A stretch of 64,000 nt of DNA. It comes from an uncultured delta proteobacterium. GTDB taxonomy: Bacteria > Desulfobacterota > Desulfovibrionia > Desulfovibrionales > Desulfovibrionaceae. A model generated the notes under the pieces. The model was not told where the DNA came from. It searched no databases and saw only the letters and a list, made by a program, of their open reading frames with translations. The stretch is from the NCBI GenBank assembly GCA_903835685.1, contig CAILNX010000043.1, forward strand, positions 62,001 to 126,000. The letters run 5' to 3'. Positions within the stretch are counted from its first letter, which is position 1, and every line of letters begins with the position of its first letter. Position numbers and translations under genes: made by a program. Positions 1 to 64,000 of this stretch are shown here, one piece after another.

Positions 1-408
1 GTCAAAGGAGAAGCGCCAGGTCGCGGTCCTGCGGGGCAGGGGCAGGTTCAGGGGCAGGCCCAGATCCTGCTGAACCGGGACAGGAGTCCCTTTGGCCGCC
101 AGGGAGGCCAGGCTGACCTGGGCCGCCGAAGAGGCCGAAGAGGCGGATACGGCTCCCTCGCCCTTGACCTGGGCCCTGGCTTCAATGCGTACATTCGGGG
201 TCTGGCCCAGGACCTGGGTCAGGGCCTCGCTGATCTGGACCGTGAGCTTGTCCCGGACCCAGGCGGCCACGAACTCGTTGGGAGCGAAAAGCTGTGCACA
301 GTTTCCCTTGATTTCAGCCCGCAAGGGCTTGATCCAAACCTGGAAAAGTCCGGGATTGAGCATTTTTTCGAGGAGGGAGAGAACTTGGCTCCAGGCATCG
401 GTCAGCAT
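1..408 (-). CDS. dnaA: Chromosomal replication initiator DnaA, N-terminal part (cut by the window edge)
   Basis: DnaA binds the origin and opens it for replication. The minus strand reads 136 codons from an ATG at 408 without a stop and runs off the window at base 1. Residues 1-70 match domain I, which binds DnaB and partner proteins: a Trp-rich helical start, then WIKPLRA and APNEFVAAWV. Residues 80-125 are a low-complexity Ala/Ser/Pro linker. The last residues, TWRFSFD, match the start of the AAA+ ATPase domain, so only about the first third of the protein is present. It has no close neighbour upstream. The ATP and DNA-binding domains lie outside the window, so the call rests on domain I and the linker boundary. 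Confidence 0.9.
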   Translation of the reverse strand, partial: MLTDAWSQVLSLLEKMLNPGLFQVWIKPLRAEIKGNCAQLFAPNEFVAAWVRDKLTVQISEALTQVLGQTPNVRIEARAQVKGEGAVSASSASSAAQVSLASLAAKGTPVPVQQDLGLPLNLPLPRRTATWRFSFD

Positions 409-974
409 GAGAGCAGGATTAATCAAAAACGACGGTCAGACACAAGGACGGATTTCCCAGGGACTCGCCACCGGAGACTGGGATTTTATCTACAGGTTAA
501 CACACTATAATAAATGCATATATTCGAAACGTAACAATTTCCTTCCCTTCTCCGTGGCCTGCCCTTAACCAGCCTGAAACAAGGGTTCCCAGCCAGGTCA
601 ACCGTTGTTTTAAACATTCGGAAAAAAAAATTTCAACATGCTGATTTTTGATTTACTCAATATTACTAAAAATTCCTCAAAAAAAATTCATCGTGCCAAA
701 ATTTGCCACATGCAAAATACTGCCAGGAACACGGAAAAAAGCCTTGCTCTTCACAAAGGCTCCATCCGGTGCGGTCTCCAGGCAGAGGCCCTGGTCCAGT
801 GCGCGCGTCCTGAATAAGAGACCAAAAAAACCGGCCCCCGAAAAGCGCGGCCCCAGGCCGCTCCCCTGGGAGCCGGTTTTTGAACAGGTACAACACTCTG
901 AAATAGATCGTTATTATTTTGTTGACCCAGGCCGATCCAAGCCCGGCCTGGACTCCGCGTCATTCCAGGTTTCC
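409..974. other. AT-rich non-coding region upstream of dnaA, possible replication-origin region
   Basis: No convincing gene lies in these 566 bases. There are AT-rich blocks near 484-540 and 606-712. Bases 486-494 (TTATCTACA) differ at one position from the DnaA box TTATCCACA. On the minus strand TTGTTA (537-532) and TATTAT (512-507), 19 bases apart, could be a weak dnaA promoter. One near-match box does not establish an origin; the position beside dnaA is the main argument. Confidence 0.3.
826..881. terminator. Long inverted repeat with A and T runs, probable bidirectional terminator
   Basis: The arms AAAAACCGGC (826-835) and GCCGGTTTTT (872-881) pair perfectly and enclose a GC-rich inner segment that also folds. 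The A run on one side and T run on the other allow termination on both strands. It lies past the 3' end of the LUD gene (minus). A second hairpin (CCAGGCCG / CGGCCTGG, near 928-951) lies closer to that gene but lacks a T run. Confidence 0.55.
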
Positions 975-1628
975 CTAGAAACCCAAATCTTCATTGATGA
1001 GAATCACAGTGATCCGGCCCTTGGGGAAGGACTTTTCGGTCAGGGTCCACACTGAGCAGATCCGCTCCGGGGAATCGCAGTCGTGACAGTGCCCGGTCTT
1101 CACGCAGGGGGTCTTCTTGCTCAGGCGGATGGCGTTGGCGGGCGCGGCCAGGGTCTTGACCCGGTCCATGGCCTGCTGGGCGTCGCCCGCGATCTTGTTG
1201 CGGCCAGCCAGAACCACCACATTCCGGGGTCCGAAGCACAGGGCGGCTACCCGGTTGCCTGACCCGTCCAGGTTGACCAGGACCCCGTCCTCGGTCAGGG
1301 CGTTGGTGCTGGTGATGAACAGGTCCGTGAGCAGGGCCTGGCGCCTGATCTCGATGCGCTCCTCAGGGCTGGGGGTCAGGTCGTAGGTGTCCAGGACGGT
1401 CAGGCCCGGGGTGTCCTTGACGGCCTGGTAGACCCCGCTGTCCACCACGGTCATGGACCCGCCAAAGGCCACGGACTCGGGCTTGATCCCGGGCACCAGT
1501 TCCTCGAGCAGCAGACGCCGGGCCGCGTCCCGATCGGCCACCACATGGCAGGTGAACCCGTTGCCTTCCAGGGCCTTTTTCACGGACTTGAGCTTCAAAT
1601 CCCAAAATTTCTGCAAAGGCTTGCTCAT
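975..1628 (-). CDS. LUD-domain (lactate-utilisation-like) protein
   Basis: A 217-residue protein of the LUD fold seen in LutB/LutC-type proteins. Family features are the early helix with FWDLKLKSVKKAL, the glycine-rich GGSMT turn near residue 57, and the FITSTNALTEDG block. The C-terminal third has a Cys cluster, C-x6-C-x2-C-x6-C, around GHCHDCDSPERIC, which could bind zinc or an Fe-S cluster. LUD proteins in lactate operons work with an Fe-S partner, but none is adjacent here, so the substrate is unknown. The ATG at 1628 follows a good GGAGG site. It reads divergently from the methyltransferase gene. Confidence 0.8.
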   Translation of the reverse strand: MSKPLQKFWDLKLKSVKKALEGNGFTCHVVADRDAARRLLLEELVPGIKPESVAFGGSMTVVDSGVYQAVKDTPGLTVLDTYDLTPSPEERIEIRRQALLTDLFITSTNALTEDGVLVNLDGSGNRVAALCFGPRNVVVLAGRNKIAGDAQQAMDRVKTLAAPANAIRLSKKTPCVKTGHCHDCDSPERICSVWTLTEKSFPKGRITVILINEDLGF

Positions 1629-1795
1629 GGCATCCTCCAGATTCTAGGTTGACAACCCGCCAATTATGCCCTCCTCCGATCCAAAGGGCAAGAAGGCCCC
1701 TTGGACCCCAAAGGCCCGAAGGTTTTGCCATTTGCCGCGAATCGTCCTATATCCCACCCAGACCGCACGACCCCCTCAAACGCCAGGAGGACACC

Positions 1796-2782
1796 ATGAC
1801 CCAGCCCACGCCCGGCGCCCTGCTCGGCCTTTCCGGCAGCTACTGGCAGGTCTGCGCCCTGCACGCCGCAGCCGCCCTGGACCTTTTTTCGGCCTTGCAG
1901 TCCCAACCCAGGACCAAAGCCGATCTGGCCGCTCAGCTCAAGGCGGACCCCCGGGCCCTGGGCATGCTCCTGGACGCCCTGGTGGCCATGGACCTGGCCC
2001 GCAAGGAGCCCGGGGGCTATCTGGCTGCTGACCAGACCCGGGCGCTTCTGGCCAGCGACTCCCCGACTACCCTGCGGCCCATGATCCTCCACCATCATTA
2101 TATAATGGACGCCTGGCAGCGCCTGCCCGAGGCCGTGCGCACGGGCCGGGCCGTGTCCCGGCACGGTTTCGACGATCCCGAGCGCCGGGAGGCCTTTCTC
2201 ATGGGCATGTTCGTGAACGCCATGGCCATTGCCCCGAGCCTGGCCAAGGAGCTGGACCTGTCCGGCCGCTTAAGTCTCCTGGACCTGGGCGGCGGCCCCG
2301 GGACCTACGCCATCCATTTCTGCCTCAAAAATCCCGGGCTTTCGGCCACCATCTACGACCAGCCCGGCACCCGACCCTTTGCCGAGGCCACCATCGCCCG
2401 CTTCGGACTCTCGGGCCGGGTCGGCTTCGTCCCCGGGGACTACCTGGCCGACCCGGTGCCCGGCCACTACGACGTGGCCTGGCTCTCCCAGATCCTGCAC
2501 GGCGAAGGCCCGGTCGCCTGCCGGGACATCCTGGCCAAGGCCGTGGCCGCCCTGAACCCCGGGGGCCAGCTCTTCATCCACGAGTTCATCCTGGACGATT
2601 CCGGGACCGGACCCCTGTTCCCCACCCTGTTCGCCCTGAACATGCTGGTCCAGACCCGGGACGGACAGGCCTACACCGGGGCCGAGCTCACGAACATGAT
2701 GGCCGAGGCGGGATTGAGCGACATCCATCGTCTGGGCTTTTCAGGCCCCAACGGGTCCGGCATTCTGGCCGGGCGCAAGTAA
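1796..2782 (+). CDS. SAM-dependent methyltransferase with N-terminal dimerisation domain
   Basis: A 328-residue protein resembling plant-type O-methyltransferases and their bacterial relatives. Residues 1-100 are a winged-helix-like dimerisation domain (YWQVCALHAAAALDLFSAL). From about residue 155 comes the Rossmann methyltransferase domain with SAM motif I LLDLGGGPGT and a later NPGGQLFIHEF strand. The start at 1796 is chosen because AGGAGG lies just upstream; an upstream extension of the frame has no such site. Eighteen bases separate it from the flavin-binding gene, so the two are probably cotranscribed. The methyl acceptor cannot be told from sequence; such proteins act on small phenols, quinone precursors or tetrapyrroles. 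Confidence 0.8.
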   Translation: MTQPTPGALLGLSGSYWQVCALHAAAALDLFSALQSQPRTKADLAAQLKADPRALGMLLDALVAMDLARKEPGGYLAADQTRALLASDSPTTLRPMILHHHYIMDAWQRLPEAVRTGRAVSRHGFDDPERREAFLMGMFVNAMAIAPSLAKELDLSGRLSLLDLGGGPGTYAIHFCLKNPGLSATIYDQPGTRPFAEATIARFGLSGRVGFVPGDYLADPVPGHYDVAWLSQILHGEGPVACRDILAKAVAALNPGGQLFIHEFILDDSGTGPLFPTLFALNMLVQTRDGQAYTGAELTNMMAEAGLSDIHRLGFSGPNGSGILAGRK

Positions 2783-2800
2783 ACCCCAAAGGAGATCACC

Positions 2801-3268
2801 ATGCGTCATGCGGATCGGGGCATCACCGACCCCGTCAAGATCGAGGCCATTCTGCGCAAATGCGAACTGCTGCACCTGGCCATGACCGGCCCCGAAGGCC
2901 CGTACGCCCTGACCGTGAATTTCGGGGTCAGAGGCGGCAAGCTCTATTTCCACTCGGCCACCACGGGCAAGAAGACCGCAATGATCGAGGCCGACCCCCG
3001 GATCGCCTTCTGCGCCCATACCGACTATGAGCCCGTGCGCTCCGAGGAAAAGGCCTGCAAGTGGTCCGCCAAGTACCACAGCGTGGCCGGGCAGGGCCTG
3101 GCCCGCTTCCTCACGGACCCCCAGGAGAAACTGGCCGCTTTCAAGGTCATCATGGCCCACCATACGGACCTGGATCTGCCCTTTGAGCCCAAGACCCTGG
3201 ACCGGACCGTGGTGGTGGAGATCACCCCGGCCCAGATCACGGGCATGCGCAAGGGCTATGAGGAATAG
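2801..3268 (+). CDS. Pyridoxamine 5'-phosphate oxidase-like FMN-binding protein (Nim-like)
   Basis: A 155-residue split-beta-barrel flavoprotein. The order of motifs, a short N-terminal helix, LHLAMTGPEGPYALTVNFG, then LYFHSATTGKKTAMIEADPR, matches the NimA/5-nitroimidazole reductase branch of the PNPOx family. Those proteins bind FMN and reduce small molecules, or bind heme or F420. The gene has an AAAGGAG site and is followed within 3 bases by the SGNH hydrolase gene, suggesting one operon with the methyltransferase. The physiological substrate is not known. Confidence 0.82.
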   Translation: MRHADRGITDPVKIEAILRKCELLHLAMTGPEGPYALTVNFGVRGGKLYFHSATTGKKTAMIEADPRIAFCAHTDYEPVRSEEKACKWSAKYHSVAGQGLARFLTDPQEKLAAFKVIMAHHTDLDLPFEPKTLDRTVVVEITPAQITGMRKGYEE

Positions 3269-3271
3269 GGC

Positions 3272-3847
3272 ATGAACATCTGTTTCGTGGGTGATTCCCT
3301 GGTGCTCGGGGTGGGCGCCCCGGCGGGTCTGGGCTGGCCCGGACGGGTCTGCGCCCGGTCCTTGGGCCGGGTCCCGGACCTCATCGGCTTCAACCTGGGC
3401 ATCCGGGGCCAGACCTCCCTGGACATAGCCGCGCGGTGGAAGGCCGAGGTCCTGCCGAGACTGCCCGAGGACACCAGGCGCGGGGTGTTCTTCAGCTTCG
3501 GCACGGCCGACGCGGCCAAGGCCGTGCCCTTGGAGAAGACCCTGGCCGCTGCCCGGGGTATCCTGACCGAAAGCGCAGGCCTGTTCCCCACCCTGTTCGC
3601 TGGCCCGGCCGGGGCCACCCGCGAGGACATCGCCCCGGGCCTGTCGGCCATCAACACGGCCCTGATCGGGCTCTGCGCCGAGATCGGAGTCCCGGCCCTG
3701 GACCTGTACGCCGAGCTGGCCGAGCATCCGGCCTATGTGCGGGAGATGCAGGCCGGGGACGGGGTCCATCCCGGGGCCGAGGGCTATGACCTCATCACCG
3801 GGCTGGTTCTGGGCTGGGAGCCGTTTCAGGCTTTTTTGAAGGGTTAG
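3272..3847 (+). CDS. SGNH/GDSL-type hydrolase
   Basis: A 191-residue single-domain esterase of the SGNH family. Block I is FVGDSLVLGVG (catalytic Ser near residue 9), block III contains FGTADAA, and the C-terminal block V is DGVHPGAEGY, carrying the Asp and His of the triad near residues 167 and 170. No signal peptide is seen, so it is probably cytoplasmic. Its stop overlaps the stop of the kinase gene on the other strand by 4 bases, so the two transcripts collide end to end with no room for a separate terminator. Confidence 0.85.
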   Translation: MNICFVGDSLVLGVGAPAGLGWPGRVCARSLGRVPDLIGFNLGIRGQTSLDIAARWKAEVLPRLPEDTRRGVFFSFGTADAAKAVPLEKTLAAARGILTESAGLFPTLFAGPAGATREDIAPGLSAINTALIGLCAEIGVPALDLYAELAEHPAYVREMQAGDGVHPGAEGYDLITGLVLGWEPFQAFLKG

Positions 3848-5604
3848 GGGCCGTCCCCGGCCGAACCCAGCACCCGCACCAGGCTGGCAGCCACCTGGGC
3901 CTTGAGCAGGGGCTTCATGACCAGGTCGCGCAGGCCCAGGCCCTTGATGATCTCGGCCGAGACCGCTTCGGAGAATCCGGTGCACAGGATGACCGGAAGC
4001 TCGGGCCGGATGGCCAAAACCTCCCGGGCCAACTGCACCCCGGTCATGTTGGGCATGGACTGGTCGGTGAAGAGCAGGTCAAAGGCCTCGGGCCGGAAGC
4101 GGAAGGCCTCCAGGGCCTCGATGCTGCTGGTCCGGCCCGTGACAGTCAAGCCCATGCCCTCCAGCATCTCCCGGCCGATGTCCACCAGGGGCTTCTCGTC
4201 GTCCACCAACAGCACCCGGGCCGCGCGCGGCCGGGCCTGGGCGGCCAGAGGCGCGGCCTGGGCCTCCATGGCCGAGGTCCGGGGCAGGAAGACATGGAAG
4301 GTGGAGCCGTGTCCCGGCTCGCTGTGCACGGTGATGGCCCCGTCGTGGCCCTTGACGATGCCGTGCACCACGGACAGGCCCATGCCCGTGCCCTCGCCCG
4401 GCTTCTTGGTGGTGAAAAAAGGATCGAAAATGCGCTCCTGCACCTCCGGGGCCATACCCTGGCCCGTGTCGCTCACGCTCAAGCGCAGATACCAGGACGG
4501 GTCCCCCAGTTCCGGGGGCAGGGGCGGCCCTTCTTCCGCCGCCCCGGCCAGGGTCACGGACAGTCGGCCGCCCTCCTGGCGCATGGCGTGGGCCGCGTTG
4601 GCGCAGAGGTTCAGGAGGACCTGGTGCAACTGGGTGGGGTCGCCGGTGATGTGCGCGGCCGGGTCAGACACCTGGATGCGCAACTCCACGCTGGCCGGGA
4701 TGGCCGAGCGCATCATCTTCAGGGTCTCCTTGATGAGCGGGGCCAGCTTCAGGGGCTTTTTCACCTGGGGGCCCTGGCGGCTGAAATTCAAAATCTGGTT
4801 CACCAGGTCCCTGGCCCGGTCCCCGGCCGTGACGATCTCCCCGGCCCGGCGGGACAGGCCCGAGCCCCCGGCGGCCGCATCGCGGATCATCTCCGCATAG
4901 CCCATCATCACCCCGAGGATGTTGTTGAAATCATGGGCAATGCCCCCAGCCAGGGTGCCCAGGGCCTCCATCTTCTGGCTCTGGATCAGACGGTCCTCCA
5001 GCCGGTGGCGCTCGGCGATGTCCCGGCTCAGGCGCTCGTTGGCCTGGGTCAGCTCGGCCGTGCGCGCGTCCACCAGAAGGGCCAGGTTCTCGTTCAATTC
5101 GCGCAGGCTGCACTCCGCGCTCCATTTGCCGCCCAGGGCCCGGGCCAGTTGGCGCAGTTCCTGGGGCCGGAAGGGCTTGTGCAGATAGAGGAGCTTCTCG
5201 GGCGGAGGCACCCGGCGGTTGAGTTCGGTCAGGGCCAGGCCCGAATGCCCGGTGACCATGACGATCTCCACCAGGCCGTCGAGAGCGCGCAGGGTCTCGG
5301 CCACCTCCACCCCGTCCGGTCCCGGCCCCAGGCGCACGTCGATCAAGGCCACGGCAAAGGGCCGGTTCTGGGCCTTGGCCCAGCGCACAACGTCCAGGGC
5401 CTCCGCCCCCGTGGCGCAGGCGGTCAGGTCGAAGATGGGGCCGGTGGTGGACTCAGGCCTGGCCCCGCCGATCTCCTGCCCGGGAAACAGGGCCTGGAGC
5501 CCCGAGGGGTCCTCGGCCTCCAGACAGAGGATGTCCCGGTACAGGGTCAGGATGCCCGGCTCGTCGTCCACGGCCAGGACACGGTAGACTGGGGCATTGT
5601 CCAC
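3844..5604 (-). CDS. Hybrid two-component protein: receiver - histidine kinase - receiver
   Basis: A 586-residue cytoplasmic signalling protein with three modules. Residues 7-155 form an N-terminal receiver (acidic pair DDE near 13, phospho-Asp 89 in ALIDVRL, Lys 143). Residues 165-205 form a coiled coil. The kinase follows, with phospho-acceptor His 224 in GIAHDFNN, an N box NLCANAAHAM, and DTGQGM and GTGMGLSV in the ATPase. The last 130 residues are a second receiver (LLVDDE, then DLLFTDQSMP). There is no membrane segment or PAS domain, so input probably arrives through the first receiver. The start is GTG with a weak ribosome site. No dedicated output gene is adjacent. Confidence 0.92.
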   Translation of the reverse strand: MDNAPVYRVLAVDDEPGILTLYRDILCLEAEDPSGLQALFPGQEIGGARPESTTGPIFDLTACATGAEALDVVRWAKAQNRPFAVALIDVRLGPGPDGVEVAETLRALDGLVEIVMVTGHSGLALTELNRRVPPPEKLLYLHKPFRPQELRQLARALGGKWSAECSLRELNENLALLVDARTAELTQANERLSRDIAERHRLEDRLIQSQKMEALGTLAGGIAHDFNNILGVMMGYAEMIRDAAAGGSGLSRRAGEIVTAGDRARDLVNQILNFSRQGPQVKKPLKLAPLIKETLKMMRSAIPASVELRIQVSDPAAHITGDPTQLHQVLLNLCANAAHAMRQEGGRLSVTLAGAAEEGPPLPPELGDPSWYLRLSVSDTGQGMAPEVQERIFDPFFTTKKPGEGTGMGLSVVHGIVKGHDGAITVHSEPGHGSTFHVFLPRTSAMEAQAAPLAAQARPRAARVLLVDDEKPLVDIGREMLEGMGLTVTGRTSSIEALEAFRFRPEAFDLLFTDQSMPNMTGVQLAREVLAIRPELPVILCTGFSEAVSAEIIKGLGLRDLVMKPLLKAQVAASLVRVLGSAGDGP

Positions 5605-5623
5605 GAAAGCGCCGTCCTTGAAA

Positions 5624-5640
5624 GGCCGCCCGGGGCGGCC
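5624..5640 (-). terminator. GC-rich hairpin after the radical SAM gene
   Basis: GGCCGCC (5624-5630) and GGCGGCC (5634-5640) form a perfect 7-bp stem with a 3-base loop, followed by a short T run on the minus strand. It separates the radical SAM gene from the hybrid kinase gene downstream. With only three T residues, partial readthrough is likely. Confidence 0.45.
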
Positions 5641-5677
5641 GGTTTTCCGGGGGAGTACCTTATTTTTCCCGGCCTTG

Positions 5678-6595
5678 TCACCCTGGGAACCCGGCCTCGA
5701 TCCTGCCCAGCACCGCCCGGCGCAGCCCGGCCTTGTCCCCGGCCCAGTCCGGGGCCAGGAGCTCGCCCGGGGCCGGGTCGGCGTGCAGGCGGTGGATCAC
5801 CGTGTTCGGGGGCAGGAGGGCCAGGGCCTCGGCCACCCAGTCGGCGTAGTCCGCCAGGGCCAGGGGCGCGTACTCGCCCCGGGACCACTGCTCGGCCAGG
5901 GGCGTGTCCCGGCACACGTACAGATTGTGGAATTTGACCCCGGCCACGGCCCCTTCCACCGCCAGGTCGGCCACGAAGCGCACACTGGCCAGGAACTCCT
6001 CCTGGCCCTCGCCGGGCAGCCCGGCCATGAGATGGGCGCAGACCTGGAGGCCGCACGTAGCGGCGGCAGTGGCCGCCCGGGCGAAATCCCGGGCCGTGTG
6101 GCCCCGGTTGATGCGGACAAGCGTCGCGTCGTTTGAGGATTGCAGCCCCAGGTCCAGCCATTTCTCCGTGGCCGAGAACGCGGCCAGCAGGCCGAGCTTT
6201 TCCGCGTCCAGGCAGTCGGGCCGGGTGCCCACGCACAGCCCGGCCAGGCCGGGCAGGGGCCGAATCTCCTCCAGGACCCGGGCCAGACGCTCGGCCGGGC
6301 CGTGGGTGTTGGAATAGGATTGAAGATAGGCCAGAAAAAGCCTCGCTTTGCGTCCACGTTCCAGGCTATGCTTGAAACGCTCCCACTGGGAGGCCAGGTC
6401 CAGACCCTGGGCCAGGAGACCGGACCCCGAACCCCGGGGGTTGCAAAAGGAGCAGCCCTGGCGAGACAGGGTCCCGTCCCGGTTGGGACAGGTGAATCCG
6501 GCGTCCAAAGGAATTTTCCAGACCTTCTCCCCAAAAACATCCTGCAAGTGGGCTGCTAGGGAGCGATAGCGCAGAGGACTCAAATCACCCCCCAC
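5678..6595 (-). CDS. Radical SAM protein of the YhcC / TIGR01212 family
   Basis: A 305-residue protein with the atypical radical SAM cysteine motif C-x11-C-x2-C (CPNRDGT ... GCSFC, near residues 36-51) that distinguishes this family from the usual C-x3-C-x2-C. The early IPLDAGFTCPNRDG and the later VGTRPDCLD, LGLQSSND and AGLPGEG blocks are also family-like. The E. coli homologue YhcC has no firmly assigned reaction. The GTG start at 6595 is the most upstream plausible one, but its ribosome site is poor, so a slightly later start is possible. It reads divergently from the mre operon. Confidence 0.88.
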   Translation of the reverse strand: MGGDLSPLRYRSLAAHLQDVFGEKVWKIPLDAGFTCPNRDGTLSRQGCSFCNPRGSGSGLLAQGLDLASQWERFKHSLERGRKARLFLAYLQSYSNTHGPAERLARVLEEIRPLPGLAGLCVGTRPDCLDAEKLGLLAAFSATEKWLDLGLQSSNDATLVRINRGHTARDFARAATAAATCGLQVCAHLMAGLPGEGQEEFLASVRFVADLAVEGAVAGVKFHNLYVCRDTPLAEQWSRGEYAPLALADYADWVAEALALLPPNTVIHRLHADPAPGELLAPDWAGDKAGLRRAVLGRIEAGFPG

Positions 6596-8005
<1,410 letters not shown>

Positions 8006-8008
8006 GGC

Positions 8009-8845
8009 GTGAGACTCAGGCGTATTGCGGCCATCATTCTGGCCGGCCTCTTTTTTTACCTGACCCTGTACACCTGGAACCAGCGCACCGGGCACCTGGA
8101 CAGCCTCACGGGCTATACCGGCCTGGAGTTCGTGGGCCTGACCTTGAAGCCAGGCAAATGGATCGCTGGCCAGTTCTCAGGGTTCTGGGACCGCTACGTC
8201 TACCTGGTCGGGGTCCGGGAGCAGCTCGACGAGGCCCGGGCCGAGGTGGACCAACTCAAGCTGGAGCAGGCCGACCTGAAAGAACGGGCCGCCCTGGCCA
8301 CCCGTCTGGAGTCCCTGTTGTCCTTCACCCCGCCCCCTGCCTGGTTCAAAGAGGGCGGCCGGGTCATCGGCCAGCGCTTAGGCCCGGCCTCGGTCCTGGA
8401 GACCATCATGGTGGACAAGGGCAAGGTCCAAGGCGTGGCCGAGGACAGCCCGGTCCTGGCCCCCAAGGGCCTGCTCGGCCGTGTCCTGCGCGTGAGCCCC
8501 ACCTCCTGCACGGTCCTTTTGCTCACCGACCCCAACAGCAAGATCGCGGTCCGGGGCCAGAAGAAGCGCTTCGCCGGCATCCTGGTCGGCCAGGGCCGGG
8601 GATCGCCCCTGGCCCTGCGCTACGTGAACGTCAACGCCCTGTTGGAGGAAGGGGAACTCCTGGTCACCTCGGGCATGGACAAGATTTTCCCCAAGGGCCT
8701 GCCCGTGGCCCGGATCAAGAGCGTGGCCCGGGCCGAGGGCTCCTCGCCCACGGTCACGGCCGAGCTTCTGGCCGACGCCGCGACCATGGAGGAGATCACC
8801 CTCCTGCGCCGGGACGCGGACTTAGACGAGGACGAGGAGGAATAA
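8009..8845 (+). CDS. mreC: Rod-shape-determining protein MreC
   Basis: A 278-residue inner-membrane protein that links MreB filaments to the periplasmic wall enzymes. One N-terminal membrane helix (about residues 5-22) is followed by a coiled coil (70-100, EQLDEARAEVDQLK) and the two beta-barrel domains. The conserved block VDKGKVQGVAEDSPVLAPKGLLGRV lies around residues 131-155. The start is GTG three bases after the mreB stop, so translation is likely coupled. The tail is acidic (DLDEDEEE). Confidence 0.95.
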   Translation: MRLRRIAAIILAGLFFYLTLYTWNQRTGHLDSLTGYTGLEFVGLTLKPGKWIAGQFSGFWDRYVYLVGVREQLDEARAEVDQLKLEQADLKERAALATRLESLLSFTPPPAWFKEGGRVIGQRLGPASVLETIMVDKGKVQGVAEDSPVLAPKGLLGRVLRVSPTSCTVLLLTDPNSKIAVRGQKKRFAGILVGQGRGSPLALRYVNVNALLEEGELLVTSGMDKIFPKGLPVARIKSVARAEGSSPTVTAELLADAATMEEITLLRRDADLDEDEEE

Positions 8846-8846
8846 G

Positions 8847-9311
8847 GTGACCCAGGCCGTCTGGTGGCTTCTCTTCACCCTGGCCGCCATCTGGGCCCAG
8901 TCCTTCTTCCCGGGCGTGGATTTCTTCGCCCCGGGCCTCATCGTCTGCCTGCAAAAGGACTCCAAGACCAAGGCCGCCTGGCTCTGCCTGGCCTGGGTGA
9001 TCCTCCAGGAAGGGACCGGCAGCCTGTCCTTTGGGTACGCCCTGGCCCAGTACGCGGGCCTTTTGGCCTGCTACGGGGTCGGGCGCTGGCTGTTCGAAGG
9101 CCGCAATTTCGTGTTCATCTGCCTGCTGGGCCTGATTCTGGCAGGCATCCACCACAGCCTGACCCTGACCCTGGCCCGGTTCCAGGACTATCTCTTCGAC
9201 GCCGACCTGGTCTTGCGGGAATCCCTGTACCAGGCCCTGTTCTTCCCCCTGGCCTGGGTCCTGGCCAGCGAACTCTATCCCAAGCCCCCCCAAGATGAGC
9301 AGGCTGTCTGA
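8847..9311 (+). CDS. mreD: MreD-like small membrane protein
   Basis: A 154-residue protein made almost entirely of membrane helices (four or five segments), in the position that mreD holds in rod-shape operons. Primary sequence in this family is poorly conserved, so the call rests on size, topology and location between mreC and mrdA. It starts at GTG one base after the mreC stop, and its 3' end overlaps the mrdA start by 17 bases, which points to coupled translation. MreD is thought to help MreC interact with the PBP2-RodA pair. Confidence 0.75.
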   Translation: MTQAVWWLLFTLAAIWAQSFFPGVDFFAPGLIVCLQKDSKTKAAWLCLAWVILQEGTGSLSFGYALAQYAGLLACYGVGRWLFEGRNFVFICLLGLILAGIHHSLTLTLARFQDYLFDADLVLRESLYQALFFPLAWVLASELYPKPPQDEQAV

Positions 9312-11136
9312 TTCCACCGGCCAGGAGGACCCCAAGGGGGGACTCCTCCTTCTGTACGGTCTCGTGCTCGGACTGTTTTGCCTGTTCGTGGTCCGTTTCT
9401 GGTTCCTCCAGGTGCTCAAGGGGGATTACTACCTGGGCAAGTCCCGGGAGAACCGCCTCCGCCAATCCTCCATCTACGCCCCCCGGGGGCTCATCCGGGA
9501 GCGGGCCGGGGACATCCTGGTCTCCAATGAACCGGCCTACGCCCTGGGCCTGGTGCGCGAGGAATGCGTCAACGTGGAGAAGACCCTGCGCCAGGTCAGC
9601 CAGTGGACCGGCACGGACTACGACCGGATGATGGAGATCTACAAACGCGGCAAGCGCAAGCTCAAACCCTTTGAGCCCATCATCCTGTCCCAGGACATCC
9701 CCTTTGAGGTCCTGGCCCAGATCGAGGCCAACAGCCTGCGCTGGCCCGGGCTGGAAATCATCACCCGGCGCGGCCGCCACTACAAGCAGGGGGTGCTCAT
9801 GGCCCACGTGCTGGGGTACGTGGCCGAGGCCAACGAAGAGGAAATGGAAAAGGATTCGGACCTGGCCATGGGCGACACCGTGGGCAAGCAGGGTCTGGAA
9901 TACGTGCTGGAAAAGCGCCTGCGCGGGGTCAAGGGCGTGCGCCAGGTGGAGGTGGACGCCACCGGTCGGCCCATGGGCGAAACCGTGGTCCAGCCCGCCC
10001 GGCCGGGCGAGGACATCACCCTGTCCATTGATCTGAAGACCCAGCAACTCGGCATGGAGATGCTCAAGGGCAAGACCGGGGCCGTGGTGGTCATGGAGGC
10101 GGACACCGGCCGTCTGATGGCCCTGGTCAGCGCCCCCTCCTTTGACTCCAACGCCTTTGCCGCGGGACTCAGTACCGAGGACTGGCGCAAGCTGCGCGAC
10201 GACGAGGCCCACCCCCTGCAGAACCGGGCCATCCAGAGCGTGTACCCGCCTGGGTCGGTGTTCAAGCTGGTCATGGCCAGCACCGCCCTGGCCGAGGGGA
10301 TCATCAACCCCAAGGAGACCGTGCACTGCACCGGGGAGATCACCTACGGGACCCACCTGTTCCGCTGCTGGAAAAAGGGCGGGCACGGCACCATGAACAT
10401 GCACGACGCCCTGGTCCAGTCCTGCGACGTGTACTTCTACCGCCTGGGGGAAAAGCTCGGCGTGGACCGCATCAGCCGGTTCGCCAAACAGGCCGGATTC
10501 GGGGGGCTCACGGGCATCGACCTGCCCCATGAAAAGGCCGGGATCATTCCCTCGCGGGAATGGAAGCTCAAGCGCTTCGGCGAGCGCTGGACCGGGGGCG
10601 AGAACCTGAACCTGGCCATCGGCCAGGGCTACACCGTGGTCTCGCCCCTGCAGGTGGCCCGGTTCGTCGCGGCCCTGGTCAACGGCGGGAAAATGCTCAA
10701 GCCCGCGCTCCTGGCCAACGAACCGCCCACCCTCAAGGGCCAGATCCCCCTGGCCCCGGAGAAGCTGGCCCTCGTCCGCCAGGCCATGATCGACACCGTG
10801 GAGACCCCCCAGGGCACGGCCAAGCGCCTGGCCACGCCCGGGGTGGTGGTCGGGGCCAAGACCGGCACGGCCCAGGTGGTCCGCTTGACGGACAAGCTCA
10901 AGGAAATGAAGGACGAGCAGATCCCCTATAAATTCCGGGACCATGCCTGGATGGCCGCCTTTGGTGAAAAAGGGGACAAACGCTACGCCGTGGTGGCCAT
11001 GGTGGAGCACGGGATACACGGCGCCTCGGGCGCTGGCCCGGTGGTCAAGGCCATGTTCGATTATCTTTTCGACGGCAAATGGCCGTCCGGTGTGCTGGCC
11101 ACGGAAACCCAGGGCCAGGACCCGGGAGGAGACTAG
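9295..11136 (+). CDS. mrdA: Penicillin-binding protein 2, peptidoglycan transpeptidase of the elongasome
   Basis: A 613-residue class B penicillin-binding protein. One N-terminal membrane helix (about residues 17-40) anchors it. The dimerisation/pedestal region runs to about residue 240 and includes the RENRLRQSSIYAPRGLI signature. The transpeptidase domain has the active-site motif SVFK in YPPGSVFKLVMAS near residue 322, SCD in QSCDVYFYRLG, and KTGTAQV near residue 522. It crosslinks side-wall peptidoglycan made by RodA, whose gene follows after 4 bases. It overlaps mreD upstream. Confidence 0.97.
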   Translation: MSRLSDSTGQEDPKGGLLLLYGLVLGLFCLFVVRFWFLQVLKGDYYLGKSRENRLRQSSIYAPRGLIRERAGDILVSNEPAYALGLVREECVNVEKTLRQVSQWTGTDYDRMMEIYKRGKRKLKPFEPIILSQDIPFEVLAQIEANSLRWPGLEIITRRGRHYKQGVLMAHVLGYVAEANEEEMEKDSDLAMGDTVGKQGLEYVLEKRLRGVKGVRQVEVDATGRPMGETVVQPARPGEDITLSIDLKTQQLGMEMLKGKTGAVVVMEADTGRLMALVSAPSFDSNAFAAGLSTEDWRKLRDDEAHPLQNRAIQSVYPPGSVFKLVMASTALAEGIINPKETVHCTGEITYGTHLFRCWKKGGHGTMNMHDALVQSCDVYFYRLGEKLGVDRISRFAKQAGFGGLTGIDLPHEKAGIIPSREWKLKRFGERWTGGENLNLAIGQGYTVVSPLQVARFVAALVNGGKMLKPALLANEPPTLKGQIPLAPEKLALVRQAMIDTVETPQGTAKRLATPGVVVGAKTGTAQVVRLTDKLKEMKDEQIPYKFRDHAWMAAFGEKGDKRYAVVAMVEHGIHGASGAGPVVKAMFDYLFDGKWPSGVLATETQGQDPGGD

Positions 11137-11140
11137 CCCC

Positions 11141-12253
11141 ATGCCCATGGATCGCCGCCTCTTCCAGCACATCAACTGGCTGCTCCTGGGCCTGGCCGCC
11201 GTGCTGTTCCTCATGGGGGTCTTGAACCTCTATTCGGCCAGCGGCTATCGCCTGGAAGACGGCATGAGCGTGAACCCCTATTACCAGAAACAACTCATCT
11301 GGGGGGGCTTTGGCCTGTGCGGCCTGGTGGCCTGCATGCTGTTTGACTACCGGCATTTGAAGACCGTGGCCTGGCCCCTGTTCCTGGTCTCCATCCTGTG
11401 CCTGGGCGGGGTATTTGTGGCCGGAAAGACAATCTACGGGGCCAAGCGCTGGCTGTCTCTGGGTTTCTTCAATTTCCAGCCCAGCGAACTGGCCAAGATC
11501 AGCATCCTCATCTTGGGCGCGCGCCTCTTGGCCCGGGAGCAGACCCGCCTGGACTTCCGGCGGCTCTTCGGCATCCTGGCCCTGGGGCTCGTCCCCACCC
11601 TGCTGGTCATCAAGCAGCCGGACCTGGGCTCGGGCATGAACATCCTGCTCATCCTCCTGGGCATGATCCTGTTCCGGGGCTTAAAACCCCTGGTGCTCAA
11701 GGTCTGCCTGGTGCTCGGGCCGTGCATTCCGCCCCTGGGCTGGTTCGTGCTGCGCGACTACCAGAAGCGGCGCATCACCTCCTTCCTGGATCCAGCCTCG
11801 GACCCTTTAGGCTCGGGCTACCACATCATCCAATCCCAGATCGCCATCGGGTCGGGCAAGTTCTGGGGCAAGGGCTTTCTGGCCGGGACCCAGAGCCAGC
11901 TCCGGTTTTTGCCGGAAAAGCATACGGACTTCGCCCTGGCCGTGTTCGGCGAGGAATGGGGGTTCGTGGGCACCTTCATGCTGCTCAGCCTGTTCTGCCT
12001 GTTTTTGGCCCAACTGGTCAGCGCGGCCCGGGAGGCCAAGGACCCCTTTGGCACCTTCCTGGTGGCCGGGGTGTTCTTTTATTTTTTCTGGCAAATTCTT
12101 ATCAATATGGGTATGGTTTTGGGCCTCATGCCTGTGGTGGGAATCCCCCTCCCGTTCATAAGTTACGGCGGCAGCGCAACACTGGTCAATTTCTGCCTGC
12201 TCGGAATCGTGCTCAATGTGTCCATGCGCAGATTCATGTTCAAACGCTCGTGA
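11141..12253 (+). CDS. rodA: RodA, SEDS-family peptidoglycan glycosyltransferase
   Basis: A 370-residue polytopic membrane protein with about ten helices. SEDS hallmarks include the GAKRWLSLGFFNFQPSEL block, KQPDLGSG, the ITSFLDP stretch of the large periplasmic loop, and the C-terminal GIPLPFISYGGSATL. It polymerises glycan strands from lipid II and works as a pair with PBP2. The ATG at 11141 follows GGAGGAGA and is 4 bases past the mrdA stop; the in-frame extension upstream lies inside mrdA and is rejected. Confidence 0.97.
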   Translation: MPMDRRLFQHINWLLLGLAAVLFLMGVLNLYSASGYRLEDGMSVNPYYQKQLIWGGFGLCGLVACMLFDYRHLKTVAWPLFLVSILCLGGVFVAGKTIYGAKRWLSLGFFNFQPSELAKISILILGARLLAREQTRLDFRRLFGILALGLVPTLLVIKQPDLGSGMNILLILLGMILFRGLKPLVLKVCLVLGPCIPPLGWFVLRDYQKRRITSFLDPASDPLGSGYHIIQSQIAIGSGKFWGKGFLAGTQSQLRFLPEKHTDFALAVFGEEWGFVGTFMLLSLFCLFLAQLVSAAREAKDPFGTFLVAGVFFYFFWQILINMGMVLGLMPVVGIPLPFISYGGSATLVNFCLLGIVLNVSMRRFMFKRS

Positions 12254-12269
12254 CCGGGCTGGGGTGAAA

Positions 12270-12677
12270 ATGTTCTGGGGAAAAAAGGAGCGGACCATGG
12301 CCAAGGACGAAATCAATGCCTTTCTGGGCGTTGGCACCAACTACCAGGGCAAGCTCAACTTCCAGGGGGCTGTGCGCATCGACGGCCATTTCCAGGGAGA
12401 AGTGGAGTCCGAAGGGACCCTGGTGGTCGGCAAGGAGGCCCAGGTGGACGGACAGTTCCACGTGGGGCAACTGGTTTTGAGCGGCCATCTGCGCGGCGAA
12501 GTCCAGGCCTCTTCCCGGGTGGTGCTGCACAAGACGGCGGATCTTCAGGGCAATGTGCGCACCCCGATCCTGGTCATGGAGGAAGGGGCCGTGCTGGAAG
12601 GCCGGGTGACCATGAATGCGGACACCCCAGCCGAGCCCGAGGATATCGACCTGGACGCGGCCCGGGAACGGCTTTGA
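12270..12677 (+). CDS. Bactofilin (polymer-forming cytoskeletal protein)
   Basis: A 135-residue protein with a central right-handed beta-helix of bactofilin type: the start INAFLGVGTNYQGKL, the VRIDGHFQGEV repeat and regular hydrophobic beta steps to about residue 115, then an acidic tail. Bactofilins polymerise without nucleotide and recruit wall enzymes, which fits its place after the rod-shape operon. Two starts are possible. The ATG at 12270 gives a typical MFWGKKER beginning, while the ATG at 12297 has the better ribosome site (GGAG 6 bases upstream). I keep 12270 because the basic N-terminus is family-like. Confidence 0.88.
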   Translation: MFWGKKERTMAKDEINAFLGVGTNYQGKLNFQGAVRIDGHFQGEVESEGTLVVGKEAQVDGQFHVGQLVLSGHLRGEVQASSRVVLHKTADLQGNVRTPILVMEEGAVLEGRVTMNADTPAEPEDIDLDAARERL

Positions 12678-12748
12678 GCAAAAAGTGAACAAGCGTCGCA
12701 GATTATGGTTTTTCTTCTCTTTTCCTTCACTGTTTTGCCCAGAGGGGT

Positions 12749-12777
12749 TTGACAGTTTCCCGAGAATTAGCTAAAGG
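12749..12777 (+). promoter_or_regulatory. Promoter of the atp operon
   Basis: A perfect TTGACA (12749-12754) and TAAAGG (12772-12777) are separated by 17 bases, and lie 45 bases before the first atp gene. The weak -10 resembles those of the second porin (TAAAAG) and hisD (TAAGCC) in this window. A second TTGACA near 12793 has no matching -10. Confidence 0.65.
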
Positions 12778-12822
12778 GCCACTGGTTTTGACAAAAAATT
12801 CACAACCTCGCCGGGGGCTTCC

Positions 12823-13245
12823 ATGATCGATCTTGATTACAGTTTTTTTATCCAACTGGTCAATTTCCTTATTACTATTGTCGTCCTCAACACCTTTTTG
12901 ATCCGGCCCATCCGGGGACAGATCAAACAGCGTGCCGATCACATGGCCGAGCGCATGGGCGAGATCGAGAAGTTCGGGAGCCAGGCCGAGAACAAGATTC
13001 TGGTCTATGAAGCGGCCCTGGACGCCGCCCGCAAGAAGGGCGTGGACATGCGCAACCATTTGAAGGAAGAAGGCACGGCTGAAGAGGCCAAGCTGATGGA
13101 AACGGCCAACCAGCAGGCCGTAAGCGCGATCAAGGCCGCCCGCGAGGCCATTGCCGCCCAGGCCAAAGAGGCCATGGGCAAACTGAGGGCCGAGGTGGGG
13201 AATTTTGCCAAGCTGGCCGCGACGAAAATTCTCGGCCAGAACTAG
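12823..13245 (+). CDS. ATP synthase F0 subunit b' (short b-type stator)
   Basis: A 140-residue stator subunit with one N-terminal membrane helix (about residues 7-27, FFIQLVNFLITIVVL) and a long charged helix up to the C-terminus. It is the first of two b-type genes; together the products probably form a heterodimeric peripheral stalk. Subunits a and c are not in this window, so the proton-channel genes must be elsewhere, as is common in these bacteria. It starts 46 bases after the promoter. Confidence 0.88.
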   Translation: MIDLDYSFFIQLVNFLITIVVLNTFLIRPIRGQIKQRADHMAERMGEIEKFGSQAENKILVYEAALDAARKKGVDMRNHLKEEGTAEEAKLMETANQQAVSAIKAAREAIAAQAKEAMGKLRAEVGNFAKLAATKILGQN

Positions 13246-13270
13246 GGCCGACGCAAAGGAGGGGGCAGAC

Positions 13271-13840
13271 GTGTTGAAACGGTTCGGTTTTATGATCCCG
13301 ACAGCCCTTGGCATGCTGCTCATCGCCACGGGCGCTTTCGCCTCGGGTGGTGAGGAACATCACATTCCCTGGGCGGATTACGGCTTTCGGATGACCAACT
13401 TCGTGATCTTTGCCTTTCTGCTCTACAAGTTCTTCGGCAAACAGGCCGCGGACTTCTTCGGAGGGCGGATCCTGGGCATCAGGAAGGATCTCGAAGACCT
13501 GGAAGCCCGCAAGGCCGAGGCCGCCAAGAGGCTGGCCGAAGTGGAAAAGAGCATCGCCAACATCGAGCAGGAGAAGGCCGCCATCCTGGAGCAAGCCCGC
13601 CAGCAGGGCGAGACCATGAAGGAAGCCATCATCGCCAAGGCCCAAAAGGCCGCCGCCCTGATCGCCGAGCAGGCCAAGACCTCGGCCACCAACGAGGCCA
13701 AGGCTGAACTGGAGCGCATGCGCGCCGAGATGGCCGACCTGATCGTGGCCGCCGCGCGCACGTTGGTTGAGGAACAGCTCTCCGAGAAGGGCCACGAAAA
13801 GCTCGTTGACGAATACTTAACAAAGGTGGTGCTCAATTGA
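13271..13840 (+). CDS. atpF: ATP synthase F0 subunit b
   Basis: A 189-residue b subunit. The N-terminus looks like a cleavable signal or a first helix (residues 5-23, ending GAFASGGEEHH), followed by the true membrane anchor (about 33-48) and a long, alanine- and glutamate-rich coiled coil that forms the stalk. This extra N-terminal hydrophobic segment is frequent in deltaproteobacterial b subunits. The GTG start at 13271 is chosen because an AAAGGAGGGGG site lies just upstream. Confidence 0.9.
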   Translation: MLKRFGFMIPTALGMLLIATGAFASGGEEHHIPWADYGFRMTNFVIFAFLLYKFFGKQAADFFGGRILGIRKDLEDLEARKAEAAKRLAEVEKSIANIEQEKAAILEQARQQGETMKEAIIAKAQKAAALIAEQAKTSATNEAKAELERMRAEMADLIVAAARTLVEEQLSEKGHEKLVDEYLTKVVLN

Positions 13841-14388
13841 CCGGCAACATCGTCTCCCGCAGGTATGCCAAAGCCCTGTTCACCGTGGGCGGCGGCAAGG
13901 GCGGTGACGCTCAGGCCAGTCTCGGGAAAGAGCTGGCTGACTTGGCTGGGGCCCTGGAAGGGTCACCCGAAGCGCTGAGATTCTTCAAGAATCCCCTGTT
14001 CAGCGCCGAGGAAAAGCGCAAGGTTCTGGGCCAGATGACCCAGAAACTGTCCACGTCCCAGGTGGCGCAGAATTTCTGCAATCTCCTGGCCGACAAGGAC
14101 CGCCTGGCCTTCCTTCCGGATATCTCCTCCGGATACACCGAGCTTCTGGACCAGGTCTCGGGCCTGATCCGGGGCGAGCTTGTCACTGCCGTTCCCCTTT
14201 CGGCCGACAAGCAGAAGGAGATTCAGACCAAGCTTGAGCAGCAGACGGGCAAAAAGCTCGTCCTGACCTTCGCCACGGACAAGGACATTCTGGGCGGCAT
14301 CGTGATCAAGATCTCGGATCGGGTTCTTGACGCGAGCATCAAGGCCCAGCTGCATATTTTGAAAGAAACCATTAAGAGGGGTGAGTAG
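13837..14388 (+). CDS. atpH: ATP synthase F1 subunit delta
   Basis: A 183-residue OSCP/delta subunit that joins the peripheral stalk to the top of F1. The N-terminal helical domain begins [17 protein letters not shown], and the C-terminal domain contains the family block [20 protein letters not shown]. The start is an unusual TTG that overlaps the atpF stop (TTGA), so translation very likely depends on coupling to atpF. No other start with the family N-terminus is available. Confidence 0.95.
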
Positions 14389-14392
14389 GGCC

Positions 14393-15901
<1,509 letters not shown>

Positions 15902-15920
15902 AGCCGGACAGGGGTAATCG

Positions 15921-16793
15921 ATGGCTTCCCTCAAGGACGTTAAAGTAAAGATCGCGGCGGTCAAGAAGACCAAGCAGATCACCAAGGCCATGAACATGGT
16001 GGCCTCGGCGAAGTTGCGCGGCGCTCAGAGTCGAATCGAGCGCTTCCGCCCCTACGCCGACAAGTTCTACGAGATGCTTGGGGAATTGGCCAAGGGCGCG
16101 GACGAGTCCGTCCATCCGCTGCTGGCCGTGCACGAGGAGATCAAGACCACGGCTATCGTGCTCATCACCTCGGATCGCGGGCTGTGCGGCAGCTTCAACA
16201 CCAACCTCATCAACGCCGCCAACAAGCTGGCCAAGGCCAAAACGGCCGAGGGCAAGACGGTGAAGTTCTACTGCATCGGCAAGAAGGGTCGCGATTTCTT
16301 CCGGAAACAGCCGTATGAAATCGTGATGCAGCAGGCGGGCGTCATGAACGCCTTTGACTTCAGCCTGGCCAGTTCAGTGGGTTCGGAGATCATCAACGCC
16401 TATCTCTCCGGCGCTCTGGACGAAGTCGTGCTGGTTTACGGTAAGTTCGTGAGCGTGGCCAAGCAGCTTCCCACCCAGCAGACCATCCTGCCCATGGCCG
16501 ACCAGGCCGTGAGCGAGACCAAGGGCTCTTCCAAGGACTACATCTACGAGCCTTCGGTTGAGGGTCTTCTGGCCGAACTGCTTCCCCGGTTCATCAACGT
16601 CCAAGTCTACCGCGGACTGCTGGACACTTCGACCAGTGAGCACGCGGCCCGCATGGCGGCAATGGACAACGCCACCAGGGCCTGCGACGACATGGTTGGG
16701 GCCCTGACGCTTCTGTACAACAAGACCCGTCAGACCACCATTACCAAAGAGCTGATGGATATCGTCGGCGGCGCTGAGGCGCTGAAAGGATAA
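15921..16793 (+). CDS. atpG: ATP synthase F1 subunit gamma
   Basis: A 290-residue rotor subunit. The N-terminal helix carries the typical ASLKDVKVKIAAVKKTKQITKAMNMVA pattern, interrupted here only for brevity, and the SDRGLCGSFN block follows near residue 77. The C-terminal helix contains MDNATRACDDM and ends near the coupling helix. Rotation of this subunit in the alpha3beta3 ring couples proton flow to catalysis. It sits between atpA and atpD in the usual order. Confidence 0.97.
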   Translation: MASLKDVKVKIAAVKKTKQITKAMNMVASAKLRGAQSRIERFRPYADKFYEMLGELAKGADESVHPLLAVHEEIKTTAIVLITSDRGLCGSFNTNLINAANKLAKAKTAEGKTVKFYCIGKKGRDFFRKQPYEIVMQQAGVMNAFDFSLASSVGSEIINAYLSGALDEVVLVYGKFVSVAKQLPTQQTILPMADQAVSETKGSSKDYIYEPSVEGLLAELLPRFINVQVYRGLLDTSTSEHAARMAAMDNATRACDDMVGALTLLYNKTRQTTITKELMDIVGGAEALKG

Positions 16794-16805
16794 CAAGGGG
16801 GCTAG

Positions 16806-18212
<1,407 letters not shown>

Positions 18213-18226
18213 GCTTATGGATAACC

Positions 18227-18250
18227 GGAGGGGCTTAAGACAGCCCCTCC
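18227..18250 (+). other. Perfect hairpin between atpD and atpC
   Basis: GGAGGGGCT (18227-18235) and AGCCCCTCC (18242-18250) form a 9-bp stem with a 6-base loop. No T run follows, so it is not a typical terminator. It lies 14 bases after the atpD stop and just before the ribosome site of atpC. It could protect the upstream mRNA or lower epsilon synthesis, which is needed at one copy per three beta. Confidence 0.7.
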
Positions 18251-18265
18251 CGATAGGATACGCAC

Positions 18266-18694
18266 ATGGCCAAAAAACTTCTTCTCGAAGTCGTCACTCC
18301 TGAGCGGAAGGTTCTGTCCCAGGAAGTGGACTATGTCGGCGCGCCCGGCATCGAGGGCGAATTCGGCGTTCTGCCGCTCCACGTGCCCTTCCTGTCCGCC
18401 CTGGGCATCGGCAACCTGTACTACAAGGACGGGGGCAAGACCCACTACGTGTTCGTGGCCGGCGGCTTTGCCGAGGTCGGCGCGGATCGGGTCACCATTC
18501 TGGCCGAAGTGGCCGAGCGGGCTGCGGAGATCGACGTGGACCGGGCCTTGAAAGCCCGGGAACGGGCCCAGGCCAGGCTGGTCAAGATCCAGGAAAACAT
18601 GGACCATGCCTACGCCCAGTCCGCCCTGCAACGCGCCTTGGCCCGCATGAGCTGCATTGACGCGGCCAAAAAGGCCGGGACCTTCATCGTCTAG
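18266..18694 (+). CDS. atpC: ATP synthase F1 subunit epsilon
   Basis: A 142-residue central-stalk subunit. The N-terminal beta-sandwich contains the family landmarks [13 protein letters not shown] and the FVAGGFAEV strand; the C-terminal part is the two-helix inhibitory arm (residues 90-140). It binds gamma and can brake ATP hydrolysis. It is the last gene of the atp operon and is followed within 30 bases by a strong terminator. Its ribosome site AGGA is modest, 8 bases before the ATG. Confidence 0.95.
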
Positions 18695-18723
18695 CGCCCC
18701 TGCGCGGCTGAAATGAAAAAAAG

Positions 18724-18752
18724 GCAGGCCGTGCTCGGCCTGCTTTTTTTTT
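18724..18752 (+). terminator. Rho-independent terminator of the atp operon
   Basis: GCAGGCC (18724-18730) pairs with GGCCTGC (18737-18743), followed by nine T (18744-18752). An A run precedes the stem, so it may also act on the other strand. glmU begins 14 bases later, so its promoter must overlap this area or transcription must read through. Confidence 0.9.
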
Positions 18753-18766
18753 AACCCGGAGTACCG

Positions 18767-20146
18767 ATGACCCCGCAAAAATATTGCGCCGTGATTCTGG
18801 CCGCTGGCAAGGGAACCCGCATGCACTCGTCAGGGCCCAAGGTGCTCAAAACCCTTTTGGGCGAGCCCATGCTCCACTACGTGTACGCGGCCCTGGACCA
18901 GGTCCTGGGGTCCGAGGCCTACACCGTGGTCGGACACGGGGCGGACCAGGTGGCCGGGGCCTTTCCTGACCGCGCCGCCTCCTTCATCATTCAGGAGCAG
19001 CAACTGGGCACGGGCCACGCCTTTACCACGGCCTGGGAGGCCGTCAAGGACACCGGGGTCACCCACTGCCTGGTGGTCAACGGGGACACCCCCCTGCTGC
19101 CGCCTGCGGCCATCCGGCGCCTCCTGGACGAGTCCGCGGCAGCCACGGCCGACCTGGTTTTTTTAAGCATCACCCCGGAGGATCCGGCGGCCTTCGGCCG
19201 GGTGGTGCGCGACGAAAACGGCCAGGTGTCGGCCATCGTGGAGGCCAAGGACTACGATCCGGCAGCCCATGGCCCGGCCACGGGCGAAATCAACGCAGGC
19301 ATCTACCTTTTCCGCATGTCCTTTGTGGCCCCCCTGCTCCCCCGACTGACCAACGACAACAAGAGCGGGGAATACTACATCACGGACCTGGCGGCTTTGG
19401 CCCTTGAGGCCGGGGGCAAGGTCCTGGCCGTGAACATGGGAGACGCCCCGGAACTCCTGGGGGTCAACTCCGGGGTCGAGCTGGTCCGGGCCGAGCGGTA
19501 TCTGCGCAAAAGCCTGGTCAACGCCTGGACCCTGCGCGGCGTGCTCATCCGCCGTCCCGGCCAGGTGGTCATCGGCCCCCGGGCGCGCCTGGCCCCGGGC
19601 GTGGAGATCGCCGGGCCAGCCGAGATACTGGGCCAGAGCGACATCGGGCCGGATACCCTGATCGGGTCCAGCACCATCATCATCGACTCACACCTCGTCG
19701 GATGCGAGATCAAGCCCTTCTCCCACCTGGAGGGCGCAATGGTGGAGACCGGGGCGGTCATCGGCCCCTTTGCCCGCTTGCGGCCCGGGGCCGTGGTGCG
19801 CACCAAGGCCCGGGTGGGCAATTTCGTGGAGATGAAGAAGTCCGAACTGGGACCCGGGGCCAAGGCCGGTCATCTGACCTATCTGGGCGACGCCCAGGTA
19901 GGGGCCGAAGCCAATATCGGGGCCGGAACCATCACCTGCAATTATGACGGAAAAAAGAAACATGTGACAAAAATCGGCCAGCACGCCTTCATCGGGAGCA
20001 ACACGGCCCTGGTGGCCCCGGTGAGCGTGGGCGAGAACGCCATGGTGGGCGCGGGTTCGGTCATCACCCAGGACGTGCCCGACGGACATCTGGGCATCTC
20101 CCGGCCGGAGCAGAAGAATATCCCCAGAAAACAGAACAAGGCTTGA
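18767..20146 (+). CDS. glmU: Bifunctional GlmU: GlcN-1-P acetyltransferase and UDP-GlcNAc pyrophosphorylase
   Basis: A 459-residue cytoplasmic enzyme making UDP-GlcNAc for peptidoglycan and LPS. The N-terminal uridyltransferase domain has the nucleotide loop VILAAGKGTRMHSSGPKVL near residues 9-27 and the VNGDTPLL block. From about residue 250 the left-handed beta-helix of hexapeptide repeats follows, with the catalytic region GHLTYLGDAQVG and NIGAGTITCNYDG. A GGAG site precedes the ATG. The position between the atp operon and division genes gives no special regulatory hint. Confidence 0.97.
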   Translation: MTPQKYCAVILAAGKGTRMHSSGPKVLKTLLGEPMLHYVYAALDQVLGSEAYTVVGHGADQVAGAFPDRAASFIIQEQQLGTGHAFTTAWEAVKDTGVTHCLVVNGDTPLLPPAAIRRLLDESAAATADLVFLSITPEDPAAFGRVVRDENGQVSAIVEAKDYDPAAHGPATGEINAGIYLFRMSFVAPLLPRLTNDNKSGEYYITDLAALALEAGGKVLAVNMGDAPELLGVNSGVELVRAERYLRKSLVNAWTLRGVLIRRPGQVVIGPRARLAPGVEIAGPAEILGQSDIGPDTLIGSSTIIIDSHLVGCEIKPFSHLEGAMVETGAVIGPFARLRPGAVVRTKARVGNFVEMKKSELGPGAKAGHLTYLGDAQVGAEANIGAGTITCNYDGKKKHVTKIGQHAFIGSNTALVAPVSVGENAMVGAGSVITQDVPDGHLGISRPEQKNIPRKQNKA

Positions 20147-20178
20147 TTTTTGCTTTCATCCGAGGTAGGGCGGTGCAC

Positions 20179-20355
20179 ATGGAAGCTATTATCCAATTGG
20201 AGGAACGGTTCACGCGCATGACCCAACGCATCCGGGAACTGGAGCAGGAAAACCGGCTCCTGAAAGAAGAACTGGAGAGCGAGCAGGTGGGCAAGCGAAC
20301 TGTTCAGGAACGCATCGAACAACTCTTGAACCGGATTCAAGAGGAGATAGGTTGA
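20179..20355 (+). CDS. Small ZapB-like coiled-coil protein
   Basis: A 58-residue protein that is one continuous heptad-repeat coiled coil (IQLEERFTRMTQRIRELEQENRLL and onward). Size, charge pattern and position directly before zapA fit the ZapB/YiiU group of division factors, which in E. coli link ZapA-decorated FtsZ rings to MatP. Sequence similarity among such short coiled coils is weak evidence, so the functional call rests on context. The ATG at 20179 is preceded by AGGTAGGG; a GTG two codons earlier is also possible. Confidence 0.6.
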   Translation: MEAIIQLEERFTRMTQRIRELEQENRLLKEELESEQVGKRTVQERIEQLLNRIQEEIG

Positions 20356-20368
20356 TCGGCGGGGTCCG

Positions 20369-20623
20369 ATGCCGCGCTATAATCTGCCCTTGGTAGGGCT
20401 GGAGATATCCTTCAAGACGGATGCGGACGAAGCCCGCATTCAGGCTGCCAAGGAGCTTATCGAAGAGCGGTATAAGAGCTTGGCCAAAAACGGAAGCACC
20501 ATCAGTAAAGAAAAGCTGCTGGCCTGTCTGGCCTTGAGTCTGGCTGACGATTACCTCGAAGAGAGTCAGCGGCTTGAGGCGTTGGAAGCGAAAATAAACA
20601 AGCTCCTGCAAGGGGGCATGTGA
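20369..20623 (+). CDS. zapA: Cell division protein ZapA
   Basis: An 84-residue FtsZ-ring stabiliser. The N-terminal beta-hairpin (YNLPLVGLEISFKTDADEARI) and the long C-terminal coiled-coil helix match ZapA. It starts 13 bases after the zapB-like gene and is followed directly by the 6S RNA, an arrangement known in many proteobacteria. It should act in the cytoplasm by crosslinking FtsZ protofilaments. Confidence 0.85.
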   Translation: MPRYNLPLVGLEISFKTDADEARIQAAKELIEERYKSLAKNGSTISKEKLLACLALSLADDYLEESQRLEALEAKINKLLQGGM

Positions 20624-20632
20624 TCTTGGACA

Positions 20633-20829
20633 GAGGAATGTCACATCCCCTGGGGGGCGCGTGATTGCATCTACAGGGTTCCGAACCAATATGCATACAA
20701 AGGGAGCCTCCACTCGTGCGCCCGTGCGCAGGCCCGGCCTCGGCCGGGAAGCCTGAAGGCGCGCAGGAAGCCCCCACCTGGTGAACCAGGTTCGAACACG
20801 TAGGCGACACGGCATCCTCGGGGGTTTTT
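20633..20829 (+). ncRNA. ssrS: 6S RNA (regulator of RNA polymerase)
   Basis: No reading frame fits here, but the sequence folds as 6S RNA. The closing stem pairs GAGG-AATGTC (20633-20642) with GGCATCCTC (20811-20819), with one bulge and one G-U pair. The 3' half follows the E. coli order: CACCTGGTGAACCAGGTTC, then GGCGACACGGCATC. The interior is GC-rich helices around a large central bubble, and a T run (20825-20829) ends the transcript. 6S RNA mimics an open promoter and binds sigma-70 RNA polymerase in stationary phase. Its place after zapA agrees with its usual linkage. Ends are approximate. Confidence 0.85.
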
Positions 20830-21035
20830 CAGTCCAGCGATTTTTCGGGAAAGACAACGGTACACTCCCGCCGACAGCAAAGGGGAGCCCGAAAATCGCC
20901 ATGAATGACAGACCTTGAGCCAACCAACAGACAGAGTACCCAGCCTTTTCCCGCTTCCGCCGCCAGGCTCCCCCATCGGCATCGCCCCAGCGACAGCCTG
21001 CCTTTTGCTTTCCGGATCGCCCATGGGAGGCCACC

Positions 21036-22592
21036 ATGTTATATGATATCTCCATCGCCCTCGGCGGCGCAGTGGTTGGTGCGGCCGTCGGCTACGTACT
21101 CAACCGCTACATCACCTCCAAACAGCTCTCCGAGTCCAAAAATCTGGGTGACCGCATCGTGTCCGAGGCCCGCAAGGAGGCCGAGGCCCTCAAAAAGGAA
21201 GTCCGCATCCAGGCCCAGGATGAATTATATAACCAGAAGAAAGAACAGGAACTCGAGTTTCGCGATCGGGAAGCGGCCCTGAAGAAACAGGAGACCCGGC
21301 TCCAGGAAAAGGAAGAACGCCTGGAACAGAAGCTGGAAAAAGCCGCTTTTAAGGAATCCGAAGCGATCGAGTTGGAAAAACGGCTGCTTAAGGAAGAAAA
21401 AAAGATCGACGAGATGCAGATCGAGCTGCACAAGAGCCTGGAGGACCAGGCCCAGAAACTCCAGGAGATTTCCGGCCTGACCATGGAAGAGGCCCGGAAC
21501 AAGCTCATGGAGGACATCGAGGCCAGGACCCGCCACGAAGCGGCCCGCATGATCCGCACCATTGAGACCGAGGCCCGGGAGTCGGCCTCGCGCAAGGGCA
21601 AGGAAATCCTGGCCCTTGCCCTGCAACGCTACGCGGGCGACTACGTGTCCGAGCAGAGCGTGACCGCCGTGACCCTGCCCTCCGAAGACATGAAGGGCCG
21701 CATCATCGGCCGCGAGGGCCGCAACATCCGGGCCCTGGAAGCGGCCACGGGCGTGGACCTGATCATCGACGACACCCCGGAGACCGTGGTGCTCTCGGCG
21801 TTTAGCCCCCTGCGCCGGGAAGTGGCCAAGCAGTCCCTGGAGCGCCTCATCACCGACGGGCGCATCCACCCGGCCCGCATTGAGGAGATCGTGAAGAAGG
21901 TCGAGGAGGAGATGGACGTCAAGCTCCGGGAGATCGGTGAGCAGGCCACCTTTGACGTGGGCGTGCACGGCATCCACCCCGAGATCATCCTCCTGCTCGG
22001 CAAGCTCCACTACCGCACCAGCTTTTCCCAGAACGTGCTCCAACACTCCCTGGAAGTGGCCTTCCTCTGTGGAATCATGGCCGCCGAACTGGGCCTGGAC
22101 GAGAAAAGCGCGAAGCGCGCGGGCTTGCTGCACGACATCGGCAAGGCCGTGGACCACGAGATCGAAGGCCCCCACGCCGTGATCGGCGCGGACCTGGCCA
22201 AGAAGCACGGCGAGTCCAAGGAAATCATCCACGCCATCCAGGCCCACCACGAGGACATTCCCCCGGCCACTATCCTGGCCAACCTGGTCCAGGCCGCGGA
22301 CAGCCTGTCCGGCGCGCGTCCCGGAGCCCGCAAGGAGCTCCTGGAGAACTACGTGAAGCGCCTGGAGGAACTGGAAAACGTGGCCACGGGCTTCGACGGC
22401 GTGTCCAAGGCCTACGCCATCCAGGCCGGACGCGAAATCCGGGTCATGGTCGATTCCGACCGAGTGGCCGACGAAAAGACCTACGTGCTCTGCAAGGAAA
22501 TCGCCAACAAGATCGAGACCACCCTCACCTACCCGGGCCAGATCCGGGTCACGGTCATCCGTGAGAAGCGAGCCGTGGGCTACGCCAAATAA
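21036..22592 (+). CDS. rny: Ribonuclease Y
   Basis: A 518-residue membrane-anchored endoribonuclease that starts mRNA decay. One N-terminal membrane helix (residues 4-24) is followed by a coiled coil very rich in Lys and Glu (about 30-190), a KH domain with GRIIGREGRNIRALE near residue 225, and an HD domain with HSLEVAF and LLHDIGKAVDHE (catalytic HD near residue 366). A GGAGG site precedes the ATG. The next gene, a YmdB-type phosphodiesterase, begins 4 bases after its stop, as in many bacteria. Confidence 0.97.
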   Translation: MLYDISIALGGAVVGAAVGYVLNRYITSKQLSESKNLGDRIVSEARKEAEALKKEVRIQAQDELYNQKKEQELEFRDREAALKKQETRLQEKEERLEQKLEKAAFKESEAIELEKRLLKEEKKIDEMQIELHKSLEDQAQKLQEISGLTMEEARNKLMEDIEARTRHEAARMIRTIETEARESASRKGKEILALALQRYAGDYVSEQSVTAVTLPSEDMKGRIIGREGRNIRALEAATGVDLIIDDTPETVVLSAFSPLRREVAKQSLERLITDGRIHPARIEEIVKKVEEEMDVKLREIGEQATFDVGVHGIHPEIILLLGKLHYRTSFSQNVLQHSLEVAFLCGIMAAELGLDEKSAKRAGLLHDIGKAVDHEIEGPHAVIGADLAKKHGESKEIIHAIQAHHEDIPPATILANLVQAADSLSGARPGARKELLENYVKRLEELENVATGFDGVSKAYAIQAGREIRVMVDSDRVADEKTYVLCKEIANKIETTLTYPGQIRVTVIREKRAVGYAK

Positions 22593-22596
22593 GTCC

Positions 22597-23391
22597 GTGC
22601 GCATTCTCTTTTTCGGCGACATCGTGGGGCGGCCCGGCCGAAAGGCCGTGGCCGCCCGTCTTTCATCCCTGCGAGCCGCGCTCGGGCTCGATCTGGTCAT
22701 CGCCAACGCCGAGAACGCCTCCGGCGGCCTGGGCCTGTCCGCCCAGGGGGCTGCGGAAGTCCTGGGTTCCGGGGTGGAGGTCATCACCTCGGGCAACCAC
22801 ATCTGGCGCTACCGGGACCTGGTCCCGGTCCTGGACCAGAACCCCCGCCTCCTACGCCCGGCCAACTATCCTGCGGGTGCGCCGGGCAAGGGCCTGACCA
22901 TCCTGGACTTGACCTCGGGCCGGGCCTCGGACCAACGCGTGGCCATCCTGAATCTCCAGGGCCGCACCTTCATGGACCCCATCGACTGCCCCTTCGCGGC
23001 CGCCGACCGCCTGCTGGCTGAAATCCCGGACGAGGTGCGCATACGCATCCTGGATTTTCACGCCGAGGCCACCTCGGAGAAGATCGCCCTGGGCCTGTAT
23101 TTGGACGGCCGGATCAGCGCCCTGGTCGGCACCCACACCCATGTCCAGACCACGGACGCCCGCATCCTGCCAGGGGGTACGGCCTTTCTGTCCGACGCGG
23201 GCATGTGCGGCCCACTGCACTCCTGCCTGGGCATGGACCCGGCGGCCATCCTGAAGAAATTCCGCACCGGCCTGCCCCAGCGTTTCGAGGTGGCCAAGGG
23301 ACCGGCAATTTTACAAGGGGTGATTTTTGACATAGACGAGGCCAGCGGCCGGGCCACGGACATCCGGCTGCTGAACGAGGCGGAAGATTGA
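22597..23391 (+). CDS. YmdB-family (TIGR00282) metallophosphoesterase
   Basis: A 264-residue calcineurin-like phosphodiesterase. Metal-binding motifs are FFGDIVGRPGR at the N-terminus, NAENASGG near residue 37, SGNHIW near residue 68, and VGTHTHVQTTDARIL near residues 178-192. In Bacillus the homologue hydrolyses cyclic nucleotides and affects RNase Y-dependent decay, and the two genes are linked here too. The GTG at 22597 is preferred because VRILFFGDIVG is the family start; a frame extension upstream lies inside rny. Confidence 0.92.
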   Translation: MRILFFGDIVGRPGRKAVAARLSSLRAALGLDLVIANAENASGGLGLSAQGAAEVLGSGVEVITSGNHIWRYRDLVPVLDQNPRLLRPANYPAGAPGKGLTILDLTSGRASDQRVAILNLQGRTFMDPIDCPFAAADRLLAEIPDEVRIRILDFHAEATSEKIALGLYLDGRISALVGTHTHVQTTDARILPGGTAFLSDAGMCGPLHSCLGMDPAAILKKFRTGLPQRFEVAKGPAILQGVIFDIDEASGRATDIRLLNEAED

Positions 23392-23444
23392 ATCGAGACC
23401 GCGACACAGCCAAACGCCCGAGAATGCCCAGAACAAGAACAACC

Positions 23445-23473
23445 AAGAATAAGAAATAATTATTCTTATTCTT
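23445..23473. repeat. AT-rich palindrome, member of a dispersed family
   Basis: AAGAATAAGAA (23445-23455) and TTCTTATTCTT (23463-23473) are perfect 11-bp arms around a 7-base spacer. It lies between the phosphodiesterase gene and tyrS. Similar palindromes occur near 41844, 53762 and 59540 and stand out against the GC-rich background. Confidence 0.75.
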
Positions 23474-23528
23474 TATTCGGGTCGGCCATGAATGGCCAAA
23501 ACCGGCCCGGACATCCTGCGAGGACCGC

Positions 23529-24803
23529 ATGAACATTTACGATGAACTCAAATGGCGGGGCCTGGTGAACCAGGTTTCCGACGAGGACAAGGTCCGCGAA
23601 TACCTGGCCACCCCGGGCCGGGTCATGTACTGCGGGTTTGACCCCACGGCCGAGAGCCTGCACGTGGGCAACCTGGTGCCCCTGCTCTGCCTGGCCCGCA
23701 TGCGCCGGGCCGGGCACAAGCCCCTCTTCCTCCTGGGCGGGGCCACGGGCCTCATCGGCGACCCCAGCGGCAAGGACAAGGAACGCGAGTTCAGCAACCA
23801 GGAGCGCATCTTCGCCCAGGCCGACAAGATCGCGGCCCAGGCCGACGATTTCTTCCGCAAGACCACGGGCCTGCCCGCCGAGGTGGTCAACAACTACGAC
23901 TGGACCCGGGACCTGACCGCCATCGAACTTCTGCGCGAGGTGGGCAAGCATTTCACCATCAACTGGATGCTGGCCAAGGACTCGGTGAAGAACCGCATCG
24001 TGCGCGAGGATTCGGGCATCTCCTACACCGAGTTCAGCTACATGATCCTCCAGGGCTACGACTTCTACCGTTTGTCCGTGGACCGGGACTGCCGGTTGCA
24101 GATCGGCGGGAGCGACCAGTGGGGGAACATCACGGCCGGGTGCGAACTCATCCGGCGCAAGGGCGGGAACGAAGCTTTCGCCCTGACCTTCCCGCTCATC
24201 ACCACGGCCTCGGGCAAGAAATTCGGCAAGAGCGAGAAGGGGGCCATCTTCCTGAGTCCCGAAAAGACCTCGCCCTACGCCTTCTACCAGTTCTGGATCA
24301 ATACCGACGACTCCGACGTGATCCGCTTCCTCATGTACTTCACTTTTTTGAAGCTGGAAGACATCCAGTCCCTGGAGCGCGAACTGGCCGAGGCCCCGCA
24401 TCTGCGGGTCGCCCAGCGCCGTTTGGCCGAGGAGACGACCCGCATGATCCACGGCCAGGCCGAGCTGGACAAGGTCCTGGCGGCCACGGCCGCGCTCTTC
24501 GGCAAGGACGCGGACCTGCGGGACTTGGACGCCGACACCCTGGCCGCCGCCCTGGAATCCGCGCCCACCAAGGCCTACCCGGCTAGCGACCTGCCCGACC
24601 TGCCCCAGATATTGGTGGATTTGGGTCTGTGCCCCTCCAAGGGACAGGCCCGCAAGGACTTCGCGGCCGGGGCCGTGTCCGTCAACGGACAGCGCCTGTC
24701 CGACCCGGCCTATATGCCGGTGGCCGGGGACTTCATCGGCGGGCAGCTCATGGTCCTGCGCAAGGGCAAGAAGAATTACGGGGTGGTACGGCAGCAGGCT
24801 TAG
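23529..24803 (+). CDS. tyrS: Tyrosyl-tRNA synthetase
   Basis: A 424-residue class I synthetase that charges tRNA-Tyr. The HIGH-like motif is HVGNLVPL near residue 44, the KMSKS-like motif is KFGKSE near residue 235, and the tyrosine pocket includes GYDFYRL and GGSDQWGN. The C-terminal 70 residues form an S4-like RNA-binding domain (QILVDLGLCPSKGQARKDF). KFGKSE is the usual variant in this enzyme. An AGGACC site precedes the ATG. It ends back to back with a minus-strand gene 7 bases away. Confidence 0.97.
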   Translation: MNIYDELKWRGLVNQVSDEDKVREYLATPGRVMYCGFDPTAESLHVGNLVPLLCLARMRRAGHKPLFLLGGATGLIGDPSGKDKEREFSNQERIFAQADKIAAQADDFFRKTTGLPAEVVNNYDWTRDLTAIELLREVGKHFTINWMLAKDSVKNRIVREDSGISYTEFSYMILQGYDFYRLSVDRDCRLQIGGSDQWGNITAGCELIRRKGGNEAFALTFPLITTASGKKFGKSEKGAIFLSPEKTSPYAFYQFWINTDDSDVIRFLMYFTFLKLEDIQSLERELAEAPHLRVAQRRLAEETTRMIHGQAELDKVLAATAALFGKDADLRDLDADTLAAALESAPTKAYPASDLPDLPQILVDLGLCPSKGQARKDFAAGAVSVNGQRLSDPAYMPVAGDFIGGQLMVLRKGKKNYGVVRQQA

Positions 24804-24810
24804 GGCCCGG

Positions 24811-25290
24811 CTAGGTCCAGATCTGGCTGTCCAGCTCCATGCGGAATTGGGCCTCGTCCATGGCCTGCTCCATCATCTCCAGGGCCGCGCTCATGCCGTC
24901 CAGGAAATGGTCCAGGGCCTCCTCGCTTCCGTCCAGCCCTTGCAGTTGATTGCGCATCTGAAGGACCCGCTGGCCCATGTCCCCGAGCAGGACGGAAAAG
25001 GCCTGGGACGATCCCCCGCCCATCTCCCTGGCCCGGCGGCTCAAGTCCGACAGCCGCGACAGCAGGGTGTCCAGCCGCCCCATGATCCCCTCGTCCGGAG
25101 ACAGGGACTCGTCACCCCCAAAGGGTTCGGGAAAGGCAAAGGAATCCGGAGGCTGGGAGGCTTCAGCCAGGGACGAGGGCCACTGAGCGGCCACGGCCCG
25201 GGCCTTGGCCAGACCGGCCCGGCTGCCGGGAATGGAGATGAGAAAGGCCAGAAAGCCCAGGGCCACGACCAGGTGGGAAATGCGCTCCAT
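24811..25290 (-). CDS. Hypothetical membrane-anchored helical protein
   Basis: A 159-residue protein I do not recognise. Residues 5-25 form an N-terminal signal or anchor helix (LVVALGFLAFLISIPG), followed by a Pro/Ser-rich linker and a helical, Met- and Leu-rich C-terminal half (residues 65-150) that looks like an amphipathic bundle. A GGAG site lies 9 bases upstream of the ATG. Gene-like codon use and a well-placed ribosome site argue that it is real. It should be exposed to the periplasm. Confidence 0.55.
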   Translation of the reverse strand: MERISHLVVALGFLAFLISIPGSRAGLAKARAVAAQWPSSLAEASQPPDSFAFPEPFGGDESLSPDEGIMGRLDTLLSRLSDLSRRAREMGGGSSQAFSVLLGDMGQRVLQMRNQLQGLDGSEEALDHFLDGMSAALEMMEQAMDEAQFRMELDSQIWT

Positions 25291-25470
25291 CCATCGACTC
25301 CTTGGGGCCGCTCCCGGGGAAAGCCTTGCCCCGCACCGGCTTCATCGTGAAACAGGCACGACCGCCCTACATCATGTCCCCGCTGGTTCGTCAATCACTA
25401 TTTCCACACCCGGCGGCCTGCAAGGGCATTTTTGTCTGGACGATCCTGATTTATCCCTTATACAAAGGGC

Positions 25471-25914
25471 ATGAAATGGTTTTTCGTGGGTCTGGCCCTT
25501 GTCCTGGGCATGTTCCTCCCGGTCCAGGCCGGGATCAACGCCGAACTCAGGCGCATGGTGCAGGAGCCGGTCTGGGCCGCGTTCATCTCCTTTGCCGTGG
25601 GCACCGTGGCCCTGCTGGGCCTGGGCCTGGTCCTGGGCCTGCCCGCCCAGGCCCTGGCCGCCTCGGTCCAGGCCCCGCTGTGGACCTGGACCGGCGGCTT
25701 CTTCGGGGCTTTTTTCGTGACCGCCAGCGTGGTCCTGGCCGTGAAGCTCGGCGCGGCCTCCATGAGCGCCTACATCATCGCCGGACAACTGGCCGCCTCC
25801 CTGCTCCTGGACCATTACGGCATCCTTGGCTATGCCGTGCGCGAAGTGAGCCCCCTGCGCCTGCTGGGCACGGCCCTGCTCTTTGCCGGCGCGCTTCTGG
25901 TGCAAAAATACTGA
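25471..25914 (+). CDS. YdcZ/DUF606-type DMT-superfamily membrane protein
   Basis: A 147-residue protein with five membrane helices, matching the short half-size transporters of the DUF606 (YdcZ) family: an early PVQAGINAELRR segment, a middle TGGFFGAFFV segment and a final AGALLVQ helix. Members usually work as homo- or hetero-pairs; only one copy is present. Substrate is unknown. The prenyltransferase gene follows after 16 bases, so both may be on one transcript. Confidence 0.8.
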   Translation: MKWFFVGLALVLGMFLPVQAGINAELRRMVQEPVWAAFISFAVGTVALLGLGLVLGLPAQALAASVQAPLWTWTGGFFGAFFVTASVVLAVKLGAASMSAYIIAGQLAASLLLDHYGILGYAVREVSPLRLLGTALLFAGALLVQKY

Positions 25915-25930
25915 CGAGGACCCCGCATCC

Positions 25931-26794
25931 ATGTCTGATTTCTCCCGTTCCCTGGCCCTGGTCTGCCGGATGGTCAAGATTGAGCATTCGGTGTTCGCCC
26001 TGCCCTTTGCCTACACCGGCCTGCTCCTGGCCACCCGGGGCAGGCCCGGACTTTGGCCCCTGGTGGTCCTGACCGTGGGCATGGTGGCCGTGCGCTCCTT
26101 TGCCATGACCTTCAACCGCCTGGCCGACCTGCCCATCGACCGCCAGAACCCCCGGACCCTCACCCGGCCCCTGGTCACCGGCGAACTCGGCCTGTCCTTC
26201 ACCTGGCTCTTTCTGGCAGCCACGGCCGGGGTGTTCATCCTGGCCTGCTGGGCCATGAACCCGCTCTGTCTGGCGCTCTCCCTGCCCGCCCTGGCCTGGT
26301 CGGCCTTCTACAGCCTGGCCAAGCGCTTCACCTGGCTCTGCCATTTCCTCCTGGGCTCGGTCCTGGGCCTGGCCCCCCTGGCCGGATGGCTGTGCGTGGA
26401 CCCGCATTTGGGCCTTGCGGCCGTGCTCCTCTTCTGCGGAGTGACCTGCTGGGTGGCCGGGTTCGACATCCTCTACGCCTGTCAGGACGAGGAGTTCGAC
26501 CGGGGCATGGGGCTTTACTCCATCCCGGCCCGCTTCGGCCTGGCCCGGGCCTTGACCATCGCGGCCCAGGCCCACGCCCTGGCCGTGGCCTTCTTCCTCC
26601 TGGCCGGATGGGCGGCCGGGCTGGGCTTCATCTACCATTCCACCGTGGCTCTCATGGGCCTGATCCTGTGGTGGGAGCACCGGATCATCTCCCCGGACGA
26701 CCTGACCCGGGTGAACATGGCCTTTTTCACCTTGAACGGGGTGGTGGCCGTGGGCATGTTCCTGGGCGCGGCCCTGGATGTATGGATTCTGTAG
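25931..26794 (+). CDS. UbiA-family prenyltransferase, probably MqnP of menaquinone synthesis
   Basis: A 287-residue membrane enzyme with about eight helices. The first Asp-rich motif is NRLADLPIDRQNPRT near residues 60-75, and the second is DILYACQDEEFD near residue 180; these bind Mg-diphosphate of the prenyl donor. Sequence around YACQDEEFD resembles the prenyltransferases of the futalosine menaquinone pathway, expected in a menaquinone-dependent sulfate reducer. No other mqn gene is adjacent, so the specific substrate is inferred. The start at 25931 was chosen for its length and family N-terminus. Confidence 0.82.
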   Translation: MSDFSRSLALVCRMVKIEHSVFALPFAYTGLLLATRGRPGLWPLVVLTVGMVAVRSFAMTFNRLADLPIDRQNPRTLTRPLVTGELGLSFTWLFLAATAGVFILACWAMNPLCLALSLPALAWSAFYSLAKRFTWLCHFLLGSVLGLAPLAGWLCVDPHLGLAAVLLFCGVTCWVAGFDILYACQDEEFDRGMGLYSIPARFGLARALTIAAQAHALAVAFFLLAGWAAGLGFIYHSTVALMGLILWWEHRIISPDDLTRVNMAFFTLNGVVAVGMFLGAALDVWIL

Positions 26795-26812
26795 CCTTAA
26801 AAGGAGGCGACC

Positions 26813-27982
26813 ATGCGGATGCGTCCCGGCCTGCTTGCGCTTTGTGCTCTCCCCGTGCTCTTAAGCCTCGCGGCCCTGTCACCGGCCGTGGCCCCGGCCC
26901 TGGCCGCAGAGCCCATCGTACTCGGCCTGGTCTACAACCTGACCGGGGAAATGGCCTCCATCGACCAGCCGGGCCTAAACGGCGCGCTCCTGGCCGTGGA
27001 GGCCGTGAACGCCAAGGGCGGGGTCCTCGGACGCCCCTTAAGCCCGGTCATGGTGGACGGCCATAGCGACACCCACGCCCTGTCCCTGGCCATGGCCAAG
27101 TTCATGGCCGATGAGCGGCCCAGCGCGGTGTGCGGCTTGAACGACACCACCTTTGTCCTGGCCGCCGCTCCGCCGGTCCTGGCCGCGGGCGTGCCCTTTG
27201 TCACGGCCGGGGCCACCTGGCAGGGGCTTCCGGACCTCCTCGGCCCTGGGTTCTTCCTGGCCCCTTTTGGCGACGACGCCCAGGCCCAGGCCATGGCCCG
27301 ATTCACGGCCAGGACGCTCAAGGCCAAAAACGTCTGGGTCCTCTCGGACCTGTCCCATGATTTCACCCGGGGTCTGGCCACGGACTACATCAAGGAATAC
27401 GTTGCCACGGGCGGCCAGGTCCTGGATGAGATCCGCTACGCCACGGGCGAGACGACCTTCGCGGCCCAGACCGCCGCCCTCAAGACCCTGCCCCGGCAGC
27501 CCGAGGCCGTGTTCCTCTCCGCAGTCCCCCAGGACGTGCCCACGGCCATCCCGGCCCTGCGCGCGGCCGGGTACCAGGGGCCGATCCTCTCGGGCGACGG
27601 GCTGGACACCCCGCTCCTGGACGCCCTGCCAGCCGAGCAGGCCGGGACCGTCTACTTCTCCACCCACGTGGCCCTGGACAAAAAGACCCCCCGGGTGAGT
27701 GGCTTTGTCAGCGACTACGCGGCCAGGTACGGGGCTGCGCCGGACAGCGGCTTCGCCGCCCTGGGCCATGATGCGGTCATGCTCGTGGTGGCGGCCATGC
27801 AGCGGGCCGGGTCGGCCGAGCCCGAAGCCGTGCGCGCGGCCTTGAGCCAGACCAGGAATTTCGAGGGGATCACCGGAACCATCACCTATCCCCCGGGAAT
27901 GCGCGTGCCCAAAAAGCCCGTGGACATCATCCGCCTGGAAAACGGCCGCCGCTCTTTTGCGGCCGGGGTCAACCCGGAGTAG
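26813..27982 (+). CDS. Periplasmic branched-chain amino acid-type ABC substrate-binding protein
   Basis: A 389-residue type I periplasmic binding protein. A signal peptide covers about residues 1-32 (ending PALAAEP), and the mature protein begins IVLGLVYNLTGEMASID, the normal LivK/Leu-Ile-Val-binding start, followed by a GLNGALLAVEAVNAKGG block. No permease or ATPase gene is nearby, so it is an orphan binding protein; partners may be encoded elsewhere. A strong AAAGGAGG site precedes the ATG. The protease gene follows 2 bases later. Confidence 0.88.
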   Translation: MRMRPGLLALCALPVLLSLAALSPAVAPALAAEPIVLGLVYNLTGEMASIDQPGLNGALLAVEAVNAKGGVLGRPLSPVMVDGHSDTHALSLAMAKFMADERPSAVCGLNDTTFVLAAAPPVLAAGVPFVTAGATWQGLPDLLGPGFFLAPFGDDAQAQAMARFTARTLKAKNVWVLSDLSHDFTRGLATDYIKEYVATGGQVLDEIRYATGETTFAAQTAALKTLPRQPEAVFLSAVPQDVPTAIPALRAAGYQGPILSGDGLDTPLLDALPAEQAGTVYFSTHVALDKKTPRVSGFVSDYAARYGAAPDSGFAALGHDAVMLVVAAMQRAGSAEPEAVRAALSQTRNFEGITGTITYPPGMRVPKKPVDIIRLENGRRSFAAGVNPE

Positions 27983-27984
27983 CC

Positions 27985-28938
27985 ATGCCCGCGTCCCGAC
28001 GCCGCAGCCGGGCCTGGACCAACACCCTCCAGTCAGGGCTGCTTTTCGCGGCCATGATTCTCATCTGCGGGCTGCTGGGACTGGTGGTGGCCGGCCAGGA
28101 GGGGCTCGTCTGGGCTCTCGGGCTGGGGGCCTTCACCCTGACCCTGTCCCCGGGGTTTTCCCCCCGGGTGATCTTAAAGCTGTACAACGCCCGCATGCTG
28201 GCCCCGGGCGAGGCCCCGGCCCTGGAGGCCCTGGCCGCCGAACTGGCCCGGCGGGCCAGTCTGGCCGAGGCCCCGGCCCTGGCCTATGTGCCCAGCCAGT
28301 CCCCCAACGCCTTTTCCGTGGGCTCCCGCCGCTCGGCGGTCATCGCCCTGACCGACGGACTGCTGCGCTCCCTCTCGCGCCGGGAGCTGGCCGGGGTCCT
28401 GGCCCACGAGATCAGCCACGTGGCCCACAGCGACATGTGGATCATGGCCCTGGCCGACGTGGTGGGCCGGATCACGGCCCTGTTCTCCAGCCTGGGCTGG
28501 GTGCTGCTCATCTTGAGCCTGCCCATGTTCCTGGTGGCCGGATACGCCCTGCCGCTCACCCCCATCCTGGCCCTGCTCCTGGCCCCGGCCGGGACCACGC
28601 TGCTCCAGCTGGCCCTGTCCCGGACCCGGGAATATGACGCCGACCTGGAGGCCGTGGACCTGACCGGAGACCCCGAGGGTCTGGCCACGGCCCTGGGCAA
28701 GCTGGAGGCCCGTTCAGGCGGGGTGTTCGAGCGCATTCTTTTCCCGGGCCGGAGCGAGCCCCATCCCTCCATCCTGCGCACCCACCCCGAAACCACGGAG
28801 CGCATGGTCCGCATCCTGAAGATGCCCCGCGACCCGGACAAGCGCCTGGATCAGGGCCAGACCGGGACCTGCCTGGGTCCCGGCTGCCACCGACCTGTGC
28901 GCCGCCCCCGCTGGCGGCCCGGCGGATTCTGGTACTGA
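27985..28938 (+). CDS. HtpX-like M48 zinc metalloprotease
   Basis: A 317-residue membrane protease. Two N-terminal helices (about 15-55) precede the catalytic HEISH motif in LAHEISHVAHSD near residue 139, where the two His residues bind zinc and Glu is the base. Two more helices follow, then the third zinc ligand Glu in SRTREYDAD near residue 215. HtpX degrades misfolded membrane proteins. The C-terminal 35 residues after RILKMPRDPD are basic and may be a family-specific tail. It has a GGAG site and follows the binding-protein gene closely. Confidence 0.9.
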   Translation: MPASRRRSRAWTNTLQSGLLFAAMILICGLLGLVVAGQEGLVWALGLGAFTLTLSPGFSPRVILKLYNARMLAPGEAPALEALAAELARRASLAEAPALAYVPSQSPNAFSVGSRRSAVIALTDGLLRSLSRRELAGVLAHEISHVAHSDMWIMALADVVGRITALFSSLGWVLLILSLPMFLVAGYALPLTPILALLLAPAGTTLLQLALSRTREYDADLEAVDLTGDPEGLATALGKLEARSGGVFERILFPGRSEPHPSILRTHPETTERMVRILKMPRDPDKRLDQGQTGTCLGPGCHRPVRRPRWRPGGFWY

Positions 28939-28951
28939 TGGCCTACCGGGA

Positions 28952-28973
28952 GCGAACCGCCCGCGGTTTTCGC
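28952..28973. terminator. Short hairpin between two convergent genes
   Basis: AACCG (28955-28959) pairs with CGGTT (28964-28968) around a 4-base loop, with a further GCG/CGC pair outside and a short T run on the plus strand. It lies in the 40 bases between the protease and deacetylase stop codons. The stem is short, so this is a weak candidate. Confidence 0.35.
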
Positions 28974-28978
28974 TGGGG

Positions 28979-30295
28979 TCAGAAGCCGAAGCGCAGATAC
29001 TGCTTGCCCACCCGGTCGATGAGCTGGACGTAGCGGAACCCGCCCTTGAGCTGGGCCTCGTCGGCTTGGCGGAAACCCAAGTCCTGGCAGCGGGCGCAGG
29101 CCCCGACCGGAATCTCCAGTCCCAAGGACAGGGGATTGGCCGTGGACTTGGTCTCCACGCGCAACAGCCCCCGGCACTGACCGCAGAGGTGCAGCATCTC
29201 GGTCTGCTCCTCATTGATGTTGTCCGTGTCGTAATAGATGTCCTTGCTCCGCACGAACCACTCACCCCGGACCTCGCCGTCCTGGTTTTCCGTGGGCGGA
29301 TCGAAGTAGATCCGGGGGATCTGGTCGCAGAGCTTCTTGATATAGTCCGTGACCTTTGGGTCCTGGGCCAGACGGGCCGGGTCGAAATCCGGCTCGCGCA
29401 CCCGGGAGTAGTCCACCCCGGCCAGGGCCAGGGCGATGCCCAGGTTCACGTAGGGCAAAGCCCCCTGGATGGCGTAGCCCCCTTCGAGCACGGCCACGTG
29501 GGGGTTCAGGCGCTCGGTGAGCAGGGCGTATCCCTGGGCCGAGAAATTCATGTCCGTGATGGGATCGCTGTAGTGGTTGTCCTGGCCAGCGGAATTGACG
29601 ATCAGGTCCGGCTTGAAATCCGCCAGGATGGGCGCAATGACCTGGTCCAGGACCATGAGAAAGCCCTCGTCCGAGGTGCGCGGGGGGAGCGGGATGTTGA
29701 TGGTCCGGCCCCGGGCCGTGGGGCCGCCGCACTCCAGGGGAAAACCCGTGCCCGGATACAGCGTCCGGCCGTCCTGGTGCAGGGAGATGAACAGCACGTC
29801 CGGGTCGTTCCAGTAGATGTCCTGGGTGCCGTCCCCGTGGTGGCAGTCCGTGTCCACGATGGCGATGCGCTTCCGGCCGTAATTCTCGCGCACCCACTCC
29901 ACCATGACCGCTTCGATGTTGATGTTGCAGAATCCCCGGGAGCCGTGCACCACCTTCATGGCGTGGTGCCCGGGCGGCCGGACCAGGGCAAAGGCCCGGT
30001 CCCGTTCGCCCTCGAGCACCAGGCGGGCGGCTCGGATGGCCCCCCCGGCCGAGATGTGGTGGCTGCGGGTGGACACGGAGTCCACGTCCGGGAAGCAGAA
30101 ATGGGTGCGCTCCACGTCCTCCCGGGTGGCCACGTCCGGCTTGTACTCCCGCACGCCCTCGATGTCGTAGAGGCCCTCCTCCTGGAGCTGGTCCTGGGTG
30201 TACAGGAGCCGCTCCTCCCGCTCGGGATGGGTGGGGGAGATGGCCCAGTCGTAGGCCGGAAAGAAGATGACGCCCAGCTTGCGCGCGGAGTGCAC
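28979..30295 (-). CDS. Histone deacetylase-like amidohydrolase with C-terminal Cys-rich domain
   Basis: A 438-residue protein of the arginase/deacetylase fold. Zinc-site and charge-relay motifs are RPPGHHAM near residue 105, DTDCHHGDGTQDIYW near residues 148-162, and AGQDNHYSDP near residue 239. The last 70 residues add a domain with two Cys pairs (LCGQC and CARCQD) that look like a zinc ribbon. Bacterial relatives deacetylate polyamines or other small amides. The GTG start follows GGGAGG and lies 3 bases after the hydantoinase stop, so the two genes form a coupled pair. Confidence 0.88.
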   Translation of the reverse strand: MHSARKLGVIFFPAYDWAISPTHPEREERLLYTQDQLQEEGLYDIEGVREYKPDVATREDVERTHFCFPDVDSVSTRSHHISAGGAIRAARLVLEGERDRAFALVRPPGHHAMKVVHGSRGFCNINIEAVMVEWVRENYGRKRIAIVDTDCHHGDGTQDIYWNDPDVLFISLHQDGRTLYPGTGFPLECGGPTARGRTINIPLPPRTSDEGFLMVLDQVIAPILADFKPDLIVNSAGQDNHYSDPITDMNFSAQGYALLTERLNPHVAVLEGGYAIQGALPYVNLGIALALAGVDYSRVREPDFDPARLAQDPKVTDYIKKLCDQIPRIYFDPPTENQDGEVRGEWFVRSKDIYYDTDNINEEQTEMLHLCGQCRGLLRVETKSTANPLSLGLEIPVGACARCQDLGFRQADEAQLKGGFRYVQLIDRVGKQYLRFGF

Positions 30296-30298
30296 GGC

Positions 30299-31975
30299 TT
30301 ATGCCTCCCTTAAGGTAAAGGCCACGCCCGGCTTGACCTGGCAGCGGACCCGGATGTTCTTGCCCGCCAGCCGGTTGCCCGAGACCATGTTGAAGGAGGA
30401 GGCCTCCTTGACCAGCACGTTGGCCGCGTCCATGCTCACGCCCTGGCTGTAGAGCGCGGTGAGCAGGCGCTCCTTGGCCTCGGCCGTGGCCGCCTCCAGG
30501 TCGTAGCCCTTGCCGACCTTCCCCTCGTATTTGAGCTTGGGGATGAGCACCACCCCTTTTTCCGTGTCCGCGAACAGCTCCACGTCCGAGGTGGGCCGGG
30601 TCAGAGCTGCGCCCACGGCATTGGCCACGGCGAAATCCGGGGGCACTTCCGTGGAAAGCTGAAACTCCCGGAACACGGGCATTTTCATGGCCTCGGCCGG
30701 GCCGCCCATGATGTAGACCTTGCGGGGCACGATGCGCCGGTTCTCCAGCAGCTCGTGGATGGTGTACACGGGCTTCTCGTTGATCTCGGCCAAAAAGTCC
30801 CGGGTCTCGGCCTGGATCTTGGCCGCCGCAGCCTTGATGGCCTGGGCGGCCAGGTCCTCGGGGTCCAGGCCGTGGGGCCGGGCGAACTGGGTAAGCACCC
30901 GCCGGGAGCGGGCGATGTCCCCGTACAGGCTCGCGCCCGCGACGTTTAAGGCGTCGGTCAGGGTGGGCCGGTCCCCGCCGTCGGCGGCCGAAGGTCCCAG
31001 GCGGTTGGGACCCACCCGCACCACGCCCTGGGTCAAGCTGATGGCCGAGTCCCCGCCGATGCCGATGGAGCGGACCTTCAAGGCCCGCACCAGGGTCAGG
31101 TGGGAGCCGATCTCGATGCCCTCGTGCTCCACCAGGGGCGCGCCCTCGGCAAAGATGGCGATGTCCGTGGTGGTCCCGCCGATGTCCAGGATCACGGAGT
31201 CGTAATGGATGCGGGTCAGGGCGATGATGCCCATGACGCTGGCCGCCGGGCCGGAGAAGATGGACTGCACGGGCATGGACCGGGAGCGGGCCAGGGTCAT
31301 GGTCCCGCCGTCGGCTTTCAAGATGTTCACCCGCACGTCCAGGCCCAAGTCGGTCATGCATTGGGCCACGGCGTCGGCAAAGCGGTTATAGGTCCGCCAC
31401 ACGGCCGAGTTGAAATAGGCCGTGGCCAGGCGGCGGGGGAAATTGAGCCGCCCGGTGATCTCGTTGCCCAGGGTGACGAAATCCGCGCCCCCTCCCGCGC
31501 CTTGGCCCAGGGCGGCCTTGATCTGCCGCTCGTGGGCCGGGTTGCGGGTGGAGAACTTGGTCACCGCCGCAAAGGATTTGAGCCCGGCCGCCCGGCAGGC
31601 TTTCACGGCCCGGGAGAGTTCGGCCGGGTCCAAGGGGGCGATCTCGGTGCCCCGGTGGTCTATGGACCCGGACAGGGAATGGAAATCCTTGCAGGGAATG
31701 AAATTCTCCGGGTCGATGCCCGGGCCGGAGCTGATGATCACGCCCACGTCGTCGATGCGGTTCTGCACAATGGCGTTGGTGGACAGGGTGGTGCTTAAGT
31801 TGAGCTGGGCCACCTGGGAACGGTCCACCTGGGCCAAAATCCCTTTGAGGGCCGCCTCGATGGAGTCCAGCAGGTTGTCGTGGTTCGTGCGGACCTTGCA
31901 GGAGGCCAGAATCCCTGACTCGTCCACGGCCACGGCGTCCGTATGCGTTCCGCCCACGTCGATGCCCAGCAGCAT
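30299..31975 (-). CDS. Hydantoinase/oxoprolinase (HyuA) family ATPase
   Basis: A 558-residue protein of the HyuA/5-oxoprolinase A family. The N-terminal phosphate loop is [17 protein letters not shown], and a second ASKHA nucleotide motif, [15 protein letters not shown], lies near residue 259. The middle block [11 protein letters not shown] matches the family. Such subunits hydrolyse ATP to open cyclic amides, usually with a HyuB partner, which is absent here. The ATG at 31975 follows GGGGAGA; the longer frame to 32113 is rejected because the family start is at this ATG. Coupled to the deacetylase-like gene downstream. Confidence 0.85.
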
Positions 31976-32109
31976 GCGCTCTCCCCTGGCCCCGGAAGGC
32001 GGGCCGCAATCCACGGATATGTTTCCAGGAGCCGAGGCTATCACCGGCCGTTTCAGCCGGTAAAGCCTGGATAGGGTGAACGGACGGGATTTGTCGGGGA
32101 ACGGCGGGC

Positions 32110-33861
32110 TCACCCGCCCAGCTCCTCCAGGGCGCGCCGGGCCTGGGCCTGGGCCGGGTCCCGCTCAAGGGCCTGGCGAAAGAGGTCGCGCGCGGCGGAA
32201 TAATCCCCCTGGGAACGACGCATCTTGCCCAGGTTGACGTAAGCCAGGGCCTTGGCCGGGTCCTTGGCCATGGCCCGGCGGGTCAGGGCTTCGGCCTCGG
32301 CCATGCGGCCGTCCAAAAAAGCGGCCACGCCCAGGTTGGCCAGGGCGAAGTAGTGCTCCGGGGCGAATTCCAGGATGCGGGAATATTCCCGGGAGGCCTC
32401 ATCCACACGGCCCCTCTCCAGGAGGAGGTTGCCCACGTTGAGCCAGGCCGGGATGTACTCGGGGTCCTGGTCCAGACACAGGCGGTATTCGGTAAGAGCC
32501 CCGGCCCGGTCCCCCTTGCGTTCCATCTCCAGGCCCAGGAGGTAGTGCATGTAGGGGTTCTCCCCGGTCACCTCCAGGGTGTGGCTGAACAGGGTGGGGC
32601 TGTCCTTCCAGAATCCGAGCTGATGGCGGGCCGCAAGGCCCAGTCCCAGCACCAGGCACAGGCCAACGCCCACCACCGTCCGGCAAGAGGCTTGGCCGCG
32701 CCGGGCCAGTTCCTCGGCCCCAAAGGCCAGGATCAGGTAGATCCCGATGAAGGGCAGGTAGGTGAACCGGCTGGCGGTTTCATAGAGAAGTCCGCCGCCG
32801 TAGAGCTTGAGGGCCGGGATCATGGTCCCCAGAAACCACAGCCAGCCCACCAGGAGATAGCGCCGGGAGCGGCCGTACCAGACGGCCGCCCAGGTCAGGC
32901 CCCCCAAGGCCGCCAGGGAGCCTGCCCACTTCCAGACCGGGACCTCGGCCGGAAAGGGGTGCAGGACGCCCAGCCCGAAAGGCCAGAAAAGCATTTTGAG
33001 GTACTGAACATAGGCCACGGCCGCGGTCTTGAGGCCGAGAACCAAGGAGAAGGCCTTGGCCCCTTCCTCGGGGACCAGGGTGGCGAAGCTTATGGCCACG
33101 GAACCCAGGGCCAGGGCCAGCAGGGGAAGCTTTTCCAGGAGCAGCCCGGCCAGGGACGGCGTGGCCGACGACGGGCTGCCGGGCGACGGGCCGGGAAGGG
33201 CTCCCGCATCAGGCCAGAGCCGGGCCAGGGGCCAGTAATCCATCAAAAGCAGAACCGCTGGCAGGGAGACCAGCATGGGCTTGGCCATGAGGCCCAGGGC
33301 CAGACCGGCGGCCACCAGGGCGAAACGGGCCAGGGTCCGGCTCAAGGCATAGCGGTGATAGGCCAGCAGGGTGAGCAGGAAAAAAAAGGTGGAGAGCACG
33401 TCCTTGCGCTCGGTGATCCAGGCCACGGACTCCACGTGGGTGGGATGCGCGGCGAAAAGGGCGGCCATGAGGGCCGAGGGCCAGAGGCGGCCGGTCATGC
33501 GCCAGAAGAGCAGGAGGAGCAGCACGGCGTTGGCCGCGTGGAGCAGGAGGTTCACGGAATGGAACCCGGCGGGCTGAAGGCCGAACAGGCGGCTGTCCAT
33601 ATATAAGGAGAGGACCGTCAGGGGATGCCAGTAGCAGTAGTCCTGCCCCTGAAAGGCGGTGCGCACGGCGTTCGGGATCGAGGGATCAAGCATGAGGGGG
33701 TTGGCCGACACGTATTTGTCGTCGTCCAGGGACAGGAAGGGATGGTTCAGGGACGGTGCGTAGACCGCCAGGGCCACGAGCAGGACCATTCCGGCCGTGG
33801 CCAAAACGAGCAGGCGAGATATGGGCCGTGGGCCACCCGGCATGGTCTTGGCCTTGTTCAT
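32110..33861 (-). CDS. Polytopic membrane protein with C-terminal TPR repeats (glycosyltransferase-like)
   Basis: A 583-residue protein. Residues 1-430 contain about ten membrane helices with a first periplasmic loop LDDDKYV and the motif WHPLTVLS, plus [17 protein letters not shown], typical of the PMT/DUF1736 group of C-type glycosyltransferase-like proteins. Residues 450-583 are three to four TPR units ([21 protein letters not shown]). Relatives transfer sugars from lipid carriers to proteins, but the acceptor is unknown. The ATG at 33861 has a GGAGGG site. It is cotranscribed at most loosely with hyuA, 134 bases away. Confidence 0.75.
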
Positions 33862-33943
33862 GAACCCTCCGCAAGGCTCTCTACGGCAAGACGCGCCCGG
33901 CTTCAAGGAGCAGTCACCCAAAGGTCACAATAAAAAAAATTGT

Positions 33944-34009
33944 ACGGTATAAAAAATTTAACTTTTTTCCTCCAAGGCCCTTGCCTTTGCCGTTGGCTCG
34001 GCATATATT
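33944..34009 (+). promoter_or_regulatory. Promoter and upstream element of the first porin gene
   Basis: TTGCCT (33981-33986) and TATATT (34004-34009) with a 17-base spacer form a good promoter, 70 bases before the porin start. Upstream at 33944-33966 is an A/T-rich element beginning ACGGTA and ending ACTTTT that recurs before the second porin. It could be an UP element or a regulator site. Confidence 0.65.
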
Positions 34010-34078
34010 GCGGGCCGTAAAGAAGTTTCAGGCAAGAGGCATCGAACTGATTTTTCACGCAAAAGAAGGAAGGATGTC

Positions 34079-35644
34079 ATGAAAAAACTCACTCTGCTCG
34101 CCCTGGTCCTGACCCTGGTCGTGGCCTGGGCTGCAACCGCCTCGGCCGTCGAGCTGAAGGTCCGGGGCGCGATCATCGCTGACTCCATGTGGGGAGACGG
34201 CGGCAATGCCCAGTTCTGGGACGCCAAGAACGGCGGCCCCTACCAGGACAAGCACAACATTGAAGAGCGCGCCCGTCTGTGCTTCGACTTCATCGCCAGC
34301 GAGAACCTGAAGTTCACCACCCAGTTCCAGATCGGCACTGGCATGTGGGGCCAGAACAGCTTCGCTCTCGGCCAGGGTGACGCCCGCACCAACGGGTCCG
34401 CCGCTGTCCGCACCCGCGAAGCCTATTTTGACTTCAACATTCCCAATTCCGACGTGAACGTGAAGGCCGGCTACATGCTCATGTACCTGCCCGCGGCTTA
34501 CGAAGGCGGCAGCCCGATCCTGAACGACGAAGCCGCTGGCGTTGCCCTGGTGACCATTCCGGTCATCAAGGACACCCTGGCCGTCCTGGTCGGCTACACC
34601 CGCCTGTGGGACTCCTCGTCCTCCAACAACACCTCCAATGCCGTGACTGGCCGCAACAACGGCTACGGCATGAAGGATGAGCTGGACGCCGCCATCCTGG
34701 CCCTGCCCATCACCTACAACAAGGTCGAAGTCACCCCCTGGATGGTTTACGGCTGGGGCGGCAAAGACGCCCTGAACGACACCGTCCTCGGGTCCGCCAA
34801 CACCCAGACCGAGGCCATCGGCCTGCTGGCCCCCCGCGCCGACCGCGCCCTGACCGGCGTGAACGGCCGTTCCTTCCAGAACAACTTCAACGTCTGGTGG
34901 GCAGGCCTCGCCGCCACGGTGAAGATGTTTGATCCCATCGTCTTCGGCGCGGACTACAACTACGGCAGCCTGACCGGCATGAAGGCCGTTGACGGCGCCA
35001 CCGCCCCCTTTGACAGCAACAAGCTGGCCGAGCGCAAGGGCTGGTACGCGGACGCCTTTGTGAAGTACACCGCCCTGGAGATGGTCAAGCCCCAGTTGTT
35101 CTTCGCCTACTCCTCGGGTGAAGACTCCGATCCCACCAATGGTTCTGAGCGTATGCCCATCCTGTACAACGGCGGCTACGCCCTGGGCATCTCCTGGTGG
35201 ACCGGCGGCTCCAACTTCAGCCAGACCGACATGGGCGGCGACAACCGCCACATCGGCTTCTGGGCTCTCGGCCTCTCCCTGAACGACATCACCCTCATGG
35301 AGAAGCTGTCCCACGACTTCATGTTCATGTACGCCAAGGGCACCAACTCGGCTTCCCTGCTGCGTGACCCCAACGTCATCGCTCAGGCCGGCCTGGGCAC
35401 CACCCAGATCGCTCCTGGTCACTTCCTGACCACCAAGGACCAGTTCTTCGAGATCGACCTGAACACCAAGTACAAGATCTATGACGAACTGACCGCCATC
35501 CTTGAACTGGGCTACATCAACATGAACACCAACAAGGACCTCTGGAACGACTACCTGTACGGCCTGACTCCTGCCGCCGGGACCCGTCTGTATAAGAGCG
35601 CCGACGCTTACAAGGTCGCCACCGGCCTGAAGTACGCCTTCTAG
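34079..35644 (+). CDS. Outer-membrane homotrimeric porin (copy 1)
   Basis: A 521-residue porin. A Sec signal peptide (residues 1-23, ending ATASAVE) is followed by the family start LKVRGAIIAD, the EERARLCFDFIA strand and repeated short amphipathic beta strands to the terminal aromatic residue (KYAF, Phe at the end), the C-terminal signal for BAM-dependent insertion. Loop motifs SNNTSNAVTG and EDSDPTNGSERMP are conserved in all three local copies. It should allow small solutes across the outer membrane. It has its own promoter and terminator. Confidence 0.88.
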   Translation: MKKLTLLALVLTLVVAWAATASAVELKVRGAIIADSMWGDGGNAQFWDAKNGGPYQDKHNIEERARLCFDFIASENLKFTTQFQIGTGMWGQNSFALGQGDARTNGSAAVRTREAYFDFNIPNSDVNVKAGYMLMYLPAAYEGGSPILNDEAAGVALVTIPVIKDTLAVLVGYTRLWDSSSSNNTSNAVTGRNNGYGMKDELDAAILALPITYNKVEVTPWMVYGWGGKDALNDTVLGSANTQTEAIGLLAPRADRALTGVNGRSFQNNFNVWWAGLAATVKMFDPIVFGADYNYGSLTGMKAVDGATAPFDSNKLAERKGWYADAFVKYTALEMVKPQLFFAYSSGEDSDPTNGSERMPILYNGGYALGISWWTGGSNFSQTDMGGDNRHIGFWALGLSLNDITLMEKLSHDFMFMYAKGTNSASLLRDPNVIAQAGLGTTQIAPGHFLTTKDQFFEIDLNTKYKIYDELTAILELGYINMNTNKDLWNDYLYGLTPAAGTRLYKSADAYKVATGLKYAF

Positions 35645-35675
35645 CCAAACTGCCTCATCTCTTGCCTGAAACTCG

Positions 35676-35708
35676 GGGCCGGGAAGCAATTCCCGGCCCT
35701 TTTCCTTT
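35676..35708 (+). terminator. Terminator of porin copy 1
   Basis: GGGCCGGGAA (35676-35685) pairs perfectly with TTCCCGGCCC (35690-35699) around a 4-base loop, followed by a T-rich run. It lies 31 bases after the stop. Confidence 0.9.
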
Positions 35709-35769
35709 TCGAATCAGGGTATTGCGTCACAAGAAATTTGTCGGGAAAAACTGCCGTACAAGAAATTAC

Positions 35770-35824
35770 ACGGTAAAAAAATTTTTACTTTTCTCTTGCC
35801 AAACACAAAATATGGGGTTAAAAG
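35770..35824 (+). promoter_or_regulatory. Promoter and upstream element of the second porin gene
   Basis: The element at 35770-35792 (ACGGTA, A run, T run, ACTTTT) matches that of copy 1 in 20 of 23 positions by eye. TTGCCA (35796-35801) and TAAAAG (35819-35824) with 17 bases between them are the likely -35 and -10. Start codon is 75 bases further on. Confidence 0.6.
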
Positions 35825-35899
35825 TGGGCCGTGTGTGGAAAGGAGCGGGCTCTTTTCGGGGACCTGCCTTATGATCACCGTAAAAGAAGGAAGGAAAGC

Positions 35900-37549
35900 A
35901 TGAAACGATTCACCCTTATTGCCATGGTTTTCGCCCTGGTCCTGGCTGTCGCCGGTGGCGCTTCCGCCGCTGAGCTGAAAGTTCGTGGCCAGGTGCAGGC
36001 TTTCGGCAATGGCCAGGACAACTGGGACTTCACCAAGTCCAAGAGCGTCAACAACAACTTCGCCTACGAAGATGATTTCACCATTGACGAGCGCGCCCGC
36101 CTGTATTTCGACTTCATCGCCAATGAGAACCTGAAGTTCGTCCTGCAGTTGCAGGTCGGCAACGGCCGCTGGGGCCAGGACGGCTTTGCGCTTGGTCAGG
36201 GCGACGCCCGCACCAACACCGCCTCCGCCGTGCGCACCCGTCAGGCCTACCTGGATTTCAACCTGCCTGACACCCTTGTCAACGTGAAGGCCGGTTACAT
36301 GACCGTGACCCTGCCCGGCTACGTGGGCGGCAGCGCCATCCTGGACGACGAAGCCGGCGCCCTGCTGGTCAGCGCCCCGATCATCGACAAGACCCTGAGC
36401 GTGCTCGTTGGCTACATGCGCCTCATGGACAACACCAACGCCAACAACACCAACAACGCAGTGAGCGGCACTGGCAACGGCTACGGCATGCGCGACGAGT
36501 TCGACGCCGCTGTCCTGGCCCTGCCCATCAAGCTCGACGGCATCGAAGCCGTGCCCTTCTTCGTGTACGGCTGGGCTGGCAAGGACGCCCTGAACGACGC
36601 CTGGAACTCCTACACCGCCCAGACTGGCGCCACGACCTCCGCGACTGATACCAACCGTATCCGCGGCCTGCTCTCTCCTGGCCTGAGCGCCAACACCCTC
36701 AATGGCATCGCTCCCCTGCGCTTCCAGAAAGACATCTCTGCCTGGTGGCTCGGCCTGACCGGCAAGGTCACCATGTTTGATCCCATCTGGTTTGCCGCTG
36801 GCTTCAACTACGGCAGCCTGAGCGGTGGCGGAACGCGGACTGACACCACGGCCCTCGGCGCCCCTGCCGTCGCCCCCTGGGACAGCAGCAAGGTCAATGA
36901 CCGCGCTGGCTGGTTGGCTGACTTCGCCATTGGCTACACCGGCCTGGACATGGTCAAGCCCAAGGTGTGGTTCGCTTACAGCTCCGGTGAAGATTCCGAT
37001 CCCACCAACGGCTCCGAGCGCATGCCCATGCTCTCCAACTACCTGAAGTACACCCCCTTCTGGTTCGGCAACTCCGTGTCCTCCTCCTCCGGCACCATGA
37101 TCGGCAACGTGGCCAACGCCAACGAGCGCGCCGGCTTCTGGGCCCTGGGCCTGACCTTGGAGAAGATCACCTTCATGGACAAGCTGTCCCAGGACTTCTA
37201 CTTTGCCTACATCAAGGGCACGAACAGCAAGAGCCTGCTGACCGATCCCAACATGCCCGCGTCCGTGATGGCCGCCTCTGTCAGCGCCACCAGCGGCGCC
37301 TTCTCGGCCAACGCCTACAAGCCTGGCCAGTTCCTGACCACCAAGGACAGCCTCTTTGAGTTCGACCTGAACACCACCTACAAGATCTACGAAGAACTGT
37401 CCGCCATCGTCGAACTGGGCTACATCGTCCAGAGCATCGACAAGGACACCTGGAACACCTACTACAACCTCAATGGCGGCACGACTGACAGAACCTTCAA
37501 GTTCTCCGACGCCATGAAGGTCATGTTCGGTCTGTCCTACGACTTCTAG
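35900..37549 (+). CDS. Outer-membrane homotrimeric porin (copy 2)
   Basis: A 549-residue paralogue of the porins on both sides. Signal peptide residues 1-23 (ending GGASAAE), then LKVRGQVQAFG, an IDERARLYFDFIANENLKF strand, and C-terminal SYDF. It carries the same NNTNNAVSG and EDSDPTNGSERMP loops but longer extracellular loops around residues 235-250 and 450-470 than copy 1. The ATG at 35900 is preceded by AAGGAAGGAAAG. Codon use is strongly biased, consistent with very high expression. Confidence 0.9.
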   Translation: MKRFTLIAMVFALVLAVAGGASAAELKVRGQVQAFGNGQDNWDFTKSKSVNNNFAYEDDFTIDERARLYFDFIANENLKFVLQLQVGNGRWGQDGFALGQGDARTNTASAVRTRQAYLDFNLPDTLVNVKAGYMTVTLPGYVGGSAILDDEAGALLVSAPIIDKTLSVLVGYMRLMDNTNANNTNNAVSGTGNGYGMRDEFDAAVLALPIKLDGIEAVPFFVYGWAGKDALNDAWNSYTAQTGATTSATDTNRIRGLLSPGLSANTLNGIAPLRFQKDISAWWLGLTGKVTMFDPIWFAAGFNYGSLSGGGTRTDTTALGAPAVAPWDSSKVNDRAGWLADFAIGYTGLDMVKPKVWFAYSSGEDSDPTNGSERMPMLSNYLKYTPFWFGNSVSSSSGTMIGNVANANERAGFWALGLTLEKITFMDKLSQDFYFAYIKGTNSKSLLTDPNMPASVMAASVSATSGAFSANAYKPGQFLTTKDSLFEFDLNTTYKIYEELSAIVELGYIVQSIDKDTWNTYYNLNGGTTDRTFKFSDAMKVMFGLSYDF

Positions 37550-37578
37550 AGCCTGAACCCGAAAAGACCTGAGCCTTT

Positions 37579-37612
37579 GAGGCCGGGACGAAAGTCCCGG
37601 CCTCTTTTTTTT
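37579..37612 (+). terminator. Terminator of porin copy 2
   Basis: GAGGCCGGGAC (37579-37589) pairs with GTCCCGGCCTC (37594-37604), loop GAAA, followed by eight T. This is the strongest terminator in the window. Confidence 0.95.
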
Positions 37613-37632
37613 CATTTTGTCTCGTCACCTGT

Positions 37633-37661
37633 TTGACATTTTTCCCGGATTCCGGTAGTGC
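37633..37661 (+). promoter_or_regulatory. Candidate promoter of the third porin gene
   Basis: TTGACA (37633-37638) with a weak -10 TAGTGC (37656-37661) at 17 bases. The ACGGTA...ACTTTT element of the other two porins is absent, but a different inverted repeat, GTATACGGTATAC, lies near 37673-37685. This suggests separate control. Confidence 0.45.
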
Positions 37662-37735
37662 CCACTTACTTGTATACGGTATACAGCCTTTCGGGGCCCA
37701 GGCGCATCAAACTTCAGCAAGGAAGGAAGGACATT

Positions 37736-39328
37736 ATGAAACGGTTCACGTGGATCGCCATGATCCTCGCACTGGTCATGGTTACGGCCACGGCCGCCTC
37801 CGCCGCCGAACTCAAGGCGCGCGGACAGGTCCAGATCTGGGCCCGGGCCGTGGACAACTGGGACTTTGAAAAGTCCAGCTCCCGGCACAACGCCATGTCC
37901 TATGAAGACGACTTCACCATTGATGAGCGCGCGCGCCTCTATTTTGACTTCATCGCCAACGAGAACCTGAAGTTCGTCCTCCAGCTCCAGATCGGCAGCG
38001 GCTCCTGGGGACAGGACGGATTCGCGCTGGGCCAGGGCGACGCCCGGACCAATACCAGCACCACGATAAAAACCCGCCAGGCCTACCTGGACTTCAACGT
38101 CCCGGACAGCAAGGTCAACGTCAAGGCCGGTTTCTTCACCCTGATCCTGCCCGGGTACGTGGGTGACAGCGCCATCCTGAACGAGGAGACCAGCGCCCTG
38201 GTGGTGACCGCCCCGATCATCGACAACGCCTTGAGCCTTCTGGTCGGCTATGCCCGGCTTTACGACGGCAGCAACGCCAACAACACGAACAACGCCGTGA
38301 CGGGCACCAAGTCGGGCTACGGACTGCGCGACGAATTCGACGCCGCCATCCTGGCCCTGCCCGTGAAGACCGCAGGCTTCGAGGCCACCCCCTTCTTCGT
38401 CTACGGTTGGGCGGGCAAGGACTCCTTGAACGACGACATTTTGGCCTACCGCAGCTCGGCCAACACCTTGAACGACTCGGGCATCGTTCGCGGTCTGCTG
38501 ACCCCAGGCGCGCGGCTGTCCGGCACCAACCCCTATTCCTTCCAGAATGATCTGAATGCCTGGTGGGGCGGCTTGGCGGCCAAGCTGACCATGTTCGACC
38601 CCATCTGGATGGCCCTTGACTTCAACTACGGCAGCCTGAGCGGCGGCGGCGTGCCCAACGCCGATACCGGCACGGTCTGGGACAACAAGCATGTCAACGA
38701 CCGGGCGGGCTGGTTGGTGGACTTCGCCATCGGCTACAACGGCCTGGACTACATGAAGCCCAAACTGTACTTCGTGTACACCAGCGGTGAGGATTCCGAT
38801 CCCACCAACGGCTCCGAGCGCATGCCCACCCTGTCCCAGCAGATGCTCTACACCCCCATGTGGCTGGGCAACTCCCTGTCCTCCTCCGTGGGCACCATGG
38901 GCGCTCCCACCCGGGGCGGCTCCGAGCACATGGGCTTCTGGCTGGCCGCTCTGGCCATCGAGAAGATCCAGTCCATGGACAAGCTCTCCCATGACTTCAC
39001 CCTGGCCTACATCCGGGGCACCAACAGCGCCAGCCTGCTCACCTCTCCCCAGATGCTGGCCGGTGGCGGCAACAGGGCCTTCGGCGGCCTGTTCAACTAC
39101 CTCCCGGGCCACTTCCTGACCACCAAGGACTCCCTGGTGGAGATCGACCTGAACACCTCCTATCAGATCTTTCAGGAGCTCAAGGCGGTCATGGAAGCAG
39201 GCTACATCTTCCAGAGCATCAACAAGAACCTCTGGAATTCCTACATGAGCGGCGTGAACGGCGGCGACTTCGACCTGAAGACCTCCAACGCCTTCAAGTG
39301 CATGGTCGGTCTGGTCTACGACTTCTAG
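37736..39328 (+). CDS. Outer-membrane homotrimeric porin (copy 3)
   Basis: A 530-residue porin closest to copy 2. Signal peptide residues 1-23 (ending ATAASAAE), LKARGQVQIWA start, the same DDFTIDERARLYFDF block, NNTNNAVTG and EDSDPTNGSERMP loops, and YDF at the end. It differs most in the loops around residues 235-260 and 410-440. It ends with its own terminator just before hisD. Three non-identical porins with individual promoters suggest condition-dependent outer-membrane remodelling. Confidence 0.9.
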   Translation: MKRFTWIAMILALVMVTATAASAAELKARGQVQIWARAVDNWDFEKSSSRHNAMSYEDDFTIDERARLYFDFIANENLKFVLQLQIGSGSWGQDGFALGQGDARTNTSTTIKTRQAYLDFNVPDSKVNVKAGFFTLILPGYVGDSAILNEETSALVVTAPIIDNALSLLVGYARLYDGSNANNTNNAVTGTKSGYGLRDEFDAAILALPVKTAGFEATPFFVYGWAGKDSLNDDILAYRSSANTLNDSGIVRGLLTPGARLSGTNPYSFQNDLNAWWGGLAAKLTMFDPIWMALDFNYGSLSGGGVPNADTGTVWDNKHVNDRAGWLVDFAIGYNGLDYMKPKLYFVYTSGEDSDPTNGSERMPTLSQQMLYTPMWLGNSLSSSVGTMGAPTRGGSEHMGFWLAALAIEKIQSMDKLSHDFTLAYIRGTNSASLLTSPQMLAGGGNRAFGGLFNYLPGHFLTTKDSLVEIDLNTSYQIFQELKAVMEAGYIFQSINKNLWNSYMSGVNGGDFDLKTSNAFKCMVGLVYDF

Positions 39329-39350
39329 CCTGAACCGATTCGCGAAAACC

Positions 39351-39380
39351 AAGGGCCGGGGCGCAAGTCCCGGCCCTTTT
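39351..39380 (+). terminator. Terminator of porin copy 3
   Basis: AAGGGCCGGG (39351-39360) pairs with CCCGGCCCTT (39369-39378) and is followed by further T residues. Confidence 0.85.
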
Positions 39381-39432
39381 CCGTTCCCGGCCCATTGCCC
39401 GGTCCCTTGCCTGCCCTGTATTCAGGCCGGTT

Positions 39433-39461
39433 TTGACATTTGGCCCCCCCCAAGTTAAGCC
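39433..39461 (+). promoter_or_regulatory. Promoter of hisD-purC
   Basis: TTGACA (39433-39438) and TAAGCC (39456-39461) are 17 bases apart. The spacer holds an unusual run of nine C. The start of hisD is about 48 bases downstream. Confidence 0.5.
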
Positions 39462-39508
39462 TGTGGACCTCGCGGCCTTAAAAAAGGCCGAGGGCAAGGA
39501 GCCCTTCA

Positions 39509-40813
39509 ATGTCCTGTCTGAACATGACCTATTCCTGCCCGGCCGACTGGGCCATGCTGCGCGACCGCCTGGCCTCTCGGCACAATCCCGGCGAGAGCGT
39601 GGAGGCCCGGGTTCAGGACATCCTGGCCCAGATCCGAGCGCGCGGGGACCAGGCCCTGGTCGAGTACACCCGGCGCTTCGACTGCCCGGACTTCGACTTA
39701 ACCCGCCTGGCCGTGGCCCAGGCCGACCTGGCCCAGGCCCTGGACCGCATCCCGGCCACGGACCTGGACATCCTTCAGCAGGCCATCGCCAACATCCGAG
39801 CCTATCACGCGCATCAGGCCGAGAAATCCTGGTGGACCACGGCCCCTGACGGCACCATCCTGGGCCAGATGGTCCGACCCGTGGACCGGGTGGGGCTCTA
39901 TGTTCCCGGCGGACAGGCCGGCACCACCCCGCTCATCTCCAGCCTGATCATGAACGCGGTCCCGGCCCAGGTGGCGGGCGTGTCAGAGATCGCCGTGGTC
40001 TCCCCGCCCACCAAGGACGGCAGCCTCAACCCCTATCTCCTGGCCACGGCCAAACTCCTGGGCCTGACCGAGATCTGGCGGGCGGGCAGCGCCTGGGCCA
40101 TCGCGGCCCTGGCTTTCGGCACGGCCAGCATCCGGCCCTGCGACGTGCTGGCCGGTCCCGGCAACATCTACGTGACCACAGCCAAGCGCCTGCTCGTTGG
40201 CCAGGTGGGCATCGACATGATCGCCGGGCCGAGCGAGATCGCCATCCTGGCCGATGATTCGGCCAAGGGCGCATGGCTGGCGGCAGACATGCTCTCCCAG
40301 GCCGAGCACGACCCCCTGGCCTCGGCCGTGCTCATCACGACCAGCCCCAAGGTGGCCGAGGACACCCGCCAGGCCTTGATCGCCCAGACGGCCGCCCTGC
40401 CTCGCTCGGACATCGCGGCCAAGGCCCTGGCCGACTACGGGGCCATTGTCCTGGTCCCGGACTTAAGGATGGGCGCGGACCTGGTCAACCGCCTGGCCCC
40501 GGAACATTTGGAGCTGGCCCTGGCCGATCCCTGGTCCGCCCTGGGCCTCATCCGTCACGCCGGGGCCATCTTCATGGGCCACCACTGCCCCGAGCCCGTG
40601 GGCGACTATTTCGCCGGGCCGAACCACGTGCTGCCCACCCTGGGCACGGCCCGCTTCTCCTCGGCCCTGTCCGTGCAGGCCTTTCTCAAGAAATCCAGTC
40701 TGATCGCCACCACGCCCGGGTACTTAAGGGAGCACGGGACCAAGATCGCCCGCCTGGCCCGCCTGGAAGGCCTGGAAGCTCACGCCAGGTCCGTGGAAGA
40801 GCGCTTGAAATAA
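39509..40813 (+). CDS. hisD: Histidinol dehydrogenase
   Basis: A 434-residue enzyme performing the last two oxidations of histidine synthesis, histidinol to histidine, with NAD and zinc. Landmarks are VGLYVPGGQAGTTPL near residue 130, the DVLAGPGNIYV and GPSEIAILAD blocks near residues 211-250, zinc and catalytic residues in SQAEHDP near residue 270 and APEHLEL near residue 330, and GPNHVLPT near the C-terminus. The usual KIGGAQAIAAL segment reads RAGSAWAIAAL here. GGAG 7 bases upstream supports the ATG. purC follows 11 bases after the stop. Confidence 0.97.
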   Translation: MSCLNMTYSCPADWAMLRDRLASRHNPGESVEARVQDILAQIRARGDQALVEYTRRFDCPDFDLTRLAVAQADLAQALDRIPATDLDILQQAIANIRAYHAHQAEKSWWTTAPDGTILGQMVRPVDRVGLYVPGGQAGTTPLISSLIMNAVPAQVAGVSEIAVVSPPTKDGSLNPYLLATAKLLGLTEIWRAGSAWAIAALAFGTASIRPCDVLAGPGNIYVTTAKRLLVGQVGIDMIAGPSEIAILADDSAKGAWLAADMLSQAEHDPLASAVLITTSPKVAEDTRQALIAQTAALPRSDIAAKALADYGAIVLVPDLRMGADLVNRLAPEHLELALADPWSALGLIRHAGAIFMGHHCPEPVGDYFAGPNHVLPTLGTARFSSALSVQAFLKKSSLIATTPGYLREHGTKIARLARLEGLEAHARSVEERLK

Positions 40814-40824
40814 AAGGAGCCGCC

Positions 40825-41721
40825 ATGAACGTCGTCACCCAGACCAACCTGACCGAATATCCGCTCCTCTCCCGGGGCAAGGTCCGCGACATCTACGAGA
40901 TCGACGCCAGCACCCTGCTCATCGTGACCACGGACCGCATCTCGGCCTATGACGTGGTCCTGCCCGACCCCATCCCCTTCAAGGGCGCGGTGTTGAACCA
41001 GATCACCCTGTTCTGGATGGAGAAATTCCGGGACGTGTGCCGAAACCACGTCCTGGCCTCCCGGGTGAGGGATTTCCCCAAGGCCCTGCGCAGCCACGGG
41101 GACGAACTGAGAGGCCGCTCGGTCATTGTGCGCAAGGCCAAACCCCTGCCTGTGGAGTGCATCGTGCGCGGGTATATCACCGGCTCGGGCTGGAAGGACT
41201 ACCTGGCCACGGGCCAGGTCAGCGGCCATGTCCTGCCCCAGGGCCTCAAGGAATCGGAAATCCTGGACAAACCCCTGTTCACCCCGTCCACCAAGGCGGA
41301 CCTGGGCGAGCACGACGAGAACATCACCACGGACCAGGCCGCGAAACTGCTCGGGCCGGAGGTGTTCAGCCAGGTCCAGGGCCTGTCCCTGGCCATCTAC
41401 AAGACGGCCCGAACCTACGCCCGGGAGCGTGGGATCATCATTGCGGACACCAAATTCGAGTTCGGGTTCCTGGACGGCCGGGTGGTCTGGATCGACGAGG
41501 CGCTCACCCCGGACTCCTCGCGCTTCTGGCCCATGGACGGCTACGTCCCGGGCCAGGGCCAGCCCAGCTTCGACAAGCAGTTCGTGCGCGACTGGCTGAC
41601 CAGCATCGGATTCAACAAGCAGCCGCCCGCGCCGAGCATCCCGGCCGAGATCATCGCCCAGACCCAGGCCAAGTATCTGGAGGCCTTCCGGCTGCTGACC
41701 GGCCGGGAGCTTATGATTTAG
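40825..41721 (+). CDS. purC: SAICAR synthetase (phosphoribosylaminoimidazole-succinocarboxamide synthase)
   Basis: A 298-residue enzyme of purine synthesis joining CAIR and aspartate with ATP. Landmarks are LLSRGKVRDIYEI near residue 15 (nucleotide loop), TTDRISAYDVVLPDPIP, VECIVRGYITGSGWK near residue 110, and the LIKTKFEFG-like DTKFEFGF and DEALTPDSSRFW blocks. Length matches the longer, yeast-like branch. AAAGGAG precedes the ATG at 40825; the longer frame upstream is inside hisD. A terminator follows. Confidence 0.97.
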   Translation: MNVVTQTNLTEYPLLSRGKVRDIYEIDASTLLIVTTDRISAYDVVLPDPIPFKGAVLNQITLFWMEKFRDVCRNHVLASRVRDFPKALRSHGDELRGRSVIVRKAKPLPVECIVRGYITGSGWKDYLATGQVSGHVLPQGLKESEILDKPLFTPSTKADLGEHDENITTDQAAKLLGPEVFSQVQGLSLAIYKTARTYARERGIIIADTKFEFGFLDGRVVWIDEALTPDSSRFWPMDGYVPGQGQPSFDKQFVRDWLTSIGFNKQPPAPSIPAEIIAQTQAKYLEAFRLLTGRELMI

Positions 41722-41751
41722 AGCAGAATTCAGTATCCCCTCGGACGCAAA

Positions 41752-41783
41752 AAAGGCCGGAGGCGCATGCCCCCGGCCTTTCA
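41752..41783 (+). terminator. Terminator after purC
   Basis: AAAGGCCGG (41752-41760) pairs with CCGGCCTTT (41773-41781), with GG/CC continuing inside. A short T-rich tail follows. It lies 30 bases past the stop. Confidence 0.8.
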
Positions 41784-41843
41784 CTTTGTTGTTCACCCGA
41801 TTGGTCTGTATTCTGCGAATGGCGCAGGTCCCAAAACAACACG

Positions 41844-41878
41844 CAAGAAGAAGAATATATTATATTTTCTTCTTCTTG
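41844..41878. repeat. AT-rich palindrome between convergent genes
   Basis: CAAGAAGAAGAA (41844-41855) and TTCTTCTTCTTG (41867-41878) are perfect 12-bp arms around an 11-base A/T spacer. It lies 25 bases past the etfA stop, between it and purC, and resembles the palindrome at 23445. Confidence 0.8.
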
Positions 41879-41902
41879 GTTGCGGAGTTCAGGATCGCCC
41901 GG

Positions 41903-42922
41903 CTAGCCGAGCAACTCATTGACCCGCTTCATCAGGGCAAAGGCGTCGGTCACGTAGAGCACGTCGGCCTTGCCCCTGGCCCAGCCGCAGCCTGCGTCCA
42001 GGTTCACGGCCCGGCGTTCGGTGATGAAGCGCCAGCCCACCACGTGGGGCTCTTCGCCGTGGCAGCAGGTGGCCAGGCCCTTGGGATGGCGCGGGGTGGA
42101 GCCGGTCTGCCCCACCTGGTGCAGATGGGTCAGGAAGGGCAGCACGGACTCGCCCTCGCCGCCCATGTCCACCAGGGACTTGCTGCTACCGAGCGAGGCC
42201 TTGGTGCCGTTCAAGAATCCCAGAATCAGGGCGGCGGCCTCGGGCACGTGGGTGGCCCCGTCGGCCTGCTTCTTGGTCCAGCCCGCGCCAGTGACAAAGA
42301 GCACCTGGGCGTCGGGCCGGATGGTCTGCTGGTCAGCGGCCGGGGACTGGATGCCCAGGACCTTGGTGCGCTCCACAGGCAGGACCGGGGTCACGGCCTG
42401 GACCTGGGCCTGGCCCGGAGCTCCGGCATAGGCCGCAAAGCAGCCCGCGTCCACGGTCAGGAACCAGGGCCGTTGGGGCCGGTTGAAATCCGCCACCATG
42501 CGCTGCCGGTAATACCAGCGGGTGGCCAGGGGCTGGCCATCCTTCACGCTCAGGCCGGTCAGATGGGTGTCGATGCGGCCGCCCAGGCGCTGGGCCACGC
42601 CAGGCATGGCCCGGCTCAGGCGCGAGTCGGCCACGGAGATCACCAGGGTGGGCTTGGCCGCCTGGCACAGGGCCTGAAGGGCCGCTACGTCCGTGGAGTA
42701 GCGGGACACGGCGAAAGCCTCGCCGCTTGCGCCGTAAATAGTGGCCGCCCCGCATCCGGCCAGGGCGTCGGCCGCAGCCTGCACGTCCCGGCCCACCAGG
42801 CCGATGGCCAGGGAGCCGGAAAGGCCGCTGGCCAGGTCCTTGGCCGCGCTCACAACTTCCAGGGCGGCCTTGGACAGGCTGCCGTCCTCTTCGGTATGGG
42901 CCAGATAGAGTATGGTTTCCAT
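41903..42922 (-). CDS. etfA: Electron transfer flavoprotein alpha-like subunit (EtfA/FixB)
   Basis: A 339-residue FAD-binding ETF subunit. The N-terminal domain starts ILYLAHTEEDGSLSKAALEVVSAA, usual for EtfA. The C-terminal FAD domain keeps VGQTGSTP near residue 258, but the normal GISGAIQH stretch is replaced by a Cys- and His-containing segment (ATCCHGEEPHVVGW), so FAD contacts may differ. It pairs with the etfB product from the gene just upstream (1 base between them). It is last in the acyl-CoA dehydrogenase operon. Confidence 0.85.
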   Translation of the reverse strand: METILYLAHTEEDGSLSKAALEVVSAAKDLASGLSGSLAIGLVGRDVQAAADALAGCGAATIYGASGEAFAVSRYSTDVAALQALCQAAKPTLVISVADSRLSRAMPGVAQRLGGRIDTHLTGLSVKDGQPLATRWYYRQRMVADFNRPQRPWFLTVDAGCFAAYAGAPGQAQVQAVTPVLPVERTKVLGIQSPAADQQTIRPDAQVLFVTGAGWTKKQADGATHVPEAAALILGFLNGTKASLGSSKSLVDMGGEGESVLPFLTHLHQVGQTGSTPRHPKGLATCCHGEEPHVVGWRFITERRAVNLDAGCGWARGKADVLYVTDAFALMKRVNELLG

Positions 42923-42923
42923 G

Positions 42924-43730
42924 TTACCCCCGAATCCAATCCACGATTTCCTTGGCCATCTCTTCCAGCGCCATGTCCTTGACCACCCGGGTCTCGCGCA
43001 CCTGCTTGGGCAGCTCCACGGCAACGAAGCTCACCTCGCCCGTGCTCACCTTGGCCGGTTTGGCCTTTTGCAGGGCGGGCATGATGAGGCGCATGTTGGC
43101 CATGCCGATCTGGGGATTGTTGGGCGGCTCGGGCAGGTTGCCCGTGGCCCAGCCCAGCACTGCCGGGGTCCCGGCGCAGGAGGAAAGCTGGTAGCTCCCG
43201 CCCTCAATGCGCTCCAGCACGGTGAAGGAGCCATCGGCCTGCATCTTGATCTCGTCCACGCCCTGGAACTGGTCCGTGATGCCCAGGCGTTCGCCGAGCA
43301 TCTGCAGGGTGGCCCCGGCCCCGCGCGAGGCCGACTGCCAGCCGCCGAAGACCAGGAGCTGGCTCTTGTCCAGGCCCGGGATGGCCTCGATGGCTGCGGC
43401 CAGTTCGGCAGCCACCTCGGCAGCGTCCGTGAATCCGCTGGCCGGGCCGTCAGCCACCACCAGTTCGAAGGGGGCCTTCTGGCCGATGGTCATCATGACC
43501 TGCTGAAGCTTGGCCTTGGGACCCAGGCTGACCAGATAGACCTTGCTCCCGGCCACGCTCTTGGCCAGGTTGGCGGCCTCGAACAGGGCGTGCCCGGCCC
43601 AGGGGTCCAGGATCGCCGGGAGCATCATCTCGTTTTTCAGCCCCGGCCCGGCCGGGGTGGTCACCGGCTCCAGGGTCTGGAGCGGGTCCGGGACGATGCT
43701 GCCGCAGACGACAATATGCAATCCACTCAT
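42924..43730 (-). CDS. etfB: Electron transfer flavoprotein beta-like subunit (EtfB/FixA)
   Basis: A 268-residue ETF beta subunit that binds AMP or a second FAD. It begins LHIVVCGSIVPDPLQTL, and includes the DPWAGHALFEAA helix and the VFGGWQSASRGAGATLQMLGERLG block in which Gly-rich turns contact the nucleotide. A second FAD here would mark a bifurcating ETF, but this cannot be decided by eye. The ATG at 43730 is chosen over a long upstream extension without similarity. Gene order is oxidoreductase, etfB, etfA. Confidence 0.88.
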   Translation of the reverse strand: MSGLHIVVCGSIVPDPLQTLEPVTTPAGPGLKNEMMLPAILDPWAGHALFEAANLAKSVAGSKVYLVSLGPKAKLQQVMMTIGQKAPFELVVADGPASGFTDAAEVAAELAAAIEAIPGLDKSQLLVFGGWQSASRGAGATLQMLGERLGITDQFQGVDEIKMQADGSFTVLERIEGGSYQLSSCAGTPAVLGWATGNLPEPPNNPQIGMANMRLIMPALQKAKPAKVSTGEVSFVAVELPKQVRETRVVKDMALEEMAKEIVDWIRG

Positions 43731-43816
43731 ATGTATGCCTCGTTGTGAGAGTCGTATTCCAGCCGGAGAGGGCTTCCCATACCCGATTTCCGGCGCGGCG
43801 GCTAGTGCGCGGGGGG

Positions 43817-45655
43817 CTAGTTCTCGGCCGAGTGCAGGCCCCCTGCTCCGGCCCGGAAGTCGATGTTGGTGCGCTCGGGGTCCCCGGGCCGGGGCTGGCT
43901 GCAGTTCCACAGACAGGCCCCGCAGTGCACGCATTTCTCCCGGTCAAACAGCGGGACCCCGCCTTCTGGATTGGCCGTGATGGCCTGGCCCGAGCAGATG
44001 GAGATGCAGGTCCGGGTGCGGCAGGCCGTACAGACCGCAGGGTCCACGAAGATCACGTGGTCGGCGAATCCGGCCGGGGCCTGGACCTTGCCGCCCATGA
44101 GCAGGGCGTCCTGGTGGCTGACCAGGAGCTGGCCGTCGAACTCGATGGTCGGCCAGCCCGAGCGGTCCATGAGGGCCTCGTGCAGGGACGCACCCGTGCT
44201 CTCGCAGTCCTTGCGGATGCGTTCGATCTCAGGCCGGGCGATGCGGCCTTTGAAGAATTCCTCGATGCTGGGCAGGCGCTCGTAAGTGCGCTTGATGTCC
44301 GCCACCCAGTTCAGCGTCCCGCCCGTGAGCCCGGAAAGGCCCATGCCCACGAAACCCGGGATGACCCCGTGCTGGAACCCGTCCCGGGACTTGGCCGCCA
44401 CGCGCGATTCCTGGTCCACCCAGGACTCCCGGCGGCGGCGCACATAGGTGGCCTCCAGGTTGGCCCGGTTCATGGGCCGCCCGGCCTTCCACAGTTCGAT
44501 GACCGCCTCGGCCAAATGCGCGCCCGTGGTCCAGGCCTCGTCCACGCCCGAGCCGGTGAGCACGTTGGTGGAGCCAGACCCTTCGCCGATGCGGGCGTAC
44601 CCGTTGCCAGCCAGGTGCGGCTCGCCCCGACGTCCGGATTCCTGAAGACTCTTGGCCCCCCAGGAGCGCATGGTCCCGCCCTGCAAGTACTTCCAGATAT
44701 AGGGGTGGATCATCCAGTGCTGGAGGTAGCGGTAGGCCGTGCGGATGGGGGAATCGAACCAGGAGGGCACGAAGATGCCCAGCGAGGCCGTGTTCTCGGG
44801 CAGGACGTAGAGAAAACCGAAAATCTCAGGCTCGGGATAGCCCATGGTGTGGATGACCGTGCCCACCGGGAGTCCGTGGCCCTCGGGCAGGCCCACCACG
44901 GCCTTCATGCCCACGGCCCAGTCCCGCTGATGATTGCCCTCGGGCAGGCCGAAGCGCTCGTCCAGGGCCGCGCCCACCGGTCCGACCGGTCCGTCGCCGA
45001 CCACGGTCAGGCTGGCCCGGATGTCCATGCCGGGCATGAAGGCAGCCTCGGGCTGGCCCTTCTTGTCCACGCCCTGGTCCAGGAGGCGCACCCCGACCAC
45101 CTCGTCCTTCTCGATGAGCGGCGCGGCCACGGGCGTGCCCGGCCAGATTTGCACCAGGCCCGAGCCCATGAGGTCAGAGCCCACCCACTGCATGAACTGG
45201 CCCATGGACAGGACCAGGCCGTCGTGCTTCTGCAAAAAGGGAGGGATGATGGGCAGCTCGAAGGCGAAGTCCTTGGCCGCAAGGCCCAGGCCCGCTTCCA
45301 GGGCCTTGAGTCCGGCGGTCTTGCGCCCGGCCCCGTGGGGGTCCAGGAGATAGACCACTTTCTCGCCCGAGACCTTGGCGGCCATGGGAATCTGGGCCGG
45401 GTCCAGGCCCGGGAAGGAGGCCTTGATCCCGCGTCCCTTGGTGACCACGCCCGAGACCCCGAAGCCGATGTCGTCGGCCCGCTCGTAGCAGAGCACCTGG
45501 AGCGGCATCCCGGGCATGGCCTTGCTCTCAAGGGCCGGGGTCTGGTCCTCGTTCATCAGGGACCGGGACAGGGTGGTCAAAAAACCGGCCACGGCCGGGC
45601 CGAACCCCACGCACACGATGTCCACGTCCATGGACTGGCGGACGATGTCTTCCAT
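43817..45655 (-). CDS. fixC: FixC/ETF-quinone-oxidoreductase-like flavoprotein fused to a FixX-like ferredoxin
   Basis: A 612-residue fusion. Residues 8-30 give the FAD dinucleotide fold (VDIVCVGFGPAVAGF), and GEGSGSTNVLTGSGVDEA near residue 375 is the second FAD motif of the geranylgeranyl reductase/FixC group. The last 75 residues are a ferredoxin domain with Cys 542, 545, 550, 554 and Cys 575, 578, 581, 585, enough for two 4Fe-4S clusters. Such proteins pass electrons between ETF and quinone. The gene sits between an acyl-CoA dehydrogenase and both ETF genes. No clear ribosome site exists; a start at residue 9 is possible. Confidence 0.82.
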   Translation of the reverse strand: MEDIVRQSMDVDIVCVGFGPAVAGFLTTLSRSLMNEDQTPALESKAMPGMPLQVLCYERADDIGFGVSGVVTKGRGIKASFPGLDPAQIPMAAKVSGEKVVYLLDPHGAGRKTAGLKALEAGLGLAAKDFAFELPIIPPFLQKHDGLVLSMGQFMQWVGSDLMGSGLVQIWPGTPVAAPLIEKDEVVGVRLLDQGVDKKGQPEAAFMPGMDIRASLTVVGDGPVGPVGAALDERFGLPEGNHQRDWAVGMKAVVGLPEGHGLPVGTVIHTMGYPEPEIFGFLYVLPENTASLGIFVPSWFDSPIRTAYRYLQHWMIHPYIWKYLQGGTMRSWGAKSLQESGRRGEPHLAGNGYARIGEGSGSTNVLTGSGVDEAWTTGAHLAEAVIELWKAGRPMNRANLEATYVRRRRESWVDQESRVAAKSRDGFQHGVIPGFVGMGLSGLTGGTLNWVADIKRTYERLPSIEEFFKGRIARPEIERIRKDCESTGASLHEALMDRSGWPTIEFDGQLLVSHQDALLMGGKVQAPAGFADHVIFVDPAVCTACRTRTCISICSGQAITANPEGGVPLFDREKCVHCGACLWNCSQPRPGDPERTNIDFRAGAGGLHSAEN

Positions 45656-45692
45656 TGGCGCTCAAGAGGAGGGGAAGGTTTTACGGCGCAAA

Positions 45693-45716
45693 GAGGGGGC
45701 TCCCCGAAGCCCCCTC
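45693..45716 (-). other. Strong hairpin in the leader of the fixC-like gene
   Basis: GAGGGGGCT and AGCCCCCTC form a perfect 9-bp stem with a 6-base loop, followed on the minus strand by only three T. It lies 38 bases upstream of the fixC-like start and about 100 bases after the acyl-CoA dehydrogenase stop. It may be a weak terminator or attenuator between the two genes. Confidence 0.6.
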
Positions 45717-45818
45717 ACTGCATGACTTTATCAGTCTAATATTTTTACGAACGCCTCGCGGCGTCCTCAGGGCCTTTGGCCTTGTAGCGCATTGTCCCTG
45801 GCAAGGGAACCCGGAGTT

Positions 45819-47918
45819 CTAGATCGGGTAGTCCAGGGCCTCGGGGATCATGACCTGGGAGAGGGCCAGTCCGGCCCGGTCCTTGGACAGGCGCGAGCCG
45901 GTAAAACACATGTCCGCCTTGGAGCGCAGATGGACGAAGTGGGCCAGCTCCTCGGGACCGACGCACTCGGCGTCGCCGACCGCGCAGCACTTCTGGCCCG
46001 GGCTGCGGAAGCCGTAGACCAGTTCGGCGCACAGGCGGCCCGCTTCTCCCGTGCCCCGAGCGGCCTGGACGTGGAAGAGGTCCAGGAAGAAGGTGACCAG
46101 GCCTTGCAGGCCGTCGGCCACCACCGGGTTGTCCCCGCCCTTGGCCTCCAGCTCCAGGATGTCCTTGAGCAGGAAGTAGGGGCCGAGCAGCCAGCACAGG
46201 GCGTCGGCCAGGGGGAAGGTCACGCCCTGGCGCTTGTTGTGGTACAGCTTGCGGCCTTCGGGGTCCGTGGCGTTCTGGAGGTGGTCCAGGGTCCAGGCCC
46301 ACAGTTCCAGACCGGTGGCCAGGACGCCCGCGCCCAGGCCCGGCCGGGTCTTGGCCAGGTCTTTCAGCTCCCGGACCCAGGCATGAAGGGAGGCCAGGAA
46401 CACCGGGTTGTTCATGGTGGCGGTCAAATGGCGGCGCTGCACGGCCTCAGGCCCCTCGTAGGTGGCCTCGAGCTGGGCGTCGTTCCATTTCTGGAACAAA
46501 AAGCCCGGGCAGTCCTCGGTGATGCCGTAGCCGCCGACCAGGGCCACGGCCTCGCGCATCATGACCGCAGTCTGGCCCGTGCACCACAGCTTGCAGGCCG
46601 GGATGAGCACGTTGGACAGGGCGTCCAGGCCCACGAACTTGGCCAGGGCGTCGGCGTCCAGCTCCTGGAACCGGGCCTCGTCGCGCTTGCCCACCGGGGC
46701 GTTCAAAAGTTCAACGTATTCGATGGCCTGGGCCTGGACCTTGCGCAGGGCGCTCATCTGGGCGCGCACCCCGACCACCCCGCGCTCGGCCAGCAGGGCG
46801 TCCTTGGCCCGCTCGATGGGATCGAACTCGTCGGCCAGACGCGCAGCGGCCAGGCCCAGGGACATGCCTGCCTCGCCCGTGGCCCACACGTCCACCAGGC
46901 GCTGGAGGGCGTCCTCTTTCTGTTGCAGCCCCAAGTCGAAACGCGGCGTGCCCGGCTGGGCCGCGTCCCCGCCCCGGAAACGGTTGCGGTGGTAGCGGAT
47001 GACCGGCTCCACGGCCGAGAGCAGCTTCACCGAGCTCATGAGCCCCACGGGGATGCGGGTGCGGTGGAAGACCGAGCCTATGATCTCGCCGTGGCTGAAA
47101 TTGGGCACGATGACCCCGTCCCTCACCTCGTACCCGCCGATGATCCGGGAGGCCGGAATGGTCAGGTTCAGGACCGGGTCGCAGGTGGAGGAAAGCTGGT
47201 GCACCATCTTCTTGGTGGGCGTGCCCCGGTCGAAGGTCCCGGGATCGGACTCCTCCAGGATGACCATGCAGGAACCCTTGATGCGCGGGTCGTCGGAATC
47301 CACGGCTGCGGTGACAAAGGTGGCGAAATCCATATTGGTGATGAACCGGCCACGCTTTTCCACCTGGAGCATGGGCTCCTGGCCGTCCTGCCAGTCGGAC
47401 ACGCGCACCCGGCCGGAAACCACGCCGGTGTCCACGCCGATGTAGGGCAGGGCCTCGGTCAGGGCAAAAGCCCCGCGCTTGACCACGCGGTCCTCGCCGG
47501 GCTGGGGGGGAACGCAGCCGCCCATGTAGGCGTGGCGCTGTTCCGGGGTTCCTTTTTCATGGATGGGGGCCAGGGCCAGGTTGCTGGCCAGGGAACAGGT
47601 GGCCGAGCCGCCGTCCACCCAGGCCAGTTCCAGGGCCACCAGGGACAGGGCCAGGTTCTTGGGTCCGGCGATGAATCCGCCGTCCTCGGGGTCCATGTAC
47701 AAGGCCGTGAGTCCGGACTGGTCAAAGGCCGTGAGCAGTTCGGCCTTGCGGGGGGTCCATTCGTGGGTGTTGCGCTGACCGTCGGCCACCAGGCGGGCCA
47801 CTAGGCCCCGGGCGATGGACCTGGCCGACTGAATGGCCATTTGCAGGTCAAAACGGTCGGCGTAACGCCACATAATTTGCCGGACGTCGTCGCCCGGGAG
47901 GGTGCGAAGGATTTCCAT
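45819..47918 (-). CDS. Large acyl-CoA dehydrogenase-family flavoprotein
   Basis: A 699-residue member of the acyl-CoA dehydrogenase family, longer than ordinary members (about 380) and the 590-residue type. The FAD/substrate block reads ALTEALPYIG near residue 155 instead of the usual ALTEPxAGSD, and the catalytic-base region is ATYEGPEAVQRR near residue 475, after VGGYGITED. The C-terminal 200 residues are helical with clustered Cys (PGQKCCAVGDAEC). It presumably feeds electrons to the ETF encoded downstream. The ATG at 47918 has an AGGA site. The acyl substrate is unknown. Confidence 0.85.
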   Translation of the reverse strand: MEILRTLPGDDVRQIMWRYADRFDLQMAIQSARSIARGLVARLVADGQRNTHEWTPRKAELLTAFDQSGLTALYMDPEDGGFIAGPKNLALSLVALELAWVDGGSATCSLASNLALAPIHEKGTPEQRHAYMGGCVPPQPGEDRVVKRGAFALTEALPYIGVDTGVVSGRVRVSDWQDGQEPMLQVEKRGRFITNMDFATFVTAAVDSDDPRIKGSCMVILEESDPGTFDRGTPTKKMVHQLSSTCDPVLNLTIPASRIIGGYEVRDGVIVPNFSHGEIIGSVFHRTRIPVGLMSSVKLLSAVEPVIRYHRNRFRGGDAAQPGTPRFDLGLQQKEDALQRLVDVWATGEAGMSLGLAAARLADEFDPIERAKDALLAERGVVGVRAQMSALRKVQAQAIEYVELLNAPVGKRDEARFQELDADALAKFVGLDALSNVLIPACKLWCTGQTAVMMREAVALVGGYGITEDCPGFLFQKWNDAQLEATYEGPEAVQRRHLTATMNNPVFLASLHAWVRELKDLAKTRPGLGAGVLATGLELWAWTLDHLQNATDPEGRKLYHNKRQGVTFPLADALCWLLGPYFLLKDILELEAKGGDNPVVADGLQGLVTFFLDLFHVQAARGTGEAGRLCAELVYGFRSPGQKCCAVGDAECVGPEELAHFVHLRSKADMCFTGSRLSKDRAGLALSQVMIPEALDYPI

Positions 47919-48181
47919 CGTGTGTTTCCTGATGTGGTTTTGCGGGAGGGCGTGGCCCCCTGATGCCGGGGGAACATATGTCATAGGCCGGGTCGAGTCA
48001 ACCCGACGAGGCCCGAGACCGAGCCCGGCAGGCCGCGCCCGGCCAAGGACCGCTGTGCGGCCTTTACACAGTGTTAAATTCCCTGACACCGGAGTGACCG
48101 CCCCCGAAACCTCTTCTCTTCGTTTTTTATATTTAATAAATTATTCAAGCATGTTACACTTGCAAAGCCGGACTGACTCCC

Positions 48182-48198
48182 TGGCACGCATCCTGCTT
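48182..48198 (+). promoter_or_regulatory. Sigma-54 (RpoN) promoter, -24/-12 type
   Basis: TGGCACG, four bases, CTGCTT: the -24 GG (48183-48184) and -12 GC (48195-48196) are exactly 10 bases apart, and the -24 block is a perfect match to consensus. Start would be near 48208, 22 bases before the first receiver gene. An AT-rich stretch at 48122-48155 upstream could bend for activator looping. Confidence 0.85.
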
Positions 48199-48229
48199 TT
48201 TGGCAATTCGGCATGGAGGCACAGCGCTT

Positions 48230-48649
48230 ATGACGGATCGGAATTTTCACATCTTGATCACCGACCGCAACCCCCATGTGCGGGATCTGCTCAAGCGTGA
48301 ATTCGCCAACCAGGCCTACCGGGTGGACACGGCCGGTGAAGGGGCCGAGATTCTCCGTCTGGCCGGGACCACGCCCCTGCCGCACCTGATCATTCTGGAC
48401 CCGGAGACCCCCAGCGACCTCGGGGAAGGCCTGGTCAGCGCCCTGGCCCGAGTGGGGTCGAGCATTCCGATCATCCTCCACGGCTTCGGCCTGGAGGAGG
48501 TGGAGACCACGGAGAAGATGGTGGCGGCTCGGGTGGAAAAAAACGGAGATACGGTTCGGCTTCTGGAGGCCGCCGAGCGGGTGTTGCGCCAGCACTACCC
48601 GGCCCGGTTCAAAACGGCCGAAACTGAAGGAAATGGAGAGATCCGATGA
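48230..48649 (+). CDS. Atypical receiver-domain protein
   Basis: A 139-residue stand-alone receiver fold. It starts FHILITDRNPHVRDLL, where the usual acidic pair is reduced to one Asp, and the phosphorylation strand reads LIILDPETP with Asp near residue 58. The Thr/Ser switch position is His in IILHGFG, and the conserved Lys is not evident, so it may be degenerate. There is no output domain. Its last 4 bases overlap the next receiver gene, so both are translated together from the sigma-54 promoter. Confidence 0.7.
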   Translation: MTDRNFHILITDRNPHVRDLLKREFANQAYRVDTAGEGAEILRLAGTTPLPHLIILDPETPSDLGEGLVSALARVGSSIPIILHGFGLEEVETTEKMVAARVEKNGDTVRLLEAAERVLRQHYPARFKTAETEGNGEIR

Positions 48650-49044
48650 AAATCCTGCTCGTGGATGACGAGGCGGATTTCCTGGAAACCTTGAGCAAGC
48701 GCCTGACCCGGCGCGGGCTTGACGTGTCCAAGGCCTCCAACGGACGCGACGCCCTGACCTTTCTTGAGGGTCAGGGCGTGGACGCCGTGGTCCTGGACGT
48801 GAAGATGCCGGGGCTCTCAGGCATCGAGGTCCTGCGGGAGATCAAATCCCGCTGGCCCAGTACCGAGGTGATCATGCTCTCGGGGCACGCCGATGTGCAG
48901 GTGGCGGTCAAGGGCCTGGAAATGGGGGCCTTCGACTATCTCATGAAGCCCACGGACATCGAGGAACTCCTTTACAAGCTCCAGGATGCGGCCAAGCGCC
49001 GGGCACTTGGGGAGAAGCAGACCGGGGAGAAACCGGTTGAATAG
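48646..49044 (+). CDS. CheY-like response regulator
   Basis: A 132-residue receiver domain with no output domain. The acidic pair is DDEAD near residues 7-9, phospho-Asp in VVLDVKMPG near residue 51, Ser in MLSGH near residue 79, and Lys in LMKPTD near residue 102. All key residues are intact, unlike the preceding gene. It overlaps that gene by 4 bases (ATGA) and is followed after 120 bases by the carrier gene, so it probably controls or is coregulated with transport. Confidence 0.88.
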   Translation: MKILLVDDEADFLETLSKRLTRRGLDVSKASNGRDALTFLEGQGVDAVVLDVKMPGLSGIEVLREIKSRWPSTEVIMLSGHADVQVAVKGLEMGAFDYLMKPTDIEELLYKLQDAAKRRALGEKQTGEKPVE

Positions 49045-49164
49045 GCATGGCCTTCACCGGGTTGGTTCGGCCCGGGAGCCACAACGGCTGGGGCGACAAC
49101 CGAGAGGAAACGACGCGGCCCGACAGGGCTGTTTCGAACTGAAATCTCAAGGGAGGTTTACGAG

Positions 49165-50427
49165 ATGGGTTTTGGAAGAGACGTATTTGAATTTCTGAAA
49201 CAAGGGTCGATTGCCCACGCCAAATGGGACCTGGAAGTATCGCTGTCCATTGTCCGGAACAGGAAGAAGATGCTGTTCCTGGGACTGCTGCTGCTTCCGA
49301 TCCTGTGCGTGTCCTTTGTCGAGGCTGGCGACATGCTGGGCGGCAAGACCGCCTATGCCCCGGCCTTCTACACCACCACCATCTTTGTCGTGTCCATCGC
49401 CGTGGGCCTGGCCGCCGGTCTCATCACCGGCTGCATCGGCGCGGGCGGCGGGTTCATCATCACCCCGGCCCTTATGGCCGCGGGCGTCAAGGGCATCCTG
49501 GCCGTGGGCACGGACCTGTTCCACATCTTCGCCAAGGCCATCATGGGCACGGCGGTGCACAAGAAGCTGGGCAACGTGTCCGGAAAGTTGGCCATCGCCT
49601 TTCTGGTCGGGTCCGGCGGCGGCACGTTCATCGGCGGGGCCATCAACAAGGGCCTGTACAACACCGACCCCCTGCTCTCGGAAATGTTCATCAGCGGCAT
49701 CTACGCGGTGCTCCTGGGTTTCCTCGGCTTCTACGCCATGTTCGACTTCCTCAAATCCCGCAAGGGCGCGGCGGCTGATTCCGGCGGGCACGGCGACTCC
49801 CACGGCGGCCCTTCGGGCACCACGGGCCTGGCCACCAAGATCCAGGCCATGAACATCCCGCCCATGATCACCTTTGACGAGGACTTCGTGCCCGGCGGCA
49901 AGAAGATCTCCGGCTGGGTCGTGGCTGCTGGCGGCTTGGTCGTCGGCATCCTGGCCGCCATCATGGGCGTGGGCGGCGGCTTCATCACCTTCCCCATGTT
50001 CGTGTACATCTTCGGCGTGTCCTCCATGACCACCGTGGGTACGGACATCCTCCAGATCATCTTCACGGCGGGCCTGGGCGCCATCGCCCAGTACGCCATC
50101 TACGGCTACGTGTTCTACACCCTGGCCATGGGCATGCTGCTCGGCTCGCTCCTGGGCATCCAGGTCGGGGCCCTGACCACCAAGGTGGTCAAGGGCATCC
50201 ACATCCGCGGCTTCTACGCCATGTCCATCATCGCCGGCTTCATCAACCGGGTGGCCACCCTGCCCAAGAAGTTCGTGGAGATGGAGATGATCGACCTGTC
50301 CAAGGAACTGGTGAACTCCATCGAGTTCGTGGGCAACATCGTGTTCTGGATCGTGGTGGCCGTCTTCGGCCTCTGGGTGTTCGGGAAATTCTTCGCCAAT
50401 ATCGGCTCGCTGCGCGAGGAGGGCTAA
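49165..50427 (+). CDS. TauE/SafE (DUF81) family anion carrier
   Basis: A 420-residue inner-membrane protein with about nine helices in two halves. Each half contains the family repeat: GCIGAGGGFIITPAL near residue 92 and GVGGGFITFPMF near residue 270, which form the substrate path. The family exports or imports sulfite, sulfoacetate or similar anions, and members are regarded as candidate sulfate carriers in sulfate reducers. The ATG follows GGGAGG. The neighbouring receivers and the sigma-54 promoter imply nutrient- or stress-dependent expression; direction of transport is unknown. Confidence 0.88.
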   Translation: MGFGRDVFEFLKQGSIAHAKWDLEVSLSIVRNRKKMLFLGLLLLPILCVSFVEAGDMLGGKTAYAPAFYTTTIFVVSIAVGLAAGLITGCIGAGGGFIITPALMAAGVKGILAVGTDLFHIFAKAIMGTAVHKKLGNVSGKLAIAFLVGSGGGTFIGGAINKGLYNTDPLLSEMFISGIYAVLLGFLGFYAMFDFLKSRKGAAADSGGHGDSHGGPSGTTGLATKIQAMNIPPMITFDEDFVPGGKKISGWVVAAGGLVVGILAAIMGVGGGFITFPMFVYIFGVSSMTTVGTDILQIIFTAGLGAIAQYAIYGYVFYTLAMGMLLGSLLGIQVGALTTKVVKGIHIRGFYAMSIIAGFINRVATLPKKFVEMEMIDLSKELVNSIEFVGNIVFWIVVAVFGLWVFGKFFANIGSLREEG

Positions 50428-50429
50428 CC

Positions 50430-51158
50430 ATGTTATTCCACAATAAAAAGAACTTCGCCAAGGGCTTGGCCCTTCTGGTTTCCTTCACCGTGGTGCTTGT
50501 GCTCATCTTCTCGCCGGTGTTCAACAACGACGCGGGAGAGAAACAGAACGGCCTGGAATACGCCGACGACCTGTTCAACAAGCTGGCCAAGGGCTCGTCC
50601 TACTTCATCCCGGAAATGGCCAAGAACGTGGATAAGTTCAAGGGCAAGGCCATTGACGTGACCGTGAAGCTCAAGGACCCGGCCATGGTGGCTGACGCCA
50701 CCAAGATTCTGGCCATCGCCGGGGTCGCGGCTCAACCCAAGGACGGCAGCCTCCAGGTCAGCGGCGACCTGTCCAAGGTGCTCACCCTGGCCCTGGCCGC
50801 CTCGGACAAGATGTACAACAACGACATTGCTGGCGTGTCCGCCCTGTTCGAGAACATGGACGGCCAGAAGGCCATGAAGGTTCTGTGGAACGTGCAGAAC
50901 ATGATGGTCAAGGAGCTGCAGAAGGCCAAGATGATCGAAGAGGCTGGCGTGGTAAAGCGGGTGAACGAGAAAGGCATCGAGCCCGCCTTCAACTTCTACG
51001 GGATCAAGGCCGAGAACATCATGACCAAGATCCCCCTGGCCGCCGGTCTCCTCATCTTCTACGTGGTCTACACCATGTGGTACGGCTACGCCATCTTCGA
51101 CATGTTCGACGGTATTGGCCTGTCCATGAAGAAGTCCAAGGTCAAGAAGGAAGTGTAA
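50430..51158 (+). CDS. Hypothetical two-helix membrane protein linked to the TauE/SafE carrier
   Basis: A 242-residue protein. Helix 1 lies at residues 10-31, helix 2 near residues 202-225, and the 170 residues between them, rich in Lys, Ala and Met, should be periplasmic. No known domain is recognised. It starts 2 bases after the carrier stop, so the two proteins are made together and may form a complex. The short cytoplasmic tail is basic (MKKSKVKKEV). A terminator ends the operon 25 bases later. Confidence 0.7.
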   Translation: MLFHNKKNFAKGLALLVSFTVVLVLIFSPVFNNDAGEKQNGLEYADDLFNKLAKGSSYFIPEMAKNVDKFKGKAIDVTVKLKDPAMVADATKILAIAGVAAQPKDGSLQVSGDLSKVLTLALAASDKMYNNDIAGVSALFENMDGQKAMKVLWNVQNMMVKELQKAKMIEEAGVVKRVNEKGIEPAFNFYGIKAENIMTKIPLAAGLLIFYVVYTMWYGYAIFDMFDGIGLSMKKSKVKKEV

Positions 51159-51183
51159 GACTTCCCGCGCGACAAGGTATGAC

Positions 51184-51216
51184 GCCCCCGGGAGGTATCT
51201 TCCGGGGGCTTTTTTA
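51184..51216 (+). terminator. Terminator of the receiver-carrier operon
   Basis: GCCCCCGG (51184-51191) pairs with CCGGGGGC (51202-51209), followed by seven T. Confidence 0.92.
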
Positions 51217-51356
51217 TTCTCACAAATCTGTCACAACGGCGTCAGGTCCATTCCAGGTCAGGCCAAATACACCGCGCCCGCTTCCCGCCTGGGCCAACGC
51301 CACTGCCCGGGGCTTGGCCAGGGTCTTGGGACCATACCGCATCTGTCGCAAGATTC

Positions 51357-51386
51357 TGGACAAGATCGGGCCATTGCGGGTATAAT
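51357..51386 (+). promoter_or_regulatory. Sigma-70-type promoter of the P-II gene
   Basis: TGGACA (51357-51362) and a perfect TATAAT (51381-51386) with an 18-base spacer, 81 bases before the start codon. A sigma-54 promoter was looked for and not found here. Confidence 0.65.
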
Positions 51387-51407
51387 CCAGCGAGGAAACA
51401 ACGTTGA

Positions 51408-51806
<399 letters not shown>

Positions 51807-52179
51807 TCGCCTGGCCCTTCGGGCGCCAGGGGGGGGCCGCATTCCCCTGCCGCCCGGGCAGGCCCCGTCCCGGGTTGTTCCGGAGCCTGGCCCCTGGCCG
51901 CAAACAGACCACCTGCCCCGCCAGAAGAGGGGTAAATGACACTATTGAATATTCAACAAAAACAACCAGACTCAACGACAAAATAATACACAAAAATGTT
52001 ATTTTCAACCAGATGACAGCCGGTGGTTTCACATATATGTAGCTTTTCTGCCAATCCCTGTTTGCCTGCCTCTGAAATAAAATCATTCCCCCAATTTTAT
52101 CTCATGATTCAAGCTGGTTGAAAAATCGAAAAAACCTGGCTGCACCATGCCCGGGCATCACCCTTGCATTGCCCCAGGC
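51807..52179 (+). other. Intergenic region upstream of the NifA-like gene
   Basis: No gene is seen in these 373 bases. The first 120 are GC-rich with a hairpin near 51812-51832 that lacks a T run. From about 51935 to 52130 the sequence is very AT-rich. It contains TTGAATATTCAA (51945-51956), a perfect 12-bp palindrome, ATTTTCAACCAG (52001-52012), and TTCAA-5-TTGAA (52108-52122), whose right part is the inverse of the second. These may be regulator sites for nifA. No sigma-54 promoter was found. Confidence 0.45.
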
Positions 52180-53745
52180 ATGACCACCACTGTCACCAGC
52201 CTGGAGCTTCAAGTCCTCTCCTCCATCAGCGGCATCATCGACAAGGCCTTGAGCCTGGACGAGGCCTTGAATGAGGTGCTGAAAATCCTCTCCGAGAACC
52301 TGAGCATGAAGCGGGCCACCATCACCTTGGAGGACCGGACCACCGGCACCCTGATCATCTGGGCCTCCCACGGGCTCTCCCCCGAGGAACAGAGCCGGGG
52401 GGTGTACCGGCTGGACGAGGGCGTCACCGGGAACATCTTCCGCACGGCCAAGCCCTACTGCGTGCGGGACGTGCGCAAGGACCCCCTGTTTCTGGACCGC
52501 ACCCGGGCCAGGAAGACCGAAACCCGGGCCGTATCCTTCATCGGCGTGCCCATCATGCTGCACGGCAAGCCCATCGGCGTGCTCAACGTGGACCGCCTGT
52601 TCGGGGACGAGGTGTCCTTTGCCGAGGACGTGCGCCTGCTCACGGTCGTAGCCACCCTGATCGCCCAGTTCATCAGCTTGAACGACCAGGTGGAGGAGCG
52701 GGTGGAAGGGCTCAAGATGGAGAACGTCTGGCTCAAATCCCGGCTGTCGCTGGGCTCGGGCGGGCCGTACATCGTGGGTTCCAGCCAGGCCATGCAGGAC
52801 GTGCAGCGCAAAATCGAGCGGGTGGCCGCGACCAAGGCCACGGTCCTGCTTCTGGGCGAGTCCGGCACGGGCAAGACCTTGATCGCCCACACCATCCACG
52901 ACCTTTCCGACCGCAAGACCTTCCCCTTCATCAAGGTCAATTGCGCGGCCATCCCGGACACGCTCATCGAGTCAGAGCTCTTTGGCCACGAGCGGGGGGC
53001 CTACACCGGGGCCACCTCGGCCAAGCCCGGCCGCTTCGAGGACGCCCACAAGGGCACCATCTTCCTGGACGAGATCGGGGAGCTGCCCCTGGCCGTGCAG
53101 GCCAAGCTCCTGCGCGTGCTCCAGGACCGGGAGTTTGAGCGCCTGGGCTCCAACGCCACCAAGAAGGTGGACGTGCGCATCATCACGGCCACGAACAAGG
53201 ACCTGGAGCGCCTGGTGGAGGCCGACCTGTTCCGGGCCGACCTGTTCTACCGGCTGAAAGTCTTCCCCATCCAGGTCCCGCCCCTGCGCGAGCGGCCCGA
53301 GGACATCCCCAAGCTCCTGAACCACTTCCTCCAGAAGGCGGCCAAGGAGTACAACCGCTCCCTGTCCTTCACCCCCGAGGCCTTGGCCCTGCTCAAGGCC
53401 CATCCCTGGCCGGGAAACGCCCGGGAGATGGAGAACCTGGTGGAGCGGCTGGTCATCATGGTGGACGGGGTGAGGATCGCGGCCGAGCATGTCCGGGCCT
53501 GCATGGACGAGGGCCAGCGCGAGATCCCGGCCCCCACGGTCCAGGCCGCCTCCCTGCCCAAGCCCCTGCGGGAGTTGGAGCGCGACGAGGTGGTGGCCGC
53601 CCTGCGCCGCAACGGCTGGGTCCAGCACCAGGCCGCCCGGGAACTGGCCATCACCGACCGCCAGATGGGCTACCGGGTCAAGAAGTACCAGTTGGACGTG
53701 GTCATCGCCACGGAGCGCATGCGCCTGCGCACGGCGCTACGCTGA
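52180..53745 (+). CDS. nifA: Sigma-54-dependent activator, NifA type (GAF - AAA+ - Fis)
   Basis: A 521-residue enhancer-binding protein. Residues 15-170 form a GAF domain. The AAA+ domain has Walker A GESGTGKT near 226-233, the sigma-54-contacting loop GAYTGA near 273-278 (Tyr replaces the usual Phe), and Walker [13 protein letters not shown] Fis-type helix-turn-helix lies near 484-505 ([16 protein letters not shown]). The Cys-rich linker of oxygen-sensing NifA proteins is absent. Its place beside P-II and nif genes supports the NifA call; another sigma-54 activator remains possible. Start could also be 52147; neither has a strong ribosome site. Confidence 0.85.
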
Positions 53746-53761
53746 ATGAGGCAGACCAGGA

Positions 53762-53790
53762 AAGAAGAAGAATATTTTTAAAAAATATCG
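53762..53790. repeat. AT-rich element between convergent genes
   Basis: AAGAAGAAGAATATTTTT begins here, and its right part ATATTTTT-A-AAAAATAT is a 17-base palindrome. It resembles the left half of the palindrome at 41844 but lacks the matching right arm. It lies 17 bases after the nifA stop and about 40 from the ATPase stop on the other strand. Confidence 0.55.
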
Positions 53791-53828
53791 CGCATCGTAC
53801 TATAATTAAAAGCGATTTTATCTCATCC

Positions 53829-54605
53829 CTAGGCCAGGGGCTCCCCGGCCCGCAGTCTGGCCCGCATGACCCCGAAGACCTCCTCCAGAGAGGACAGCCG
53901 CTGCAAGACTCCCGCTTCTTCCGTGGTGCGGCGCAGGACCTTGCGCACGGCCCCGTTCTCGAACACCAGGCGGCGGTCGGCGGACAGGGCCAGGACCGGG
54001 TCGTGGGTGGCCATGACGATGATCTTGTCGCTTGAGGCCAGAAGTTTCATGGCCCGGCCCTTGTCGATACCCGCGTTCTCGATCTCGTCAATGAGCAGGA
54101 CCGGGGACCAACTGAGGAGGGCCGTGTCCGCGATCATCAGCGCCCGGGACTGACCGCCCGAGAGCTGGGTGAGCTGGGTCCCGGGGGCAAAGGGCTCCCC
54201 GGCCAGGGCGTTGGCGGCCGCGAACACCCGGTCCACCACGGCCTCCTGATCGTCCACCTCCCGGCTGGCGGCATGGGCGGCCAGGAAATCATCCACGCGC
54301 ATGTCCAAGACGAAATTCATGTTCTGGGTGAGCTGGGCCACCAGGCGGCCCTGAAGGGCGAAGCGCTCGTCGGACGTGGGCGGGGCCCCGTTCAGGAGCA
54401 CCCGGCGGCCCGTGGGCGTGTCCGCCTCGGCCAGGGACTCGATGTCCGAGAGGAAGCGGCTTTTCCCTGAGCCCGTGGGGCCGAGCAGGGCCGTGATCTG
54501 GCCGGGCGCAAGCACGATGTCCACGGCCTCGGCCAGGCCGCTCTTGTCCTGACCGGCCGTGACCGTGAGGCTGGCCAGGGTGGAGAAGCGGCGCTCAGCG
54601 GTCAT
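53829..54605 (-). CDS. ABC-type ATPase without a permease partner
   Basis: A 258-residue ABC ATPase. Walker A is GPTGSGKS (42-49), a Q-loop follows near residue 91, the signature is LSGGQ (148-152), Walker B is VLLIDEIENAG (169-179), which departs from the common LDEPT form, and the switch His is 201 in MATHDP. No membrane subunit gene is present on either side. It overlaps the GTPase gene upstream by 11 bases, so the two are translated together. The trio probably works in the cytoplasm; a role in metal or anion delivery to nitrogenase assembly is inferred from context only. Confidence 0.85.
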   Translation of the reverse strand: MTAERRFSTLASLTVTAGQDKSGLAEAVDIVLAPGQITALLGPTGSGKSRFLSDIESLAEADTPTGRRVLLNGAPPTSDERFALQGRLVAQLTQNMNFVLDMRVDDFLAAHAASREVDDQEAVVDRVFAAANALAGEPFAPGTQLTQLSGGQSRALMIADTALLSWSPVLLIDEIENAGIDKGRAMKLLASSDKIIVMATHDPVLALSADRRLVFENGAVRKVLRRTTEEAGVLQRLSSLEEVFGVMRARLRAGEPLA

Positions 54606-55290
54606 GGGAAAACACAACCTTTTTCACGTTTCCCTTCTGATAGCGGCCGCCGATGCGGGTCTCGCTCAGGCAATAGGAGCACACGGCCGCGGGCATGGTG
54701 AAGCGCAGCTTCATGTCCGCCACGCTTTCGATGTCCGGGGCCTGGGCCAGGATGGCGGCCAGTTCCCCGCAGCCCTGGCCGGTGAGGCCGTTTATGTGGC
54801 GGATGACCGCCCGGCCGTTCATCTGGCGGATGCGGTGGCGGTAGACCTCCCGCTCGGCCTGGGAGACCAGGTCGCCCTTGGTCACCAGGACCACGTCGGC
54901 CATGCGCAGCATAGGACCGATCTTCCCGGGCGCGTCGATGCCCATGAGATTGTCCACCACGCACAGGGCCAAGGCCCCGCGCAGGTGCGGGGAGCAGCGG
55001 CAGCACAGCCCGGCCGTCTCCAGCACGCAGCACTCGGCCCGGGCCTGACTGGCCCAGGCAAAGGCCTCCTCCAGGTTGGTGGCGTAGAAATGGTCCGGGC
55101 ACAGGCCCCCGGCCAGGGCCACGACCACGGGAATCCCGGCTGCCCGGTACACCTCGTCGTCCCGGGTCTGGAGGCAGTCGAACTTGACCACGGCGCAGGC
55201 CACCCCGGACTGCGCAAGCTTTTGGCAGGTCCGGCTCATGACCGAGGTCTTGCCGCAGGACGGGGGTCCGGCCACAGTGACCAGCTTCAC
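54595..55290 (-). CDS. Cys-rich P-loop GTPase (G3E/HypB-like) near nifB
   Basis: A 231-residue nucleotide-binding protein. Walker A is GPPSCGKTS (8-16), switch-like Asp residues lie at 39 and 44-45, and the base-recognition motif is TKGD (137-140). It has two Cys clusters, CCRC at 96-99 and CSYC at 204-207, and many other Cys. The general plan recalls HypB, UreG and CobW metallochaperone GTPases, where a Cys motif near the P-loop domain binds metal, but it is not a close match to any of them. It starts at GTG, overlapping the stop of the binding-protein gene (GTGA), behind a GGAGG site. Confidence 0.75.
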   Translation of the reverse strand: MKLVTVAGPPSCGKTSVMSRTCQKLAQSGVACAVVKFDCLQTRDDEVYRAAGIPVVVALAGGLCPDHFYATNLEEAFAWASQARAECCVLETAGLCCRCSPHLRGALALCVVDNLMGIDAPGKIGPMLRMADVVLVTKGDLVSQAEREVYRHRIRQMNGRAVIRHINGLTGQGCGELAAILAQAPDIESVADMKLRFTMPAAVCSYCLSETRIGGRYQKGNVKKVVFSHDR

Positions 55291-56315
55291 GCCCCCTCCT
55301 TCTGCACCTGGCGGAACAGGGCGGCCATCTCGTCGCGCAGGCGGTTCACCTCGTGGGCGGCGACAAAGTCCCAGCCCAGCCATTTGATCCGGGCCTCGGA
55401 CGGAAACAGGGAGGGGCCGGTGTCGCCCAGGGGCATGAACAGCCGGGCGCTCTCGATGGCCGGGAATCCTTGGGTGAAAAAAGTGATGAGCGGGGCCAGG
55501 CGCGCCCGCTCCTTCTTGCGGGCCAGGAAATACAGGGGACTGGCGGCCGCGCCGTCCTTGGGCCAGATGACCCGCACATGGGGCGGGTGCTTGGTGCTCA
55601 AGGCGAAGAACACGGGCATGATGGAGATGGCCCCGGCTGCGGCGTCAGACCCACCGGCCAGCTTGGCCAGGGTGGAGGAATGGGCCAGGCCCTTGGTGTT
55701 CTTGGCCAAGGCCCGGATGCCTTCCGGGCCGAAATCCTTGTAGATGTTCAGGAGCACGGCGTCGGCCATGTCGTCCCCGTCCCCGCACATGACGATCTTC
55801 CCCTGATAGCGCGGATGGAGCAGATCCTCCCAGGCCCGGGGCAGGGGCAGGCCGCTTAAGGACTTCTCGTCCACCACCAGGATGTACGGCGTGACCCCGT
55901 ACACCGTGTAGCAGCCCGCCGGATCAAGGAGCCCGGCCTGCTCGTACAGGGGGTTCACCTTGTCCGGCAGCACGGCCTGGAACACCCCGGCGGACACGTG
56001 GCGGTCCACGAACTCCTTGCGCCAGAAATCCCCGAACCCGATGGAGGCGATGACCCCGGGCAGCCGGTCCGGGTCGCGCTCCTGGTACACCGGGTCATAG
56101 GGGTCGATGGAGGTGCAGCCCATGGGGATGTGTACCCGAAGCGGCCCGTTCTCGTCCGCGTGTTCCTGGGCGATGGACTCCACGGCGTCCCGCACCGAGA
56201 GCTTCACCGGGCAGGGGGCGTAGAGCAGCAGGTCCACGGGCTTGTCCGGCCCCGGCTCCGAATCCTCCCGGCCCATGCGGCGGATGGAGACCATCAGATC
56301 CTCAAGTCCGCTCAT
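55287..56315 (-). CDS. Substrate-binding-protein fold lacking a signal peptide
   Basis: A 342-residue protein resembling type II periplasmic binding proteins (iron or molybdate type): LLYAPCPVKLS near residues 30-40, a TVYGVTPYILVVDE hinge strand near 130, and a second lobe ending near residue 330. The N-terminus is polar (SGLEDLMVSIRRMG) with no Sec signal, lipobox or membrane helix, so it should stay in the cytoplasm. This is unusual for the fold. The conserved Cys in APCPVK and one in PMGCTS could take part in ligand binding. The ATG at 56315 follows GGAG; it begins the three-gene coupled set. Confidence 0.75.
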   Translation of the reverse strand: MSGLEDLMVSIRRMGREDSEPGPDKPVDLLLYAPCPVKLSVRDAVESIAQEHADENGPLRVHIPMGCTSIDPYDPVYQERDPDRLPGVIASIGFGDFWRKEFVDRHVSAGVFQAVLPDKVNPLYEQAGLLDPAGCYTVYGVTPYILVVDEKSLSGLPLPRAWEDLLHPRYQGKIVMCGDGDDMADAVLLNIYKDFGPEGIRALAKNTKGLAHSSTLAKLAGGSDAAAGAISIMPVFFALSTKHPPHVRVIWPKDGAAASPLYFLARKKERARLAPLITFFTQGFPAIESARLFMPLGDTGPSLFPSEARIKWLGWDFVAAHEVNRLRDEMAALFRQVQKEGA

Positions 56316-56353
56316 ACTCACTCCAAGGCCCTTGGCGGCCGGGTCACAGGGGG

Positions 56354-56384
56354 AAAAGGGGGCCGGATGCTTACATCCGGCCCC
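56354..56384 (-). terminator. Terminator between the nif run and the ABC/GTPase trio
   Basis: GGGGCCGGATG and CATCCGGCCCC (56359-56369 and 56374-56384) form a perfect 11-bp stem with a 4-base loop, followed by CTTTT on the minus strand. It lies about 160 bases after the 84-residue gene and just before the trio, so the trio may need its own promoter or antitermination. Confidence 0.88.
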
Positions 56385-56540
56385 GGGAATCAGGCGTCAG
56401 CGGAGCGTTCACGCCTTTGGCGGGCCGCAGAACCCCGGTATCGGCGTCCGGGTCCCGGAACACGATGACCTCGGCCAGTGGAGGTAGGTAAGACCAGCCG
56501 TGGCCCTCGGGTCCCGGGCAGCGGTCCCGGAAACGCGGTT

Positions 56541-56795
56541 CTAATCCTCGGTTTCCCCGTAGGTGCGCACGCTGGCGATCTGACACCAGTCATAATAGGT
56601 GTTGACCATCTCCTTGCCTTTCTTCTCGGTGATGCGCAGAAACTCTTCGCCCAGAAAAATGGTGGCTGACTCATAGATCCGGCCCTCGTTGATCTGAAGT
56701 TTCAGGCCCTTGCGGGTCTTGCGGGACAGGGTCCCATGCACCGGGGTGGAGGCGTATTCAAAGGCTTTTTCCCAGGTGGTCTTGGCTGTGGCCAT
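56541..56795 (-). CDS. 84-residue protein of unknown function after nifB
   Basis: A small soluble protein I do not recognise. It begins TTWEKAFEYASTPVHGTLSR, has a basic middle, then an acidic C-terminal half with EEFLRITEKKGKE and a single Cys in YDWCQIASV. It starts 46 bases after nifB with a GAGG site and appears to be the last gene of the nif transcript before the terminator. Position argues for a role in nitrogenase maturation or regulation, but no motif shows it. Confidence 0.7.
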   Translation of the reverse strand: MATAKTTWEKAFEYASTPVHGTLSRKTRKGLKLQINEGRIYESATIFLGEEFLRITEKKGKEMVNTYYDWCQIASVRTYGETED

Positions 56796-56841
56796 GTCAG
56801 GTCCTCACTTGGTTGCAGGTTTCGATCTGAACGAATTGAAA

Positions 56842-58113
56842 TTACATGCAGCTCTTGCCCCCGCCCGAGCAGCAGGCCCCGCCGATGCCCTTCTTGCGCC
56901 CGCGCAGGGCCTCCAGGTTGCCCGAGCCGTACACGGCCGCCAGCGCGGTCTCGATGAAGCCCGAGCAATCGTGGACCGGCACGCCGTGCTCCTCCATGAG
57001 CATCTTGGGGGTCTCGCCAGCGGCAGCCACCAGCACGGCCCGGCAATCCTTCAGGGTGCGGGCCAGTTGCTCCCAGCGCTTGGGGCCGTTGCCCGTGGGA
57101 GGGGCGGCCCGTTCGTCCACCAGCCTGAACACCCCGTCCACCTGGCCCCAGATCTGGAACCGGGTGGCCTCGCCCAGATGCTGGTTGACGAGCATGCCCT
57201 CGCGGGTGGCCACGGCCACGTAGGGCTTGGTCTCGTCCATGCCCAGAACCATGGTGGAGCAGGACTTGAGAATGGGGGCCAGCTCGGTGGAGCGGTCATG
57301 GCAGAGCAGGCCCACGGCGTCGGCCCGGCAACGGCGGCAATGGGTCATCTGGGGCAGGTAGACCTCGGCCTTGACCCGCAAGTCCGCGATGAACTCCTTG
57401 GCCGGTTCCGGGACCCCGGCAAAGGGCGTGTCCGCATTGGGATACATGGGGATCAGGTTGTGCAGGTCCGCGCCCAGCTCAGCCACGGTGCGGGCCACTT
57501 CCAGGACGTGATGGTCGTTCACCCCGGGGATGACGATGGTGTTGATCTTCACGGTGATGCCCGCAGCCTTCAAGGCCTTGATGGACTGCAACTGGCGATC
57601 CAGCAGCAGTTCCGCGCCCTTGCCGTCCCGGTACAGGACCTTGCCGTCGCGCACCCAGCTATAAATCTTGGCGCCCACGGCCGGGTCCACGGCGTTCAGG
57701 GTCACGGTCACATGGCTGACCCCGATCTCGGCCAACTCGTCCACGTAGGTGGGCAGGGCCAGGCCGTTGGTGGACAGGCAGAAGATGAGCTGGGGATACT
57801 TTTCCTTGATCAGCCGCATGGTGCGCAGGGTCTCCGGGGCGTTGGCAAAGGGGTCGCCGGGTCCGGCGATCCCCACCACGGTGATGCGCGGCTCCTTCTT
57901 CAGCACCTCGTCCAGGTAATGCAGGGCCTGGGCCGGGCCGAGCACGGCGCTGGACACCCCGGGCCGGGACTCGTTCACGCAGTCGTACTTGCGGTTGCAG
58001 TAATTGCACATGATATTGCACTTGGGGGCCACGGGCAGATGCACCCGGCCGCAACTGCCGGAAGACTCCTTGTTGAAACAGGGATGCTTGCTGAAGTCCT
58101 TGGTCGCGTTCAT
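56842..58113 (-). CDS. nifB: FeMo-cofactor precursor synthase NifB
   Basis: A 423-residue radical SAM enzyme that fuses two 4Fe-4S units and a carbide to make NifB-co (L-cluster). The SAM cluster motif is C-x3-C-x2-C at residues 32-39 (KCNIMCNYC). A GPGDPFANAPETL block follows. From about residue 300 a NifX/NafY-type domain is fused, as in many bacteria. The extreme C-terminus is Cys-rich (GGACCSGGGKSCM), which could bind a cluster. ATG at 58113 is chosen by its AAAGGAG site; it is 10 bases after nifN. Confidence 0.96.
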   Translation of the reverse strand: MNATKDFSKHPCFNKESSGSCGRVHLPVAPKCNIMCNYCNRKYDCVNESRPGVSSAVLGPAQALHYLDEVLKKEPRITVVGIAGPGDPFANAPETLRTMRLIKEKYPQLIFCLSTNGLALPTYVDELAEIGVSHVTVTLNAVDPAVGAKIYSWVRDGKVLYRDGKGAELLLDRQLQSIKALKAAGITVKINTIVIPGVNDHHVLEVARTVAELGADLHNLIPMYPNADTPFAGVPEPAKEFIADLRVKAEVYLPQMTHCRRCRADAVGLLCHDRSTELAPILKSCSTMVLGMDETKPYVAVATREGMLVNQHLGEATRFQIWGQVDGVFRLVDERAAPPTGNGPKRWEQLARTLKDCRAVLVAAAGETPKMLMEEHGVPVHDCSGFIETALAAVYGSGNLEALRGRKKGIGGACCSGGGKSCM

Positions 58114-58123
58114 GGCCACTCCT

Positions 58124-59479
58124 TTAGAGATATCCGTATCCGATGGGGTTGTCGGTCTGGGTCTTGTCCAAGACGGCGTTGATCACCCGGTCCAGCATGG
58201 TCTGCGCGCCCCGGTAGCCCACGTGCAGGGTGCGCTGGCCGCCGAAGCGGTCGTGGATGGGAAAGCCCACCCGGACCAGGGGCACGTTCCACTCCTTGGC
58301 GTAGGAGTAGCCCTTGCTGTGGCCCACCATGAGGTCCGGCGCGAGTTCCTGGGCCTGCTCGGCGATGTCGTGGAAATCCACGCCTTCCACGGCCCGGCAG
58401 GGCTCGGGCAGGATGTCCCGGGTCACGGCCTCGATGGCCCGGCCAAAGGCCTTGCCCTTGCCGCCCGTGGCCGCCAGCACCGGCCGCACCCCGATCTCGG
58501 ACAAAAAGGAGACCAGGCCGATGACCAGGTCCTCTTCGCCGTAGACCACGGCCCGCTTGCCGAAAATGTACTTGTGCCCGTCCACCAGGGCGTCCACCAG
58601 GCGGCCGCGCTCCAGCTGCATCTCCCGGGGCATTTCCCGGCCGGACAGCTCTTCCAATACCTTGCACAGGGCGTCGGTCTCGCGCAGCCCGATGGGCAGG
58701 CCCAGGGAGTGACGGGGAATGGCGAAGCGGTCGGCCAGGACCCGCCCGGCCGTGGGCAGCCCGGCCAGGGTCCGGCCCAGCTCGATGCTGGCCCTAGCCC
58801 CGGACATGGCCCGGATGGCCGAGAGCGGGGTCCCGCCCGAGGGGATGGGCCGGTAGTCTTCCAGCACCGGGCCGTCCAGGGTCTCGGACAGGTCCGGCAG
58901 GATGGTGGCCTTGACCCCGTAGGAGGTGAAGATGTCCTTCAGGTGCCGGGTGTCCTCGCAGGAGATGAGGCTCGGGAAGATGTTCACCGTGCCGTTGGCC
59001 TCGACCTGGTCCACGACCAGGGCGTCCACCGTGGCCCGCATGGCCTCGCGCCAGCCGTCGGCATGGGTGCCCGAGTAGCTGGGCGTGGCCGCGTGCACGA
59101 TGGCCGGCAGCGGCAGATCCGCGAACTCCTTGCGGAACTCGTCCAGGATGGAGGGCACGTCGTCGCCGATGGTCTCGGTCAGACAGGTGGTGGCCACGCC
59201 GACCACCTTCGCCCCGTACTTCTTCATGACGTTCAGCAGGCCCTTCTTCAAATTGGGGCCGCCGCCGAACACGGCCTGCTTCTCGCCCAGGGCCGAGGAG
59301 GCGATGTCCATGGGCTCGCGAAAGTGGCTGATGATGTACCGGCGCATGTAGGTGGCGCAGCCCTGGGACCCGTGCAGGAAGGGCACGCAGTCCTCGATGC
59401 CCCGAAAGGCCAGGGAGGCCCCCAGGGGGGTGCACAGCTTGCAGGCGTTGGTGGTGGAGACGTAGTTCGAGCTTTCCAT
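58124..59479 (-). CDS. nifN: Nitrogenase cofactor scaffold subunit NifN
   Basis: A 451-residue NifK paralogue; with NifE it forms the scaffold where the NifB product matures to FeMo-co. Cys 13, 16, 31 and 41 near the N-terminus include the cluster ligands of the family (ACKLCTPLG, GIEDC, GSQGC). The TTCLTETIGDD block matches the NifK/N superfamily. A GAGGAGAGG site precedes the ATG. It is separated from nifE by 80 bases containing an AT-rich palindrome. Confidence 0.93.
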   Translation of the reverse strand: MESSNYVSTTNACKLCTPLGASLAFRGIEDCVPFLHGSQGCATYMRRYIISHFREPMDIASSALGEKQAVFGGGPNLKKGLLNVMKKYGAKVVGVATTCLTETIGDDVPSILDEFRKEFADLPLPAIVHAATPSYSGTHADGWREAMRATVDALVVDQVEANGTVNIFPSLISCEDTRHLKDIFTSYGVKATILPDLSETLDGPVLEDYRPIPSGGTPLSAIRAMSGARASIELGRTLAGLPTAGRVLADRFAIPRHSLGLPIGLRETDALCKVLEELSGREMPREMQLERGRLVDALVDGHKYIFGKRAVVYGEEDLVIGLVSFLSEIGVRPVLAATGGKGKAFGRAIEAVTRDILPEPCRAVEGVDFHDIAEQAQELAPDLMVGHSKGYSYAKEWNVPLVRVGFPIHDRFGGQRTLHVGYRGAQTMLDRVINAVLDKTQTDNPIGYGYL

Positions 59480-59539
59480 GGTCCTCTCCTCGTGTCGCTT
59501 CCTGGAACCGCTAGTGTTTCTTTCGAGCGCGCGAAGTTG

Positions 59540-59563
59540 ATAAGAATTTTAAATTATTCTTAT
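59540..59563. repeat. AT-rich palindrome at the nifE end
   Basis: ATAAGAAT (59540-59547) and ATTCTTAT (59556-59563) are perfect 8-bp arms with an 8-base A/T spacer. The palindrome overlaps the nifE stop codon and continues into TTCTTCTCTTGG, resembling the other copies at 23445 and 41844. Confidence 0.7.
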
Positions 59564-60942
59564 TCTTCTCTTGGTCCGCTGCCTTGGGCCACGTTCTTCC
59601 CCCAGCGGGGCGTGAACCGCCACACCGGGCTCATGACCGTGGAATGGACTTCCTGGGCGAAGTTGAGCATGCCCTCGAAGCCTTCCAGGGCGCGCTTGCG
59701 CTCGTGGTTGTGGTCGCAGAAGCCCACGCCGAGCTTGTAGGCGATGGGCCGCTCCTTGACCCCGCCCACGAAGATGTCCACGCCCTGCTCCTTGATGAAG
59801 GCCGAGAGCTCCAGGGGGTTGGAGTCGTCCACGATGACCGTGCCCGGGTCCGCGATGCTGGCCAATTCCTCGTAGTCCTCCTGGGTCCCGGTCTGGGAGC
59901 CCACCAGGACCACCTTCATGCCCAGGTGCCGGAAGGCCTTGATGAGAGAGAAGGCCTTGAAGGCCCCGCCCACGTAGATGGCCGCCCGCTTGCCTTCCAG
60001 GTCCTTGCGGTACTGGCCCAGCTCAGGCATGAGCCGGGACAGCTCGTCGCGCACCACGTCCTGGGTGCGGGCCACGATGCCCGGGTCCTGGTCCTTGAAA
60101 AATTCCGCGATGGCGTAGAGCGACTCGGCCATGTCCTCGATGCCCAGGTACGAGGCCCGGATGAAGGGGGTGCCGAACTGTTCCTTCATCATCAGGGCCA
60201 GGTCCATGGTGGACCCGGAACACTGCACCACGTTCAGAGCCGCGCCGTGCGCCCGGCAGATGTCGTTCACCCGGCCGTCGCCCGTGACATTGGCCACGGT
60301 CTGGATGCCCATGCGCTCAAGGTAGCCCCGGATGATCCAGATTTCCCCGGCCAGGTTGAAATCGCCCAGGATGTTCAGGCTCAAAGGGCTGATCCCGGAG
60401 ATGTCCCCGGTTCCCACCAGGCGCATCATAGCCTTGCAGGCCGCGGCATAGCCCTCGCGCTTGTTGCCCTTGAAGCCTTCGGACTGCACCGGGATGACCG
60501 GAATGCCCTTCTCGGCCGACATCTTGCGGCACACGGACTCCACGTCGTCGCCGATGAGGCCCACGATGCAGGTGGAGTACACGAAGGCGGCCTTGGGGCT
60601 ATGGCGGTCGATGAGTTCGCTTAAAGCCGCCGCGAGCTTCTTCTCCCCGCCGAAAATCACGTCCTTTTCCTGGAGGTCCGTGGAAAAACTCATGCGGTGC
60701 AGTTCCGGACCCGAGGACAGGGCTCCCCGGATGTCCCAGGTGTACACCGCGCAGCCGATGGGGCCGTGCACCAGGTGCAGGGCGTCGGCAATGGGATAGA
60801 GGACCACCCGGGAGCCGCAGAACACGCAGGCCCGCTGGCTCACGGCCCCGGCCAGGCTGTCCCGGTTGCAGGCCATGGCGAACTCGCCTTCGCCGATGCG
60901 GTGGACCTGATCCTGTCTTTCTTCCAGTACGGCCGAATTCAT
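59560..60942 (-). CDS. nifE: Nitrogenase cofactor scaffold subunit NifE
   Basis: A 460-residue NifD paralogue and partner of NifN. Cys 39, 42 and 64 (RACVFCGSR and GPIGCAVYTWD) are in the places of the cluster-binding residues. Further family blocks are YSTCIVGLIGDD and VQSEGFKGNKREGY. The C-terminal CDHNHERKRALEGFEG segment fits NifE. The ATG at 60942 has a GAGGCGG site and gives the usual length; a GTG at 60969 is possible but lacks one. It follows the acetyltransferase gene. Confidence 0.94.
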   Translation of the reverse strand: MNSAVLEERQDQVHRIGEGEFAMACNRDSLAGAVSQRACVFCGSRVVLYPIADALHLVHGPIGCAVYTWDIRGALSSGPELHRMSFSTDLQEKDVIFGGEKKLAAALSELIDRHSPKAAFVYSTCIVGLIGDDVESVCRKMSAEKGIPVIPVQSEGFKGNKREGYAAACKAMMRLVGTGDISGISPLSLNILGDFNLAGEIWIIRGYLERMGIQTVANVTGDGRVNDICRAHGAALNVVQCSGSTMDLALMMKEQFGTPFIRASYLGIEDMAESLYAIAEFFKDQDPGIVARTQDVVRDELSRLMPELGQYRKDLEGKRAAIYVGGAFKAFSLIKAFRHLGMKVVLVGSQTGTQEDYEELASIADPGTVIVDDSNPLELSAFIKEQGVDIFVGGVKERPIAYKLGVGFCDHNHERKRALEGFEGMLNFAQEVHSTVMSPVWRFTPRWGKNVAQGSGPREE

Positions 60943-60972
60943 AGTGGCAACCGCCTCTGAATCATTCACGTT

Positions 60973-61437
60973 TTAAAGCAGGTGGCGCAGGCAGACCAGG
61001 TTGGTCCGGGTCCAGCCCAGCCGCTGATAAAAATCCAAGGCCGCCTCGTTGGTCCGGTCGGCCAGAAGCTGCATACGGGTGGCCCCGCACTTCTCGGCCC
61101 AGGCGGCCAGGGCCGTGATAAGCAAGCGTCCGATCCCCCGGCCCCGGGCGGACTCATGCACCACCACGTCCTCCACCAGCACCGAGGCCGAGCCCTGGGC
61201 CGTGGAGACCACCAGCTGGCCCACGCACATGCCCAGTATCTGTCCATTGTCTTGGCCCGCATCCTCGGCCACCAGCACATGGTTCTGGCAGGGGTCGTCC
61301 AGGAGCAGGGACAGGCCCCGGGCCTGGCGGGCCGGGTCCGGGGAGAAGTCCTTCTCGATGGAGAACAGGGTCTGGAGCAGACTGGTCATGGCTTCTATGT
61401 CCTGCCGGGTGGCGGTTCGGATGATGACGCCGCTCAT
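60973..61437 (-). CDS. GNAT-family N-acetyltransferase within the nif run
   Basis: A 154-residue single GNAT domain. It begins VIIRTATRQDIEAMTSLLQTLF, and the acetyl-CoA loop is VHESARGRGIGRLLI near residues 90-105 (pattern R/Q-x-x-G-x-G/A). The final strand-helix DRTNEAALDFYQRLGW is typical. Its acceptor is unknown; it might modify a nif protein or a small molecule. An AAAGGAAG site precedes the ATG at 61437. It lies between a ferredoxin gene and nifE on the same strand. Confidence 0.88.
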   Translation of the reverse strand: MSGVIIRTATRQDIEAMTSLLQTLFSIEKDFSPDPARQARGLSLLLDDPCQNHVLVAEDAGQDNGQILGMCVGQLVVSTAQGSASVLVEDVVVHESARGRGIGRLLITALAAWAEKCGATRMQLLADRTNEAALDFYQRLGWTRTNLVCLRHLL

Positions 61438-61455
61438 GAAGCTTCCTTTGGTGTC

Positions 61456-61488
61456 CGGGCGGACCGCGCTGGTCTCGCGGCCCGCCCG
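61456..61488 (-). other. Intercistronic hairpin between the ferredoxin and acetyltransferase genes
   Basis: CGGGCGG-A-CCGCG (61456-61468) pairs with CGCGG-C-CCGCCCG (61476-61488), one A/C mismatch, 7-base loop. No T run follows. It could stabilise the upstream nif mRNA or give partial termination. Confidence 0.6.
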
Positions 61489-61493
61489 AGGGA

Positions 61494-61796
61494 TCAGGCC
61501 AGGAGGTACTGCTCGCAGACTTCCCCGCTCTCCAGGGCGTCCAGGACCGCGTCGATGGCCTCTTCGCCTTCCACTTTCTGGTACCAGGTGCCCTGGGGGT
61601 AGATGACCACGACCGGGCCGTTGTCGCACTGCTTCAGGCAGCCGGTGGTGGAGATGAGCGCGTCCAAACCCCGGCTCAAGATCTCTTCCTCCATGTACTG
61701 GAGCATGCCGTCGTTCTTCTTGTGGCACACGCCCTTGGGGTCTCCCTTGACCCGGAAGCTGGCGCAGACCAGGATGTGATGGGTGGGCTTTTCCAT
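61494..61796 (-). CDS. 2Fe-2S thioredoxin-like ferredoxin in the nif run
   Basis: A 100-residue thioredoxin-fold ferredoxin. Four Cys, at residues 11, 24, 53 and 57 (ILVCAS, GVCHKK, TGCLKQC), match the cluster ligands of this class, related to NuoE and the Shethna-type proteins encoded in some nif clusters. The following DNGPVVVIYPQGTWY block is also typical. It may donate electrons to nitrogenase or protect it from oxygen. It starts 9 bases after nifK with a GGAG site. Confidence 0.9.
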   Translation of the reverse strand: MEKPTHHILVCASFRVKGDPKGVCHKKNDGMLQYMEEEILSRGLDALISTTGCLKQCDNGPVVVIYPQGTWYQKVEGEEAIDAVLDALESGEVCEQYLLA

Positions 61797-61805
61797 GTTC
61801 GTCTC

Positions 61806-63182
61806 CTACAGGGTCAGTTCGAATGAGGATTCAGGGGAATCCCGGTCCTTGCGGTCCAGGAGGGCCGAGAGGATCTTTTCCGCCAGCCGCAGGCCGCCCT
61901 TGTATCCCACGGTGGGGAAGTAGGAGTGGCCGACCCGGTCCAGGATGGGGAAGCCGTGGCGCACCAGGGGGATGTCCTCGTCCCGGGCGATGTACTTCAT
62001 GTAGGTGTTGCCGATTAAGAGATCCACGGGCTCGTTCTTGATCCACTGGTGCAGCAGGAACATGTCGCCGGGGCCACGCACGTTGACCGGACGGCCCATG
62101 TCCTTGGTCAGTTCGCGGATGCGCCCCTCGAACTTCTTGCCCGGGGTGCCGGTGACGATGTGGATGGGCAGCATGTCCATGCTCACCAGGAACTCGGTCA
62201 GGGCGATGAGCTGGTCCGGATCGCCGGCCAGGGCCACCTTCTTGCCGTAGAAGTACTGGTGCTGGTCGGAGATCATGTCCACCAACTGGCCGCGCTCGAA
62301 CTCGATCTTCTCCGGAACCGCGACCCCGGCGATCTTGCGCAGGGCGTCGATGAACCGGTCCGTGGCCGCCAGCCCGATGGGCAGGTCCAGGACCCGGCAG
62401 GGCACCTTGAATTCCGAGTCCAGGTAGCGGGCCGCGTCAGCCGAGGCCCATTCGCCCATGGCCAGAGTGCCGATGGCCTCGCCCACGCCCTTCAAGGCCT
62501 CCACCGGGGTCCCGGCCTTGGGGAACATCCGGAACTTGCCCGTGAGCGGCCCGTTCAGGACCCCGGAGGTGTCCGGGAACAGGGTGATGGGCACCCCGAT
62601 CTCGGCGGCCAGGCGCTTGATCTCTTCCATGTCCGAGGGTTCGACGAACCCGGGGATGATGTTCACCTTGCCGTTCTTCTTGCCGGTCTTGACCGCGAGG
62701 CCCTTGACCATGCCCAGGCACATGTTGGAGAACCCGGTCACATGCGACCCAACGTAGCTCGGGGTGCTGGCGTTGATGACGTACTTGCCGGCCGGGACCT
62801 TGCCTTCCTGGCGGGCCTTTTCCGCGATCTGGGGCACGTCGTCGCCGATGGTCTCGGACAGACAGGTGGTGTGCACCGCGATCACGTCCGGGTTGTACAC
62901 GGTGAAGATGTTGTTGATGGCCTGGAGCAGGTTGGCCTGCCCGCCGAACACCGAGGAGCCCTCGGTGAACGAGCTGGTGGCGGCCATGACCGGCTCCTTG
63001 TAGTGCCGGGTGAGCGCGCTTCTGTGGTAGGAGCAGCAGCCCTGGGAGCCGTGGCTGTGCGGCAGGCAGCCTTCGATGCCGAGGGCCGCGTACATGGCCC
63101 CGACGGGCTGGCAGGTCTTGGCCGGGTTGATCACCAGGGCCGAGCGCTCGGTGATTTCCGTGGGCGTGTGTCTGAGTAGCAT
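61806..63182 (-). CDS. nifK: Nitrogenase MoFe protein beta subunit NifK (short form)
   Basis: A 458-residue subunit carrying half of the P-cluster. Cys 24, 49 and 107 and Ser 142 have exactly the spacing of the Azotobacter ligands Cys 70, 95, 153 and Ser 188. The N-terminal 46 or so residues of the Azotobacter protein are missing, as in the shorter NifK type of anaerobes. Blocks HGSQGCCSYHRS and CLSETIGDDVPQI are typical. An AAGGAG site precedes the ATG, 18 bases after nifD. Confidence 0.97.
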   Translation of the reverse strand: MLLRHTPTEITERSALVINPAKTCQPVGAMYAALGIEGCLPHSHGSQGCCSYHRSALTRHYKEPVMAATSSFTEGSSVFGGQANLLQAINNIFTVYNPDVIAVHTTCLSETIGDDVPQIAEKARQEGKVPAGKYVINASTPSYVGSHVTGFSNMCLGMVKGLAVKTGKKNGKVNIIPGFVEPSDMEEIKRLAAEIGVPITLFPDTSGVLNGPLTGKFRMFPKAGTPVEALKGVGEAIGTLAMGEWASADAARYLDSEFKVPCRVLDLPIGLAATDRFIDALRKIAGVAVPEKIEFERGQLVDMISDQHQYFYGKKVALAGDPDQLIALTEFLVSMDMLPIHIVTGTPGKKFEGRIRELTKDMGRPVNVRGPGDMFLLHQWIKNEPVDLLIGNTYMKYIARDEDIPLVRHGFPILDRVGHSYFPTVGYKGGLRLAEKILSALLDRKDRDSPESSFELTL

Positions 63183-63200
63183 TTCCGGACTCCTTCTCGG

Positions 63201-64000
63201 TTATTCCCAGGCGTAGCGCGCGGAGAGTTCGGGGTTTTCCTGCCAGGGGGCCTTGACGTAGCCCCAGATCTTGCTGTTCACCATGCGCTCGATTTCCACG
63301 TAGAAATTCACAGCACCCTTGAACCCGGCATACGGCCCGCCGTAGTCGTAGCTGTGCAACTGCTTGAGCGGCACGCCGCGCTTCTGGATTCCGTACTTCT
63401 CCTTGATGCCCGCGCAGAAGATGTCCGGCTTGTAGAGCTCGATGAGCCGTTCGGCCTCGTGCTCGTTCAAGTCGTCGATGATCAGCGTGTTCTTGTCCAT
63501 TTCCGGGATCATGCCTTCGTAGTCCTTGAAGGTCAGGCCCTGGGCCGCCAGGCGCTTGATGTCCTCCTCGCTCTTGCGGGCGCGGTAGCGTTCGGGGTCC
63601 TTTTCCACGTGCAGCTCTTCGATGTTGCGGCTGTCTGCGTCCACCTTGATGGAGGGCAGGACCTTGCGGCCTTCGTAGTCGTCGCGGTGGGCGAACTCAT
63701 AGCCAGCGGCCACGGTGGTCATGCCCAATTCCTTGAACAGCTCCTGGTAGTGGTGGGCCCGGGACCCGCCCACGAAGAGCATGGCCGTCTTGCCCGTGGT
63801 CCGGGGCAGGACCTCGGCCAGGGCCTTCTCCACCTCGGGCATTTCGCGGGCAATGACCTCTTCCACCTTGTCCATGAGGGCCTTGTCCTCAAAGTAGGCG
63901 GCGATCTTGCGCAGGGACTTGGCCGAGGCGTCGGCGCCGATGAAGTTCACCTTGATCCAGGGGATGCCGAACTTGGTCTCCATCATCTCGGCCACGTAGT
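63201..64000 (-). CDS. nifD: Nitrogenase MoFe protein alpha subunit NifD, C-terminal part (cut by the window edge)
   Basis: The last 266 codons of NifD; the gene continues beyond base 64000. The block LHSYDYGGPYAGF corresponds to the segment with the FeMo-co His ligand (His 442 in Azotobacter), and VGGSRAHHYQ and the C-terminal WGYVKAPW also fit NifD. An extra stretch of about 50 residues (DADSRNIEELHVEKD and onward) before this block is typical of the NifD group found in anaerobes. The Mo type is preferred to the Fe-only or V type by the HSYDY motif. The cofactor Cys lies outside the window. Confidence 0.93.
   Translation of the reverse strand, partial: YVAEMMETKFGIPWIKVNFIGADASAKSLRKIAAYFEDKALMDKVEEVIAREMPEVEKALAEVLPRTTGKTAMLFVGGSRAHHYQELFKELGMTTVAAGYEFAHRDDYEGRKVLPSIKVDADSRNIEELHVEKDPERYRARKSEEDIKRLAAQGLTFKDYEGMIPEMDKNTLIIDDLNEHEAERLIELYKPDIFCAGIKEKYGIQKRGVPLKQLHSYDYGGPYAGFKGAVNFYVEIERMVNSKIWGYVKAPWQENPELSARYAWE

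Follow-up and report, generated by a model that had tools for sequence, protein, structure and literature searches.

Beside nifB in the genome of an uncultured member of the Desulfovibrionaceae, three overlapping genes encode an importer-type binding protein, a GTPase and an ABC ATPase, with no gene for a membrane component adjoining them. This raises the question of what such a set of proteins does inside the cell, and whether it serves nitrogenase. An earlier note on the same DNA had proposed an internal device that captures a metal, oxyanion or cluster and passes it on using ATP and GTP, possibly to nitrogenase cofactor assembly. We assessed this in the window (the whole stretch of DNA analysed, 64,000 nucleotides from the 3.94 Mb genome G000) and across related genomes.

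Gene structure and component families of the trio

The features of the window on which the analysis rests are as follows.

52147..53745, plus strand: NifA-like sigma-54 activator, convergent with the trio (named by eye)
53829..54605, minus strand: ABC-type ATPase without a permease, 258 aa, ATG start at 54605
54595..54605, minus strand: 11 bp overlap of the GTPase end and the ATPase start
54595..55290, minus strand: G3E-type GTPase, HypB/UreG-related, 231 aa, GTG start at 55290
55287..55290, minus strand: 4 bp overlap of the binding-protein stop and the GTPase start
55287..56315, minus strand: binding protein (SBP_bac_6, FbpA-like fold) without signal peptide, 342 aa
56541..56795, minus strand: 84-aa ORF between nifB and the trio
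56842..58119, minus strand: nifB, upstream in the same-strand gene run (by eye and by TIGR01290)

The trio (53829-56315, minus strand) is read in the order binding protein, GTPase, ABC ATPase, and the ORF coordinates bear out the overlaps of 4 and 11 bases reported earlier. It ends a same-strand run of nifD, nifK, ferredoxin, GNAT, nifE, nifN, nifB and the 84-aa ORF, with gene names assigned by eye and NifB also by TIGR01290; a profile search found no family for the 84-aa ORF. The ORF list of the window contains no permease beside the trio, in agreement with the claim that the ATPase has no membrane partner.

The binding protein matches Pfam SBP_bac_6 over cut-off (9.7e-56), and its predicted fold (pLDDT 88) lies nearest to P5PA, FutA and ferric-binding proteins, with TM-scores of ~0.6. 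It belongs with FbpA, FutA and P5PA in family and fold, but differs from them in having no signal peptide, a conserved PCPxK motif and no adjoining permease, and in the DUF1858 domain of some relatives (among class-2 binding proteins tested by family models, present in L053 and absent in L113). PCPxK, near the N-terminus, is invariant in 18 aligned rows, in which GCTS and CGDGD are nearly invariant. With the relatives' sequences taken from the start of their match to the window protein, the N-terminal hydropathy peak was 1.2–1.5 in 17 class-1 binding proteins (including that of the window) versus 2.2–3.2 in five secreted binding proteins. A hydrophobic N-terminus was thus found in none of the 17, so these are not the secreted binding proteins of ABC importers. 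On this point the earlier note was right, as it was in concluding from the missing signal peptide and the missing adjoining permease that the set is not built as an importer.

The GTPase falls within the Pfam family cobW/HypB/UreG (PF02492; 8.8e-12, 45.4 bits against a cut-off of 20.7), and scores below the equivalog cut-offs of both HypB (TIGR00073; 48.7 against 121.2 bits) and UreG (TIGR00101; 23.5 against 204.2 bits). UreG and HypB are also nearest to its predicted fold (pLDDT 79, dropping below 50 over residues 200–223, the CSYC tail). CPDH, AGLCxRC, TKGD (the ordinary G4 base motif) and CSYC are invariant over 20 aligned GTPases, comprising that of the window, 18 relatives at 74–81% identity and one at 52%. 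The Cys motifs remain invariant in ten further-ranging rows, with identities down to 46%, and the family-conserved motifs read CPDH, AGLCxRCxP and CSYC. Of the two Cys motifs that had been singled out earlier, CSYC is therefore a family feature, while the CCRC of the window turned out to be a local form of the conserved CxRC, which is usually CNRC. Neither the CCRC of the window nor the CxRC of its relatives is the CxCC motif that defines COG0523 GTPases in the accessible part of PMC9164220. With HypB and UreG, which are GTP-controlled metal carriers, the trio GTPase has in common the fold, the GTPase motifs and Cys/His motifs near the nucleotide site, and the same role is proposed for it here. 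It is set apart from them by falling below both NCBIfam cut-offs, by the extra conserved CxRC and CSYC, and by having a binding protein and an ABC ATPase as coupled partners in place of HypA or UreDEF.

The ATPase matches Pfam ABC_tran over cut-off (7.3e-14) and possesses the Walker A, LSGGQ, Walker B and H-loop elements of an ABC ATPase, and its DEIENAG segment does not vary across 17 aligned rows. In its way of working it would resemble SufC, the soluble ABC ATPase of Fe-S assembly (described in the accessible part of PMC9164220), as a permease-less ABC ATPase serving metal-centre assembly. By contrast with SufC, no SufB or SufD partner is present in the trio operon, and the SufC model was not among the best 25 of 140 matching families listed for the trio proteins.

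Relatives and variants of the trio

Among 149 genomes of the window's family (Desulfovibrionaceae), 28, including that of the window, carry a GTPase of class 1 (at least 73% identity). More distant GTPases (47–57%) contribute 20 rows in the 149 genomes, 47 of which have any form. Outside the window, comparison of contigs distinguished 36 class-1 loci, of which 27 come from the family set and nine were additional. At E 1e-30, family members were detected in 15 of the 297 genomes from the window's phylum, in 51 of 398 from that of the Tissierellia genome G435 (here Bacillota), and in 38 of 141 from the order of genome G344, which, judging by its gene arrangement, we take to be Geobacterales or close to it.

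In a tree of 120 GTPases, class 1 (32 rows including the window) formed one branch with support of 100/100, as did the TonB-linked class 3 (10 rows, 99/98) and class 4 (13 rows, 100/100); the tree label 'Bacillota_other' takes in L116, a locus of the window's own phylum. In class 4, an Fe-S protein stands in place of the binding protein in 13 of 13 loci as judged by markers, with a Pfam FeS match for one of them. At several Bacillota loci, marker queries did not find a binding protein. The conserved core is probably the GTPase–ATPase pair, combined with an exchangeable capture part (plain binding protein, DUF1858 fusion or Fe-S protein).

Links to nitrogenase and molybdenum genes

A sigma-54 site ([TC]GGCA[CT]-N5-TTGC[ATG], searched up to 400 bases upstream of the binding-protein match) was present in 25 of 35 class-1 operons (24 of 31 in a first set and one of four further ones) and absent from the other 10; L039 has no upstream sequence and stands outside this count. 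For the 31-operon set, shuffled sequences gave a chance expectation of 0.06, and the opposite strand gave no site. The contrast was weaker with a weighted score, which reached at least 18 in 22 of 32 class-1 operons and in 7.5% of shuffles. The same pattern was found in none of 28 class-2 operons (from the G344 order and others), in none of four of the family and in none of 15 from Bacillota. With a looser pattern, a related site was detected close to nifH at 24 of 27 loci; class-1 genomes supplied 25 of these 27. These nifH sites read TGGCAY-N5-TTGCC, and the trio pattern, which omits the final C, matches one of 30 nifH promoters. The window trio has no sigma-54 site of its own. The nifH site of the same genome reads TGGCATGCCTCTTGCC; transcription from the nif promoter could thus extend to the trio, provided that the run forms a single transcript. 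The NifA enhancer TGT-N10-ACA occurred in one of 24 trio promoters (0.82 expected), and no other palindrome was common to trio and nifH promoters. Control of the trio by NifA is therefore no more than plausible from these sequences, as no enhancer is common to trio and nifH.

Within the 149 family genomes, NifB passed its cut-off in 26 of the 28 that have class 1 versus 59 of the 121 that do not (Fisher p = 7e-6, in a test that ignores shared ancestry and genome size, as do the other co-occurrence tests). The two class-1 genomes missing NifB, G026 and G129, are 84% and 66% complete, and in G026 a fragment of nifH sits at the end of a contig. NifB is likewise present in all three class-1 genomes of other families. 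At the same time, 43 of the 85 NifB-positive family genomes have no GTPase of classes 1–3, so the trio is dispensable for nitrogenase in general. When class-4-like genomes are set aside, nifH is present in 8 of 28 family-bearing Bacillota genomes versus 59 of 370 others (p 0.08), and 20 of the 28 are without it; of the class-4-like Bacillota genomes, 5 of 23 have nifH. In the G344 order nifH is near-universal (124 of 141 genomes), so that co-occurrence there says little. Overall, the trio family extends beyond nitrogenase. The earlier note had named co-occurrence with an unrelated pathway in genomes lacking nif as a finding that would refute it; relatives in such genomes do occur in the wider family, though not in class 1.

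Gene neighbourhoods were read with marker queries for the TonB receptor, FecB/C/E, ModA/B/C and the methyltransferase, named by eye from L110, L113, L116 and L057, and with family-model checks for ModA, the ModE repressor domain, NifH, NifD, NifK, ModD, FmdE, the HTH-PBP regulator and the methyltransferase; some gene calls in the neighbourhoods of relatives are antisense or overlong. A nif neighbourhood surrounds the trio at two class-1 loci other than that of the window. In L035, from a Desulfomicrobium MAG, a nifV-like gene whose product scores below the TIGR02660 cut-off is just upstream of the trio, with nifH next door. In L049, from a Syntrophobacteraceae MAG, nifH (25.5 kb), nifB (33.4 kb), a nifA-like gene (35.1 kb) and the trio (41.5–44.0 kb) share one strand, placing the trio ~7 kb downstream of nifB and nifA. 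The other 34 loci showed no nif marker within the sequence stretches examined, several of which are short, so that more such neighbourhoods may exist. Linkage to nifB as a trait of the family was rejected, given that L035 and L049 are the only such cases among 36.

In the G344 order, modA (TIGR01256) lies within 12 kb of a class-2 trio in 15 of 25 genomes from four families, whereas chance proximity would be ~0.8% per genome on the assumption of independent genomes, an assumption that does not hold; modA is present in 22 of these 25 genomes, in 33 copies over cut-off. Nif markers occur in 10 of 28 trio neighbourhoods of this order, in two of them by a NifX-like match alone. The fullest arrangement, L225, reads trio, ModE, ModA, ModB, ModC, NifH, NifD, NifK, and its NifD and NifK pass the Mo-nitrogenase cut-offs. 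L110, L212, L213 and L219 have nifH and a NifX-like gene, with no nifDK within the stretch, and the last three also have ModE, ModD and ModA (ModE and ModD named by eye, the ModD of L219 by model). The trio of L116, from the window's phylum, adjoins modABC and an HTH-PBP regulator. Only one of 36 class-1 loci (L107) stands beside modA or modB. Because matches to ModC and FecE were often other ABC ATPases, only ModA and ModB were counted as mod, which lowered the class-1 figure from 7 of 31 to 1 of 31. ModABC with ModE, and FecBCD, are thus recurrent neighbours of the trio in the G344 order and elsewhere and possible suppliers of metal, but they are separate systems with their own genes.

Taken together, the suggested connection with nitrogenase survives in part. 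NifB co-occurrence, the sigma-54 promoters, the modABC, ModE, nifH and nifHDK neighbours in the G344 order, and L035 and L049 speak for it; the low count of nif neighbourhoods (2 of 36), the many nif genomes without a trio and the 20 of 28 Bacillota genomes without nifH limit it. The more general claim of a role with a metal or oxyanion is likely.

A proposed metal relay and its alternatives

These data are consistent with a soluble, cytosolic, NTP-driven metal relay that, in the window's clade, would most likely supply Mo to nitrogenase cofactor assembly, a reading to which we give about an even chance. We infer the joint action of the three proteins, the metal concerned, the direction of transfer and the receiver as follows. 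An importer (ModABC, or FecBCD with a TonB receptor) would bring metal into the cytosol, where the binding protein would capture a small metal-containing anion, for which molybdate, thiomolybdate or a Mo–ligand complex is the likeliest candidate. The ABC ATPase would then drive opening of the binding protein and release, and the Cys/His sites of the GTPase would accept the metal for hand-over under GTP control. In nif-linked forms, the receiver may be the Mo-insertion step, that is NifH/NifEN or a carrier of the NifX kind.

Other neighbours fit a different scheme, in which the trio completes chelate import on the cytosolic side and strips the metal, whatever the particular importer delivers, from a metallophore or cofactor, with nitrogenase as just one customer. 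Class 3 has a TonB receptor in the operon (7 of 10 by marker), in some cases together with a TauABC-like importer. FecBCD-type importers accompany the trio in L110, in L113 and L216 (both also with a methyltransferase, FmdE and a TonB receptor, the receptor identified by marker in L216 and by eye in L113), and in the class-1 loci L088 (FecBCE and FmdE) and L094 (FecBCE), while a FecC-type permease lies by the trio in 7 of 26 Bacillota loci, most of which are without an informative marker. Methyltransferases and FmdE recur at the FecBCD-linked loci. However, most class-1 loci have no importer within the stretch examined, and a role in nitrogen metabolism is suggested by the sigma-54 promoters and by co-occurrence with NifB; we regard chelate stripping as unlikely, although it is the most serious competitor.

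Another possibility is that the trio forms a GTPase-based metallochaperone set that serves a different enzyme with Ni, Fe or Co and is expressed under nitrogen shortage merely because sigma-54 acts on many genes. In favour of this, Ni is the metal handled by the closest relatives of the GTPase, nifH is missing from 20 of the 28 family-bearing Bacillota genomes, and a common NifA site was not found. Against this, the genes around the trio in the G344 order belong to Mo and nitrogenase systems and the GTPase scores far below the HypB and UreG cut-offs, which makes such a set improbable. More doubtful still is a metal-sensing switch, in which the binding protein would sense molybdate and the two NTPases would signal to nif regulation: ModE is found in the neighbourhood, NifA-like genes lie near the trio in the window and in L049, and the trio has no output enzyme, but neither does it have a DNA-binding or kinase part, and G3E families of known role mature metal sites according to the accessible part of PMC9164220.

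Least probable of all, to the point of being very hard to sustain, is an ordinary importer with its permease encoded elsewhere. Transport is the best-known setting of both the binding-protein and the ATPase family, and the ATPase keeps importer-like motifs. However, none of the 17 class-1 binding proteins has a hydrophobic N-terminus, the linked permeases that were read come with their own ATPase and secreted binding protein, and a G3E GTPase lies within the operon. A permease consistently linked in relatives, another finding that had been named as fatal to an internal device, was not seen: importers accompany only part of the relatives, and each one whose genes were read individually came with a separate ATPase and secreted binding protein.

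For the proposed Mo relay, a functional comparison is NifQ, which contains no NTPase and is not known from many anaerobic diazotrophs. NifQ matches were found in none of 50 genomes searched, and 14 control genomes were equally without a match. In the accessible part of PMC11605450, NifQ is the Mo donor for FeMo-co, on the described route from importer to cofactor. The trio's proposed place in the pathway, Mo donation, is the same, but its proteins belong to unrelated families. No description of the trio was found in the open literature, the search having been confined to papers outside subscription, and it is not mentioned in the accessible parts of PMC2700814, PMC2725144 and PMC10102598. The component families are known; their soluble combination and its association with nif and mod genes appear to be undescribed.

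A wider version of the relay, which we offer tentatively and at rather less than an even chance, is that the binding protein and ATPase of an importer moved to the cytosol and, joined by a HypB-type GTPase, became a Mo route to NifH/NifEN in nitrogen-fixing anaerobes. The Bacillota and TonB-linked cousins would do likewise for other metals or enzymes, and the GTPase–ATPase pair would be a general metal-insertion motor. As a sigma-54-driven, nif-associated and, in relatives, modABC-linked set, the trio is a concrete candidate for Mo delivery to the nitrogenase cofactor. If this is true, the binding protein and ATPase of an importer have been turned into a soluble machine, which may also be a component still lacking when nitrogenase is transferred to new hosts.

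Reading frames of the nif run

Two ORFs belong to the nif run that ends in the window trio of FbpA-fold binding protein, HypB/UreG-related GTPase and ABC ATPase:

56541-56795, minus strand: 84-aa ORF, intervening between nifB and the trio
60973-61728: GNAT acetyltransferase-like ORF (named by eye), flanked by ferredoxin and nifE

A family search with the 84-aa ORF gave no match.

Gene neighbourhoods of related loci

Relatives of the trio or of its GTPase were found at loci in other genomes and are grouped into classes. Class 3 loci (L057-L064, L114 and L115), whose hosts are sulfate reducers, carry the trio with a TonB receptor and an AraC regulator, and part of them also possess a TauABC-like importer. 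A further clade, class 4 (L117, L118, L119 and L253-L262), encodes an Fe-S-domain protein together with an ABC ATPase and a trio-type GTPase, with a NifS-like gene intervening within the set in L118 and L262. This class 4 set looks like a separate metal-cluster device.

Near the trios of L088, L113 and L216, a FecBCD-type importer is grouped with a gene of the FmdE family, which takes its name from the operon of Mo formylmethanofuran dehydrogenase. At a Bacillota locus (L229), one stretch carries two GTPase-ATPase sets, separated by FecE, FecB, FecC and a methyltransferase.

The sole GTPase match in a plasmid collection (72,556 records searched) was a relative at 52% in Fusobacterium vincentii (NZ_CP084075.1, 2085587-2086276); since this record is 2.1 Mb long, it is probably a chromosome rather than a plasmid.

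nifH lacking nearby nifDK, beside molybdenum genes

At four loci of the G344 order (L110, L212, L213 and L219), the trio and Mo genes adjoin a nifH that has no nifDK nearby. This nifH is accompanied by a NifX-like gene, and additional nifH copies are present elsewhere in the same genomes. Beside the Mo genes and the trio, nifH and the NifX-like gene may constitute a Mo-insertion set.
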